Source: Chiua virens (lineage: Eukaryota > Basidiomycota > Agaricomycetes > Boletales > Boletaceae). From it: a stretch of 64,000 nt of DNA. The notes under the pieces were generated by a model, which was not told where the DNA came from, did no database searches, and saw only the letters and a program-made list of their open reading frames with translations. Both the position numbers and the translations under genes were made by a program. Location: assembly GCA_019787685.1 (NCBI GenBank), contig JAHNUO010000042.1:1-64000 (forward strand), in the 5' to 3' direction. Shown piece by piece: positions 1-64,000 of the stretch (positions are counted from its first letter, which is position 1; the number at the start of each line of letters is the position of its first letter).

Positions 1-446
1 AGTGAGGGTCGAATGAGGATGGTGCCGGGTCCGGCAAAGACAACGAAAAGTGAGAATGGCCTTTGAAAGCGAGACGGTAAAGTTGAGGTGTCCGAAAACG
101 CGATACTGACGGGGACCAGGGCTGCTACGGACAAGATTGGACATATGCAGTCGTGATGACAAGGGTGTGTTCAAGTTATAATGACGATTGGATGTCAATT
201 GGGCGCGGGATCAAGGATGAGGCTGAGGATGCAGTAAAGTCACGATCTCGAGAAGAATTCTATGACGTTGCATCCCTATGTTGTGTTCCAAAGGACCAGA
301 CTTGCAGATAACACTTAGAATGGCAAGCACGGCGACGGAAATAGAAAGGTGATAACAAGCGCCAAGATTACAGGAGGAGACACGTGTGCGTCGTGAGGCA
401 AAGGGTTGTCACAGCACTCGTTCTTGGCGTCATACTTTCATTTGCA
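1..446 (+). pseudogene. relic of a fourth WD40-family gene 5' end, then promoter-like DNA
   Basis: Bases 1-120 are a decayed match to the 5' coding part of the three WD40 genes that follow (compare about 529-610). The shared order of short blocks (a GTCGAATGAGGATGG-like stretch, a CCGGCAAAG block, then a CGCGAT-CTGAC block) is recognisable, but frame and start are lost. Bases about 210-446 match the upstream DNA of the other two WD40 copies (about 3510-3751 and 7895-8162), so the promoter region was duplicated with the gene. No other gene is seen. Confidence 0.5.
381..386. promoter_or_regulatory. conserved CACGTG box upstream of WD40 copy 1
   Basis: A palindromic CACGTG lies 66 bp before the proposed ATG. 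The same box occurs at nearly the same distance before the other two copies. It is a typical E-box for bHLH factors. Conservation may only reflect recent duplication, so function is inferred. Confidence 0.35.
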
Positions 447-2773
447 ATGTTTTCCGGATTGCGTCGCGTACTGGCGCTGAGAGGTGAGTAAATGAAAAGT
501 CGAAAGGATGGTACTGACGAGAAGCAAGAGTCGAATGAGGATGGCACTGGGACCGGCAAAGGCAAGAGTGGCCAAAGTGAGGTGACCGAAGACGCGATGC
601 TGGCGAGGACAGGCTATCCAAACAGGGCTGGATCCACGGCGGAGGTGATCGAAATCGATGGCCAAAGTCACGTATATTCAGTCATGTTTACGGCCGATGG
701 GAAGCGCGTGCTGGCTTGTGGAGCGGAAGGAAAGATTCAATGCTGGGGGAGAGACGACGGGAAAGAAGTGATGAAACCAATGGACGCGAGACGTCAGGTC
801 TACAGCATTGCGGTGTCGCAGGACGGAAAATGGATTGTAAGCGGGGCGAGTGGAGGCGTTGCGAGTGTGTTTGATGCGGAGAGCGGAGAACTTGTGACCG
901 AGCTGATAGGACACAGAGGGTCAGTGCGCGCTGTGGACGTGTCGCTGGACGGGACAAGAATCGCGACGGGATCGGCTGACGGTACAGCACGTATCTGGTC
1001 GTTACCGAATGGCAATGAACTACTCGAACTGGAGCACGACGATTGGGTGAGAGTAGCAAAATTTTCGCTAAACGGGCTGCTGTTGGCGACTGCTACGCAG
1101 TCCGTGCGGATCTATGAATGCAATGGTGGTCGTCTCCTCGCCAATTTCAAGATCCATGTCACCTCGTTCTACAACCAGTCCGTCGCGTGGCATCACGACA
1201 GCACACACCTCTTCCTTGCATCATGGGATCATTACATCTACTGTATCGACGTATCGGCTAGGAACACACTCTCAAAGTGGCCCATTCACAGCGACGATTA
1301 TCCTTGCTGCATCGCTTTGGCAAGCGATGGTGCATACATCGCAACTTCTGTGGGACCGTTCGTGTCATTCTGGGATACAGTGACGCACGAACAGATCGGG
1401 TCTTCCACCAACCATACTGACGACGTCGACACCATAGTGCTTTCGACAAATCACGACATTATAACAGGTGTGGGCAGGACCATTATCATACGGAATCTAC
1501 GCGACATCCTTCCTGCTCACTACTGCGAGAACGTTCGTGTACTTTCCATATGATGTCATGACTGTCCTCATCACCACCCAAAAGACTGCGCGGAATCTCC
1601 ATGCAGACCTCATGGACCTTCAGTGTCGCTACAAGGTGCAGTCACGCAAGCTTCGCCAAATCGCCGCTCTGAAGGCTGAACTGGACCACCGAAAACGTTC
1701 AGCTACCATCAAAACGGGTAAACTAGCCGCTGTACGCCGACAGCTTGACCAGCTCCCTGACGTGTCCCGTGAGCTCGTCTCTGTGCGCAACGAGCTGAGA
1801 TGGTCCGAAGCTCAAATGCATAGTACCCATCAACAGTACAGCGACCAGCTTCGAGATATCACCTCGGCTCTCGCAAGCAGCCAACCCGATTTCCCTGCCT
1901 TTCATCAATGCATCACCAGCTCGGACACATCTATTGAAAAGGCAATAGTGCACACTCTCAGGTGCCTTAATACTGCCATTCAACAAACTTCAACATCCAT
2001 ATCCACCTATTTCATGCACCACGTCAAATCCCCCGATGCCCAAGAGCAGTCATCCGCTACACAACGTGTCTCCAACTCTCTCTCTGAATCTTTCGTGCAC
2101 CGCTTACTCACAATACCTCCCCACAGCCTCTCCTGGTACCTTCCAGTCGCACTGCAGGCAAACTTCACAGCTTCCTTGTACTTAGTCATTTCCTCGTGGA
2201 TGAGGGATGAAGGGACGAAGAGGCTGATAGGACATATGTACGACCGAGTGTGCAATTCAGGTAAGCTATCGATCTCAGCCACTGTCAACGGTTCGCTGAC
2301 CTTGACCGACAGCACTTCAGGCGTTCGCCGCTGGTTGGCGATCACTCACCAGTACCAATATTTCCGCCTCCACCAACAACTTCCATATCCTCGTGTCACA
2401 TGCCATGCAAGGTCTCTCTGACGTCGTCGTTGCTGCTGGTTGTGCCGCTTCTGCTGCAGACGCGCAAGCCAAATTGTCCCCCAAGTTTTGGCACGACATT
2501 GTTTCCATTCTCTCAGCCGCCGAGACACTCAGAGATTTAATCGGAGGGGCCCTCCCAGCTGATTTCAAAGTTGTTCTCGCCCATCCCGCACAGACATTCG
2601 ACAGAACCACGATGGTGGTGGATCAGGAAACAGGCTTGGGAATGGCAGTTAGAGGCAGGGTTCTTTGCACGACGCGTTTGGGTTTGGTCAAGGAAGTCGT
2701 CGGAGGGCAGCACAACACCGTGACACCAACGACGGTGGTCAAGGCAACGGTCGTTCTCCAGGAGAACAGGTAG
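447..2773 (+). CDS. WD40-repeat / coiled-coil protein, copy 1
   Basis: Four-exon model: 447-483, 529-1532, 1585-2260, 2313-2773, giving 725 residues with the frame closed. Exon 1 encodes only about 12 residues and ends at a GTGAGT donor; its intron has an ACTGAC branch-like site and ends CAAG. Residues about 50-345 form WD40 repeats (blades with GH...V.AVDVS.DG..IATGS.D.TARIWS signatures), a beta-propeller scaffold for protein contacts. After intron 2 comes a charged helical stretch with heptad-like pattern (about 350-430), probably a coiled coil, then a conserved C-terminal domain I do not recognise, containing PKFWHDI and TTRLGLVKEV blocks. No signal peptide or membrane segment is seen. If exon 1 is not used, an ATG at 492 reads into the same frame. 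It is the first of three tandem paralogues. Molecular function is unknown. Confidence 0.8.
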
Positions 2774-3751
2774 TGTGATGCGGTGTGTCGAGCCAAGAAT
2801 TCTTTGTCTGTCCGTTTTGAATCATCATTGTATTGCATCTCGACAGTCCTGCACTAGTGTACAAAACAAGTGAGCGAATTCCAAGACGTATTTGGGATGC
2901 TACGTTTACTCTTTCTCGGGCCGATTCGCTGCAGCCATGTCTCTTCACTGTTGCTCCAAGCGGTATCATTCATGCCTCTGCATTGCTCAAAGTCAGCCTC
3001 TGTTCGTTCGTCCCTAGTATGATCAAGTACAGAATGGAACTGCACCCCCACCGGCGGCCCTTCCCTCCATCTGGCCCCACCATGCAACCGACGTCGAGGA
3101 GCACAACTACCCTAGAAAGGCAATTTTTTTGACCAAGCTACTTGCGGACACCATGGTGGGTTAGTGATATGGTATCCACCAAGCCCTACAAAGCCCTCAA
3201 TGTGAATATTAAGTTAGTGACAGGCAGATGGCAAGTCAAACTAATCCAACTTACCTGTTCGTCTCCGAAAGGAGGGTTGCACCTTCTGCCATGTAGCACA
3301 TAGTACACAGGCTGTCGATAGTCAGTGTATATCTCTTGTCGCACAATGTACTTCATTTTCACAACACACTCAATGTTGGTCCAAATGCAGATCATCTACT
3401 TGAGTTCGTCGTCATCGCTCTGTGAATCATACTCTAAATGAATCGCTTGGTCGTTTTGGCATGGTTTTGCATTGCCGCATCCCTAGCCTTTCGGCGCACC
3501 TGAATGTCACCCTCAAGGATGAGACTGAGGAGGCAGTAAGTCATGGTCTTAAAAAAACTCTATGACGTCGCGTACCAAGTTTGGACCCTATGTTGTATCC
3601 CAACCAGTTTCGAGGAGAACCCTACGGCAAGCACGGCGACGGAAATAGAAAGGTGACCCAATATGAGAACAAGCGCTGAAATCATAGGAGACGACACGTG
3701 TGTGCCGTGAGGTAAAGGGTTGCTGTACCGCTCATCATACTTTCATCTGCA
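2774..3751. other. intergenic, duplicated 3' and 5' flanks
   Basis: The first 350 bp resemble the 3' flank of copy 2 (about 6083-6480), including a shared CTCAAAGTCAG block. The last 250 bp resemble the upstream DNA of the other WD40 copies. Open frames here are short and not conserved; no gene is called. Confidence 0.5.
3695..3700. promoter_or_regulatory. conserved CACGTG box upstream of WD40 copy 2
   Basis: Same palindromic E-box as before copies 1 and 3, here 57 bp before the homologous ATG at 3752. Function inferred only from conserved position. Confidence 0.35.
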
Positions 3752-6082
3752 ATGTTTTCCAGATTGCGTCGCGTACTGGCGCTGAGAGGTGAGTAAATGA
3801 AAAGTCAAAAGGATGGTACTGATGGGAAGCAAGAGTCGAATGAGGATGGCAACGAGACCGGCAAAGGCAAGCGAAAGTAAGAGTGGCCGAAGTGAGGTGA
3901 CCGAAGACGCGATGCTGACAAGGATCTATCCAACCAGGGCTGGATCCACGGCCAAAATCGATGGCCAAAGTCACATATATTCTGTCATGTTTACGGCCGA
4001 TGGGAAGCGCGCACTGGCTTGTGGAACAGAAGGAAAAATTCGATGTTGGGGGAGAGACGATGGGAAAGAAGTGATGAAGCCAATGGACGCGAGTGGTAAG
4101 GTCTACAGCATCGCGGTGTCGCAGGATGGGAAATGGATTGTGAGCGGGGGGCGTAAAGGCATTGTTCGGGTGTTTGATGCGGAGAGCGGAGAAATGAAGA
4201 CTAGGCTGGAAGGACACAAATGGGCAGTGAGAGCAGTCGACGTGTCGCTGGACGGGACAAGAATCGCGACAGGATCGGCTGACGACACAGCGCGGATCTG
4301 GTCGTTATCGAATGGCGACGAAGTGCTCAAACTGAAACACGACTTGGCAGTGAATACAGCAAAATTTTCGCCAAACGGACTGCTGTTGGCGACCGCCACA
4401 CAGTCGGTGCGGATCTATGAATGCAACGGTGGTCGTCTCCTCGCCAATTTCAACATCCATATCACCTCGTTCTACAACCAATCTGTCGCATGGCATCACG
4501 ACAGCACACATCTCTTCTTTGCATCATGGGATCATCACATCTACCATATCGACGTATCGACTGGGAACACACTCTCAAAGTGGCCCATTCACAGTGATGT
4601 TTATCCTGGCTGCATCGCTTTGGCAAGCGATAGCGCATACATCGCAGCTTCTGTGGGGCCGTTCGTGTCATTCTGGGATACAGTGACGCACGAACAGATC
4701 GGGTCTCCCATCAACCATGCTGACGACGTCGACACCATAGCGCTTTCGACAAATCACGACATTATAACAGGTGTGGGCAGGACCATCACCATACGGAATC
4801 TACGCGACATCCTTCCTGCTCACTACTGCGAGAATGTACGTGTACTTTCCATATGATGTCATGACTGTCCTCATCACCACCTAAAAGACTGCGCAGAATC
4901 TCCATGCAGACCTCATGGACCTTCAGTGTCGCTACAAAGCGCAGTCACGCAAGCTTCGCCAAATCGCCGCTCTCAAGGCTGAACTGGACCGCCGAAAACG
5001 TTCAGCTGCCATTAAAACGGGTAAACTAGCCGCTGTACGCCAACAGCTTGACCAGCTCCCTGACTTGTCCCGTGAGCTTGTCTCTGTGCGCAACGAGCTG
5101 AAATGGTCCAAAGCCAGAATGCACAGTACCCATCAACAGTACAATGACCAGCTCCGAGATGCCACCCCCGCCGTTTCAAGTACTAGCCGACTCGATTCAC
5201 CTACCATTTATCAATGCATCACCAGCTCGGACACATCCATCGAAAAGGCAATAGTGCGCACTCTCGAGGAGCTCAATATTGCCATTCAACGAACTTCAAC
5301 ATCCATATCCACCCGTTTCATCCGCCATGTCAAATCCCCCGATGCCGAAGAACATTCATCTGCCGTGCATCGTGTCTCCAACTCTCTTCCTGAATCGTTC
5401 GTGCACCGCTTACTCACAATGCCACCCCACAGCCTTCCCTGGTACCTCCCAGTCGCACTGCGGGCATACCTCACATCTTACACGTATTCGGTCATTTCCT
5501 CATGGACAAGGGACAAAGGAACGAGCAGGCTCGTAAGAAATATATTCAACCAAGTGCGCAATTCAGGTAAGCCGTCAACTTCAACCGCTACCAGTTTATT
5601 GACCTTCAAGCTGACTAACAGAACCTCAAACATTCGCCGCCGGTTGGCGATCTCTGGCCAGCACCAATATCCCCTCTTCCATGGAGGACGTTGATATCCC
5701 CGTGTCGCGTGCCATGCAAGGCCTCTCCGACGTCGTTGTCGCAGCTGGTTGTGCCGCTTCTGCCACAGATACGCAAGCAAATTTGTCCCCCAAGTTTTGG
5801 CATGACATCTGTTCCATTATCTCAGCCGCCGAGACACTCAGAGATTCAATTGGAGGCACCCTTTCGGCCGATTTCAAACTCATCCTCGCTCATCCCGCAC
5901 AGACATTCGACAGAATTACAATGATGGTCGATCACCAAACAGGTTTGGGAACAGCAGTTAGGGGCAAGGTTCTCTGCACGACGCGTTTGGGTTTGGTCAA
6001 GGAAGTCGTCGGAGGGCAGCACAACACCGTGACACCAACGACGGTGGTCAAGGCAGCGGTCGTTCTCCAGGAGAACAGATAG
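3752..6082 (+). CDS. WD40-repeat / coiled-coil protein, copy 2 (5' end frameshifted)
   Basis: Exons by homology: 3752-3788, about 3834-4835, 4888-5566, 5622-6082. The last three are open and closely match copy 1 in WD40 blades, coiled coil and C-terminal block; introns 4836-4887 and 5567-5621 have GTACGT and GTAAGC donors. The 5' part is odd. Relative to copies 1 and 3 there is an extra 10-nt block near 3870-3880 (CGAAAGTAAG), which breaks the frame between mini-exon 1 and the propeller. Translation would have to start at an internal ATG, for example near 3813 in the propeller frame or at the conserved Met near 3911. It may thus be an N-terminally altered gene or a young pseudogene. Confidence 0.7.
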
Positions 6083-8162
6083 TGTGATGCGGTGTGTCAA
6101 GCCAAGAATTCTCTGTCTGTCTGTTTGGGCCGATTCAATCGTTACTATATCCCTTCAGTCCTGCTTCTAACAATGCCATTCCTACCTTTGTATTTTTCGT
6201 CGCGCATCCATTCCAGTGACCACTTTGGCAATTACATGTTCAAACGCAGGCTGCCGTTATTACCAGGCAGCGACGATCCTGACCAACGCAATGTCGCGAG
6301 CGTACCCTCCATGCCACTAGTTAATGAAATAATGGACCATGAAACGGATTTCTCAAAGTCAGTCTCTGTTCGTTTGTCCCCTAGTAGCTTAGTCAAGTAC
6401 AGAATGAAGCTACACGTCTACTGGCGGTCCTTGTCTCCATTTGGGATAATCTGGCCAACCCACTATGCAAGCTCCCATTTTGAAAGACGTGCTTCATTCG
6501 ATTCTCTCAACGGCTAGAAGCTTGCAATAGATCGAGCAAACCTGTTTTGGATCAGTTAGAGCTGCTGGTGCACTACCTCGGCTCTTGTTGACCGCTGGAC
6601 TGATCGGGCCATATCCCGCTCGTATTCCTCCAAAGTCTGCATGCCGACGAACAAGTTTCCCGAAGACGTTTATGCTAGAAATCAAAAGCGATCTCGCACA
6701 TACTGTGCAGAGTAGCAGTTGATATCTGATAACGACTCGCTGGGGGAGAGTACCTTTTGTTTCTCGGTCCTCGATCGGTGATACATTCGAGTTGACAACA
6801 AACGAAGGATCACACACTCTGGCGTGGGCAGGGAAACTAAGTGAATATTGTAATGACACGGTTACCACTAGTTACTTTGCCTTTACATATTTGATTGACA
6901 TTGCTTGCATTACCTCGAAATCCGCGACTGAGCACCACTGGCATGAAATACGTTCGGGATGACGCTGACTGAGTTGAGCTGGTGACCACACTAGTGTCAT
7001 GTGTCATATGCACAATGATATGATGACCGCTCCGAGCCATGTATTCCCGGAGACAGTCTAACGCTTCTCGTTTGGTTTGACGGATCACAGGCATTAATTG
7101 CTAATATCCCATTGCGCGATACATGCATCCTTTTGAGCACGGGATACTGTAACGGCGACGTACACCAAGGAAAGGTCTCCGACTAGTTGAATCGACGGAA
7201 TTCAAGGTCAGTTCTGAATAACAATCCAACGCCAGGAATGTTGCCGTGGAAAGCGAGGCGCGATGAGGGTAGATAAATAACCAAAGCGAGAAGATAATGG
7301 AACAAAACGTCCTACCAAATCGATAGCGTAACGGCAAGCCCACAAGGAATGGACTGGTGTTCCACCTTCCCAGGAACATCCTTCACGATATCTGATATCT
7401 GATGGGTGCGACGCCAACCTCAGTGAGGTCGAACATTGTATACGACGACGGATGTCTTGATGGTGCCATTCATGAGATCACTTTAAGTAATGTCCAAGGA
7501 TATTGCGAAACCATCCACACAAGATGGAGGCATACGGGGACGACAGCTCCTGATTTGAGTTGCGGGCATGTTGGGGAACGAACAACAGGATTACACGAGA
7601 ACCGGAGAGAGTAGGGCAAGGAAGAGGGGCGGCATGAACAAGAAAGATAATGCTTGCAAATGAGACCAGCTGTGAAGCGGTTAGCGTCTCACGACATGTA
7701 TGGTATGAGAAGACCGAAGGCATATACTGACGCGACTGAGAAAGATTTATACATGGATCAACCTTGCAAGGAGATAATCGAATGTAGCGACGCGGGGGAG
7801 AAATCGGACATCGATACTGAAAGCAAGTCGGAAAACTTGGAGACGGGCAATGATGACGAATGAATGAGAATCTGACATTGAGCAAAGATTCCAGGGGCGG
7901 GACAAGGATGTGGTTGAGGAGGCAGTGAGGTCATCGTACGAGACCTTTGGGAGAAATATGACAGTTGCGTACCGAGTTTGGACCTACATTGCGTTCTAAC
8001 CAATGTCGAGGAGAACCCTAGGGGCGGTAAGCACAGCGACGGGGATAGAATGGTAGACCGATATGAGAAGAAGCGCCAAAGCCACAGGGAGAAGGAGACA
8101 CGTGTGTCGTGAGGCAAAGGATTGCTGTAGCACTCGCTCTTAGTGTGGTACTTTGATCTGCT
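6083..8162. other. intergenic region between WD40 copies 2 and 3
   Basis: Bases 6083-6480 repeat the 3' flank of copy 1 and 7895-8162 repeat the WD40 promoter region. Between them (6500-7890) are only unconvincing open frames: a minus-strand frame of 124 codons at 6494-6868 and a charged plus-strand frame at 7654-7863. I recognise no domain in either. Confidence 0.4.
8099..8104. promoter_or_regulatory. conserved CACGTG box upstream of WD40 copy 3
   Basis: Third occurrence of the palindromic E-box, 64 bp before the proposed ATG at 8163. The flanking bases (GAGACACGTGTG) are also shared with copy 1. Confidence 0.35.
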
Positions 8163-10547
8163 ATGTTTTTCAGATTGCGTCGGATCACTCGTGTACTAAC
8201 GCTGAGAGGTGAGTAAATGGAAAAGATACTCGAAAGGACGGTACTGACCAGAAGCAAGAATCGGATGAGATTGACAGTGGATCCAACAAGGGAAAGCAAA
8301 AGGAAGAGCGGCCAAAGCAAGATGGCCAAGGTGAGGTGAACGAAGGCATGTTACTAATGCGAACCTATCCAAACAGGGCTGCCAATGTCACCGCGAAGGT
8401 GATCGAAATTGATGGCCTAGATCTGATACGGTCGGTCGTGTTTACGGCCGACGGTAAGCACGTGTTGGGTGGTGGAGACCACAAAGGAATTCGATGTTGG
8501 AGGGTGGAAGATGGGAATGAAGCGAGGAAGCCCAGCCTGCTGGACGGGGGGGATTGGATCAACGACATCGCGGTGTCGCAAGATGGACAGTGGATTGTGA
8601 GCGGGGCGAATTTGGGCTTTTCTCGGGTGTTTGATGCGGAGAGTGGAGAAATCACGACCGAACTGAAAGGACACACAAGCGCAGTGAATGCCGTCGACAT
8701 GTCGCTGGACGGAACAAAAATTGCGACAGGATCGGGTGACAGGACAGCGCGTATCTGGTCGCTCCCGGGCGGCGACAAACTGCTCAAGCTGGAACACGAC
8801 TCGCCAGTGTATGCGGTGAAATTTTCGCCAAACGGACAAAAGTTGGCGACCGGAACGTACCGCTCTGTGTGGATCTTTGAATGCGACAGTGGCCGTCTCC
8901 TCACCAATTTCGAGATTCCAGTCAATTCATACGAGAACCAATCCGTCGCGTGGCATCACAACAACAAGCACCTCTTCGTCGCATCCACTGATCACCACAT
9001 TCACCATCTCGACGCGTCGACTGGTAACACGCTCTCGACATGGTGCATTCACGGCGAGTATCCTCGCTGCATCGCCTTGGCAAGCGATAGCGCATACATC
9101 GCGACTTCTGCAGGTTCATTCGTGTCATTCTGGGATGTAGTCACACATGAACAGATTGGGTCTCCCATCGGACATGCAAACGGCGTCTCCTCCATGGTAA
9201 TATCGACCAATCATGACATAGCGACGAGCGCGGGCACCACCATCACCATACAGAACTTACACAACATTCTTCCCGCCCACTACTGCGACAATGTAAGTGT
9301 ACCTCTCTGTATGATGCATGGCTGTCCTCATTCGTAGCCAAAGACCGCCCGGAACCTCCAAGCTGATCTCATGGACCTGCGGCGTCACTACTACAAGATG
9401 CGGTCGCGCAGGTTGGCGAACGTCTGCCAGATTGCTGCTCTCAATGCTCAACTAGACCGCCGAAAACGTTTAGTTGGCATCAAAACGGGTGAACTAGCCG
9501 CTGTATGCCAACAACTTGACCAGCTCCCTGACGTATCCCACGAGCTCGTCTCCGCGCACAACGAACTGAGATGGTCCGAAGCCCGAATGCACAGTACCCA
9601 TAAACAGTACAGCAACCAGCTCCGAGATATCACCTCGGCTCTCGCTCGCAGCCAACCCGATTTCCCTCCCATTCACCAGTGCATCACCGATTCGGGCACG
9701 TCCGTCGAAAAGACAACAGTGCGCACTCTTGAGGAGCTCAATATTGCCATTCAACGAACTTCAACATCCATATCCACCCATTTCATCCGCCATGTCAAAT
9801 CTCCCGACGCCGAAGAACATTCATCCGTCGCGCAACGCGTCTCCAAATCTCTTCCTGAATTGTTCGTGCACCGCTTACTCACAATGCCACCCCACAGCCT
9901 TCCTTGGTACCTCCCAGTCGCACTGCGGGCATACCTCACATCCTACACGTATTCGATCATTTCCTCGTGGACGAGGGACGAAGGAACGAGCAGGCTCGTA
10001 AGAAATATATTCAACCAAGCGCGCAATTCAGGTAAGCCATCGACTTCGGCCGCTATCACTTTGCTGACCTTCAAGTTGACTAACAGAACCTCAAACATTC
10101 GCCGCTGGTTGGCGATCTCTGACCAGCACCAACATCCCCGCCTCCACCGAGAACTCCGATATCCTCGTGTCACATGCGATGAAAGGCCTCTCCGATGTCG
10201 TTGTCGCAGCCGGTTGCGCCGCTTCTGCTGTAGATACGCAAGCCAAACTGTCCCCCAAATTTTGGCATGACATTTCTTCCATTCTCTCAGCCGCCGAGAC
10301 ACTCAGAGATTCAATTGGAGGGGCCCTCCCAGCCGATTTCAAAGTCGTTCTCGCTCATCCCGCACAGACGTTCGACAGAACCAGAATGGCGGTCGATCAG
10401 CAAACAGGCTTAGGAACCGCAGCTAGGGGCAAGATTCTTTGCACGACGCGTTTGGGTTTGATCAAGGAAGTCGTCGGAGGGCAGAACAATACCTCGACGG
10501 CAACGACGGTTGTCAAGGCAGCGGTCGTTCTCCAGGAGTACATGTAG
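8163..10547 (+). CDS. WD40-repeat / coiled-coil protein, copy 3
   Basis: Four-exon model: 8163-8208, 8259-9292, 9344-10031, 10087-10547, giving 742 residues with the frame closed. This copy argues for the mini-exon. The ATG that follows the GTGAGTAA motif leads quickly to a stop, whereas splicing 8209-8258 joins mini-exon 1 (MFFRLRR...) in frame to the acidic linker and WD40 blades, as in copy 1. The blades include a GH-starting repeat with DVSLDG-like and ARIWS-like motifs. The coiled coil and the C-terminal PKFWHDI / TTRLGLIKEV domain are retained. The 9293 intron could also end at 9337 (TAG), adding two residues. This copy is the most divergent of the three. Function unknown; a scaffold role is inferred from the propeller. 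Confidence 0.8.
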
Positions 10548-10894
10548 GATGATGCGGCGTGTCGGGCCAGAGACAGGGATTCTTTGTCCGCCCACATTAA
10601 ATCGCTGTTACATTCCTATCTTCACAGACCCGTAGAATACAGAACGAGTGAATGATACGTTGACTCCTCGCGCTGATCCGCGGCCGTGTTCTTTGTGAAT
10701 TACTACTAGAGTCAATTGAATGGGATGACGTGAGCAAGGTTCAAATTCAAACTTCAAAGCTTCAAACGTTCGAGATCGTTTGAGGGCCCGGGTGTTACCG
10801 TCGATCCACCACCACAGAGCTTGAAAGGTAAGACGCTCCGCACCGTGACATGGGTCTTATATATAAGTTCTGAACGTTCAGGGACTTCAGGCCA
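10548..10894. other. intergenic; TATATATAA at 10858-10866
   Basis: Spacer between WD40 copy 3 and the glycosylase gene. A TATA-like element sits only 29 bp before the glycosylase ATG, which is unusually close. No coding signal seen. Confidence 0.4.
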
Positions 10895-11809
10895 ATGAAA
10901 CGTCGTCGATCAACGTCGTCTCCACAACCAGCTACGCCAACTGCAGTCCTACACGATGTGAACGTCGCAAGCACATTATCCGACTCGGACAACCTGTCGG
11001 CGCTCGCATCCAAGAAACTGAAGCTCCTCGCTCATCATAGCGTTTCTTCGCCGTTTCCTGATTACCCTCATCCATCCACGGACGACGCGCGTGCGGTTTA
11101 TACGCTTCTCGCGTCACACACGCCGGGAGGCGCCCCAGTCCACAGCACCCCTATTGCAGATTCCAATTCTGCAATGACGTGCGGACACATGCCCAACGTC
11201 ATTGACGCGCTCATCGGCACTATCCTCTCCCAAAACACTTCATCTGCCAACAGCTCTGCCGCCAAGCGAGCATTGGACGACGCCTTTGGTCGGGGTGAAT
11301 CCGGTTTCGAGACGATGGCGAACGCAGACAGACAGGTCATTGCAGATACGATCCGGTCGGGCGGCCTCGCAAATCGAAAGGCAAAGATCATCCAGGAGGC
11401 GCTTATCGTGGTGAAGAAGAAATATGGTCGGTACGATCTGCAACATCTCGCGGCGCCAGGCGTGACGGACGAACGCGCAATGCAAGAGCTCGTCTCTCTC
11501 CACGGTGTCGGCCCCAAAACGGCTGCTTGCGTATTATCACTTTGTCTTGGTCGACAGGCGTTTGCGGTGGACACGCATGTGTTTCGGTTGTCGAAGTTGC
11601 TAGGATGGATCCCGAAGACTGCGGATCGTGTTGGCGCGCAGGCTCACTTGGAGCTCAAGATTCCGTCTGAGCTTAAATATGGCTTACATGTGATGATGGT
11701 CCGTCATGGACGTGCCTGCCGTGGATGCAAGACGGACGGAAGGGGCTCTTGTCCCTTGAAGAGTTGGTTGAAGGAGAGAGTTCCACACGATCCAACTTGG
11801 ATGGAATAG
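10895..11809 (+). CDS. HhH-GPD family DNA glycosylase (endonuclease III-like)
   Basis: Intronless, 304 residues. It should remove damaged bases from DNA as the first step of base excision repair. A basic, Ser/Pro-rich N-terminus (1-60) may direct it to the nucleus. The helix-hairpin-helix motif is at 202-214 (LHGVGPKTA), with Lys208 where bifunctional glycosylases carry the Schiff-base lysine, and the GPD aspartate is Asp226 in AVDTHVFRL. After it comes a cysteine loop, C-x2-C-x7-C, before CPLKSW. That is three cysteines rather than the C-x6-C-x2-C-x5-C of endonuclease III, so a normal 4Fe-4S site is doubtful. The substrate cannot be assigned from sequence. Confidence 0.88.
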   Translation: MKRRRSTSSPQPATPTAVLHDVNVASTLSDSDNLSALASKKLKLLAHHSVSSPFPDYPHPSTDDARAVYTLLASHTPGGAPVHSTPIADSNSAMTCGHMPNVIDALIGTILSQNTSSANSSAAKRALDDAFGRGESGFETMANADRQVIADTIRSGGLANRKAKIIQEALIVVKKKYGRYDLQHLAAPGVTDERAMQELVSLHGVGPKTAACVLSLCLGRQAFAVDTHVFRLSKLLGWIPKTADRVGAQAHLELKIPSELKYGLHVMMVRHGRACRGCKTDGRGSCPLKSWLKERVPHDPTWME

Positions 11810-11948
11810 TTGATGATGGCATTGCCAATGGCGACTCCCAGGCGCACATATCCCGGTATATAAAGATTCGCAGCCTCCTTGTGGCATTGATACACCAGGT
11901 TCTGAGCTCGTTCACTCGGATGAGACGGAATCACGTGGTTCGTTCACT

Positions 11949-12403
11949 TCATTGTACTGGACACCTTACGTTGTCCACTAGCACAAGGTCCATGGCGAGG
12001 GCATCCTCCCCGTCACTGTCTAAGTAACACGATCCATCAATATCTGCGTGCATTAGACAGGCTGACCCACAATATGCAGGTTTCGTATGCGTCGTGCGGA
12101 ACTTGAACGATTTGTACAGTCTTAATGCGGGTTTATCCGACCTCTTCGCATGTAGAGTGACTTTGGATATATCAAACCGTGACGTCGTTCTTGCAGATTC
12201 CACTAGTGATTCTTTATCAGCTGATCAAGGGTACTGAGCACTGAAAATTTCATACGTGAAGTCGTGAGTAGCCGGCGGGCAACTCCTTGTCTTTGATATT
12301 CGGGAAACACGAAGAGAGCATATATGCGCATGTGTTGCATCTTTGACGTCTTCATTTCTAGGAAATCACGATTAGACACCTTTAATGCTTCATGATGACT
12401 CAC
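11949..12403 (-). pseudogene. GNAT acetyltransferase, copy A, probably decayed
   Basis: On the minus strand about 12360-12250 encodes the acetyl-CoA-binding motif of GNAT enzymes (FPEYQRQGVARRLL, the R/Q-x-x-G-x-G/A type loop). About 12180-11960 encodes the C-terminal strand/helix part (TLHAK...PALRLYKSFKF). A stop lies between them near 12203, which could be bridged by an intron or could mark decay. The N-terminal half is not recognisable upstream. It is a direct duplicate of the copy at 16028-16460; the two flank FAD oxidase copy 1. GNAT identity is fairly sure; activity is doubtful. Confidence 0.55.
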
Positions 12404-13493
12404 AAGCTAACAAGACATATACCCACGATCTTGTCCCTGTCATTTACTGCGATGTGTGATAGTCCAGGCCAATTTGAGAGGACGTTCTCGACTAGTGATA
12501 TCCAGGGTGAGCCAGTGTCCTCAAATTTGGCGGAGTCTTACATCTGTCGACAGGTGGGGTCTCTTCGGAGTGCATTCTCAGCGAGCCTTGTCGCATCTCC
12601 TTGCCGTCGTCTACCTGAAGAACAAGGTCATTTAAACGCTCGACGGTGCTACAGTAAGTCAAATCTTACCCGTGCAGTTCTGATTCTTAGACTCATCCTA
12701 TGCGTATCGACTCGCGTCAGAGCGGAAGTATCTCTTCATCTGATACAGCTTGCATCTCTCACACGCTCGCCCCATCACGGTTCTGATCCGACTTGGTATG
12801 TCCCTTGTATGTTTATGTAGCAATCGTCTATTGTGGCACTGACTATACGACAAGACATACCGTTCCGATTTCATCCTCATCCGCGACGTGTGATAGTCCG
12901 AGATAGGTTGAGAGCGTGAGGATGGGGGCACGACAGATTGTGAGTTATAGATTCACCTGGTAGCATCGTGGTCTCAGTGTAGTAAACAGAGCTTTAGAGG
13001 GATCGATAAATGTACGTCGTTGTCGAGAAAGCTGTCGAGCCTCGGAGCGCTGTTGCGCTAACGAAAGTGGTGAGATTATGTACCATTATATTTCCGATCA
13101 ATCACATTTAAGACAGCGGCTAATAACCTATGTAATGCATAACCCACATTCAAGTTTGTCATAACGTCAAGTTGAAGACGCTCAGAAGAACTATGCTGGC
13201 CACGTACCTATGAAGCATCTATGAGTGATCCGAAAGGCCTTCAACAGCACGTCTTTCCCTCTAAACACTACGCACCCCATTATTACTTATGCATATGACA
13301 CGTTACATCAATTACGCTACCTTCACACCGATCCCTGACTCATTTCCCCTGGTGTCGGACGACAGCCGTCATGACACCCGAATTGTGGCCCGAGGAGTTT
13401 GCCGAAGCGAATCGTGTTTATATAAAGCCATTCAATGTGGCTCAGGTATAGCGTGGAGGTAAAATTCTCCAGTTCCTCTCCAGTATTATTGGC
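12404..13493. other. intergenic with internal short duplications
   Basis: A block around 12420-12480 (GTGATAGTCCAGG) recurs near 12880-12920 and again near 16550-16580. This suggests pieces of the GNAT upstream region were copied more than once. No gene is called. Confidence 0.4.
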
Positions 13494-15513
13494 ATGATTG
13501 GTGCAACTCTGCTCACTGAAATAGTGGCCTTGGCAAGTACGATCACCTCGCTTTTCGGCGATACGCAGATCGTGCTATCTGGGTCCCATCCATCGAAGTT
13601 CAGCGAGACATGCCAGGAAATTGCTTCCTCTATTTCCTCTGCGTCGAATGTTTATGATCCGAGTTCGTAGCTCCATGTTTTCTTCCCATTCAGCCTCGTG
13701 CTCAAACACAATATTGTCTATAGCCTCGCCAAACTATCTCGAAGATATCAGCCACTGGACACAATTAGGCACGCAGTATGCAGCGTGTTCGTTCGAGCCT
13801 GGTACACCAGAAGATGTCGGTGTGGCAGTGAGTCCATTCTACTCTCTTGACATGCAGCTATTCAGGACGATATTTTGTACGTGTAGTTGCGAATTCTCGG
13901 CAGAACACGAACTCCGTTCGGGGTTAGTGTCTTGAAAGATCAAAAATGGTTCAGACGGCCTAACATATTCTCTAGATCAAAGGTGGTGGTCATGCCGTTA
14001 ACCCCGGGTTTTCATCGAGTGAAGGGATACAGATCGCGATGTCCAGGTTCTCCGAGATTGTCTATGACTCTACCGCAGAATTGGTCACCGTAGGAGCGGG
14101 TCTTCTCTGGGACGATGTTTATGAAGCACTCAATCCCCATGGAGTGAGCGTTGCCGGTGGTCGCATATTGGGTGTGGGCGTCGCTGGGTTTACCCTTAGT
14201 GGAGGTGCGTTCAAAGAGTTCGTACGGTTGACGGAAGTTTCAATGCTGTTAACAGGCTATTCCTGGCATGCAAACCAGTACGGATTGACCATCGATACTG
14301 TCCAAGCTTTCGAGTTGGTTATGCCCAATGGGACAGTAGTCGGCGTCACGGAGACCTCGAACCCTGATTTGTTCTTCGCTCTCAAAGTACGTCTATGTCT
14401 TTCCCGTGACTGAGTGACTTCATTGAGTCAATGTCCAGGGTGGCGCAAATAATTTTGTGCGTGAAGACGTTCATTTGATGACTCGGGACTGATCATTGCT
14501 CAGGGTATTGTAACCAAGTTTGCGTTCAGAACGTTCCCCCAAGGACAAATTTGGGTACGCATACTTCCATTTTCGTTCTATACGGATCTCTTGAACGGGA
14601 GTTGTACAGGGAGGTCTCATTTCCTATTCCCTGGATGCACGGGACCAATTCATGTCAGCGACGGCGAATTTCTCAGCGAACAACAAAGACCCCAAGGCCC
14701 AAATAATCGCGATGTTCTACGACCGTGTTGGTAAGGTGGGTCTTTCTGCAGCATTTTTTAAAAAAAACTTCATTCGATTGAATTGTACGTAGCTTGGCGC
14801 GGGCGTGAACCTCTTCTATGATGGGCCGACACCACCCGCTGGCATATTCGATGAATTTCTAGCGATCCCTTCAACCTTGGAAGATGTATCGACGCGTTCA
14901 TTCTCTGACTTCCTGGAGTCCTTGCGTGGAATCCAATATCCTTCACGGTAATTTTCTCCCTGTTGGACCTTACACGAGGATCTGAAGTGCATTGCCAGAT
15001 ACATTTTCAACTCTATTTCCGTGACGGGTTATCCCCTCTCTTTGCTACAGACTGTTGTCGACCAGTGCGAGGTACGTGAGGTTTAGTTATGGTCTCGAGC
15101 ATGCATGGTTGATCGTTCTACTCCAGTATTGGAGACAAAATGTACCGGACGATGTCTTTGTTGTTTCTTATGATTTACAGCCTTTCCACTCCTCGCTGCT
15201 CTCCCATAACACAACGCCGTCAGCGTACCCGGGTACCCGTGCACAAGCCCTCTTTCCGTTCAACGTCAACTTTGCATGGACGCGGCCGGAGTCTGATGAA
15301 GCTGTTTATGATGCGGCCAGGAAGACTATCAAAGCCCTCGAACCGCTTGCGATGGCTGGTCAGGATGGCCCCCCGGTTGCCTATCCCAACTATGCACTCT
15401 TCGATACCCCTCTGGTGAACTTGTATGGTAAGAACTTGCCCAGGCTGCAGACGATCAAAGCGGAGGTGGACCCAGACAACGTGATGGGACTTGCTGGAGG
15501 TTTCAAGATTTGA
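13494..15513 (+). CDS. BBE-like FAD-linked oxidase, copy 1
   Basis: Eleven-exon model: 13494-13662, 13724-13827, 13887-13922, 13976-14204, 14256-14386, 14439-14456, 14504-14554, 14610-14735, 14793-14947, 14999-15071, 15127-15513; 492 residues, frame closed. It belongs to the berberine-bridge-enzyme / oligosaccharide oxidase family of flavoproteins, which oxidise alcohols or sugars using O2. The FAD-binding segment reads RTPFG then IKGGGHA; His109 should carry the 8-alpha-histidyl FAD link. The VAGFTLSGGYSW region has no cysteine, so a second (6-S-cysteinyl) link is not expected. The C-terminal BBE signature (NYALF...NVMGLAGGFKI) is intact. No clear signal peptide: the N-terminus is only weakly hydrophobic. 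Substrate unknown. Confidence 0.85.
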
Positions 15514-16027
15514 TTCTGTCTTGACGTGAAGTATACGTGTACTATAAAATGGTTGATGCAATGTGCTCACAGCTGGTAGCATGAGAATTGGATGAGGTGT
15601 CTGAATCGTGGTGTATGGCGTGTTCAACTTAGAAGCAGCGAATCAACAAACCGACCAATGACATCGTCTGATCGTCATAGTATTGGAATCATAATTCACG
15701 ATGTCTTGGACATTGTCTCCGTGTCTCTGTCAACTGGTGTCCCATACATACCATGAGAAAGTATGTTACTCTCTTGCGAGCCAGTTTGAAATTCACGTCT
15801 CAGATAGCACCATGATCGCATCGACCACGTATTCTATTGCGAAGTTCATGAGCAAGTCTTAGTAGCAGGGCCGCAGTCCGTACAACCTCAAGGGCGATTG
15901 CAACTCGGGATATCACACTTGTGCTGGATACGACAACATATCTGAGGGTCTGACCGATGTGCGCGTGATACCCAAAGATGGTGTCAGTCCGACATATTCT
16001 GAAACGATGGCTAAACTAATGGTTGCT
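15514..16027. other. intergenic, nothing recognised
   Basis: 3' flank of FAD oxidase copy 1 and spacer before the minus-strand GNAT copy B. No coding or RNA signal seen. Confidence 0.4.
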
Positions 16028-16460
16028 TCATCCTGATGGATGAATGCTCACGTCGTCCGTGAGCACAAGATTCATTGCGAAGGCGTCCTCCCCATCATCA
16101 TCTTTGCGGTCCGTCACGATCAATATCCGCAAATGTGTCGGACAACTTGAAACTGACTCACAGTATGCAGGTTTCAATTTCACCGTGTAGAACTTGAGCG
16201 ATGTGTACAGTCTAATTGCAGGTTCGTTCGGCTTCCTGACGTGTAATGTGATTTCAGATACATTAAAAATCATCCTTGCAGACGTCACTTGTAAGGAACA
16301 TGCTCAATTAGAAACCGAGATGTTATGGAATGCTTCGACATACAAGACGTCGTGAGTAGCCGGCGTGCCACGCCCTGTCTTTGGTATTCGGGAAGCACGA
16401 ACAGGGAGCTCACGTGTGCATGTCTTGCGTCCTTGACGTCCTCTTTTCTAGGGCACGAAT
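16028..16460 (-). pseudogene. GNAT acetyltransferase, copy B, probably decayed
   Basis: Minus-strand frames at about 16460-16345 encode LFVLPEYQRQGVARRLL, the GNAT acetyl-CoA loop. The frame at 16288-16028 encodes a TLHVRKPNEPAIRLYTSLKF-like C-terminal part ending in an acidic DGEDAFAMNLVL tail. The two parts are in different frames with a gap near 16290-16340. Close to copy A at 11949-12403 and in the same orientation. N-terminal half not found. Confidence 0.5.
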
Positions 16461-18715
16461 ATGTTATGATGATCTTGGCCTTCCCTGCTCCATGATGGTG
16501 AACTTACAATCTAACGAGACATATCCCAATGATCTCGCGATTATCGTTAGCCGCGACGTGCGATAGTCCAGGATGGGCCGAGAGGATGCGTACGACTGAT
16601 CGGGATTCAGTAGTTGAGCTGACATCCTTGTGGTTTGAATGGAGTGAACCAAACTTTACAGTGATGGATAGGTTTTGTCTCGTCAGGGAAAATGTCCAGT
16701 GAGCGCTGTCGCATCTCGTTGCTATCGTGTACCTGCAGCAAAGGTTATTCGACCAGAGAGGTGCGGTAACGGACTATGCAAAATTACTTGCGCAACTCTG
16801 ATTGAGAGTGTCATATTCCGTACGTGTGTCGTTGTATCAAGAACAGATCGGAGAGTTAAATCTCTAAGTATGGGAGAGTATGAATCATGAGGCGGCGATA
16901 ACAGTGACTGATACCTTGCCGTTAGAACGGAGATATCGGCAGACAATAAATTGGCAGAGTTCAAAGTTCGATTATTCAACCATGTGGAACGTTGGTGCGG
17001 CACCTGCGCACGACGCGGTCTGCGGGACTCCCTTCCTGACAAATACTCGCTCGCTAACCCTGCACGATGTCAGTGTTATTTATGTATAAGAGCAAGTGGC
17101 GGCGGCGTTTCAGCTTGTGATCAACACAGTTCGCACGAAGCGGGACGATCAGTCAGTTGGACAGGAACTTTGTGGTTAGTGCTGGTAACGAGTCTTCCAG
17201 TGGACAACTGAGAGTGATCTCGGGTGTGTTCGCGATTTTATTCAGGATTTCGCGAGATGGAAGTTACTTGGTATTACCTTCGGGTCAAATCATGGGCATT
17301 AGCACCTACTATGCAATGATACTTGTGTATGTCAAGAGGCGTGCGAAGCCGTCATATACCACAGTTCCAATTTGGGGTGGTTCCCTTCAGTGACGATCGA
17401 ATCACGACGGATTTAGTCTTATTGTCACGCAATATATACATATTTGGATTCGATCGCAAACGTGTGACGGGACCCCGTAACCGCAGGTCAAGCCGCGGTG
17501 CTATACGCATACAACAAGGGTAAAAAGAGCGACTAGGCATGGAAAAACGACAGTAGTGCTGCAGTAGAGATGGCAGTATAGCATACGACATAGCAAACTT
17601 GAAATGACATCTCAAAAGACCTGCAAAGGAAGCCGACAACTAATCTTTCGCCATGCGTGTGCGTTGCCAGCGACGGCGACGGTAATCCCGGGTCTGTCGA
17701 AGAGAGCTGACTCTGAGGGGGTAAGTAACTTGAAAGGAAAAACAAAATGGAGATATCAGCGCACAAGCAGCGAGAAGAACGCACCTACCAAAAGCCAATG
17801 AATGTCCAGGAGTCCAGGGCGCATTGCACGCAGAGTTGAGCCAAAGACCCAGGTCCGACACCGGATGAGGTTTGTGGGGATACTGGCAAGGGAAATAACT
17901 TGAAATCAGAAGATGGTATCGAGCGCAAAGCACAGTGACAGTAGGATGCAAAATGCATCGCATACGACAAGGACGATGACGAAATGACAACATGGCAAGC
18001 AAGGCAAGCAACGACTCGAAACGAGTCGGTGCGGGACCAGCTAGCTACTAGAAAGTAGCAGGTCAGCACGGGCGAAACAAGTAAAATATGAACGCGAACA
18101 TACAAGCATCATCCACACCATCTCACAACGACCCAGAAGCACCCAGAAGTATCCAAGGACGAAACAAGTGATGGCGAAGGCGATATGACTCATACGAGTG
18201 TGGCAGGCTGAGGATGAGCCCACTTCCGAGTCAACGAGGGGGGTGAAGGAAGCCAAACGAAGCTGTGAAGATGAGTGCCATAAGAGACAAGATGCACAAC
18301 CTGAAAGTCACCAACTACAGAAGGTGTTTGAAGGAGAAATGCGTACCAAGTTGATGCGGTCGATGCAAGGTCGACGCGTCTGACTTCTGAGGAATCAAAC
18401 GATCGGTTACATAATATGGCTTAATTTGGAAATAGGATTCAGAGGCGTTCACAAAGTCAACGTTGCAGGATAAGAAGTACATTTTACTGAAAAGTAAATA
18501 CATAGAATGATTCATTGTCCATGATTTTTGGCCCCTTTAAGAAGAGAAGAAGCGACAGAAATGCGTTCTGTGAGCACGAGACACAAACTCGTTGCAATAA
18601 CTTTGTGATTACCCGAAAAGGCCAAAATCGCGGACCCCAGAAACCTGCAAGCCCAGGGACGTAACGGGAGTGGATGTTCGAAAGTCGCCGAACGCACGCG
18701 AGGCTCTTGGTGTGT
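16461..18715. other. long region without a recognisable gene
   Basis: Contains a short duplicate of the DNA upstream of GNAT copy A (16500-16760) and otherwise only short, biased open frames. The largest is a minus-strand frame of 123 codons at 17640-18011 with no recognisable domain. I call no gene. Confidence 0.35.
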
Positions 18716-21700
18716 GTCGACATATTTTTGGACGACTCATTGTGCCTGGAGACTGATTAATTGCGAGAAATATCTTGAGAGTCTGCCACAAGTTTAGTCA
18801 GACGCGTTACAAAGCCCAATATATAACCATTCAAGTACTTCTCAACATATGTACTTATGTTGCGACATATAACAAGTGCCTTTGAGTGACGCATTGGCAT
18901 TGTCAACTTTATATCCTTCACCATGAGTTCTTCCTGTTGTAAACAAACGTCCCCAAGTGGCGGCACGAACATTGTCAATGTCGTCAACGATGCATACAGC
19001 AAGATCGCCCGAGAAAGCGCAGATCAAACGTGTACGTTGGTCACCCCGCTAAACGCCCGAGAATTTACATTGATGTCCGACTACTCCCAGATGCCGATCG
19101 CGTGGCAAATGCGTTTGGATATAGCGCCGAAGAGCTCCAGACAGTCCCATCCGAATCACACATGGGATTGAGCTGTGGAAATCCTGTTGCGACCGCGTCG
19201 ATAAAGGAGGTAAGGGAATGTCTTCGAGTTGTCATTGGTACACTCACAATCCATTGTCACTTACTGTGCATGTTCGTTGTTGTAAATAGGGTGAGACGGT
19301 AATTGATCTAGGTTCCGGTGGAGGCATAGACGTCTTTCTTGCTGCTGCCAAAGTTGGTCCGACTGGACGGGTCATCGGGCTAGATAACTCAGAGGTGTGT
19401 TCGAATTGCGGCCGCTGGAATGTGTGCTGATCTTAAAGACCAACGTTGCTATAGGATATGATTGCCCGCGCTACACGAAATGCTGTGGCCAAGGGTCTGA
19501 ATCCACCTCATGTTTCATTCGTCAAGGCGGTCTTGACCGACGATCTGCCGATCGAAAGCGACTCGGTAGACTGCATCCTGTCCAACTGTGTCATCAACCT
19601 ATTGCCACCCGAAGGGAAACTCAAGGTGATGCAGGAAATGCATCGCGTTCTTAAGCCTGGAGGACGTGTTAGCCTCGATGACGTATGTAGTCTCAGTCAG
19701 AACCAGTTTGTATACGGCGTTCTCATGCACCTACTCTCACATGCACAGATTGTAGCCAAGAAACAATTCCCGGATTCCTTGCGGTCTAATATGGCGGCGT
19801 ATATTGGTTGTATTTCCGGTGCCATCCTTCTTGAAGACTACAAAGCAGTGATGCAGGAAGCGGGCTTCAGAGGTGGGTCATGTTGGAAGTTGTGATGTTA
19901 TCCGTGATCGACAATATTTATTGGCAGAGATCTTGTTCACTGAGAGTCCTGCTGACCTTAATGTCTACGGGACTGTCGGATGTTGTGGAACGGGAGAGTC
20001 ATTCAGTTTAGGTGATATTGGAGATTTGAACGAATGGGCCAGTGAGTGCGCACAGTTGATTAATGGTTTACATTGGCCAACATTGCAGCAGAGTCATACA
20101 AAATATATGCTACGAAGAGCAATTCATCTCCCACTAACCCTGAACCAAAATCCGCTCTCAAGAACTGAGGAAATATGTTGACTGCGTTTGTGTTGACAGG
20201 TGGTGCGAAAATTGGGTAGCATCATGCAAGGAACAGAAGGATCTGGTGGATTTTGACTAAGATTCAAAGGGGAATTTTTCAGCCAGTAGGGTAGAAGGCT
20301 ATGTTATATGATGCTCGATTTCTTCAAGCTCAAGGGGGCAGATTTGTTTCGGTTGGCATGCGTGCGCGAACAAATACCAAGGCGGTTATACTCCACCAGA
20401 GGGCAGCAAGTCGAATCGCGATCATCACGAGATTTAGATCCGTGATTCGGATGAGCTGAATAATGGTATTTCCACTGGTGCCAGTCCTTCGTGGACAAGC
20501 AAAGCATTGCGAGCCTGTCTCGCAGTACTATCTAGGTAAGTACCAACCGAAAGCGATTGTTGAGCCCACAAAGAAAACGACCCTTTTCTACTCGCTAGGA
20601 ATGAGTCAACAGAGTTTTCTTCTTGAAGTCGGATTCCTTAGAGTCTCGCATGGCTGCGCATGTTGGTTGCATTCCCGACGCTATTTGTATTCAAGAGAGT
20701 TTGCATCTTGCGCACAACCGTGGTCTGATGCAGGATGTTCTCGTATCTGATCCGAATTGGATCTTGAAATGTAGAATTTGCCAAACCGCGTTCGGTGTGT
20801 GCTCACTTGAGTACTTACCCCGGCCTCCCATGCGGCACTCAGGCTGTCGGTATCGAAATAGGTGACATTACGGACGTAACGTTGGTAGCTATAACCAAAC
20901 ATGCGAGACTTTGAGACAATTTCTTGAATGTTGAGGAGTATGTGTCTTGGACTCTTGGCTACGAGCAACGGCAGAGAAAAAAGGTTTCGAGGTCAGCGGA
21001 ATGAATGAGTGCAACATATTTAGTACAGTAAACTCCGCTCGTCATTCTCATTCTTCGTCCCATTCATCTTGACATAGTATCGGCCCATTTGGAAGACGCT
21101 GTGTCGAAGGAGTGTCGGATGTCGTTGGGCTACTGGATCAGACGGGGTCAAAGATTGGGTGTATGACGTTCAATTTCAGATTCATTTGCCAACCAGGCGG
21201 CTGACTAGCCTGACGTGCAGCCCGAACTTCAATCACCAACGCTTATAAGGGGGGCGACCGCAATCTCAAGATGATCCCCAGTTCCTTTCTTCTCCCATGT
21301 CCACTTTTTCTCTGCGCTCTCCTTTCTCCGAGTCCCTGCTATCTTGTCCCGTCACCAGTCGCTCCGCGTGTCTTCGCGTTCACATTCATCACATTATTGG
21401 TCTGCTCTGGCTCCCATCGATCCCCGGTCTTTCGACGCCGTCACACCCACTTTCTCCACCCTAACGGCGACTCGACACACGAGCAACGACGTTTACCATT
21501 GCCGTGGTGCAACCGTCCACCGATTTTGTTTGGTCACGCTGGTTGGTTATTGTTGCACTTGTTATTCATGTTGCCGTGACGCCGTCGGTCTTCGTCTTCG
21601 TCATCCTCAGAGGATCGTCAGTGGCACCTGCAGCTGGAACATCCAAGCACCTACGAGACAAGTCAGCCATTCTTGCGATAGCATCATAGCGTACGGCTCT

Positions 21701-23233
21701 CAGAAGATCACAGTTAATACGGAGACCTCGCCCGCGCAGAGACGGACTCGTGCGGGAAGAGAACCGGGAACTCGCCACCAGGGTTGACAAGATGACGATT
21801 TACGATGACAAGAGCTACAACGATCGCTCGAAAGCCCGTCCACGCCAAGTTTAGCAGTCGGTCGGCGACAAGGACCATGGCTACCCGTACAGTAGCCCAC
21901 CCTCGTAGTTGGCTGGCCTGCAGGCGGAGCCACAGTGATCAAGAAGGTGGCCCTGCTAGCATTGGTTTCGTCGGCTAGGCTACAAAGGATGCGACACGGG
22001 AAGCAAGGGTCATTCAGCCGACAACAAGCGCCAAGACGGCAAAGGTGGTACATCCTTTCGCTTTGCCCTCCGAGCTACAGTCGTACGTATGACTAACGTG
22101 GTGTCTATGTGCAGGAATCGAGGGCCATTAGTTGGGTCTTGTCATCTCACGAGGTCAGCATGCGTCAAGTTGTTCAAGATGCACTCGCAGCCCCAACTTC
22201 ATCGGGTGGTTTAATCATTACTGGCAAAATATGTATGGTGACTACTCAAATTCTCTCGGTGTCTTCCGCCGTCTGAGCAACATTTTTAGCCGCAATCCGA
22301 CGGTCAGGAACCTCGAGATTATTCGAGACATCTTACCGTTTCCTCGCACAATTATTGATCAGCCTGGCGCTGATATGATGCCCGCGACCTCTACGATACC
22401 TATACCCACGATACCCATGGAGGTTGCCTTATACCCGCGAAAGGGAAACGGTAACAAAGTCTTGACACACCGAAATGCCCAGTCTGGAACTGGGCACTTC
22501 CTGGAGGACGTCAAGACGGATTTTGGCAGGACCATCGTAATACTGGATACTACTGACCATCTATCCCGCCAAACAGATACCCTCAAAATGTTGAGGCGGT
22601 TCTTTCGGGCACTCTAAGTCAGTATGTTGATATTGGTGTTGGTGTTCTCGTTCTTGTCTAACGTTTACCAGTTTCGACGCTTGTCAAGGGAGAGCCGCTC
22701 GTTGTTTTCCCCGCATCCACTTTCCCACCGTTTCATATGCGATAAGTGTGTACGGCGTCGACGTACAAGCGGTGAACTCGAGTTCTAGTTGAATCACCTC
22801 TGATGGTGGGTTGATTGTACAGTAGCTTGATGTGCTTCATGCTAAGGTCGCCGACTCGCAATGAAGAACGATCTTCAGACCAAAGAGATCATCTGTGAAT
22901 TCTAGTGTCATTTGAGTTTCATATACTTACTAGGTGAGTGATCATTGCCTTCGGGTCTTTACTCGTGCTAATGCACAGTTGTAGCGGCACTCGCCGTTAG
23001 AAGTGCCAATATCTCGTACTGTCCCCACTGAAGATAGATTGTCAACGGTCAGGAAAGATACAAGTCAAAGCAGTGCTATTCTGGTGGTGTACATGTTCCT
23101 GCCGCGTCTCCTCACCAGGACGAGCACGTCTTTTCTGTCTCGAGCTTATTTAATGGCGTCATGCTACTTGTGACCGATAGATAGCTGAGTCAACCGGCGC
23201 CGCATCCCAAGTCAAAAACGTCTGAATTTCCTA
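18716..23233. repeat. tandem segmental duplication, unit A
   Basis: Direct repeat of the segment at about 23250-28960. Both start with the same CGACATATTTTTGGACGACT block, carry an ArsM-like gene with the same exon layout, then matching blocks near 21240/26840, 22130/27720 and 22620/28270, and end with a shared block near 23020/28800. Identity is high over the ArsM gene and falls downstream, with many small indels. Confidence 0.8.
18923..20168 (+). CDS. arsenite methyltransferase-like protein, copy A (rhodanese tail deleted)
   Basis: Seven-exon model: 18923-19031, 19091-19209, 19290-19394, 19455-19682, 19749-19872, 19928-20041, 20089-20168; 292 residues. It is a SAM-dependent methyltransferase of the ArsM/AS3MT type. 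SAM motif I reads [12 protein letters not shown], and the three cysteines used by this family to bind As(III) are present in GLSCGNP, SNCVINL and GCISGA; an N-terminal SSCC pair is also there. The intron 19683-19748 is in frame, so retention would insert 22 residues. Compared with copy B the gene stops at LKN: about 414 bp covering the start and active site of the rhodanese domain are missing, and the leftover 3' end continues after the stop. Confidence 0.8.
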
Positions 23234-23491
23234 CTATACAATGATACATGTATGTCGACATATTTTTGGACGACTCATTGTGCCTGCCAGGGCCCAAAAC
23301 TTTAAGCTTGACTTCCCATGAGCCTGATTAATGATTGGTGATTGTGAGAAACATGCCGTAGGTTTAGTCAGATGCGTTACAAAGCCCAATATATAGCCAT
23401 TCAAGTACTTCTCAACATATGTACTCATGTTGCGACATATAACAAGCGCCTTTGAGTGACGATCGGCATTGTCAACTTTATATCCTTCACT
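20169..23491. other. rest of duplication unit A; gene remnants only
   Basis: 20169-20275 is the stranded 3' end of the lost rhodanese domain. Minus-strand frames near 20570-20440 (a LLVHE-containing segment) and 22053-21566 (partly hydrophobic), and a plus-strand frame at 22132-22617, each have counterparts in unit B. They are broken by frame differences and I recognise no family. A spliced reading joining about 22570-22615 to 22673 would give a VEAVLSGT...STLVKGEPLVV segment conserved in both units. A TATAAG motif lies near 21245. Confidence 0.35.
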
Positions 23492-25250
23492 ATGAGTTCT
23501 TCCTGTTGTAAACAAACGTCCCCAAGTGACGGTACGAACATTGTCAATGTCGTCAACGATGCATACAGCAAGATCGCCCGAGAAAGCGCAGATCAAACGT
23601 GTACGTTGGTCACCCCGCTAAACGCCCGAGAATTTACGTTGATGTCCGACTACTCCCAGATGCCGACCGTGTGGCAAATGCGTTTGGATATAGCGCCGAA
23701 GAGCTCCAGACAGTCCCATCCGAATCACACATGGGATTGAGCTGTGGAAATCCTGTTGCGACCGCGTCGATAAAGGAGGTAAGGGAACGTCTTCGAGTTG
23801 TCATTGCTACATTCACAATCCATTGTCACTTACTGTGCATGTTCGTTATTGTAAATAGGGTGAGACGGTAATTGATCTAGGTTCCGGTGGAGGCATAGAC
23901 GTCTTTCTTGCCGCTGCCAAAGTTGGTCCGACTGGACGGGTCATCGGGCTAGATAACTCAGAGGTGTGTTCGAATCGCGGCCGCTGGAATATGTACTGAT
24001 CTTAGAGACCAACGTTGTTACAGGATATGATTGCCCGCGCTAGACGAAATGCTGTGGCCAAGGGTCTGAATCCACCTCATGTTTCATTCGTCAAGGCGGT
24101 CTTGACCGACGATCTGCCGATCGAAAGCGATTCGGTAGACTGCATCCTGTCCAACTGTGTCATCAACCTATTGCCACCTGAAGGGAAACTCAAGGTGATG
24201 CAGGAAATGCATCGCGTTCTTAAGCCTGGAGGTCGTGTTAGCCTCGATGACGTATGTAGTCCCAGTCAGAACCAGTTTATATACGGCGTTCTCATGCATC
24301 TACCCTCACATGGACAGATTGTAGCCAAGAAACAATTCCCGGATTCCTTGCGGTCTAATATGGCGGCGTATATTGGTTGTATTTCCGGTGCCATCCTTCT
24401 TGAAGACTATAAAGCAGTGATGCAGGAAGCGGGCTTCAGAGGTGGGTCATGTTGGAAGTTGTGATGTTATCCGTGATCGACAATATTTATTGGCAGAGAT
24501 CTTGTTCACTGAGAGTCCTGCTGACCTTAATGTCTACGGGACTGTCGGATGTTGTGGAACGGGAGAGTCATTCAGTTTAGGTGATATTGGAGATTTGAAC
24601 GAATGGGCCAGTGAGTGCGCACAGTTGATAAATGGTTTATATTGGCCAACATTGCAGCAGAGTCATACAAAATATATGCTACGAAGAGCAATTCATCTCC
24701 TCCCACCAACCCTAAACCAAAATCCGCTCTCAAGAACTGGTGGGACGCGTATCCGGCTCCGGTGTCCTCTCCGAGCAGTCTGGAGTGCAGAGAGGTCGCG
24801 GATCTCATCAGGAATCCCGAACTTGGCAAGAAAGACTTCGTCGTGGTTGACGCAAGGCGCGACGATCATACAGTAGGTGTCTTACCACTTTTGTATAATA
24901 CAAAGGGTAACAAGATGGAACAGGGAGGTCATGTCCGCGGAAGCATCCAGCGACCTGCCCAGACTTTCTATGACGATCTAGCCAAATTCTACGAAGAACA
25001 CAAGGACACAAAGAAAGTCATTTTCTATTGTGGGAGTTCCAATGGTCGAGGGCCACGATGTGCTAAATGGTACTTTTATATTCTGGCATCGAGGGCGCTC
25101 TCACGTTGATAAATGCATTGGCATGTTAGGTACCAAGATCACTTGGACCAACAAGGAAATACCGAGTCAACTGCGTTCGTGTTGACAGGTGGTGTAAAAA
25201 ATTGGGTAGCATCATACAAGGAACAGAAGGATCTGGTGGATTATGACTGA
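23492..25250 (+). CDS. arsenite methyltransferase fused to rhodanese/Acr2-like domain, copy B
   Basis: Nine-exon model: 23492-23600, 23660-23778, 23859-23963, 24024-24251, 24318-24441, 24497-24610, 24658-24872, 24924-25069, 25130-25250; 426 residues, frame closed. Residues 1-265 are an ArsM-type methyltransferase ([12 protein letters not shown]; arsenic-binding cysteines in GLSCGNP, SNCVINL, GCISGA). Residues about 285-426 are a rhodanese fold of the Cdc25/Acr2 kind: [16 protein letters not shown], then the active loop C374-GSSNG-R380 (C-x5-R) and a conserved LTGGVKNW end. Acr2 enzymes reduce arsenate to arsenite and ArsM methylates arsenite. A single protein doing consecutive steps is therefore a reasonable inference, but the rhodanese half could have another thiol or phosphate role. 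Confidence 0.85.
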
Positions 25251-28200
25251 GGTTCAAAGTGGTAATTTCAGGCAGTGTGGTAGAAGGGTATGCGATGCGA
25301 TGCTCGATTTCTTGAAGTTTGAAGGGGGGGATTTGTTTCGGTTAGTATATGCGCGTGAACAAATACCAAGGCGGGTTATACTCCACCAAACGACAGCAAG
25401 TCAAATCGCGATCATCACAACCTGATTTAGACCCGTGGTTCAAATCACCCTGTGCGTAATATGATCATTCGCGACCAGAAGGAGATGTTGGGAAATTTTC
25501 ACGTTCGGCCCGCGAGCCAGTGGCATCGATGCAGAGACTCACGAAATGGGCATGCAGACACGCCATGTTCTCCGCGGCCACGACTCGGAGAGAGTTCGGC
25601 ATCCACCGATGCATGTACCGAACCACGAGTGGTTCCACGAGACCGGGATCAAGACGCCGCGACAAAAGCTTGGAATCATGTCAGTTTCATATACCGTGTG
25701 GTCTGCACCAGCTTCTTGGCGGTGATAATGCGCATCCTCGTATGCGGTGGTCTGATTTACCATCTCAAATATGGGGTACGGGCTCTCATTTTGGTTGAAC
25801 ATCAATGGGCACCGAGTTTGGGGTAGGAGCACGGGACTGAATTGCTGGACCGGTAGTTCGATCTCCGAGCTGAATAATGATATTTCCACCGATGCCAGCA
25901 CTTCGTGGACAAGCAAAGCATTGCGAGCCTGTCTCGCGGTACTATCTGGGTAAGTACCGACCGAAAGCGATTGTAAAAGAAAACATGCATTTTCCATTCG
26001 CCACGAAGGATGAGTCAATAGAGTTTTCTTCTTGAAGTCGAAAGGAAGGTGGTAAGTTGACTTTGAAGTCGGATTCCTCCAATTCCTCCCACAAGACATC
26101 GAGAGCAACGTCACTGAAGGATCGACAAGTACGCGCGGGTCTAGGGTTATTATTATCGGGAGACCATCCACGCGAACTTGGCGACGATGGTCAAGCATGC
26201 GTGCATCTTGTGCACGATCGTGGTTCAATGCAAGGTGTTCTCGTATCCGATCCGAATTAGATCCTGAAATGTAGAGTTTGTCAAAGCGCGCTCGGTGTGT
26301 ATTCGCTTGAGTACTTACCCCGACCTCCCATGCAGCACTTCAAAGTTGTGTCCGCTCAAGTTGTCGGTGTCGAAAGAGGTGACATTACGCACGCAAAGCT
26401 GGTAGGTATAACCCAAACATGTGAAACTTGGAGACAATTTCTTGAATATTGAGCAGTATGTGCCTTGAACTCTTGGCTGTGAACGCTTGAGTAACGACAG
26501 AGAAAAAAGGTTTCGAGGTCAGCGGAATGATGAGCGCGACAAGCTCCGCTCAGTATGTACACTTCAAAATTGTTTGAATCAGGGCCTCCGTCCTCGGACA
26601 ATGCGACAAGCAACATTGCGATCCATTTTGTAGCGCTCGTCATTTTTCGTCAACCATTCCTTCTCGACATACGACCCGTTTGGAAGACGCTGTGTCGAAG
26701 GAGTGTTGGATGTCGTTGGGCTACTGGATCAGACGGGGTCAAAGATTGGGTGTATGACGCTCAATTTCGGATTCATTTGCCAATCAGGCGGCTGACTAGC
26801 CTGACGTGCAGCCCGAACTTCAATATTTCAATCACCAACGCTTATAAGGACGGCACCGCAATCTCAAGATCCTCAGTTCCTTTCCTTTCTTCCATGTCCA
26901 CTTTTTTCTCTGCGCTCTCCTTTCTCCGAGTCCCTGCTATCTTGTCCCGTCACCAGTCGCTCCGCGTGTCTTCGCGTTCACAGGTCTCCTCTAGCTCCCA
27001 TTGATCCGCAGGCTCTACTAGTTGTTCATCTGCTAGACGACATTATTGGACTGCACGACGCCGTCACACGAGCAATGGCGTTTGCTATTGCCATGGTGCA
27101 ACTGTCTACCGATTTTTTTTGGTCACACTAGTCGGTTCTTGTTGTTCTTGTCGTTCATGTTGAAACGCCGTCGGACTTCGTCTTCGTCATCCTCAAGGGA
27201 TCGTCAGCGGCTGGAAAGTCCAAGCACCTATGTACGAGACAAATCAGCCATTCTTGCGATAGCGTACAGCTCACAGAGGATCACAGCCAATACGGAGACC
27301 CCGCTCGCGCAGACGGACTCGTACAAGAAGAGAACCCGGAACTCACCACCAGGATTGACAAGATGACGATTTGCGATGATAAGAGTCACAACGATTCCTC
27401 GAAAGCCCGTCCACGCCAAGTTTTAGCAGTCGGTCGGCGACAAGGACCACGGCTACCCACAGTCGCACACCTACATTCGCAGTTGGTTGGCCTGCAGGCG
27501 GAGCCACCGTGATCAAGAAGGTGGCCCTGCCAGCAATGATCTCGCAGGCCAGGCTACAAAGGAGACGACGCCGGAAGCATGGATCCTTGCAAGGGTCGCT
27601 CAACCGACAAAAAGCGCCAAGACGGCAAAGGTGGTACACTCTTTCGCTTTGTCCTTCGAGCTACACATGACTAACGTGATATCTGTGTGCAGGAATTGAG
27701 GGTCATTAGTTGTGTCTAGTCATTTTACGAGGCTCAGCATGCGTCAAGTTGTTCAAGATACACTTGCAGCCCCAACTTTATCGTGGTGGTCCAATCATTA
27801 CTGGCAAAATACGTATGGTGTGTACCTAAATTCTCGGTGTCTTCCGCCGTCCGAGCCACATTTTTAGCCACAATCCGATGGTCAGGAACCTCGAGATTAT
27901 TCGGGACATTTTACCATTTCCTCGCACAATTACTTATCAGCCTGGCGCTGATATGATACCCGCGAAAAGGAAATGGTGACAGTCTCGATACACCAAAATG
28001 CCCAGTCTGGAACTGAGCACTCACTGGAGGACGTCAAGACAAATTTTGGAAGGATACTATTGACCATCCTCGCAGTGCGGAGACGTTGCTAGTTGACGCC
28101 CAGGCTTGCTGAGTGAGTCGCTGTTATACATGCTGGTTCATCAAATGGTGCGTCCGTGCATTGCGTCGCATCGTGGTTGGTTCTTACTGGTTTTGCAAAA

Positions 28201-31200
28201 CAGTTGGATGTTTACTGAGCGGCCTGCGACCGAAACAAAGTGTTGAGGCAGTTCTTTCAGGGACTCCAAGTCAGTATGTTGACAATTCTCTTCTCGTTTT
28301 TGTCTAACGTTTGCCAGTTTCGACGCTTGTCAAGGGAGAGCCACTCGTTGTTTCCCCCGCACCCACTGTCCCGCCGTCTCATATGCGATGAGTGTGGATG
28401 CTGTCGACGTGCAAACGGTGAACTCCTCGAGTTCTAGTTGAATCACTTCTAATGGTGGGTTGACTGTCCCTCGATAAGTTTCATGCTAACGTTGCAACGA
28501 AGAACAATCTTCAGAGCAAAAGAGATCATCTGTGAATTCCAGTGTCATTCGAGTTTCATATACTTGATACGTGAGTGTCCATGAGCGGCACTCACCGGAA
28601 ACGACGGTCGCTAGCTGCATCCAGGGCTTGCCTGCTCAATCACGATCTCATGAATGCTGCAAGGTATTGAAAGTCTTAGTCAGGAGTCGAGCCTTTCAAT
28701 GCCGATTATCTTAAAGTCCGTTGACTCTCGACTATTTCGTGTTCCGTCCACTGATGATGCTATTTCAGGTGGGCGCCATTGGAAATGCCAAAGATCTCCT
28801 ACATGTCCCCACTGAAGATAGATTGTCAACGATCAGGAAAGATACAGGACAAGCACGTCTTTTATGTTTAAAGGGCTTAGTAGATGGCGTCATGCTGCTT
28901 GCGACCGGTAGCAAGTGCCGAGTCAAACGTCAGATTTTCTGTAATCTAAGGTCGTATTACCCACAATTTGAATGCATATGTACTCTGGTCATCTGCGCAC
29001 GTCCTCGATGAGGGCTTGAATGGCTCATAGCGATCGGTTGCTTTGGTACTTGGTATCGTATAGAAAAAATTCGGAAACAAGTGATGGCCCGACGAGAGTG
29101 ATTTCAGCATCAATTTGATATGGATCACTTGAGGCACAGTCACGGAGGCAACTGAACACGCGCTAGATAACTCTTGAGATTCCTACTTGCGCTCCTCGTT
29201 CTCCTCTCCATTGACAATTTCACCGATTGGTTTACGTGCGAATTGGTCGTTGACGTCGACTGCGTCCCGGAAGGCCCTGATGGCATATTTAACCCAGGAA
29301 TGTCATTTGAAGCCCAGAGAGTGGGAGCCTCTGGGCGGCTCCAAGTTTGCATTGATATACTTGCTTCTAGGCACCAATCACAACTACTACCGGATGGTTT
29401 TCTATCCCCTGCTTCTGCCATCGGTAAACCTTGATTTCGGATACGGATTGGTCAAGTGGGCGAAGGAGTCCTCCCGTATTATTATTATCCACTGAAAACG
29501 TACTCAGATCACGTACTGTACCGTCCAAAAACTTGAACGTCCACAGCCACTGGCAGCAGGGCACTCGGCCTGTATGTACAGCATGCACCTTTGATCCTTG
29601 AAACAGCTGCCCACCTTTCGTCAGAGCCGAAGCCTGTCCATCGAGTGCGTTATCCACGAATGATATCTACCATATCATCCACTGATAACGTATTCGGAAC
29701 ACGCACTGTCCGAAAACTTGATCATGAACGCTGGCTCACGCGCCGAAGAGAGAATGTGCACGACATCAGGGCAAGGTGGCACCGTCACCGCAGTGGGTAC
29801 ATTAAGTTGCGGTGGGACCCATCGCGGGCAGAGAGTCAATAAGGCAAACCCCAGTCAAAGCATTCGCGATGATGGAGATGCGAGTCGATGGGCATCGTCC
29901 TACAGAGGACGTCAGTCAACAGATAGTCGCATTACCTGTTGGAAGAGCGTAGCAAGAAACATGTGATTGCATTGCGACTTCTAATCAGTACCGGTGATCT
30001 CGGCCAGTCAGAGTTTGGAATGCCGTCCGCCCAAGCAACCTGATGGCTCGATGGATAACCAGGCGGATTACGCCTTACACATTTGTCACTAGCAAGTATG
30101 CAGGACCGTGAGATGGGAGTTCTAGTGGGTCTCGCGAAGGACCACATCTCCCGCAGATCGTCCAGCAAGGCTTGGACTGGGAATGGATATTGCCCCGACG
30201 CTATGAATGACTTGCGGAGCGCAGAGACAGTGATGAAGACCAGCGAGTTCTCAGGACTCTGGGCCAGGAAGGCCAGGCAGGGTCTTGAAACGGGATAAGC
30301 TTGGCACCGGCATCTACCATTTGGGGGACTGGTCTGCGATCCAGCAGCAGAAGTGGTACACCGTATGGAATGGTGTCAAGAGTCCCGAAGTGTGCAGATA
30401 CCTCGTATGCTCCATGAACACGAGCGTGTCGGAAGTGCTAGGATTCGCAATTGGGTCGAAGCAACCAATAGACGCATCGAGTTGCACAAAGGTCTCGTAC
30501 CAGTGCCACGGGACCGAGCCCTTGGTCACCTGCGAAGCTAGAGAACATCCTTTCATGGACTGCGGACAGTCTGCATTAACTTCTTGGTGGGGATAGCACG
30601 CACCCGTTCGCAGTAGTCCTGTGTATTATCTCGAGTAAATCGGATGGACACGGGACCCCAATCTGCGGTTAGCATCGATAAGAAGTGAAGTTGGGCCTAG
30701 AACACGGGACCGCATTGCTGGACTGTCCAGGAAGTCCGATCTTGCATCCGAGTATTCCATCGATGAGACTTCGCGAACGAGCGGGGGATTCAAGGCTAGT
30801 TGCGGTGCTGTCTGGGTTCGAGACGACTATGGGGGCCTGCAAAAAAAGAATGCCTTTTCTTGGTTTCGGGAGGATGAAGCACGAGGTTTCCTTGAGGCCA
30901 CACGAAAAGATACAATGGCACCATGTACAAGAAGTGACCGACGCTACCTGGCGGAATTACTGATTACGGTAATTGTCGGCAAAGCCGACAGGACATGCTG
31001 TTATGATGTTATCGCGTTTTTTTCTTCTAGATTTTTTTCACATCTTGGAACGCGCATGAAGCAAAGTGCTGAGTGAGTCAAGAGACTCAAAGCTGACGAA
31101 AAACAGGGTGCTTGCAATTGAGTAGAGATTGTAAAAGTTCGCCGTGACACTACGATTATAACCGGCTGTGTTACACGAACGCGTGGGGTTGCGGTAAGCA

Positions 31201-31489
31201 TGTCGGAGAAAGGGAGTTATCCGGGGATTCTTGAAGCGCCCAGGAGCGGGAAGTTTAGGTTGGTGGGAACTGACCGGCTGAGAACGCTCAATTCTTCCAT
31301 TCCATCGCCCCAGTTTCCAAAGAGAGAATAAAGCACCACTCTGCTCGGTCAACCTGCTGACAGCCTTCTAGACGCTCTATCACCATTCTGTGCGTACCGT
31401 GTCCCTGCAATCGTTGGCTTAATCCTGATCAATCGACATCCTGACCTCTACCTGCTTTCTCTCTACAATACTTCCAGATACTGTTTACC
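25251..31489. other. rest of unit B and adjacent decayed DNA
   Basis: No intact gene recognised. The longest frame is minus-strand 25539-26228 (229 codons); its LLVHEVLASVEI segment recurs in unit A (about 20560-20460) and more weakly near 30830-30690, so a small family once existed here. Other frames (27228-27639 minus, hydrophobic; 27720-28440 plus) mirror unit A. At 29140-30960 several frames on both strands look protein-like but cannot be joined with confidence. A short motif near 29480-29530 recurs at 29660-29720. CT-rich DNA at 31380-31480 is probably the HMG gene promoter. Confidence 0.35.
25539..26228 (-). CDS. hypothetical ORF in duplication unit B
   Basis: A 229-codon minus-strand frame. 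I recognise no domain. Support is limited: a segment (LLVHEVLASVEI) is also found in unit A and near 30.8 kb, but the other copies are broken. It could be one exon of a larger gene, a remnant, or a chance frame opposite other decayed sequence. Confidence 0.25.
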   Translation of the reverse strand: MNHDRAQDARMLDHRRQVRVDGLPIIITLDPRVLVDPSVTLLSMSCGRNWRNPTSKSTYHLPFDFKKKTLLTHPSWRMENACFLLQSLSVGTYPDSTARQARNALLVHEVLASVEISLFSSEIELPVQQFSPVLLPQTRCPLMFNQNESPYPIFEMVNQTTAYEDAHYHRQEAGADHTVYETDMIPSFCRGVLIPVSWNHSWFGTCIGGCRTLSESWPRRTWRVCMPIS

Positions 31490-33301
31490 ATGCCTGCCAT
31501 CCGTGAATACGATACCACCCAGTGCGACTTCGACGACGACGGTGCGCCTTTCTTCCCTTACTTAAAATATCTATCTCATCAAAGAAACTTATCAGACGGA
31601 ATGCCGCCCCTCGTCGACAACCCGAATCCTTCGATGACGTTTACATTCTTCACCGACATGACCCCCATCACCGCCCTGAGTGCGGATCCTACCGTCCCGT
31701 TCGAAACCGTTTGGGATAACCCGGCCCCCGCATCTCCCGCCGACTTCGCCGAGCTCTCTGATACCCAGGTAGCATCCCAAGGTCCCGACCGCGTCAGTCA
31801 CGCCAAGAAGCGCGACGCCTCGTATATCCCACGCCCGCCCAACGCCTTTATCCTCTTCAGATCCTCTTTCATCCGCAGCCAGCAAGTTCCGGAGAAGGTA
31901 GAAGGCAACCATAGTACTCTTTCAAAGATCATCGGTACGTATTTCGGGTTCGTCATCACAAGTCGTATTGTATTATAACTCGACCACAGGTAAATATTGG
32001 AAGACACTTCCTCGCGAAGAAAGGGAGATCTGGGAGGCAAAGGCGCTGGTCGCACAGGCGGAACATAGGAAACGATACCCCGATTGGCGTTTCCGGCCAG
32101 GGGCCAACGCATTCGCCAAACTTAAGGTCAAGGACGGACCTCAAGCGTCTAATCGAAAGCGAGGCAGTCAAGCCGGACGGAAGGTCAAGGGCAATTCTGC
32201 GAATAAGAAAGCGAAAAGTGGTGACGAGAGATGTGCTATCATTGCGGATCTTTTGGTCGAAGGAAAGACAGGCGTGGATCTAGAGGATGCGGTGAGGAAA
32301 TGGGAGGATAGTACAGGTAAAGGGAGTAACGGACAGAGTGGTGCTTGCAGAGGTGGAACTGGGAGGAAGGGCAGAGATGAGCAGCAAGACCCAGCGGCCG
32401 CGGTGAACGAAGTTAAGATCAATGGCGAGGTCATGTCCACCAAGGCTGGCGACATCCCCACTCCACCTGGCCCTCAGTTTCAAACCCGTGCTCAGACTCC
32501 CGACGCTACGCATGACGACCGTTTCCGAATCCCACTCACTGCGATGTTCAAGCGCTCTCTTTCTGCTCCAGCGGGTCAATCCTCCCCCGAGCAGACATCT
32601 TCTCACCACCGTCACAACTCGCTTGACAGCGTCTTCGCCAACGTGTCGTACGACATCGCGGAATCTCCGCAGAGCGCGTGCCCTCCATCATTCAATGGCG
32701 AAGAGACAAAAGACCTTGCGCATGCCGTATCGGCGGACTCCATCGGATGTCTGTCTCCCCTGGTTCTCCCGTCCGTACTTAGGGAAGGCGTGCCAGCACG
32801 CTGGAACGACGTGAGTATTGATCATACTTCGGTTATTGAGATTATCTGCTCAGCACGTAATCATTACAGCCGTACAATCTCCTTGAGACATCAATAGGTC
32901 TTCCTCCCTCCCCTGACTGCCCTGGTTTGACTTACACCCTCCACACGCCCCCAACCCTTTCTCCCGTCGAGGACCACTCTTTAGCTGCCTACAACTTTTG
33001 CCCCACTGCTAACGCGGAATTTGACAACGGATTACCGGCAACCTATGCCAGAGACACGCAGAACGCGTATTACGAGAAGAGCTGGGCCGAGTGCGCGGTC
33101 TTGCATGACCAAATGCCTATCTTCATCAACGAGTACGGGGGACCCACGAATGTCGACGATTGGTGCGCACCACACTACAGCGCTTGTGCGGATGGCACAA
33201 TCGCTTTATACCACTACCCAGGCAGTGATGACCTCGGTGGACTCGGAGATGATTGCATTCGTGTCCATATGGAGGATTGCTTACCTGCCATCGCATACTG
33301 A
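31490..33301 (+). CDS. HMG-box (MATA_HMG type) transcription factor 1
   Basis: Three-exon model: 31490-31934, 31990-32810, 32870-33301; 565 residues, frame closed. The HMG box spans about 113-183 (IPRPPNAFILFRSSFI...STLSKIIGKYWKTLP...EIWEAKA) and should bind and bend DNA in the nucleus. An intron interrupts the box at IIG. After the box comes a basic stretch (KRGSQAGRKVKG), possibly a nuclear signal, then a second conserved block, RCAIIADLLVEGKTG, also present in the other HMG gene. The C-terminal half is low-complexity, Ser/Pro-rich then acidic. Basidiomycete HMG factors of this type act in mating and fruiting-body development, but no specific orthologue can be named. Confidence 0.88.
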
Positions 33302-34898
33302 GCTTTTACCCCACAGTGAATCAAACCCATGAAATTTATACTTTTCGACTGCCTTTCTTGTATTATGGCAAAGTTGCCCTTTCGGTTTGGACATGCTAGA
33401 CTGTTAATCTGATTCAACTTCTGAATGTGTTTAGTTATGGTAACCTTTTTATGCTCTCCAATGTCTTGTCGCCAGTATCTGGCATTATGCGTCCCCTCTG
33501 CTCCTTATTGTTGTAAACTTGTCTTGTAAATGGTGTTGTTGTAAGATAACTTGTCGCTACTCTTGTGCGTTGGTTACATACTTGAGACTAGCGAATATTT
33601 GGCGAATATGACGTGATCAAGTGCTCCGCGTACGTAAGTAACACGTTCGTACTTGAAATTTGCCGTCACCCCTTCGCTTGATCGTATCGCTGTTTTATGT
33701 ATAGCAACCTCAGACTCGAAGAATTTCTAAGTAATAACTCGATCATGAGTCATGACCTGTAGCAGCCAAGGTTTGCATATATTGACCGTTGGTTTTATAT
33801 CCGAGCCGTCTTTAAATCGGGCTTCCGAATCCATATTACATAATAATAGAGCTCCTAGATCAGTGACCATACGATTTGAATATTCTAGCCGCATTCCCTC
33901 GACCAGGTATCCCTGTCACTCATCGTATAACAAGGTACGCTATTAAGCCTGAGTCTCAGTATCGGTTACCAGCACGGATCGATTCACAAGCGTTGACTGA
34001 GTTGTTATCCATAATAAGCGCCAGTTAATCCCGCGGAATACCGCCAACCAGATTAAGAGGCGTTTCAAATGACATGTCAATGTCATCGCAAATGTCAAAC
34101 GAAACACCGCCGTGTCATGTTCGCTTTCGTGGCAATCAAGTTATTGACAGGTCGTTCCTAACACCATCATATCTGGGGCCGTGAATGTCGCTAATTTCCC
34201 AGACGCCTGGACGTGACAGAGGTAGGGTCCGTAGGGATCAGACTTCAAACTCGAACATCTGAATGGATGACGTGGAACTTACCAGCTCTGAAGGAAACAG
34301 CCAGCGGCTACCATCTGGATTTCCTAGCCCACTCGTACACGCTGCTATGATCAAAGCGACGTGTCACCTTTAAGAGGTTTGGACGAGCAGTTCGCGCAGT
34401 CTATCTTCCCAATCGACGTTACGTCCACCACAGCCAGAATCGCACATCCCTAATCGATCATCTTCACTTGCTGTCACTGCTCGAGTTATTACTTATGTAA
34501 GCTCTGATGGATCAAATTTCAAAACTCACAAAATCACATTTTCATCCGTGTACCATGTTCAGAATTGTGGCGCGAGCGAGTCATCGACCTGAGAAGTTCG
34601 TAGAGTATGGAACGAATTATGTAGTTATCGGGATTCTTGATGGTCTGATTTGGCAGAACTTGGAGAGACTAACTTGCGCTGTAACTTGAAGTAGCACATT
34701 CAAGTTCCATCGCCACACTATCCAATGAGCCGATTTTGATTCAGAATCAGACCATAAGTTGCACCGTGAAACAGTCTCATTTATATCAAATCTCCGAGTG
34801 ATACCGCTCTCAAATGAGATAACTTTCGAGAAGTACTTAAGCCACTCAAACAACGGCACTGGCTCATGTAGTGATCCAACTTCCTCTCAGATTCTAGT
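33302..34898. other. intergenic; left part of a direct repeat
   Basis: No gene seen. Bases about 34230-34440 match 37270-37760 (shared CTTCAAACTCGA and CTGAAGGAAACAGC blocks), so the repeat carrying FAD oxidase copies 2 and 3 includes upstream DNA. Confidence 0.4.
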
Positions 34899-37110
34899 AT
34901 GATTGGTGCCACATTACTCACTGAAATAGTGACTTTGGCCAGTGCCATCAACTCGCTTTTTGGCGATACCCAGAAAATACACTCTCAGGCCGAGTCCCGC
35001 CCATTGCTCAGCGATACATGCCAGGAAATCGCTTCCTCTATCTCCTCGGCGTCAAACGTCTATGACAAGAGTTCGTGGCTACCCTTTCCCTATCGTCCAT
35101 TTTGTTTTAACGTGATACTCACTCCAGTGTCGGCGAAATATCTTGAAGATATTAGTCACTTTGCCTCATCTAGTACACAATTTGCAGAGTGTTCATTCGA
35201 GCCTGGTACACCAGAAGACGTTGGAATTGCGGTGAGCCCTTTCCACCCAGATGACGCCCTACCATCATGATTTACATGTTTGCGCCTAGTTACGAATTCT
35301 CGGTCGCACACGAACTCCGTTCGCGGTGCGTGTCCTTGCAATTGCAATCAACTCGACCCTCTAACAATATGGTCTTTCAGGTCAAAGGCGGTGGTCATGC
35401 CACCAATCCGGGATTTTCATCAACTGAAGGAGTCCAAATTGCGATGACGAGGTTCTCTAAGATCGTCTATCATTCCAAGGCAGGGATTGTCAGCGTAGGG
35501 GCAGGCCTGACATGGGACGACGTGTACGAAGCCCTTGAACGGTATGGTGTGAACGTTGCAGGTGGAAGGATATCTGGAGTGGGTGTTGCTGGGTATACAC
35601 TTGGTGGAGGTGTGTTCTGCTAGTGGCATGTGGGCTTGACAAGCGTACTGACGTCGTGATCAGGTTACTCTTGGCATACAAATCAATATGGGCTGACCAT
35701 TGATACCGCACTAGCCTTTGAGTTGGTTACGCCTAACGGAACAGTCATCGACGTGACAGAGGCCTCAAGTCCTGACCTGTTCTTTGCTCTCAAAGTACGT
35801 TCTTCTCCAACCTATAATTTAATAACTCGGTTCAATCGTCTTGTAGGGTGGAATGAATAACTACGTACGTGAGGATGTTTGCCTGCCGATCTAGCTTTGA
35901 TTCCTGTTCAGGGCATCGTAACCAGATTTACGTTCAAGACGTTCCCGCAGACACAAGTTTGGGTACTCCTGGTTTCATTCCAGTTTCGTGTAGATGTTCT
36001 AACATGGATTATAAAGGGGGGTCTCATTTCGTATTCGGAGGACGTACTAGACCAATTTATTACAGCGACGACGAATTTCGCAGCAAACAACACCGATCCC
36101 AAGGCCGGGATAATTGCATTGTACCACGCTCGCGGCAGTCAGGTAAGTCATCTCTTGATTATCCAATTTCACACATTTATCCGTTGTGGGCAGTTCGGTG
36201 GTAGTCTGGACATCTTTTATGATGCACCAACCCCACCTGCTGGCATATTTGATGAATTTCTAGCGATTCCCTCGTTCAGGCGAGACGTTTCGACGCGCTC
36301 GTTCCTTCATTTTCTCAAGTCATTAATTCCAGTCAGCCATAATTCTTTACGGTAGGCCTCTCGATGCCAGTGATTTAAGTTGTATGGGAATCCCAAGAAT
36401 ATCTACAGGTTAGTCTTCCACTCGATTTCCCTGGCGAAGTATCCGGCTTCATTTATCTACTCTATCATCAATGAAACCCACGTAAGTGCCAGTGGAATCT
36501 AACTGTCGTTTCAAGGACTATTGAACACACTACTCCAGTACTGGAGACAAAACCTTCCGGATGATGTATACGACATTTCGTATGATGTGCAGCCCTTTCT
36601 CCCCTCGCTCTTCTCCCACAGCACGACACCCACAGCATACCCTCCGTCACGTACACAAGGCCTCTTTCCGCTCAACATACACTTTATATGGAACCAGCGA
36701 GAAAACGACCAGGCGGTATATGATGCGGCAAGGGTGACTGCGAGAACACTCCAAGCGCACGCCGTGGAGGATGGTAGTGGCATCGTTCCCCCGGTCGTAT
36801 ATCCCAACTACGCCATGTTCGGTACACCGGTGACCAACTTTTATGGTGATAACTTGCCCAGACTACAGATGATCAAGGGAGCGGTTGACCCAGATGATGT
36901 GATGGGACTCGCTGGCGGTTTCAAAATCTGATTCCATTTTGACATAATATACCCGGGCCATTGTGTACTTTTTTGAACGATGGATATAGCGGTGTGTTCA
37001 TGAAATATCTGAGGATTGGACGAATGATCTGTGCAGGGATTTAATGGACCCGAGGGTAAATACACCAAGATTCGGAACATTGGTCACTCACCTTATGAGA
37101 CCAGTCGGCG
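34190..37110. repeat. direct repeat carrying FAD oxidase copy 2
   Basis: The upstream segment, the eleven-exon FAD oxidase and its 3' flank match the next segment at about 37270-40510 in order and orientation. Exon lengths are identical except exon 1 (172 versus 166 nt), so this is a recent tandem duplication. Confidence 0.7.
34899..36931 (+). CDS. BBE-like FAD-linked oxidase, copy 2
   Basis: Exons 34899-35070, 35128-35231, 35290-35325, 35381-35609, 35664-35794, 35847-35864, 35912-35962, 36017-36142, 36194-36351, 36409-36481, 36539-36931; 496 residues, frame closed. The FAD pocket reads RTPFA-VKGGGHAT with His110 as the predicted flavin-linking residue; the GVAGYTLGGGYSW segment has no cysteine. 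The C-terminal BBE part ends MGLAGGFKI. Intron 1 uses a GTTCGT donor, as in copies 1 and 3. Exon 6 is only 18 nt (GGMNNY) and exon 3 only 36 nt, in all three paralogues. Substrate unknown; secretion not evident. Confidence 0.87.
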
Positions 37111-38486
37111 TGGACACCGATCATAAATTTGGGACGTTATATGCACTTGACATGCGAATCTTTTGGAGGAGAATGGAAATGAAGAAACGATGTTGACGAC
37201 GGTTGAACGAGCGACGGCTTATCAGAGCCGTCCCATCGTCACGAGCCCGAACCGAGAAGATATTGATGATAAATCTAAGGATGATCAGGCTTCAAACTCG
37301 AGTGTTAGAATGTATAACATGGAACTTACCATCTCTGAAGGAAACAGCAAATGTAGGCAGGAGAGAACCTTGAAAACTTGGAGGTTCAGTGTCCAGCCGA
37401 CTTGGAGGTCACTGGGTTCGGGAAGCCCTTTCAGACTCTGGGCTGTTTAGCAAATCCGAGTCCTCTTCAAACACAACACGAGGCCGTCTGCATCCCCTGC
37501 CCGACATAAGGGATCTTCCGCCGGAGCTCAACCATGACATTTCATTTATAACGCAGCGTTTCAAGGATCCCATGATTCCGTGAAGGTCCAAATAATGAGT
37601 AACCTGAAAGCAACGTGTCCAATACTATACGGAGGGTTGGACGAACAATTTGCGTACGTGAGTACAGACAATTTGAACAAGTCGCAGTTCGCTAAGATCG
37701 CAAGCCAGGGTATCAGGTCTGTAAGTCACGTCTGGTATCCACCGTCGCGTCCTAAGCGTCCGCACTGCAACAACAGTGGCTGTCACTGCTCAGTTAGAGG
37801 TTTTGATGCATTAGCAAGAGAGTAGAAGTGAAGTCTACCCCGTGGGGTAGGTACTTATTAGAGTTCGGAATGGTAATTGGCGGGAAAAAGTTGTCGGAGT
37901 TGGCGGAAAGTATGTAGACGGGAAGTTCAACTGAACCAAAAAAAAACGTCGGAAATTTCTTGCGGAGTTGGGAATGACTTACCATAAATTATCATAAGGT
38001 TGCCTTCATTATAATGCCTAATCCTGCAAATTATATAATTTTTTTTATTGTAATGACCATTATCCATGACTTATAATGAACCCTGCAGTGTTCAAAAAAG
38101 GATTAGCAGACCTTATAAGGCAGTCATAAGGGGTCGTAAGCTGGCATTAGCATGGCCAAAAGACATTTCCGACATAAGTTTGTGCAGTTACTACAGCTTA
38201 CAGCACACTACTGAGCCGACTCAAAGATGCCTGGACCAGGCTCCAAGTCACTGTATTTCACTGACTCGAACCCGCAAAGTACATCAGCAGCTCACAACGG
38301 GATACATTATGATACGACGTAAGCTTCGCTAAATGTTGTACGTTGACCTGCTCACCCAGACATGACCCTCTTACTAAGCATACAAACTGTTACCGTATCA
38401 TTATCCCCGAGTTGGCGGGCCGCTCCTAAATAGGATGAATACCGTACTTAAGACACTGAGTTGAGGACAGGATTCCCTAGTAACCT
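36932..38486. other. intergenic, including AT-rich insert
   Basis: 37270-37760 repeats the upstream DNA of copy 2. Bases about 37830-38180 are AT-rich and absent from the other repeat. They start with a perfect 7-bp inverted repeat, CTACCCC-GT-GGGGTAG, at 37835-37850 and contain runs of A and T. This may be a small non-coding insertion. No gene called. Confidence 0.4.
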
Positions 38487-40510
38487 ATGATTGGTGCCAC
38501 CTTGCTGACTGAGATAGTGACTTTAGCCAGTGCCATCAACTCGCTTTTTGGCAATACCCAGAGAATACTCTCTGAGTTCCACCCATTGTTCAGCGAGACA
38601 TGCCAGGAAATCACTTCCTCTATCTCCTCGGCGTCGAATGTCTACGAAAAGAGTTCGTGGCTGCCCTTTCCCTATCGTCCATTTTCTTGTTTGAACGTGA
38701 TACTCGTTGCAGTGTCGGCGAAATATCTTGAAGATATCAGTCACTTTACCTCATCGAGTACGCAGTTTGCAGAGTGTTCGTTCGAGCCCGGTACACCAGA
38801 AGACGTTGGCATCGCGGTGAGCCCCTTCCACTCTTGTGACGTGCTGCCGTTTATATGCCCTCGTCTAGTTGCGAATTCTCGGTCGCACGCGAACTCCGTT
38901 TGCGGTGCGTTGGCTTGCAACTGCAGTCAAATCAACCATATAACATGTTTTTTCAGGTCAAAGGCGGTGGTCATACCACCAACCCAGGATTTTCATCGAC
39001 CGAAGGAGTCCAGATTGCGATGACTCGGTTCTCTGAGGTTGTCTATCATTCCAAGGCAAGGGCTGTTAGCGTAGGGGCAGGTCTGACATGGGATGACGTG
39101 TACGAAGCCCTTGAACGGTATGGTGTGAACGTTGCAGGTGGAAGGATATCTGGAGTGGGTGTCGCTGGGTATACACTTGGCGGAGGTCCGTTTGAATCGC
39201 ATGTGCTCGACAGGCGCACTAACGTTGTGATCAGGTTACTCTTGGCACACGAATCAATATGGGTTGACTATCGACAACGTACTTGCCTATGAGTTGGTTA
39301 CGCCTAATGGAACAGTCATCGACGTGACAGAGGCCTCAAGTCCTGACCTGTTCTTTGCTCTCAAAGTACGTTCTTTAACCTATAATTCAGTACTTCAATT
39401 GAATCGTCTTGTAGGGTGGAATGAATAACTACGTACGTGAGGAGGATGTTTGACTATTGCTCGGATTTTTATTCCTGTTCAGGGCATCGTAACCAGATTT
39501 ACATTCAAGACTTTCCCGCAGACACAAGTTTGGGTATGTCTGGTTTCATTCCGGTTTAAGGTGTAAATGTCCTAACACGGATTGTAAAGGGGGGTCTCAT
39601 TTCGTATTCGGAAGATGTGCTAGACCAATTCGTGACAGCGACGACGAATTTCGCAGCAAACAACACTGATCCCAAGGCCGGGATAATTGCATTGTACCAC
39701 GCTCGCGGCAGTCAGGCAAGTCATCTCTTGATTATCCAATTTCACACATTTATCCGTCTTGGGTAGTTTGGTGGCAGTCTGAATATCTTTTATGACGCAC
39801 CAACCCAACCTGCTGGCATATTTGATGAATTTTTAGCAATTCCCTCGTCCACGCGAGACATTTCGACGCGCTCGTTCCTTCCCTTTCTCAAGTCATTACT
39901 TCCACTCAGTTATAATCCTCCGCGGTCAGTGGCGTGATGTCTGAAGCTGTATGGGGATCCCAAGAACATTCACAGGCTAATCTTCCATTCGATATCCCTG
40001 GCGAAGTATCCTGTTTCATTTATCCAGTCTATCATCAATGAAACCCACGTAAGTGCCAGTGGAATCTAACTGCTGTTTCAAGCAGTATTGATCACATTAC
40101 TCCAGTTCTGGAGACAAAACCTTCCGGATGACGTATACGACATTTCGTATGATGTACAGCCCTTTCTCCCATCACTCTTCTCCCACAACATGACACCGTC
40201 AGCATACCCCCCGTCGCGTACACAAGGCTTCTTTCCGCTCAACATCCATTTTGCATGGAACCAGACAGAAAACGACCAGGCGGTATATGATGCAGCAAGG
40301 ATGACCGCAGGAACACTCCAAGCGCACTCCATGGAGGACGGTAGTGGTGTCGCTCCCCCGGTCGTATATCCCAACTACGCCATGTTCGGCACACCGGTAG
40401 TCAACCTTTTTGGTGAACACTTGCCCAGATTACAAGCGATCAAGGTGGCAGTTGACCCAGACAACGTGATGGGACTCGCTGGTGGTTTCAAGATTTAATG
40501 TTCAGTTTTG
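37270..40510. repeat. direct repeat carrying FAD oxidase copy 3
   Basis: Second copy of the 34.2-37.1 kb segment, interrupted upstream of the gene by an AT-rich insert near 37.8-38.2 kb. Confidence 0.7.
38487..40498 (+). CDS. BBE-like FAD-linked oxidase, copy 3
   Basis: Exons 38487-38652, 38713-38816, 38869-38904, 38957-39185, 39235-39365, 39415-39432, 39483-39533, 39590-39715, 39767-39924, 39976-40048, 40106-40498; 494 residues, frame closed. Very close to copy 2: predicted flavin histidine is His108 in VKGGGHTT, VAGYTLGGGYSW lacks cysteine, and the BBE end is intact (MGLAGGFKI). The intron after exon 8 begins GCAAGT instead of GTAAGT (CAG|GCAAGT), a GC-AG intron whose other donor bases match consensus, so the gene may still be functional. 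FAD oxidase activity is a family inference. Confidence 0.85.
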
Positions 40511-43500
40511 AGCTCCAGGTGGACAGGTATATACGAGAATTTTCGATGAAAAATCGTCAATATGTGATTGTACGGAAGTAGACCATCGTGTGACTAAAAT
40601 GTGATTTCTGTTTCCTTGCATAATGAGCATGGGTTTGCTGTTTGCCAAATATGCACCATTTGAAAACAGAAGTAAATGAAGATAAGTAGATGCCAACTTT
40701 GCTCACTTATCTGCGATATGGCCATAATCGATAATGGAATTGTAGCCACTGGGTGGAGCGTTGATATTTGACGCTAGTTCCGTGTTCGATCTCAAGGTAA
40801 ATACTACGTCGCCGGGCGTGTCCCGAGAAAGAAATTTATGTAAAAACAGAGAAAACAACAAATCGAAAGGCGGGGACGTATTTTTGTTCGAGGAGTGCGA
40901 TCCTGCCAGGGCTTGTGGATCAACGTTTCAGCAACCACCTGTTCTTTCCAAGCAACGGAGCGTATTATGAAACTTGGTTCGAGGACGATCAATCTATACC
41001 ACAGTTAGCTAGTATCTATCCATGACGCGTTCTGGTTAACGACAGTGACAAGTAAGCTATCCCTAATCCATCATATAAGATACCAGAAAAAGATCCAAAG
41101 ACCAGGGTGTTACGCACGAATTGTTGTGATACTGATCTACAAATGCCCTTTGCACTGAATTATGGGAGTTGAAGTATTGATGTCAACAGCCTCGGCACCA
41201 GTTGAACAATTCAGGGGGAAATCATGAGTAGAAATGAGAAATTCATTTGCAGCGTCTGAATGCCATCTGTTCCTGCGAAGGTGGCAGTCGCATCATGATG
41301 TCGCAAGTTCCGAACGGGCCGGAATTTTGCGTCCGAAATTTGTCCGAATTGCTTAGTAGTGACGCTGACAAGACACTGTCAACGATCACCTTGGCGACGT
41401 CCTCCGACGGAAGTGTGCCACTCACTTGTTGAGTGACAAGAGGTCATTGACATGCAATGACATTGACAAAATTCACTCCTTGTTCTTCGACCATTTTCCC
41501 ACTCTACAGCAACCATTTTGAGCCGAAGCTGTCATATCTCCGTACTTTCTTCTGCATCCTGTATACAAGCAACCGTTTGTCAGTCGACTATCGCAGCCAG
41601 CGAGATCCGACGGCAACACTACGCCTCCACTGGTACCCTGTATCCGTTTTGCACCTTTCTGAATACCGCTTGGGCCCTTGCTGTGACGATGGATGTGAAG
41701 TAAATCACTGTCACCTGGGAAAATGGGCGCCTGCAAAATTGCCGCAGTTCTCTTTTCGAGGCACGAAGGAAGGAGGTCTTGAACTACGGATGGCTGGATG
41801 TAGGCTGCCTTTTCACTCAATCTATGCAACGAACGGTTAGCTCACCGCATAACCAACGAACTCTACCTGCTCTGCTATCCGAGCATTCTTCTATTCGTTT
41901 TGCCAGCGGACCGGAGTAACGGAACCGATCTCGCCTTCTGAGCTTCACTAGCACTTCTGATGCGCCCATGTCACCCCGACTCACCCCTGCGACTACTAAT
42001 AACTTCCTCCCAAGGTGCTATGTCAAGGACAATGTCTCCAGGAGAGCTATTTCCAGTACGAAGAATGATGGCGCCGCCACTGACTGCACACGATGCTCTC
42101 GACACTGCGCGCCACGGAAATATTGGTATCTCAGACTTCACCCGTCGTTCACGCAGTTTCAAAGGAACGCCGGAGGTTCGCCGACGACAATCACTCCCAC
42201 CGAGTTTGCCAAGGTCTCACACCAAGTATGGTTCACTCGGACTGGCGTATCGAAAAGTCGGACTCGCGCGACTTCCGATCGTAAGGGGTGAGTGCTATTT
42301 TTTTCAGCCATTTCCGTCGCTTCGTGTATAGATGACACGTGCATATATGTTGCTTTCCTTTCCCCCTTCTGTTTCCGAGTGACGTTCTCATATACTGGAT
42401 ACGAAAATCGGCGTTGATAGTTACCGATCTCAGGAATCAACCACAGCCAGACCCATATAACCATTTTCTGCACCTCTCCCTGACAGATCCTCTCAAGATT
42501 CAGGACTTGCGATAGATGATGATGGGATACGGCATCCGGTGCATTTTAATGATTATCTTTGATCATCAGCAAACCGATGATGCTCACTTGTAGGTCGGTA
42601 CAGGTCGGTGCCGACTTTTTCCGTCTCATTTCATCAGACCTTGACGTTTTAATAGGAGGGAAAGAGACACAACTTGAAGCCACTGGCATCCCATATTCGG
42701 TTGACCATCCACTTGAACTCTATCACTGACGTGTGTACCTCGTCATTTCAACCGAGTTGGCCGAAAAGGAATTGAAATAATGACAAGGTTTAGTGCGACT
42801 TGCGCACGACCTGTCATCATTCACGTCTGTCTCGTGATACCCGCGACGCTCTCATTCTCGGCCACCCGTTGCGCTGCGCCTTCGGAATGTCCCGCAACAA
42901 GCTCACATCTCCAATTCGAACCCTGATCTTGGTTTCCCTTCCTCGCAATAACATCCGCCCGTACCTGCCCGCCGCGCGAACAAGTACATGTTCAAACTGG
43001 CATGCGGTACTTGAACTCTTACTCGATCGTTATTCCTAGGTTTGCTATAGGTCACTTCCGCGCATTTTGGAACGACATTATATTGATGAACCGAGCAGGA
43101 ATTATCCATATCTCCAAAGATTTAGGCGGCGATAAGGGATCCCTACACTTGACGATGGAACCAGCAACTTCTCGTCCAGAGGGCGGTGAGACAGGGTATG
43201 TATCGGCGCTGATAGGGACCGCGGTACACCAAATAATGTCCGCCCATGCTGGCATGTTCAAGGTTGGCCAACTTACGGGATGCCTCCAGCCCTGGGTCGC
43301 GTACTGTGGATAGAATTCTGTTACCGTTTACCACCCAATTGCTCCATGGATTTAAAGATGCACTACGCTGGGGATTTATGCTTGTGAGATATTTAGTTTC
43401 CTCATACAGGATAGCGCATTGATCCGACTGTAATTATGCCGGCAGGCGCAGCAGGTGTGAAGAAATCTCCGAGTGCGCTTGAGAGCGTTGCCACGTGAAA

Positions 43501-45825
43501 CAGCGAAGAGAAGGTCACCATGTAAGTACAAAGTAGCTGACAGACCCACGCTTGAACTTGTATGGTTGAAATCGCCGATACGAATTCCAAGCTCTTCTTC
43601 TCGACAAGCCCGTGACTACAGACCTTGCCTCGGCAAATGCAAACAACCGTTCCGCTCTCGGTCCGCATGGAGGACTTACGAAACAGTCTCTGGCCAAAAG
43701 CTTTGTCAAGTGAGTCGACATGTCCAGCTGACGAGACGTTCTCCTTGTTTTCCAACTTGAATTGAATGGCATCTAGATGAACCCTTTGTTCTTGATTCAC
43801 AGTCAGACAGAGTGTGGGTGCGTCGCAATGCGCGCATATGCGAGACGCACTGCGTTGGGTAGCTTTTCTTGTATCTAGTGCACCACTTGATGGCAATCGC
43901 CACAACCTTATGTTCCAGCTCAGAACCTGTGGCCTCTGGCTCCGCATCAAAAAACCCCGTCTGACTGATTCGGACAGATATTCTTAATGGGACCGTGGCA
44001 TCGTTTATCAATGGATAGAAACATGCCACGAGGCAGTCACTCAGTGTACGTTCTCATTCATGGGCAGATAACACGACTCTCGGTCTCATTGGACCTAATA
44101 TCCACATGACTGACGGTAATGCGGGACTTTCTGCAATAGTCACTTATCTGTAAGCGTAGCTTTCTCTGGTGGACCACTTCACGAGCCCAATGTTCTCTTC
44201 TTAATTTTTGGAACTGGGAAGTGACTTCCAATGCAAGACACGTGGTTTCTCCGACATATGAAAGTCTGGAACGAAAATTATGAATTGAGACCATTCCAAT
44301 GATAGGCGTAGCGAAATAGGTTAGTAACGCCTGCCAAAATCAGGGCGGTAAAGCTAGTCCATTTCAAGAGCCGGAGAGACCAATTTACCGATGGCAAATC
44401 CACGACACAACACCAAATTCTTTGCGTGCCGCTGGTTCAGAACGGAACCAGTGGGACTTAGGGTCGGTCGTGTAGGTGCAATCGATATTATGACACTGGC
44501 AAGATTTATGAGAACCTGAAACGTTCGGCCCGATCACCGACGGGGTCGGAGTTATGGTCATGGTTTGGACGAGTTGTTTGGATCAGACAGAAGCTGACTT
44601 CTGGGATTTCCCCACCAGGTGAGGGGAACACGATGACGTGGGTCACTCTACCTGCAAACCACCTAATGGTACTGGTTATGCCGCTGATGCGATCAGTACT
44701 CAGTTGTTGATCGATCAGCGCCCACTGCCTTACTGAGGAAGCTACATGTGCAGACGGCTTGCTTGTATTATGTTGATCCATCACTCACCACGGTACATAC
44801 TATAAAGAGGGTAGCCTGCTTGTCGTGGCGTACAACCAGTCAAATCTTTGAGTATCTGAATGGTATAGAGACAAAATAAGGTGGAACAAGAGCAAGTGAG
44901 CACTAGCAACATCGTAGTTGAATTCGCAAATGAGAAAATTACTCAGTATGTCGTTGTCAGCCAAGCGATGTCGAGATCATCGCCTTGCATCACCGGTGAT
45001 TTGGTACTTGACTGAGGCACGACTGTCCGAGTAATGCATTGGCATAGCGCAGCATGAGTCTGAGTAGAACTTGATGAAGAATGCTCGGGAGTGGAAGGGT
45101 CCTCGGACCATCTCAAGCTCCATGCGGACGTTGGAGAGTGGCGCTAGACAGTGGATAAGTGGTCCCGGAAAGGCAACCAGCAAATTTCAGCGACGCAGTA
45201 CTCACAAGGTTCAAGTCCCGAAACTTGCCCTCCAGGAACAGCGACTCGTTTCCAACTAGCGTTTGCTCGTCGTCACCAACGCTCAATCTCGGACGCAAAT
45301 CGAGTAATGCATATGCCACATACCAGAAAATTTCAGAGGATAAATGATGTCAAGATGACACGAGGCAGTGATGGTTAGCCGAGAGTTGAAGCAATCTCCG
45401 ATGTGGCGGAGGCAGAAAGTGGGAAAGAGGCAAACGAACAAGGCAGGAGGTGGCACAGGAACACAAGTGTCATGTGATCAAGGCTATCTGGTGCGTTGGG
45501 TCGCGGTTTCCATATCGAATGTTGAGTTTCGCGTGAGGTGAGTGGTGTAAACATGAATATCGGAGCATGATACCAACCGGCGCAATACCGGAGTTGTCAC
45601 GATCTAGCCTGAGTATGGAACCCTTGTCTACCTGCGGCATAAAATGCTTCTATTGCCTACCCATGCCATTCCTCGATAGACGCCTTACATCTTATCAAGA
45701 CCCTGAAATTACCGTGTACGTGTCTCATTCCCTATAAATCCATCTTGTCCAATCCCTCGCCTCGTGTTTCCCCGCCGATACCGCACTCCTTTGTCCCCGC
45801 CCCACTGTGATACCTTCCCCCTACC
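40499..45825. other. 5.3 kb without a recognisable gene
   Basis: Several open frames of 90-180 codons occur on both strands (for example 41473-41829 minus, 41960-42331 plus, 43402-43950 minus), but none shows a domain I recognise and splice-joined alternatives are not convincing. CT-rich DNA with a TATAAA-like motif (45734-45740) precedes HMG gene 2. Confidence 0.35.
43402..43950 (-). CDS. hypothetical ORF, minus strand
   Basis: A 182-codon uninterrupted minus-strand frame, the longest in the 40.5-45.8 kb gap. The central part has a protein-like composition (charged, with an ENKENVS run and several cysteines), but I recognise no domain and see no paralogue in the window. A chance frame is quite possible. 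Confidence 0.2.
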   Translation of the reverse strand: MMRSQRPQVLSWNIRLWRLPSSGALDTRKATQRSASRICAHCDAPTLCLTVNQEQRVHLDAIQFKLENKENVSSAGHVDSLDKAFGQRLFRKSSMRTESGTVVCICRGKVCSHGLVEKKSLEFVSAISTIQVQAWVCQLLCTYMVTFSSLFHVATLSSALGDFFTPAAPAGIITVGSMRYPV

Positions 45826-47330
45826 ATGCCTCCCGAGCGATCCCGGCAATCTAAATGTGATAGTATCGACGGTTAGTTCCCCCCCTTTTTTTATTACCCT
45901 TCCTCGTGTGTTCTGACGATATGACTCATTTATAGGCGCTCATCTAACTTGGGCCGTTCCAGTCGAACCTGCTTCTCCTACGAGTCAGAGCATTGCCTTC
46001 GCCCCTAACGTTACTCCCGTGACTTTCAATGACCCTCCCTCGGGTGCAGAGGCCAGCTTCGAACCTATCTTATTCCCATCCCCCGGCTCCGAGGGCTCGA
46101 CACGTCGTCCAACGCATAGTAAAAAACGCGGAGAAGATCACATACCTCGCCCGCCCAACGCATTCATTTTGTTCCGATCGTCCTTCATTAAAAGTCAGCA
46201 TGTCTCTACCGAGGTCGAGACCAATCACAGCACGCTGTCCAAGATCATTGGTCTCACGTGGCAGAATATGCCTCACGACGAACGTCAGGTATGGCACGCG
46301 AAGGCGAAGCAGGCGTTGGAGGACCATAGGAAGAAGTGGCCTCAGTACGCCTTCCGACCATCCCATTCCAAAACCAAGGGTGGGACCGAGAAACGAAAAG
46401 TCCGGGAGGTGGAACCAAAGGATATGAAGCGATGCGCCAAGATTGCAGAGCTTTTGGTAGAGGGCAAAAAGGGGTCAGAGCTTGACGCCGCCATCCAGGA
46501 GTTTGATCGCACTCACGTCCCGGATATTGTCACCCGGTTCGAAACACCTATCACTGCTGGTTCCTACCATAGATCATCTTCGGCACCCGTCGACGACCCC
46601 CAGCCTATGAAAACGAAGACGACATGCTCGTCTCTCCGTCGCACACGCTCGGTCAGCAACCAACCCCCAAGTCCTGTCGAGACGCCAAAGGCTCCAGCAC
46701 TTCTGGCTTCTTCGCAAAGCTGCCCCGATCTCTCAAGTATCCATTCGTTCGTTCCTGCCCATGACTACTCGTTTTCTTCACGATCGCAACCTTCATTCGT
46801 GAGTATGACTTTAGTCGTGTGAGTATGTCAACCTTGACCGTCATGCCCAGGACCTGGATCCTTTCGTGTTTGATGTGGCATTCGGGGACTCAATATTCCC
46901 AACAAGTGGTTATCTTGGCAGCTATCCTGTTACAAGTGGCCGCGTTGAGACTCCCACGCTATGCATCGATCCTACTTATCGCGGTGATTGGACACCGGCT
47001 TCGTCGCCGTTCTCCAGCTTACCTGCGACACCGCAAGCGCTGTCACCCTCGCCTGTCTTCGAACGTGTACTGGATTCCGAGGCGCCGTTCGTGTTAAATC
47101 CTTTCTCCGCCGTATCGGATCAGCTTCCGTCATGTGCTCCTCAATATCCAGCTGGACTGCAAATTTTTGGCCATGAGAACCCACTCGCCGACTCCGTGTT
47201 CGCGCAACCTGATTTCTCCGCATTTTCGAAAGACCACCTATTCGCTTTCGACTACTCGGAAAAACCGGTACCTGGTGTGGGTACCGACTTGCCCATGTCG
47301 GCCTTCTTGTCCTCGCTGTCCGCGTTCTGA
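45826..47330 (+). CDS. HMG-box (MATA_HMG type) transcription factor 2
   Basis: Three-exon model: 45826-45871, 45936-46798, 46851-47330; 462 residues, frame closed. The HMG box spans about 85-155 (IPRPPNAFILFRSSFIKSQ...STLSKIIGLTWQNMP...QVWHAKA), followed by a basic stretch (EKRKVRE) and the block KRCAKIAELLVEGKKG shared with HMG factor 1. The tail is Ser/Pro-rich and acidic-aromatic, as in activation domains. Unlike factor 1 the box is not split by an intron. Start chosen because ATG-CCT-CCC follows a CT-rich leader and the first intron (GTTAGT...TTATAG) joins in frame. The two genes are diverged paralogues about 12.5 kb apart in the same orientation. Confidence 0.88.
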
Positions 47331-50004
47331 CACACATCATCCGCATCCGCGCCATTCCGCGCTCATCCGGCCACTTGGTTTTTCCTCTGCGCATTCTTTA
47401 TTTAATTTTTTTTTTGGTTCCCTCGACCGTCCGGACGTGCGACTTTTCTGAATCATCAAGTTAACAGGTGTATTTTTACGTTTCAACCCCAAGGAACTCC
47501 CCCAGCTGTAAACTGTAACATAATCTCCTTCCCATATCCTCATTGGCGAGCGTCAGGCCAGAGCCTGGCTCTGTGATTCATTCCCCTTCGTTCACGTTCA
47601 CCGACTCGAGCAACGATTGATACCACTTTTTTTGGCTGTTGTATATAGTTATACCTATCTAGTTACTGTAGAGGCATATTTTCCCCGCGCCACACTTGAC
47701 ATTTTGTTTTCATGCGTTTGGTTGTAAAGTAGGCGAAGCGAAATGGGAAGACTGCTTTTTAGAGCGAGTTATCCTGATACGTCCGCGTATAAACCGCACT
47801 GGAGCTCACACGAGGTGAGCGGGGTTCTCGCGGTTCGAAGCATGTATACGTAGGAATTCGAGGGAGACCACGCAATCTCTGAATCATAACATGCTGTATT
47901 ACGCGATCGAAAACGTTGCTCCCGCTCAGGTAGACGAATGTTAGCAGACAGCTCGAGAAGAGAGCAGGCGCGAGTAGGCACTTTGATTGCCTAGATCAAA
48001 GTTGTTGGGGTGCACGTGCGATGGAACGCTTCATTGAACTTGCAAATGGATAATTTCTATTTCCCCCCCTGAAACTGCCAACCCCAATCTGATATTGATG
48101 GTGGAAGAAGAAAAAAAAACGTCATGTACATGTGTCACATCAGAAATGTACCATCGCCGGCCGCCGGTGGAAATTAGCGGAATATATGGCCGAGGTGGTC
48201 ATTGATCCCGGTTCAGGCTGGGAGGTGAGACTACCCCGAGGGATTCAAACAATGTTTCCCCCTGCAACAGCTCGGTAGCTAACTTTCAACGCGAATGTCA
48301 GGCGATGGGATGCGGTACAATCGCTGGTTGTCGGGCCTCAGGAGGGTGCTCCAGCTAGTGAGGTATGACAGTGTTAGTGACTAATCATCGGTGGCCGGAG
48401 ACCGATTATTTTCAGCTCGGTGAGCGGTCACAGGCTCAAACCAAGAGAGAAAAAGAAATAAAAAGTGGGTCGGCGAATGTGCGGATATACGATCATGAAC
48501 CGAATTCACCAGAATAACAGTGAAGAACAGATGCACGAGTGAGACGACCACCAGAAGTTGCTAGGTCCCATGATCAGGCTACTGGACACTTCGCTCCGAT
48601 TGCACCTCGTGGCCTCCGAAGTTTATCGCGCCTCATGAAACTTTATGTAAAACGTTGCTGAGAGGCCTTCGCCGCTCTCCACGTGAGCTGTGTTATCGAT
48701 GGGCCCCATCGAGCAGTGGAGTCACGATAAAGATTAAAGACACCTGCCTGTGTTGGTACAAACCCGTCTCAATGCGGTGTTCGTTGGTGGCGCCGTTATT
48801 CAAGTGTTTCTTGCCAATGGGGTTAGCTCCTGTGCACTCACTCTGAGACTTTGTCCTGGGACCTGGATGTAGCAACCTTCAAGGAACCACGAAAATGTAA
48901 GTATCACGAAATACGAAACAATTCAGAGCCTCGCGACGGTTTGGTTGTTACAATCCAAGTAATTCTATGAATAATTTGCGACATGAAGCAATGAGCAATG
49001 GAACGAATGCGGTCTCAAAATAAAAATTACGGTTTCAATAATGACAGACTTTAGGTTTGGGGGAGGTGTGTCTTTCTTCCAGTCGTGTTATCTCCCTGGT
49101 GAGATTGAGCGTTCTATTGAAGGGACACAGTTGCGACTTGCAAGGCCGTCGGGTTGTTGTCATCGAGCGCATCTCCGACAATAGGATGAGACGGAGGGCG
49201 TGAAAATATTCGCCTGGGTGGTGACAGGCTCGGATTGTCAGTTAGCACTTGAGGTAGACGACGTTACATTGAGTCGGAAGCTGTCGTACTATGTACTTGT
49301 TCGTTTTACGATTATCCATCGGAGGTCCGTTCAAGTTTGTGAGACAAAACGATGATGATAGACATATGGAAGCACTGGTGAGCAGCTGAAACGTTTTGTC
49401 AGTCACATCATGATGGCAGATGGGACCTAGTGCCACAGGGGTGGCAGGTAACTTGGATCTATCCACGCCTGAGTAAACATGGTCCGATGGCTTCCAAATT
49501 GCCGTTGGGCGAGAAGCGGTATCACGATTGTAAGTTTTCAATCAAAAGTTTGATCACGGCTACTTTTCTTTGTTCCATCCTAGGTAATGTTTATTGCATC
49601 CTAGAAGACCTTCCTGGGGATATTGCAACCCTTTCAGCAAGCTTTTTTTTGGCATGATTTCGACATGCTAGCACTCCCCTGAAGTGCTGCCTGTTGTATA
49701 ACATTCAACTGTCTTTCAGGGGTAACACTGCCTCAGTTCCCAATGATACCCTTGGTCGACATAGAAGAAATGTAGATTTTAACTCCAGTACTGGAATGGA
49801 TTGATCAGTGGCATACACTTATCATCTACCATTGCTGTTTGGCCTAGAAATCTGCCTTTAAGTTGTGATTACAATTACTTCAGGCTTGGTATGGTCTCCA
49901 ACTACTAGTACATCCCAGTGGGGTGGTTTCCAAGACAACTCAACATACTATATTTCTACTGAAGTACATGCAAGCACATTGTAGGCCTTGTAAGAGTCAC
50001 TATT
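47331..50004. other. intergenic, nothing recognised
   Basis: 3' flank of HMG gene 2 (T-rich run near 47401-47415), then 2.3 kb with only short frames. Composition becomes AT-rich from about 49.6 kb, ahead of the minus-strand GTPase gene. Confidence 0.4.
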
Positions 50005-53000
50005 TCACTTAGTGACATTTATAGCTAATATAGTTTCAAAAGTTGTTCATCATGACCATAAGGGCAAATGACTTACAAATAAGATTTTTAGAAATCATGT
50101 ACAAAAGGAGCTCTGTCATTTTGTTTCCATCCTCAAGGTCATATTGAAGAATAAGCTCAGAGACTGCCTTTTTGACTTTGTGCATGGCTTCAGATGATTC
50201 ATAAAGCTGGGTTGCTGCCATGATTGGGTCTTGAACACCTTGCTGGTGTAAAAAGAAAGAGTGTTCCAGGATAATGGCAATCTCTACAAATATTAATAGT
50301 GGCAGTTACTAAATTTCACATGCAGAAAACTAACCAATGCCTAAGTGAAGTGCTGTGTGCCATGCAGTACTGTTGTCCAAAGAAGACTAAATCATGGAAT
50401 AAAATATTGGACAGCCTGGCATTATGAAATTATTGTACTCACAATGGATGTGCATTCTCTTGCCAGTGTGTGTTGAACAGAAATAGAGGGCTTGTAATAT
50501 AATAAATTAATTGAAAAAAATTAGGTTATGAGACTAAAATGGTTGAACATACACTAGAAGCCTGCAATATCTATGATGTTGATGTTATTATTTGCATTGC
50601 AACAATTCAACACATTACAAACCTGCTATAAAACAGAAGTCAAATAAAGTGAAAATAAAAGTGAAAATACTCATACCTGCTAATGAATTGAAATAAATAG
50701 GGGATTGATGTATTTGAAAATTAAAGTGCACATAAACACTCACATCCTATAGAATGTTAAAATAATCAATGGCATGGAATGGAGTGGGATACATACAAGC
50801 TACGATAAACATTATAAAGGATGTCATGACAAGTAGCACAACTTAGCATCCTTCTAGAAGCCCATTCACAATCAGAGCACTTACTTTCTATGAATGGCAG
50901 GACAGGGGCAAGGACAGAGAGGCATGGATCAGCATCCTTCTGGAAGCCCATTCACAATCAAAGCACTTACTTCCTATGAATGACAGGACAGGGGCATGGA
51001 CAGAGGGGCGGGCATGGATCAGCATCCTTCTGGAAGCCCATTCACAATCAGAGCACTTACTTCCTATGAATGGCAGGACAGGGGCAAGGACAGAGGGGCA
51101 TGGATGAGCATCCTTCTGGAAGCCCATTCACAATCAGAGCACTTACAAACTATGAATGGCAGGACAAGGGCAAGGACAGAGGAGCATGGATCACCATCCT
51201 TCTAGAAGCCCATTCACAATCAGAGCACTTACCACCTATGAATGGCAGGACAGGGACAAGGACAGAGAGGCATAGGTCAGCATCCTTCTGGAAGCCCATT
51301 CACAGTCAGAGCACTTACTTTCTATGAATGGCAGGACAGGGGCAAGGACAGAGGGGCATGGATCACCATCCTTCTAGAAGCCCATCCACAATCAGAGCAC
51401 TTACACACTATGAATGGAAGGACAGGAACAAGGACAGAGGGGCATGGATCAGCATTCTTCTAGAAGCCCATTCACATTCAGAGCACCTACAACCTATGAA
51501 TGACAGGACAGGGGCAAGGACAGAGGGGCATGGATCAGTATCCTTCTGGAAGCCCATTCACAATCAGAGCACTTACTGCCTATGAATGGCAGGACAGGGG
51601 CATGGACAGAGGGGCATGGATTAGCATCCTTCTAGAAGCCCATTCACAATCAAAGTACTTACTCGCTATGAATGGCAGGACAGGGGCATGGACAGAGGGG
51701 CATGGATCAGCATCCTTCTAGAAGGCCATTCACAATCAGAACACTTACTGCCTATGAATGGCAGGACAGGGGCAAGGACAGAGGTGCATAGATCAACATT
51801 CTTCTGGAAGCCCATTCACAATCAGAGCACTTACTTCCTATGAATGGCAGGACAGGGGCAATGACACAGAGGCATGGATTAGCATCCTTCTGGAAGCCCA
51901 TTCACAATCAGAGCACTTACTTTCTATGAATGGCAGGACAAGGGCATGGACAGAGGGGCATGGATCAGCATCCTTCTAGAAGCCTATTCACAATCAGAGC
52001 ACTTACTTCCTATGAATGACAGGACAGGGGCAAGGACAGAGGGGCATGGATTAGCATCCTTCTGGAAGCCCATTCACAATCAAAGCACTTACTTTCTATG
52101 AATGACAGGACAGGGGCAAGGACAGAGGGGCATGGATCAGCATCCTTCTGGAAGCCCATTCACAATCAGAGCACTTACAAACTATGAATGGCAGGACAGG
52201 GGCAAGGACAGAGAGGCATGGATCAGCATCCTTCTGGAAGGCCATTCACAATCAGAGCACTTACTTTCTATGAATGGCAGGATAGGGGCATGGACAGGGG
52301 GGCATGGATCAGCATCCTTCTAGAAGGCCATTCACAATCAGAGCACTTACTTTCTATGAATGGAAGGACAGGGGCAAGGACAGAGAGGCATGGATCAGCA
52401 TCCTTCTGGAAGCCCATTCACAATCAGAGCACTTACTCCCTATGAATGGCAGGACAGGGGCAAGGACAGAGGGGCATGGATCAGCATCCTTCTGGAAGCC
52501 CATTCACAATCAGAGCACTTACATACTATGAATGGCAGGACAGGGGCAAGAACAGAGGGGCATGGATCAGCATCCTTCTGGAAGCCCATTCACAATCAGA
52601 GCACTTACTCCCTATGAATGGCAGGACAGGGGCAAGGACAGAGGGGCATGGATCAGCATCCTTCTGGAAGCCCATTCACAATCAGAGCACTTACTTTCTA
52701 TGAATGGCAGGACAGGGGCAAGGACAGAGGGGCATGGATCAGCATCCTTCTGGAAGCCCATTCACAATCAGAGCACTTACTTTCTATGAATGGCAGGACA
52801 GGGGCAAGGACAGAGGGGCATGGATCAGCATCCTTCTGGAAGCCCATTCACAATCAGAGCACTTACTTTCTATGAATGGCAGGACAGGGGCAAGGACAGA
52901 GGGGCATGGATCAGCATCCTTCTGGAAGCCCATTCACAATCAGAGCACTTACTTTCTATGAATGGCAGGACAGGGGCAAGGACAGAGGGGCATGGATCAG

Positions 53001-54902
53001 CATCCTTCTGGAAGCCCATTCACAATCAGAGCACTTACTTGCTATGAATGGCAGGACAGGGGCAAGGACAGAGGGGCATGGATCAGCATCCTTCTGGAAG
53101 CCCATTCACAATCAGAGCACTTACATACTATGAATGGCAGGACAGGGGCAAGGACAGAGGGGCATGGATCAGCATCCTTCTGGAAGCCCATTCACAATCA
53201 GAGCACTTACTTGCTATGAATGGCAGGACAGGGGCATGGATAAGCATCTTTCTGGAAACTCATTTTGCAATCATGAGAATGTCTTACCTTTCATGAATAG
53301 GACAAGCAGTTCTTTTATCATAGATCTCATTTGCACTACATAGAAACTCACACACCTCAACATGTGGAAACCATGACCCAATTGCTTTCACCAATATCTG
53401 CTGTGCAGAATCTGCCAGTGGTTGCTTACTCTCATGTATATCCTGAATAAGAGGTATCAGGACCCTATTAATAAATTAATAAATGTACCCATAGTCCATA
53501 AAATCCATATAAATTACCTTCTAAAAGCAAACTCAATGCAAAGCATCATGTTGGTGTGTTGTGTAGTCACAAGCAGCATCTGCAATGCTTCTTCATCTAA
53601 GGCCCCCACAGTTCTTTTCAAGAGAAGTTTACACCCCTCATTTGACTTGTGCAGTTCTTTGTATATTTAAATCAGTTTGACCATAAGAGACATGTATACA
53701 TACATACCTCTCAACTCCACATATGCATTTGGTGGATACATCATCTTTTGCACACTCTCCCATGCAGGATTCACTTTCAGCATTCTCTCAGCATTCTGCC
53801 ATCCAATCACAATCCTTTCATCTCGGGAAAGCTTTTCTTCCTCAGGTCCCAAGGCTGCCATGCCTCGTATCAGAAGTGCATCACATTTTGTGAATACAAG
53901 TATCACTGGCACTGCAAATAGTATGAGAAAAAAAGACATCATACATGAGGAGAACTTACCACTCCCAGTGTCACATTCACTGAAAAACCTTTCCTCTGCA
54001 GCCAAGACAGACCGGTGGTACTGGTCCATTGGAATACAGTACCTATTCAGTGACATGTCATTGTTAGTGTGGCATAAATGCTGCTATCTCTCATTACCAG
54101 ATAACATGGATTCGCTTCTTGAGGTGTGTGGTTTTTGCACGTTCAGAGACAAACTCCTTCATCTGTTCAAATTCTTCTATACTTCCAGCTTCAAAGCCCT
54201 GCGAGTCATGAAAAATAAAATTTGGGTTGCTTCGAAAGACCAATTCGTTCTTGATATGATGCATTCCACACTTGAGACATGTTAGAAAAATGTTACTGGC
54301 AAGGACTTCGCAGTAACCATTTGACTCACGTCTCGGGATTCCTGGATCTGTGCTAGATCAACCTGATGGCAGACTATCAACACACCCGCCATCATAGACA
54401 TCTCATCCAAGCATACCTCATTCCCATCTCCATCATGGATCTCTGGATCTTCCACAGAGTTGCATATTTGCTTAAGTATCGTAGTCTTCCCAGCGTTCGC
54501 CCGGCCAATGATAAGAATTCTGAAGCGCCCGAATTTCTCTCTGATACCATCCATCTGCATAACAGGTTCTACGTATGATTCTTCAGGGGATTCAGCGGAA
54601 GTTCCTGCGAGAGGTTCTGTGGGTGGCTCTGCAAGAGACTCTGTGAAAGGTTCTGCGAGAGGTTCCGCGGATGATTCTTCAGGGAATTCGGCGGAGGTTC
54701 CTGCGAGAGGCTCTGCGAGAGACCCAGTGAAACGTTCTGCGAGAGGTTCCGCAGATGCTTCTTCAAGGAATTCGACGGAAGTTCCTGCGAGAGGTTCTGC
54801 GAGAGGTTCTGTGGGTGGCTCTGCGAGAGATTCTGCGGAAGGTCTTGTGGGAGCCTTGGAGCGAAAGCACGGGAAACAAGCGCGAGTTATGAACCTTTTC
54901 AT
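50005..54902 (-). CDS. P-loop GTPase with an array of 3-nt exons
   Basis: A 44-exon minus-strand model. Large exons in transcript order: 54902-54417, 54362-54330, 54270-54098, 54042-53960, 53911-53708, 53656-53518, 53464-53288. Then 28 exons of 3 nt (53213-50885), four more of 3 nt (50799-50797, 50746-50744, 50679-50677, 50625-50623), and 50561-50555, 50490-50443, 50386-50335, 50283-50077, 50024-50005. Exons total 1725 nt: 574 residues with no internal stop. The N-terminus (22-113) is a degenerate AEPLAEP-type repeat. The G domain has G1 GRANAGKT (133-140), a D-x-x-G-like DSQG (195-198) and G4 TKCD (266-269), as in basidiomycete G-domain proteins, so GTP binding is likely. Residues 432-464, from the 3-nt exons, include 13 lysines; the helical tail contains AATQLYESSEAMHKVKK. 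Role unknown. Confidence 0.75.
50800..53287 (-). repeat. tandem array of near-identical introns separated by 3-nt exons
   Basis: Between 50885 and 53213 lie 27 head-to-tail units of 86 bp (one of 90). Read on the minus strand, each is a complete intron: donor GTAAGT (GTAGGT once, after the triplet at 51491), a CTGAT/CTAAT-like branch site, a pyrimidine-rich tract, and acceptor CATTCATAG. Then come three variable bases and the next donor. Triplets in transcript order with plus-strand position: 53211 CAA; 53125 TAT; 53039 CAA; 52953, 52867, 52781, 52695 all AAA; 52609 GGA; 52523 TAT; 52437 GGA; 52351 AAA; 52265 AAA; 52179 TTT; 52093 AAA; 52007 GAA; 51921 AAA; 51835 GAA; 51749 GCA; 51663 CGA; 51577 GCA; 51491 GTT; 51405 TGT; 51319 AAA; 51233 GTG; 51147 TTT; 51061 GAA; 50971 GAA; 50885 AAA. 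Flanking introns 53214-53287 and 50800-50884 are partial relatives. Confidence 0.9.
54564..54839 (-). repeat. coding minisatellite, AEPLAEP-type repeat
   Basis: Inside the first exon of the GTPase gene. Degenerate 15-bp-based repeats encode runs such as AEPLAEP and larger blocks with AGTSAEFPEES. The larger block recurs about three times. It likely forms a flexible acidic linker before the G domain and is a candidate for length variation between strains. Confidence 0.7.
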
Positions 54903-55899
54903 TGTACTTGGTTGCTGCTCGCTCGGTGTTGACTACGAGAAAGATTCTAAGGGAGCCAGTGTCAACAACCCACAACATCATTCAGCCACTTCGTTCCGAC
55001 GTCCTAGCCTATACTAAGACTTTGGCAACACCAGTACCGTCCGTGTCCGTCATGCAAATGAAGTCCCTCTAACGCTGAAACCGCACCTCCATCACCTCAC
55101 CTCTCGAGAGCCGTACTGGTGATCAACCACCTCGACCCGTGGCACCTTGACATATCCATTGTGTAACACTCAGACTCTACCACCGCACCCAGTCACCAAC
55201 GGCAGCCGTCCGCTCCGCACTCCAGCCACTACGTGCCCGTCCAATGGCTGTAGATCCATCGACACACTAATCTTGATCACCGCCGACCGACTCGCGTACT
55301 GGTTCTGTTATCGGGATCAGCGCGTACATCATCGCAAGGACACTGAGCAGTGCGATGACCGTGTGTCGATGAGAGGTCCGTACCGCCTGTGGGATCAGTA
55401 TGACCGCTGGGGCGGTGATGGGACGGTGATGGTCCAGTCAGTAGTTTGGGACGTGGATGAACGATAGGCCGCGTATGAGAAATAGTCACGCCTCGCTCTG
55501 TCACCGAGATAAAATTGGTCCAATTCCGAAGCCTTGTTCGTCCTCGGGCAACAGCACGTATTGTGAGCTAGCCGTCACGAATGCGCATCAGCACCAAACT
55601 TGTTCTCCAAACAACGTTGAAGAGACCTACCGGAGGATGGGTACTCCCGTCAATGTTCTCCTGAATGCATTGCACCAAATCGGCAACCACGTGAATCTAA
55701 ACTTCAAGACGTCTTTGATCATACCCTTGTATGACTCATCCGCTCGCGGCGCTTCGTGTCGATGTGCTTATGTGCTCGAAAGAACGACGAGAATACACCA
55801 ATCCCGTACCACCTCGCAAGCATCTCGGAGTCCGAGTTACCAACGAGGATTCAGAAGACATGTTAGAAATGCCAGCTGTAGCACAGAAAACGTTCATCC
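54903..55899. other. spacer between the GTPase gene and the GH31 remnant
   Basis: Promoter side of the minus-strand GTPase gene. Short plus-strand frames at 55147-55467 and 55457-55993 show no recognisable domain. Confidence 0.35.
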
Positions 55900-57790
55900 T
55901 GCAAATACCACTCCAGCGAGCCCATTAAAAGAACCATTTTCACTCTTCGTCCCACGTGTTCCCATGTGCCCAGGTTGTCGCCAGCCCACATAGCCGCGAA
56001 GTTTCGGATACCGGTATAGTAGGCACACGTGAACACAAGGGGGCGTTTGGGAGAGTCCGAACGGTGATAGACGACGTAGGCTTGATTGGCCTGATAAGAC
56101 GAGTGCAGCAGTGAGTAAAATCCAGAGGACGGATGGGGACACTTACATAAAGCATGCCTTCAATGTTATGCACATCTCGGTGCACCCATCTACCATAGCA
56201 CTTCAAGGTATTCCTTGGTATCAAGATCTCGGGACCGTTGATCACCGAAGGCTGCAGTGAAAGACCTTGAGCTCTAAATCGGAAAGAAAAAGTTGGAAAG
56301 GCGACAAACCACATTCGTGTTGTTCCAGATACCCACGTTCTCTGAACTCTGCGTCTATGCTCATGGGTCATCGGTACTCTTGGTCTTAGATGATTTGATC
56401 CACAAATCCCAGTTATTTGGGTTGAAAAAGTCGATCCATGAGGGATATTCGATCAGCCCTATTTAAGACACGCATATCGGTTGTCGCGACGCGTCAGAGC
56501 GAAGGCACCACTTACCCCGTATTCACCTTCACCCAACTTGGGATTCATAAGCACACCGAGATCAGACGCCATCAGGATAGTCGGACTCGCCTTTGAGATG
56601 GGGTTCGATGATAATGACCCTCTGTCCGTGTCTTATTGAGACCCATCAACACTCCGAACATTAAACCGCACCTTTCGCTGCTTGCCCTCGACGTCTGCAA
56701 GCATCTCGACCGAGTCGGGGAACGCTTTCTCGTCCCACATAAAGTACTGTGTCCACCGGAATACTCGATATCGAGCCAAAAGACGTCCATGTTCGCTTCA
56801 TTGAACCGCTTCGATACACCCCGCATATCGACTGTTGACATAATCCAGTGACATTGGTGATACGTGATAGAGTACAACGGGGAGGTGTGGGTGTCACCAT
56901 AAGGCACGCGTAGAGAAAAGACACAGAGAGGGTCTGGACCAGGAGAATGAACACGTCAAGAATGTCAGCTTCATCGATCCAGTGTGCCTCCGTGTCGTTT
57001 TGTCTTCCGATGTTGATCTACATATTGTTGCCGATCACCGGCATTGAACACGGCGACGGGAGAATCTCCGAGGTATTTGACCCGTCAGAGTTGTACAGTT
57101 GATAAGGGTCCGAGTAAGCAATGTCCGGACCAGTCGTGGAGGGTGAGTAGTGGACTCAGGAATGCCGTAGATATGGATACGGGGGTTGCTAGGAAGGGTG
57201 ATGTCGAGCGAGCGAGATTCAGGACCTAGAAGCGACCATGTCAGTCGTGATGAGAGACTTATAATGTACCTACTCTTGGGGTTCGAATCTGTCCAAGTCA
57301 ACCACGTCTCTTCCCACCAAGCGTCCTGTTACTCGCCCTCAAACCAGGCCGTGGAATTGACTTGCAACGGGAGCGGTTCGCCTTCGGCACCTTCAATCTG
57401 CTGGCGCTGCGCGTCTGCTTCCGTTCCAAAATGTTCCGCTCTTCGTCATCACTATGGAGAACGACCTGAGAGAGTTGTCAGTCTAAGTACACTGCGGGGT
57501 CATATTGTGTGCAGGTCTCGCCTTTTCTGACGAGCCATTGGACGTGGTGTGATTTGCTTAGGGTAGAATGGCGATTGAGAGCGCAAGAAGCTGAGTCTGA
57601 CATATCGTCGTATCTCTTCTTCCCACGGTGACTTCGTGCCTTCCTTTGGCAAGCCGGACCGACTTACTCTTTGTGCAACTCGACATCAAATGCTCCCCTC
57701 TTCTTGCGTACCACAAGCGACCTATTTCCCATCCAGATTGTCACTAACATCTCACGGCCCTCCACGCTGTAAAGTTTGAGGCGCCAAGGA
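55900..57790 (-). pseudogene. GH31 glucosidase II alpha-like pseudogene
   Basis: Minus-strand fragments follow the order of an ER glucosidase II alpha subunit (trims glucose from N-glycans): an N-terminal strand region (57768-57670), IHIYGIPESTT (about 57160), TDPYQLYNSD (about 57100), YHQCHW and MDVFWLDIEYSGGH (56860-56750), MWDEKAFPDSVEML, then IIIEPHLKG, SDLGVLMNPKLGEGEYG, and PSVINGPEI...HRDVHNIEG (56260-56160). Decay is clear: a 1-nt loss after SGGH near 56750, another frame break near 56590, and the nucleophile motif normally WNDMNEPS reads WNNTNVPS, so the catalytic Asp is gone. The C-terminal third and the start are missing. Family identity is firm; non-function nearly certain. Confidence 0.82.
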
Positions 57791-58410
57791 GAAAGGGACT
57801 CAGTTTACGCCGACATGCAAAGTTGCTCTATGACCACGTTTCCTTCGCCTCGTGTCTTTTCGCGCTTTTTCTTAATAGCAGATTTCAAGATTCAGAGTTC
57901 ACCGAGCCCCTTTTATTCGCAATCACAGGGCATGTCGCTTTTGGCGCAGAACTTGGTTTACGATTCATGTACTTATTCATGTGTACACTGGGACCTTACG
58001 CTTCATCAAACGAATTCACCTCGTTGGGAAAGACGACGTGAACACTGCGGTGTGTCTTCGCGCTTTTCATGTCATCTCGTCTTTTGTGTGGAAGCCAAGC
58101 CAATTCAGATGTTCGTGTAGATACCGAGACAATACCAGAAACACACAAAGAATCAAAAGAGCACCGACGCAAGAGATCTCGGAGGCGAACAAAATGACAA
58201 GCTGTGTATTTTTCAATGCATCTAACACGAGCGTTGGGAGTAAATTCCTCTCTCTCTTCAGCTCGATCCAGCCCCAAAATCTGGCGTGCACAGGCAAAAC
58301 AAAGTTGCGCTCGGCCAGGAACTAGGAGACACGAGACTGGCGAACGAAAGCGGAATCACCTTCGCCGTCGAGATCTGAAGGTTCGGACAAGACGACAACG
58401 TTGGCGACCG
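57791..58410. other. spacer between two decayed genes
   Basis: Divergent spacer between the minus-strand GH31 remnant and the plus-strand fucosyltransferase-like remnant. No coding signal beyond chance frames. Confidence 0.35.
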
Positions 58411-60089
58411 ATGGTACCAACGCTCAAGAGAGTCTGGGGGATTCATATCCCGTACGGCCGCACACGTCGTTTGGTCATGCTCGTGGCACTTTTCGCGTCC
58501 GCCACGCTCACTGGTTACATTCGACGAGATGCAGTCATTTGCCCGTGCGTATCCTCTCGGTCTCGCTCATTCGCTCTTATACAGCCAACGAGTCCCAGGA
58601 CATCACATCGGAAGGGCGTGACGCGTCGTACACGGCCCACCAGGATCCGACTGCATCGACCCAACTAGCCATCACCCTCGACATCCTCGATGAACCTAAC
58701 ACGCGTCTCAACACTCTCCGCGCCAGCCCTTCCATCACCTATCTTGCCTACCTACCCCACAGTGGCCTTCACAACCAACGCATTGCCTTCGAAAAGCCCG
58801 CCACACTCGCATTTCTACTCAATCGTACTCTTCTCGTTTCACCCGCCCATCTGGGTCCCAGAATGTCCGCTCACACACTCTCACAGATGCTCCGACTGAG
58901 CGATAAACAGCGAGGTCGATGTCATTGGGCACATATTCTAGTTGACATACTACCGCCAGATGCACACGTGGATTGTATGGGATACACGCTCGTCACATGG
59001 GTTTGGCTCGTAAATTTGGTCCGCTCGAGGCTCAACAAACGCTGGTGCGCGTCTCGAACGGGACTACGGAGTGGATAGAAGAAAGGTTGGACATCCATCC
59101 CAACGAAATGCTTTTCCTCCCCGACACGGAGCCATATGAATTTCAATTCGTGGACACCCCCGGTCCCACGCGGGAGGGCGACAAGTACCTCCATGCCATC
59201 CCGATCGACGCACTCGCTGCAGCACCAGAGTGTTTCATCCAGCTCGGAACGCTCTCCGGCTCTTCACGACTCCGGCTCTGGAAGGCCGAGAACCGACGGC
59301 TTCGTGGCAACGTGAGGCGGCACATGGTGTTCGCGAACGCGGCCTTGACATCTGCTGCGGAGCGGATCGGAGAAGTCCTTGGGAGAATGTATGTGGCTCC
59401 ACGTGTGCGTGTGGGCGATGGCCATTCAAAAAGGTGCACGGAGGAACGTGAGGGCCGTCTGGTGGAAACTCGTGCGGGACGTTCTGGGGGTGGACGTGGG
59501 GCGCCGCAAACGGCGTTGGAGCTGGAATGGCCCAACGGTTCTGCCTCAAGAGATGACGGTAGATGGCGATACCCAAGACGAGGAGGAAGATATCATGGAT
59601 GCCCTGGGACCTCCAGAGATACCTCCGGATAAGCCCAGCCTGAGGGTACCCCTCTCTAACACCATCTTTCCCAATCTCTCTTGCCGCAAGCTGCTCTTCA
59701 TCGCGACCGATGCACCACTTGGCTTAGACGACCCATTGCTGGCTCCCTTGATACGCACATTTCCGTGCACGCTGATTTTGACGTCGTTTGAGAGCGAGAT
59801 GGCGGGTCTCGAAGGGTCGCAGAATGGATATGATGATGTGCCGCTGGCGGGGTATGTAGATAGTGGATGCATTGGTGAACTGACGGGAGTACATTTAGTC
59901 GATTATATGTGGGGGGACGTATTATGGAGGTATTGCATGGTTAACTGGGATATGGTAGAGAGGTGTCAATATTTCAATGTTTCTATTTTAGGGCTTAACC
60001 AGTACAAATATCGTACGATGGAACGCAACTCCTCTTCCGCAACTTACCTGCATTTCAAAGTGACTCAAAAGGGCCGCCGTACTGACTGA
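58411..60089 (+). pseudogene. O-fucosyltransferase-like type II membrane protein, frameshifted
   Basis: Starts with a short cytoplasmic end and a membrane anchor (LVMLVALFASATLTGYI, about residues 20-36). After a likely intron near 58550-58598 the lumenal part begins. The conserved YLPHSGLHNQRIAFE block with FLLNRTLLV is typical of basidiomycete GDP-fucose protein O-fucosyltransferase-like proteins. VFANAAL, VRVGDGH, AVWWKLV and LFIATDA blocks follow in the expected order. The reading frame shifts twice, near 59015 (after TWVWLVNL) and near 59430 (after RVGDGH). The second shift returns to the first frame. Without an intron to explain either, this is best read as a pseudogene, unless the shifts are sequencing errors. 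Confidence 0.68.
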
Positions 60090-60091
60090 TA

Positions 60092-60857
60092 TTGATATCA
60101 TTCCTGAAGAACGTCAACATGGGTTCCAGGACCAGCAACAGGTACGTTGGGAAAAATGGAAGACCGAGCTAGTGAATCAGTGACAGTCCGTCTTTCTTGT
60201 TACCTTGTACTTGGTTGACGTCTTGTGCACGCGAACCGTCGTCCCTTCGTTCGTGAATACAACTAAATGTGTGACGCACACCCAGGCCCGGCCGCGGTAT
60301 TTATGCTCAAACACTATGTTATGTGTGCCCCGTGCGATCTTACAGGTGGGTTCCATCCAGCAGGCGCAATCGTATTATGCCAAAACCATTTCGGTGGCAA
60401 ACGACACATGGAGGACACCTTGACACACGAGCTCGTACACGTGTATGGCCAGTGGCCACTGCAAGTTCAACGTCGACTGGCACAACTTGCGGCATCATGC
60501 TTGCAGCGACGTGAGTCTATTACTCTACCAATGCGTTCGTGTTTGACGCGACGTGTGGGCTTCCAAGATCCGCACAAATGGCCTGAGTGGGGACTGCAGA
60601 TACATGCGTGAACTCGGCCGGGGACATGTGTCATTCACGAAACAGGACCATGTAGCGTCTCCAAGTCAGCTATATCCGTTTTTGACGCCTCCTTTTTCTC
60701 TACGAATGATCACATATTTGGACGGGTTGCACTGGCGTGTGTCCGTCGGAGGGCAATATTATCTGTCCGAGCGAACCCAAAGTGTCCTGACGAAGAGATG
60801 GTCGCGTGTGTTGTCAGTGAGGTTTGGGAGAGCTGTATTAACGATGGCCGCACTTAA
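60092..60857 (+). pseudogene. ATP23-like mitochondrial metalloprotease, decayed
   Basis: Atp23 is an inner-membrane-space protease that helps mature and assemble ATP synthase. Recognisable in order: an EKWKTEL segment (about 60150), VFMLKHYV and GGFHPAGAIVLCQNHF, then MEDTLTHELVH with the zinc motif HELVH at 60426-60440. After it the frame is broken by an extra 7 nt (a GGCCAGT/GGCCACT tandem copy near 60445). Next come CKFNVDWHNLRHHACSD, an intron, and [15 protein letters not shown] further intron before [18 protein letters not shown] seems to have lost its AG acceptor near 60735. The C-terminus (VWESC) and stop remain. The family is certain enough; the gene is probably inactive. Confidence 0.78.
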
Positions 60858-61283
60858 CAGGGGCCAGCACATTTTCCCCACCATTGCGGAACGTGCGCGG
60901 TTTGGCAATTCAGGTTGTGCGTGTGTTGCATAGCCACATGCTTCTTATCGGGTCAGCGATATCTCCCAAGTTCCAAATTTCAGTGTTCATAGCACTAAAT
61001 GTACTCATTCAGTACTTCATTTCAGCGTTCGCATCGCTGAATTTACCGATTCACTACTAAAATCGTTGATATTCACATTTAAGTAGTACCAGATTTGTTT
61101 GCGAGTGGATTACCCTCTCGGATGCCAGGACTTCTCGAAGGGGGCCGAAGGGAGCCTTTGATGACTGGAGCGCTTATTGACATTCACACACTCATGAATA
61201 GACTGGTCGATCGACCGTTCAAGATGCGCATCGCCTTGCTAAAATCACAATCGTTAGCATATTCTCCTGCCCATCCAATTTAT
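60858..61283. other. intergenic with short repeated motifs
   Basis: AT-rich spacer in which a TTCAGxGTTC...CACTxAAT motif occurs about three times between 60975 and 61070. No coding signal. Confidence 0.4.
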
Positions 61284-63110
61284 CATGTCGAAGGTACGTC
61301 TGAAATACTCGATAACAACCATGTTAGAACTCACCACAGGGTAGCACGACGCCAATGTTGGGAGCGATCTCACGGACTACATCACGGCAATGCAGAAAAC
61401 AAACTTCACTCAGAACTGGGACGTCGTCGTCACGCATGGGCAGAAAAAGATAAACGACCTTCTCGCGGAAAAATTCCAAACGGGAAACCATGGACTTCTC
61501 ACCAACATCGAGCTGTCGATAGAAACGGATCGCTTCGGAGATAAGAGTACGCAGTGGTACCAATTCAGTCTCGGTTCACCCTGTGTTCGGTTCGAGTCTT
61601 CTCCCGATTCCCCAACCTGCTCGCTCACAATAGCCATCACCACGGGGAAAATATGGACCGTCCCTAGAGACGGATCGACCAAGGAAGCACTGGATTTGGA
61701 GCCGAATACCTATACCATTTCCATCCGGAATATCAACTTGGGTGCTATCACGGGAATCGCGCAGGAAATGGATGATGCCAAAACTTTTGGGATATCCGGC
61801 GGAAATGAGTCAGTAGTTCTCCCCGACGAAGATGGCTACTCAGCTCACATCGTCTTCGACTTTGCTGCGAGTTCGATGCTCTGCGTCAGCCTCGATCACG
61901 TCCCCAACATCGTCCCGCCTTATGCATTGAAACAAGACCAGTTGTTAACGGCTCTGCAGGAGTCCTTGATAAGAGAGATTAGGGTGATACCTTACACTCT
62001 CGCCGTGGTGAACAATGCCATACCCGGACTGCCAGAAGGTGCCGATCTCGCGCCCAGGTCAATCCACTTCACTACCATAGGCGCTCCGTCCAATGGGGAC
62101 TCATACCTCTCTATCTTTATCCAAACTCGTTCCTCAGAAAGGAGAAAAGATGACCTGCTCTTGCAATCGCTTTGGATTGACGGGTGGACGAAGGCGGGCG
62201 TAATGCCAATCCCCAAAGGCCATTCGTCGTCGATCATCGTAAAAGATTCCTTTTTCGCCACATCTATTATCATTCCTGCTTTGGGAACCCACAATGCGAC
62301 TTGCGTGCTGATGGAAAAGACATCTAATGTGGACGATGGGATTTGTGTGAAAGCAACGTGGCCAAAACTGAGTCGGCCTGATGCGTCCTGGGAAAGCCAT
62401 GTTCGCTTGATAGCACTCGAGGAGACGAAGAATTTCTGGATTCATTCAGTGGAGTACGATCCAAACATCGGAGGGAAATCACTACAAATCACGCTTGCAC
62501 AGTCTGTGAGCGATGTCGTTGTGCCCGCGTCCTTTCTTCCTGACATGGTTGTGTAGAATGGATTAGACAAGCCTCCCACTGTTTCCCTAGAGTGGTCGTA
62601 TGGTTTTGAAAACCGTTGGAATGGAACCATCTCCCGGACCGAGCGGGACCCACCGGTCGTTGGCGTATTAGTGAGGAACATCCTAGAGTTGAACGGCACG
62701 TTCAAGTCCTCGTATAGCGTGTCGCTGAAGAAAGACCTTGTGAACTCCGACGACGATTCGTTCGAGGTTGAAGTCAAGAAATCTGACTGGACAGTCGAAG
62801 CGTCGAAAGCGAAGAGCACAGATATCCGAGGTGTCCATCTTCCAATACCTGGCGAACTAGTCGACCAGAAGAAGCTTCTAGAGTTAGCAAAGGATGCTGC
62901 GATTGACACTATCCGCTTTGAGTTTAACCTGTCGAGACTCGGGCTTTTGGCACAAACTAATGTTTTACGTGAGTATCTCCGGTCTGACCACTAAATCAGC
63001 CTCTTTACTGACGGAGCACAGCGGCGGGGAAGGCAACCACAACTGATATTCAGTTCGAGCTACGGATCCCGAGAGATGTGGTGGTTATAGGCGGTGTGGT
63101 TGCGGCTTAG
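61284..63110 (+). CDS. large protein of unknown function with in-frame TAG
   Basis: Model: 61284-61292 (ATG-TCG-AAG), 61345-62968, 63022-63110; frame closed over 574 codons except for one TAG at 62554-62556. Translation would end after 392 residues (FLPDMVV), yet the same frame continues past the stop with clearly protein-like sequence for about 180 codons, through an intron to a natural stop. The sequence looks rich in beta strands. Near the N-terminus a NWDVVVTHGQKKINDLL segment resembles the start of TULIP/P-47-type lipid-binding proteins; that is a weak impression, not an assignment. No signal peptide or membrane segment. The TAG may be a recent disabling mutation, a sequencing error, or a read-through site. 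Confidence 0.6.
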
Positions 63111-64000
63111 TACAGAAGAGTAACATCATTTTTATATGGAAGATAGTGTTTGTACATACAGTGAGTAGCGGGTAGTAAGGCCCCCGATCAAGTGAAGCGC
63201 ATGGGCACCTTTGGTCTGTCCTTCGAGTCGCCCGATGTCGATGATCTTTGGTCTGATGCGGCGCTTGTGACACGACGTCTTCGATACTTGGCCAGTCTTG
63301 AGGGAATATGCACATTCTGGTGGCGACCTTCTCTTGAATTTGACCATTGTCACAGGCATCGTGCTTTGTTGTACCCATAGCGATGGGAACAACTCAAAAT
63401 TTCATACCTTTTTCATACCTTTCTGTAGGCGAACGTTCTCGGTCATGTTGAAATAAATAATGCGTTCCCCCTTCGGATGACCTAAATGGGACAATACAAC
63501 TTCGATGCTCGTCTGTGTTGTTAGCTCACACGCTTACGCACATCAACGCACCCTTGAATTCGACTTGTGATTGGTTGGAAAGCACGTTCAAGGAGTATTA
63601 ATCCAAAGCGTGTTTTCAGTGATGATGTTATTTTTGTTGAGATCACACAGACCAAGAAACCCTAATGGGTCGTGCATCGTTCATTTCCCGTCCAGTATTT
63701 GCAAATCCCGTCGCAAGATCGATCCAGGCACCGAGGAGCGGGGTTAGGGAAGCGTAGCGCACAGCGGAAGAACCCAAGCTATTCTGGGTGACCAATGAAA
63801 CCATCTAGACGATGCCAAGTGCGCGGCATAAGCAAGGGTGTCTTTAACCATATCTCATACCAGTACGTACGGGTTACGGTAAGGTTTCTTGTGCTGATTA
63901 ACTTGATTGAGGAAGGATGCCACATGGTGGTCCTCGCAATCCTTCAATATCATGAAGGAGAGATACTGTTTCGAGTGGTGAGTATTCGTCAATGACTTTA
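63111..64000. other. intergenic, nothing recognised
   Basis: 3' flank of the preceding gene and the end of the window. The frame at 63795-63995 is short, with no recognisable domain, and may continue beyond the edge. Confidence 0.35.

Follow-up and report, generated by a model that had tools for sequence, protein, structure and literature searches.

A probable run of single-codon exons in a GTPase gene of Chiua virens

Can exons reduced to a single codon follow one another by the dozen within one gene? This question is raised by a locus in the window analyzed here, a stretch of 64,000 nt from a contig of Chiua virens, the minus strand of which carries an array of 28 triplets (from 53213-53211 to 50887-50885), each embedded in the pattern CATAG|NNN|GTRRGT. 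The 27 introns lying between these triplets measure 83 nt in 26 cases and 87 nt in the remaining one, and the tandem-repeat period of the array is 86 bp; the acceptors are TCATAG throughout and the donors GTAAGT, with the sole exception of GTAGGT after 51491, and none of the 28 triplets is a stop. The preliminary description of this DNA had reported 27 head-to-tail introns of 83 nt (one of 87) in the pattern CATAG-NNN-GTAAGT (GTAGGT once), which proved exact in re-reading, as did the absence of stops among the triplets in the frame it had chosen, a frame that is open in this window. The parts of the gene predicted to contain the array are as follows, with the basis of each given in brackets.

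50036..54902, minus strand: whole predicted gene for a G-domain protein, 43 exons, 562 codons (splice strings and paralog conservation)
54417..54902, minus strand: exon 1, with the start codon, acidic and proline-rich tandem repeats and the P-loop GRANAGKTT (model, repeat scan)
53356..54362, minus strand: exons 2-7 and their introns (model, homologues, paralogs)
53464-53356, minus strand: exon 7, ending ...GSWFPHVE in phase 0 (model, homologues, paralogs)
53214..53355, minus strand: intron 7, 142 nt, GTGTGT...TCATAG (model, paralogs)
53297-53282, minus strand: putative decayed array unit in intron 7, TTCATGAAAGGTAAGA (resemblance to array units)
50885..53213, minus strand: array of 28 predicted single-codon exons, QYQKKKKGYGKKFKEKEARAVCKVFEEK, and 27 near-identical introns (sequence reading)
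50797..50799, minus strand: conserved single-codon exon CTT (Leu), after an 85-nt intron (locus alignment, model)
50744..50746, minus strand: single-codon exon GAT (Asp), conserved in all 16 aligned loci (locus alignment, model)
50677..50679, minus strand: single-codon exon CAG (Gln) (locus alignment, model)
50623..50625, minus strand: single-codon exon CAG (Gln) (locus alignment, model)
50553..50570, minus strand: exon 40, 18 nt, ILQASS, phase 0 (locus alignment, model)
50443..50490, minus strand: exon 41, 48 nt, PSISVQHTLARECTSI (locus alignment, model)
50335..50386, minus strand: exon 42, 52 nt, SSLDNSTAWHTALHLGI (locus alignment, model)
50036..50283, minus strand: exon 43, ..IAIILEHSFFLHQQGVQDPIMAATQLYESSEAM.. 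through the stop, similar to the C-terminus of the related proteins P0121 and P0009 (model, homologues)

All 42 introns of this model have GT-AG borders and the stop is reached in phase 0 at 562 codons; a further intron is possible at 50076. A Pfam scan of a 369-residue set of exons returned MMR_HSR1 (PF01926) at residues 44-172, with 26.2 bits against a cut-off of 21.9, and nothing else above cut-off, neither NACHT/NB-ARC nor WD40; this match, together with the presence of donor and acceptor at all 27 introns, supports the earlier placement of the 3-nt exons in a GTPase gene. The earlier count of 28 consecutive 3-nt exons stands for the array itself but falls short of the whole run, because four more (L-D-Q-Q) follow in the model and bring the total to 32. 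Among the 16 aligned loci, 15 have Leu, Phe or Ile at the CTT exon, which is missing in the sister locus L011. The predicted spliced message would read GAG, then CAATATCAAAAAAAAAAAAGGATATGGA..., followed by CTTGATCAGCAG and ATATTGCAG.

The spacing of the array lies far beyond chance, because a scan of the 28 family loci read with [CT]AG-N(L)-GTRRGY, for L of 0-12, found 885 sites at L=3 and at most 6 at any other length, with 0 at L=3 in the antisense control. In the whole genome, CATAG-N3-GTAAGT occurs at 1,613 sites versus 45 for the reversed-pattern control, and the N2 and N4 spacings fall below their controls (22 versus 29 and 11 versus 32, respectively). Of these 1,613 sites, 729 lie in the 28 family loci read, where none is antisense, and the family comprises about 50 loci in the genome; arrays are present in 27 of the 28, with 7-71 triplets each. 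The 83-nt intron has at least 1,189 matches in the genome, the best of which, as listed, fall at eight loci with arrays, all of one family. Some isolated CATAG-N3-GTAAGT sites are also found among the genome matches. Viral and prokaryotic contigs scanned for the pattern produced 0 matches.

Stops occur inside only 3 of the 817 triplets in the arrays of the family loci, versus 62.6 expected and a minimum of 45 in 500 shuffles (L018, a duplicate of L017, is left out of this and of the diversity, linkage, codon-string, third-base, across-triplet and branch-motif counts). From this near-absence of stops and the closure of the gene in phase 0, we read the triplets as whole codons in phase 0. As many as 796 of the 817 (97%) end in A or T, versus only 57% of the third bases in exons 1-7 of the gene itself, and 13 of the 20 ending in G are TGG (Trp), which has no synonym. 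TGA triplets are present in two of 26 arrays (L031 and L034), so some array copies may be dead. The reading that we favor, with a probability of about 0.72, is that the 32 consecutive 3-nt exons are spliced one intron at a time and add whole codons, which would form a hypervariable peptide of the GTPase.

Judging from their protein sequences, relatives of this gene on short contigs that seem to lack introns encode a variable peptide exactly at the array position. In P0009, P0020, P0021, P0112, P0117 and P0121, derived from contigs of 1,094-1,848 nt that we infer from their length to be spliced RNA, 63-81 residues separate WFPH from an LEHS-like motif; the same distance in the present model is 76 residues with the triplets and 44 without. 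Genome-annotated relatives having both motifs in strict form show 23-41 residues in 9 of 12 cases and long stretches in the other three (57, 73 and 82), two of which are apparently intron read-through. Seven further proteins were measured only with a looser motif: P0127, P0130 and P0134, again from short contigs, have 59-75 residues and four Pisolithus genome models have 32-52. Up to WFPNTK, 353 of 354 residues of P0097 are identical in P0096, a model from Pisolithus tinctorius; P0097 then has a further 44 residues that are absent from P0096. The segments NLDET of P0121 and NLDRA of P0009 correspond to K-L-D-Q-Q of the single-codon exons here, and a search with the C-terminal region found P0121 as the sole match besides the query. 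The entropy of the peptide stretch, with stretches chosen by hand, is below that of every window of the protein's own residues 1-280 in seven of 10 relatives, the exceptions being P0020, P0021 and P0121, in the last of which the windows include the stretch itself.

How the codons come to differ is the weakest step of this reading. Diversity per codon position is 0.39-0.79 versus 0.000-0.181 in the introns of 23 arrays (L028, L031 and L035 having too few equal units), with an excess of 2.8- to 686-fold in 22 of them and invariant introns in L024. Codons and introns differ in this respect in L024, in which 26 identical introns separate 27 codons of eight kinds, and in L025, with 32 almost identical introns; their codon diversity is similar to that of the diverged arrays L017 and L023. 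Codon strings on two inferred haplotypes resemble each other at chance level (z 0.0) and those of L010 and L012, with flanks 99.3% identical, are unlike (z 1.0), whereas L022 and L024 have a partly common string (z 3.8). Repeated codon words are not in excess (z 0.1-0.9), linkage between codons and introns is not clearly present (5 of 46 tests below 0.05; L028, L031 and L035 are left out of the linkage and codon-string tests), and codon autocorrelation is absent at lags 1-8. A few duplicated blocks were observed in L010. Growth by tandem duplication alone can be rejected, these blocks notwithstanding, on the lack of autocorrelation and of excess repeated words. In the favored reading, recombination among units and sister genes would homogenize the introns and selection for varied residues would keep the codons different; the repeated words and codon-intron linkage expected of recombination are what the arrays do not clearly display.

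The same data could be accounted for by a dedicated process altering the 3-nt exons, or rebuilding arrays with new codons, while sparing the introns; in a variant, the introns alone would be copied, for instance from excised intron RNA. The arrays of L024 and L025, the unlike strings at L010/L012 and between haplotypes, and the absence of codon-intron linkage in most arrays are consistent with it. However, it relies on a hypothetical enzyme or template, L022 and L024 still hold part of their string in common, and strong selection combined with recombination could yield an identical pattern; we regard it as unlikely. The broader notion that an active process renews the approximately 1,600 one-codon cassettes on this GTPase family, with introns spared and the peptides of the two haplotypes unrelated, is tentative and open to considerable doubt.

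Mobile intron copies might instead have been inserted, in an introner burst, at each codon boundary of an old ordinary exon. In 18 of 25 arrays tested, introns farther apart are no less similar than close ones, the order of codons is random and mostly unlinked to intron type, and codon diversity is alike in arrays with identical and diverged introns, all of which would suit such a burst. Yet closer introns are more alike in the other seven arrays, and intermediate-frequency intron variants common to scattered units in L010 and L021 suggest exchange within arrays (gaps above 110 nt, n=19 and mostly containing a unit narrowly missed by the scan, are left out of these comparisons and of the intron-length and branch-motif counts below). 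Nor does a burst give any reason for insertion at every third base in one phase only, or for A/T-ending codons so unlike the other exons of the gene. The version with 3-bp target duplication is rejected, since neighboring codons are identical at chance rate (144 versus 135.4 expected, z 0.8), and the introner explanation as a whole appears improbable. A CRISPR-like polarity, with a young 5' end, was also considered and rejected as a general property: the array of this window shows it strongly (rho 0.73), but among the 27 arrays it is positive at p<0.05 only here and in L009, L017 with its duplicate L018, L034 and the five-intron L035, and negative at p<0.05 in L012 and L026.

As improbable as the introner burst, in our view, is a minisatellite within one long intron, in which the donor at 53355 would join an acceptor beyond the array and the triplets would never be exons. 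The tandem organization with its 86-bp period fits this possibility, tiny exons are hard to define, and the models of all seven annotated C. virens proteins examined end at or before the array. But a non-coding repeat would have no reason to avoid stops within triplets, or to keep exons at a constant 3 nt beside introns of changing length: in five of the 27 arrays, chosen for divergence, introns range from 64 to 91 nt, and the difference from 83 nt is not a multiple of 3 in 91 of 225. It would equally lack a reason to retain, in diverged units, the branch-like motif CTRAY, found in 193 of these 225 introns (14% in shuffles) and in 669 of 772 across the family; T40 and A42 show a conservation of 1.00 versus a mean of 0.90 in the five arrays. 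This motif is independent evidence, unlike the conservation of donor and acceptor, which the pattern used for picking units requires. An unspliced satellite is thus rejected on the 3-nt spacing, the avoidance of stops and the concentration of variation in the triplets, to which the peptide held at the array position by the short contigs of relatives can be added.

The preliminary description had the preceding exon end at 53288 in phase 2, such that every codon would straddle two triplets in a gene of 575 codons. That frame is open in this window and only 3 stops occur across triplets over all arrays; however, the triplets by themselves would already give so low a count (2.4 in the order shuffle), and across-triplet stops (3 versus 2.4 and 54 versus 52.1, neighbors more than 100 nt apart being dropped) show no avoidance beyond that given by the triplets themselves. 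The frame is broken before this donor in 10 of the 17 loci having the stretch (L010, L011, L012, L014, L015 and L020-L024), and L017 and L018 have GC in its place; AAAG|GTAAGA at 53291-53282 resembles a decayed array unit. Phase 2 would moreover leave G, R, W, P, A, S, T and C nearly unencodable (3% of residues, versus 30% in the peptides of relatives), even if overall amino acid composition compared with relatives does not separate phases 0 and 2 (cosine 0.74 and 0.75). With the donor at 53355 (GAG|GTGTGT) instead, the exons downstream of the array run in phase 0 to the stop of a 562-codon gene; on this closure, the paralog frame breaks and the stop counts, we reject the phase-2 reading, which has become very improbable. 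Although tandem repeats of 2-6 kb are prone to mis-assembly, an assembly artefact is hardly credible given 27 loci with arrays of differing lengths and codons, the agreement of L017 and L018 on two contigs in 48 of 48 triplets (10 kb at 99.6% identity), and codon strings nearly free of stops that mis-assembly has no reason to produce.

In the reading we retain, splicing by intron definition would precede translation in C. virens, and the peptide would follow the G domain of the GTPase and precede its C-terminal part, which is predicted to be helical. With array exons of exactly one codon, the array could gain, lose or exchange any number of 86-bp units without ever breaking the frame. The peptide could then give the members of an expanded GTPase family a variable sensor or binding surface, perhaps in self/non-self recognition.

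Several known systems share part of this organization, as far as the consulted portions of the papers cited below describe them. The exons of the micro-exon genes (MEGs) of Schistosoma mansoni measure 6-36 nt. These genes contain serial tiny exons making up much of their coding sequence, and encode variable proteins of expanded families (PMC4015677). Micro-exons make up most of the coding sequence of MEGs (up to 75%), compared with only 96 of 1,689 nt in the array gene, and their skipping yields variant MEG proteins. Common to both are many consecutive frame-preserving tiny exons, here 32 in the model, all of 3 nt and in phase 0; unlike MEGs, the array gene has predicted one-codon exons, near-identical tandem introns and hypervariable codons inside a conserved GTPase. 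The WD40 repeat of the Podospora recognition genes het-d and het-e spans 42 residues. In these NLR genes, high-identity repeats under concerted evolution bear few hypervariable sites, and alleles differ in repeat combinations (PMC12222747). The array gene resembles these genes (HNWD type) in having near-identical repeats beside few hypervariable codons; there, however, the repeat itself is coding, whereas here it is the intron, with one coding codon per unit. The exons of SNHG14 are longer and non-coding. This gene hosts SNORD115 and SNORD116 in runs of 48 and 29 successive introns, every intron of a run containing a copy of the same snoRNA (PMC11608373), a cargo distinguishing it from the array gene. 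Some introner families leave a target-site duplication. Introners are near-identical introns present in many genes of a genome, including those of fungi (PMC9860276, PMC4457414); the introns here are similarly near-identical and numerous, with their at least 1,189 matches and arrays in all but one of the 28 family loci, but introners occupy many separate sites, whereas at the loci read the copies stand in tandem with a constant 3-nt spacing and belong to one gene family, with no visible 3-bp target duplication. Single spliced 3-nt micro-exons are described in Drosophila homothorax (PMC7392893) and RPS24 (PMC12686416), and two in lipS of Dactylellina haptotyla (PMC5639578); in the portions available, such exons number one or two per gene and are not variable, as opposed to the dozens in series predicted here. 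In the openly licensed literature searched, no description of an array of 3-nt exons was recognized among the portions consulted.

Standard annotation seems to miss these arrays, because the seven C. virens models stop short of or at them and nine of the 12 models of relatives are shorter at this position; consequently, databases may lack the hypervariable regions of mushroom GTPases. If true, the favored reading would move the lower bound of gene architecture further down, with dozens of serial 3-nt exons testing the sufficiency of intron definition. It would also reverse the usual roles, the intron being the conserved repeat and the exon the hypervariable part, and proteins would gain a new way of varying, one that is immune to frame shifts by recombination. 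Were codon renewal true as well, the arrays would constitute a eukaryotic counterpart of antibody CDRs or diversity-generating retroelements, whose variants optional exon skipping would multiply.

Re-reading the minus strand of the window, which is part of contig C42 in the 48.3 Mb assembly of the bolete Chiua virens, returned the counts of the preliminary description, namely 28 triplets and 27 introns (83 nt in 26, 87 nt in one):

53213-50885, minus strand: array of 28 triplets, each between CATAG and GTAAGT (GTAGGT once)
53297-53282, minus strand: apparently decayed unit of the array, at its leading edge

For the array, Tandem Repeats Finder reports an 86-bp unit present in 27.8 copies, with 92% matches. 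The array is part of a genome-wide system: the 83-nt intron has at least 1,189 matches in the C. virens genome, in which CATAG-N3-GTAAGT occurs at 1,613 sites versus 45 for the reversed pattern, the corresponding values being 11 versus 32 with N4 and 22 versus 29 with N2. The exon preceding the array has 53 genomic matches, two of these within one locus. Besides the window, 27 further stretches were read; these 28 loci contain 729 of the 1,613 sites, those outside being located from the first 100 listed only. Arrays of 7 to 71 triplets are present in 27 of these loci and absent from L030, which at 3000-3300 holds a family member with a first 3-nt exon-like site. In a scan of exon length on the sense strand of the 28 loci, length 3 occurred 885 times and no other length from 0 to 12 more than six times; its antisense control gave none of length 3. 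Among the 3-nt exons of the array at L029:3680-3775, two exon-like gaps differ in length, one of 5 nt and one of 2 nt, and an array-like site with four CTT triplets in 88-bp steps lies outside the loci read (G000:C1:3497617-3498094).

The exon before the array had been described as ending at 53288, but the frame is broken there in 10 of the 17 loci carrying the preceding stretch; 53297-53282 reads TTCATGAAAGGTAAGA and resembles a decayed unit (TTCATAG-AAA-GTAAGT). With the donor GAG/GTGTGT at 53355 the exon ends in phase 0 after WFPHVE, so that all triplets are whole codons. This gene model continues 3' of the array through four extra 3-nt exons (CTT, GAT, CAG and CAG), exons of 18, 48 and 52 nt and a last exon, closing at 562 codons with 42 introns, all GT-AG. 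An alignment of 16 loci shows the exons 3' of the array to be conserved, and all 16 keep GAT. Only 3 of 817 triplets are stops, versus 62.6 expected when the bases of each array were shuffled 500 times within their position (range 45-79). Stops across triplets number 3 and 54, versus 2.4 and 52.1 expected when whole triplets are reordered, and thus the sole avoidance is that of stops of the triplets themselves. All three in-triplet stops are TGA, and the two copies that contain them, L031 and L034, may be dead.

The triplets end in A or T in 796 of 817 cases, and 13 of the other 21 are TGG (tryptophan, without synonym); in exons 1-7 of the window gene, third positions are A or T in 57%. We infer that the last base of the exon is constrained by splicing or mutation, and overruled where tryptophan is needed; this is the pattern predicted by translation of phase-0 codons. 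Codon choice across all arrays comes close to a single codon for each amino acid (GGA, CTT, TAT, CGA, GAA, CAA, TTT), GGT and CTA/TTA being rare next to GGA and CTT, perhaps through avoidance of cryptic splice sites.

A corresponding peptide is found in relatives. Six homologous proteins (P0009, P0020, P0021, P0112, P0117 and P0121) are encoded on contigs of 1,094-1,848 nt, which leave little room for introns and thus point to spliced RNA. Their distance from WFPH to the LEHS-like motif is 63-81 residues, and that of the window gene model is 76 residues with the single-codon exons and 44 without. Among 12 genome-annotated relatives with both motifs it is 23-41 residues in nine and 57, 73 and 82 in the other three, of which two apparently run on into an intron. 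With the motif relaxed, the distance could also be measured in the short-contig proteins P0127, P0130 and P0134 (72, 59 and 75 residues) and the Pisolithus genome models P0135, P0138, P0163 and P0165 (42, 52, 41 and 32 residues). Protein P0097, from a 1,695-nt contig, is identical to the Pisolithus tinctorius model P0096 at 353 of 354 residues up to WFPNTK, beyond which it has 44 residues absent from P0096. The stretch reads WFPHTK-EKELLWLLGGLEEELLLERKRDRERNQLMN-NLDET in P0121, WFPHSQ-ERFEVFREFVFEFA-NLDRA in P0009 and WFPHVE-QYQKKKKGYGKKFKEKEARAVCKVFEEK-LDQQ in the window gene model; the seven annotated C. virens proteins examined (P0001-P0007) all end at or before the array. In 7 of 10 such stretches from relatives the entropy is below that of every window of the protein's own residues 1-280, and in three it is not.

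The array introns look functional from their sequence signals. In five diverged arrays (225 introns of 64 to 91 nt) mean position conservation is 90%, T40 and A42 of the CTGAT motif reaching 1.00. The fungal branch motif CTRAY lies at positions 26-60 in 193 of these introns (14% expected by shuffle), the count for all arrays together being 669 of 772.

The array codons are hypervariable and the introns homogenised: across the 23 arrays that have 12 or more equal units, codon positions have a diversity of 0.39-0.79 versus 0.000-0.181 in introns, and locus L024 has 27 codons of eight kinds between 26 identical introns. Within arrays codon order is random (lags 1-8, |z|<1), repeated codon words show no excess and linkage of codon to intron type is mostly absent (p below 0.05 in 5 of 46 tests). 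Because contigs C41 and C42 run collinear, with 96-98% identity across the gene and 98% some 45 kb away, we regard them as two haplotypes; the 18 codons of the C41 array and the 28 of the C42 array are similar only at chance level (z 0.0). Likewise, L010 and L012 share 99.3% identity over 1.4 kb before the array and have codon strings at chance level (z 1.0). L022 and L024 (z 3.8) are the exception among the 25 closest pairs, their strings being alike beyond chance, and L017 and L018 have 48 of 48 triplets in common with 99.6% identity over 10 kb. The arrays of L025, L026 and L027 all start with GGT and include TGG, and those of L032, L033 and L034 all start with AGA and end with TTT-GAT; edge codons are thus conserved and inner ones variable. 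Of the 25 arrays tested, 7 have introns that grow less alike the farther apart they lie and 18 do not, and some intron variants common to scattered units in L010 and L021 suggest exchange within arrays.

In the window array (53210-50885, minus strand) the nine units that come first have almost invariant introns (one variant among nine) and those of the 3' part have 1-7 differences each (rho 0.73). This gradient is a polarity of age within the array, one that is not general across the other arrays compared. Two units may have fused to form intron 7 (142 nt). Exon 1 contains at 54564-54839 tandem repeats encoding SAEPLAEP-like repeats, whose number differs in other C. virens members. Elsewhere in the window (1697-10569, plus strand), the stretch 5000-6200 is copied at 1697-2817 (84%) and 9468-10569 (87%), copies with matching counterparts on C41.

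Functional microexons were stated in 2024 to be undescribed in filamentous fungi (PMC11121469). As described in the accounts cited, schistosome micro-exon genes (PMC4015677), single 3-nt exons (PMC7392893, PMC5639578), introners (PMC9860276) and Podospora NLRs with repeats (PMC12222747) each have one trait in common with the array; in none of these four systems, so described, is a conserved intron the repeat and a one-codon exon its variable part.
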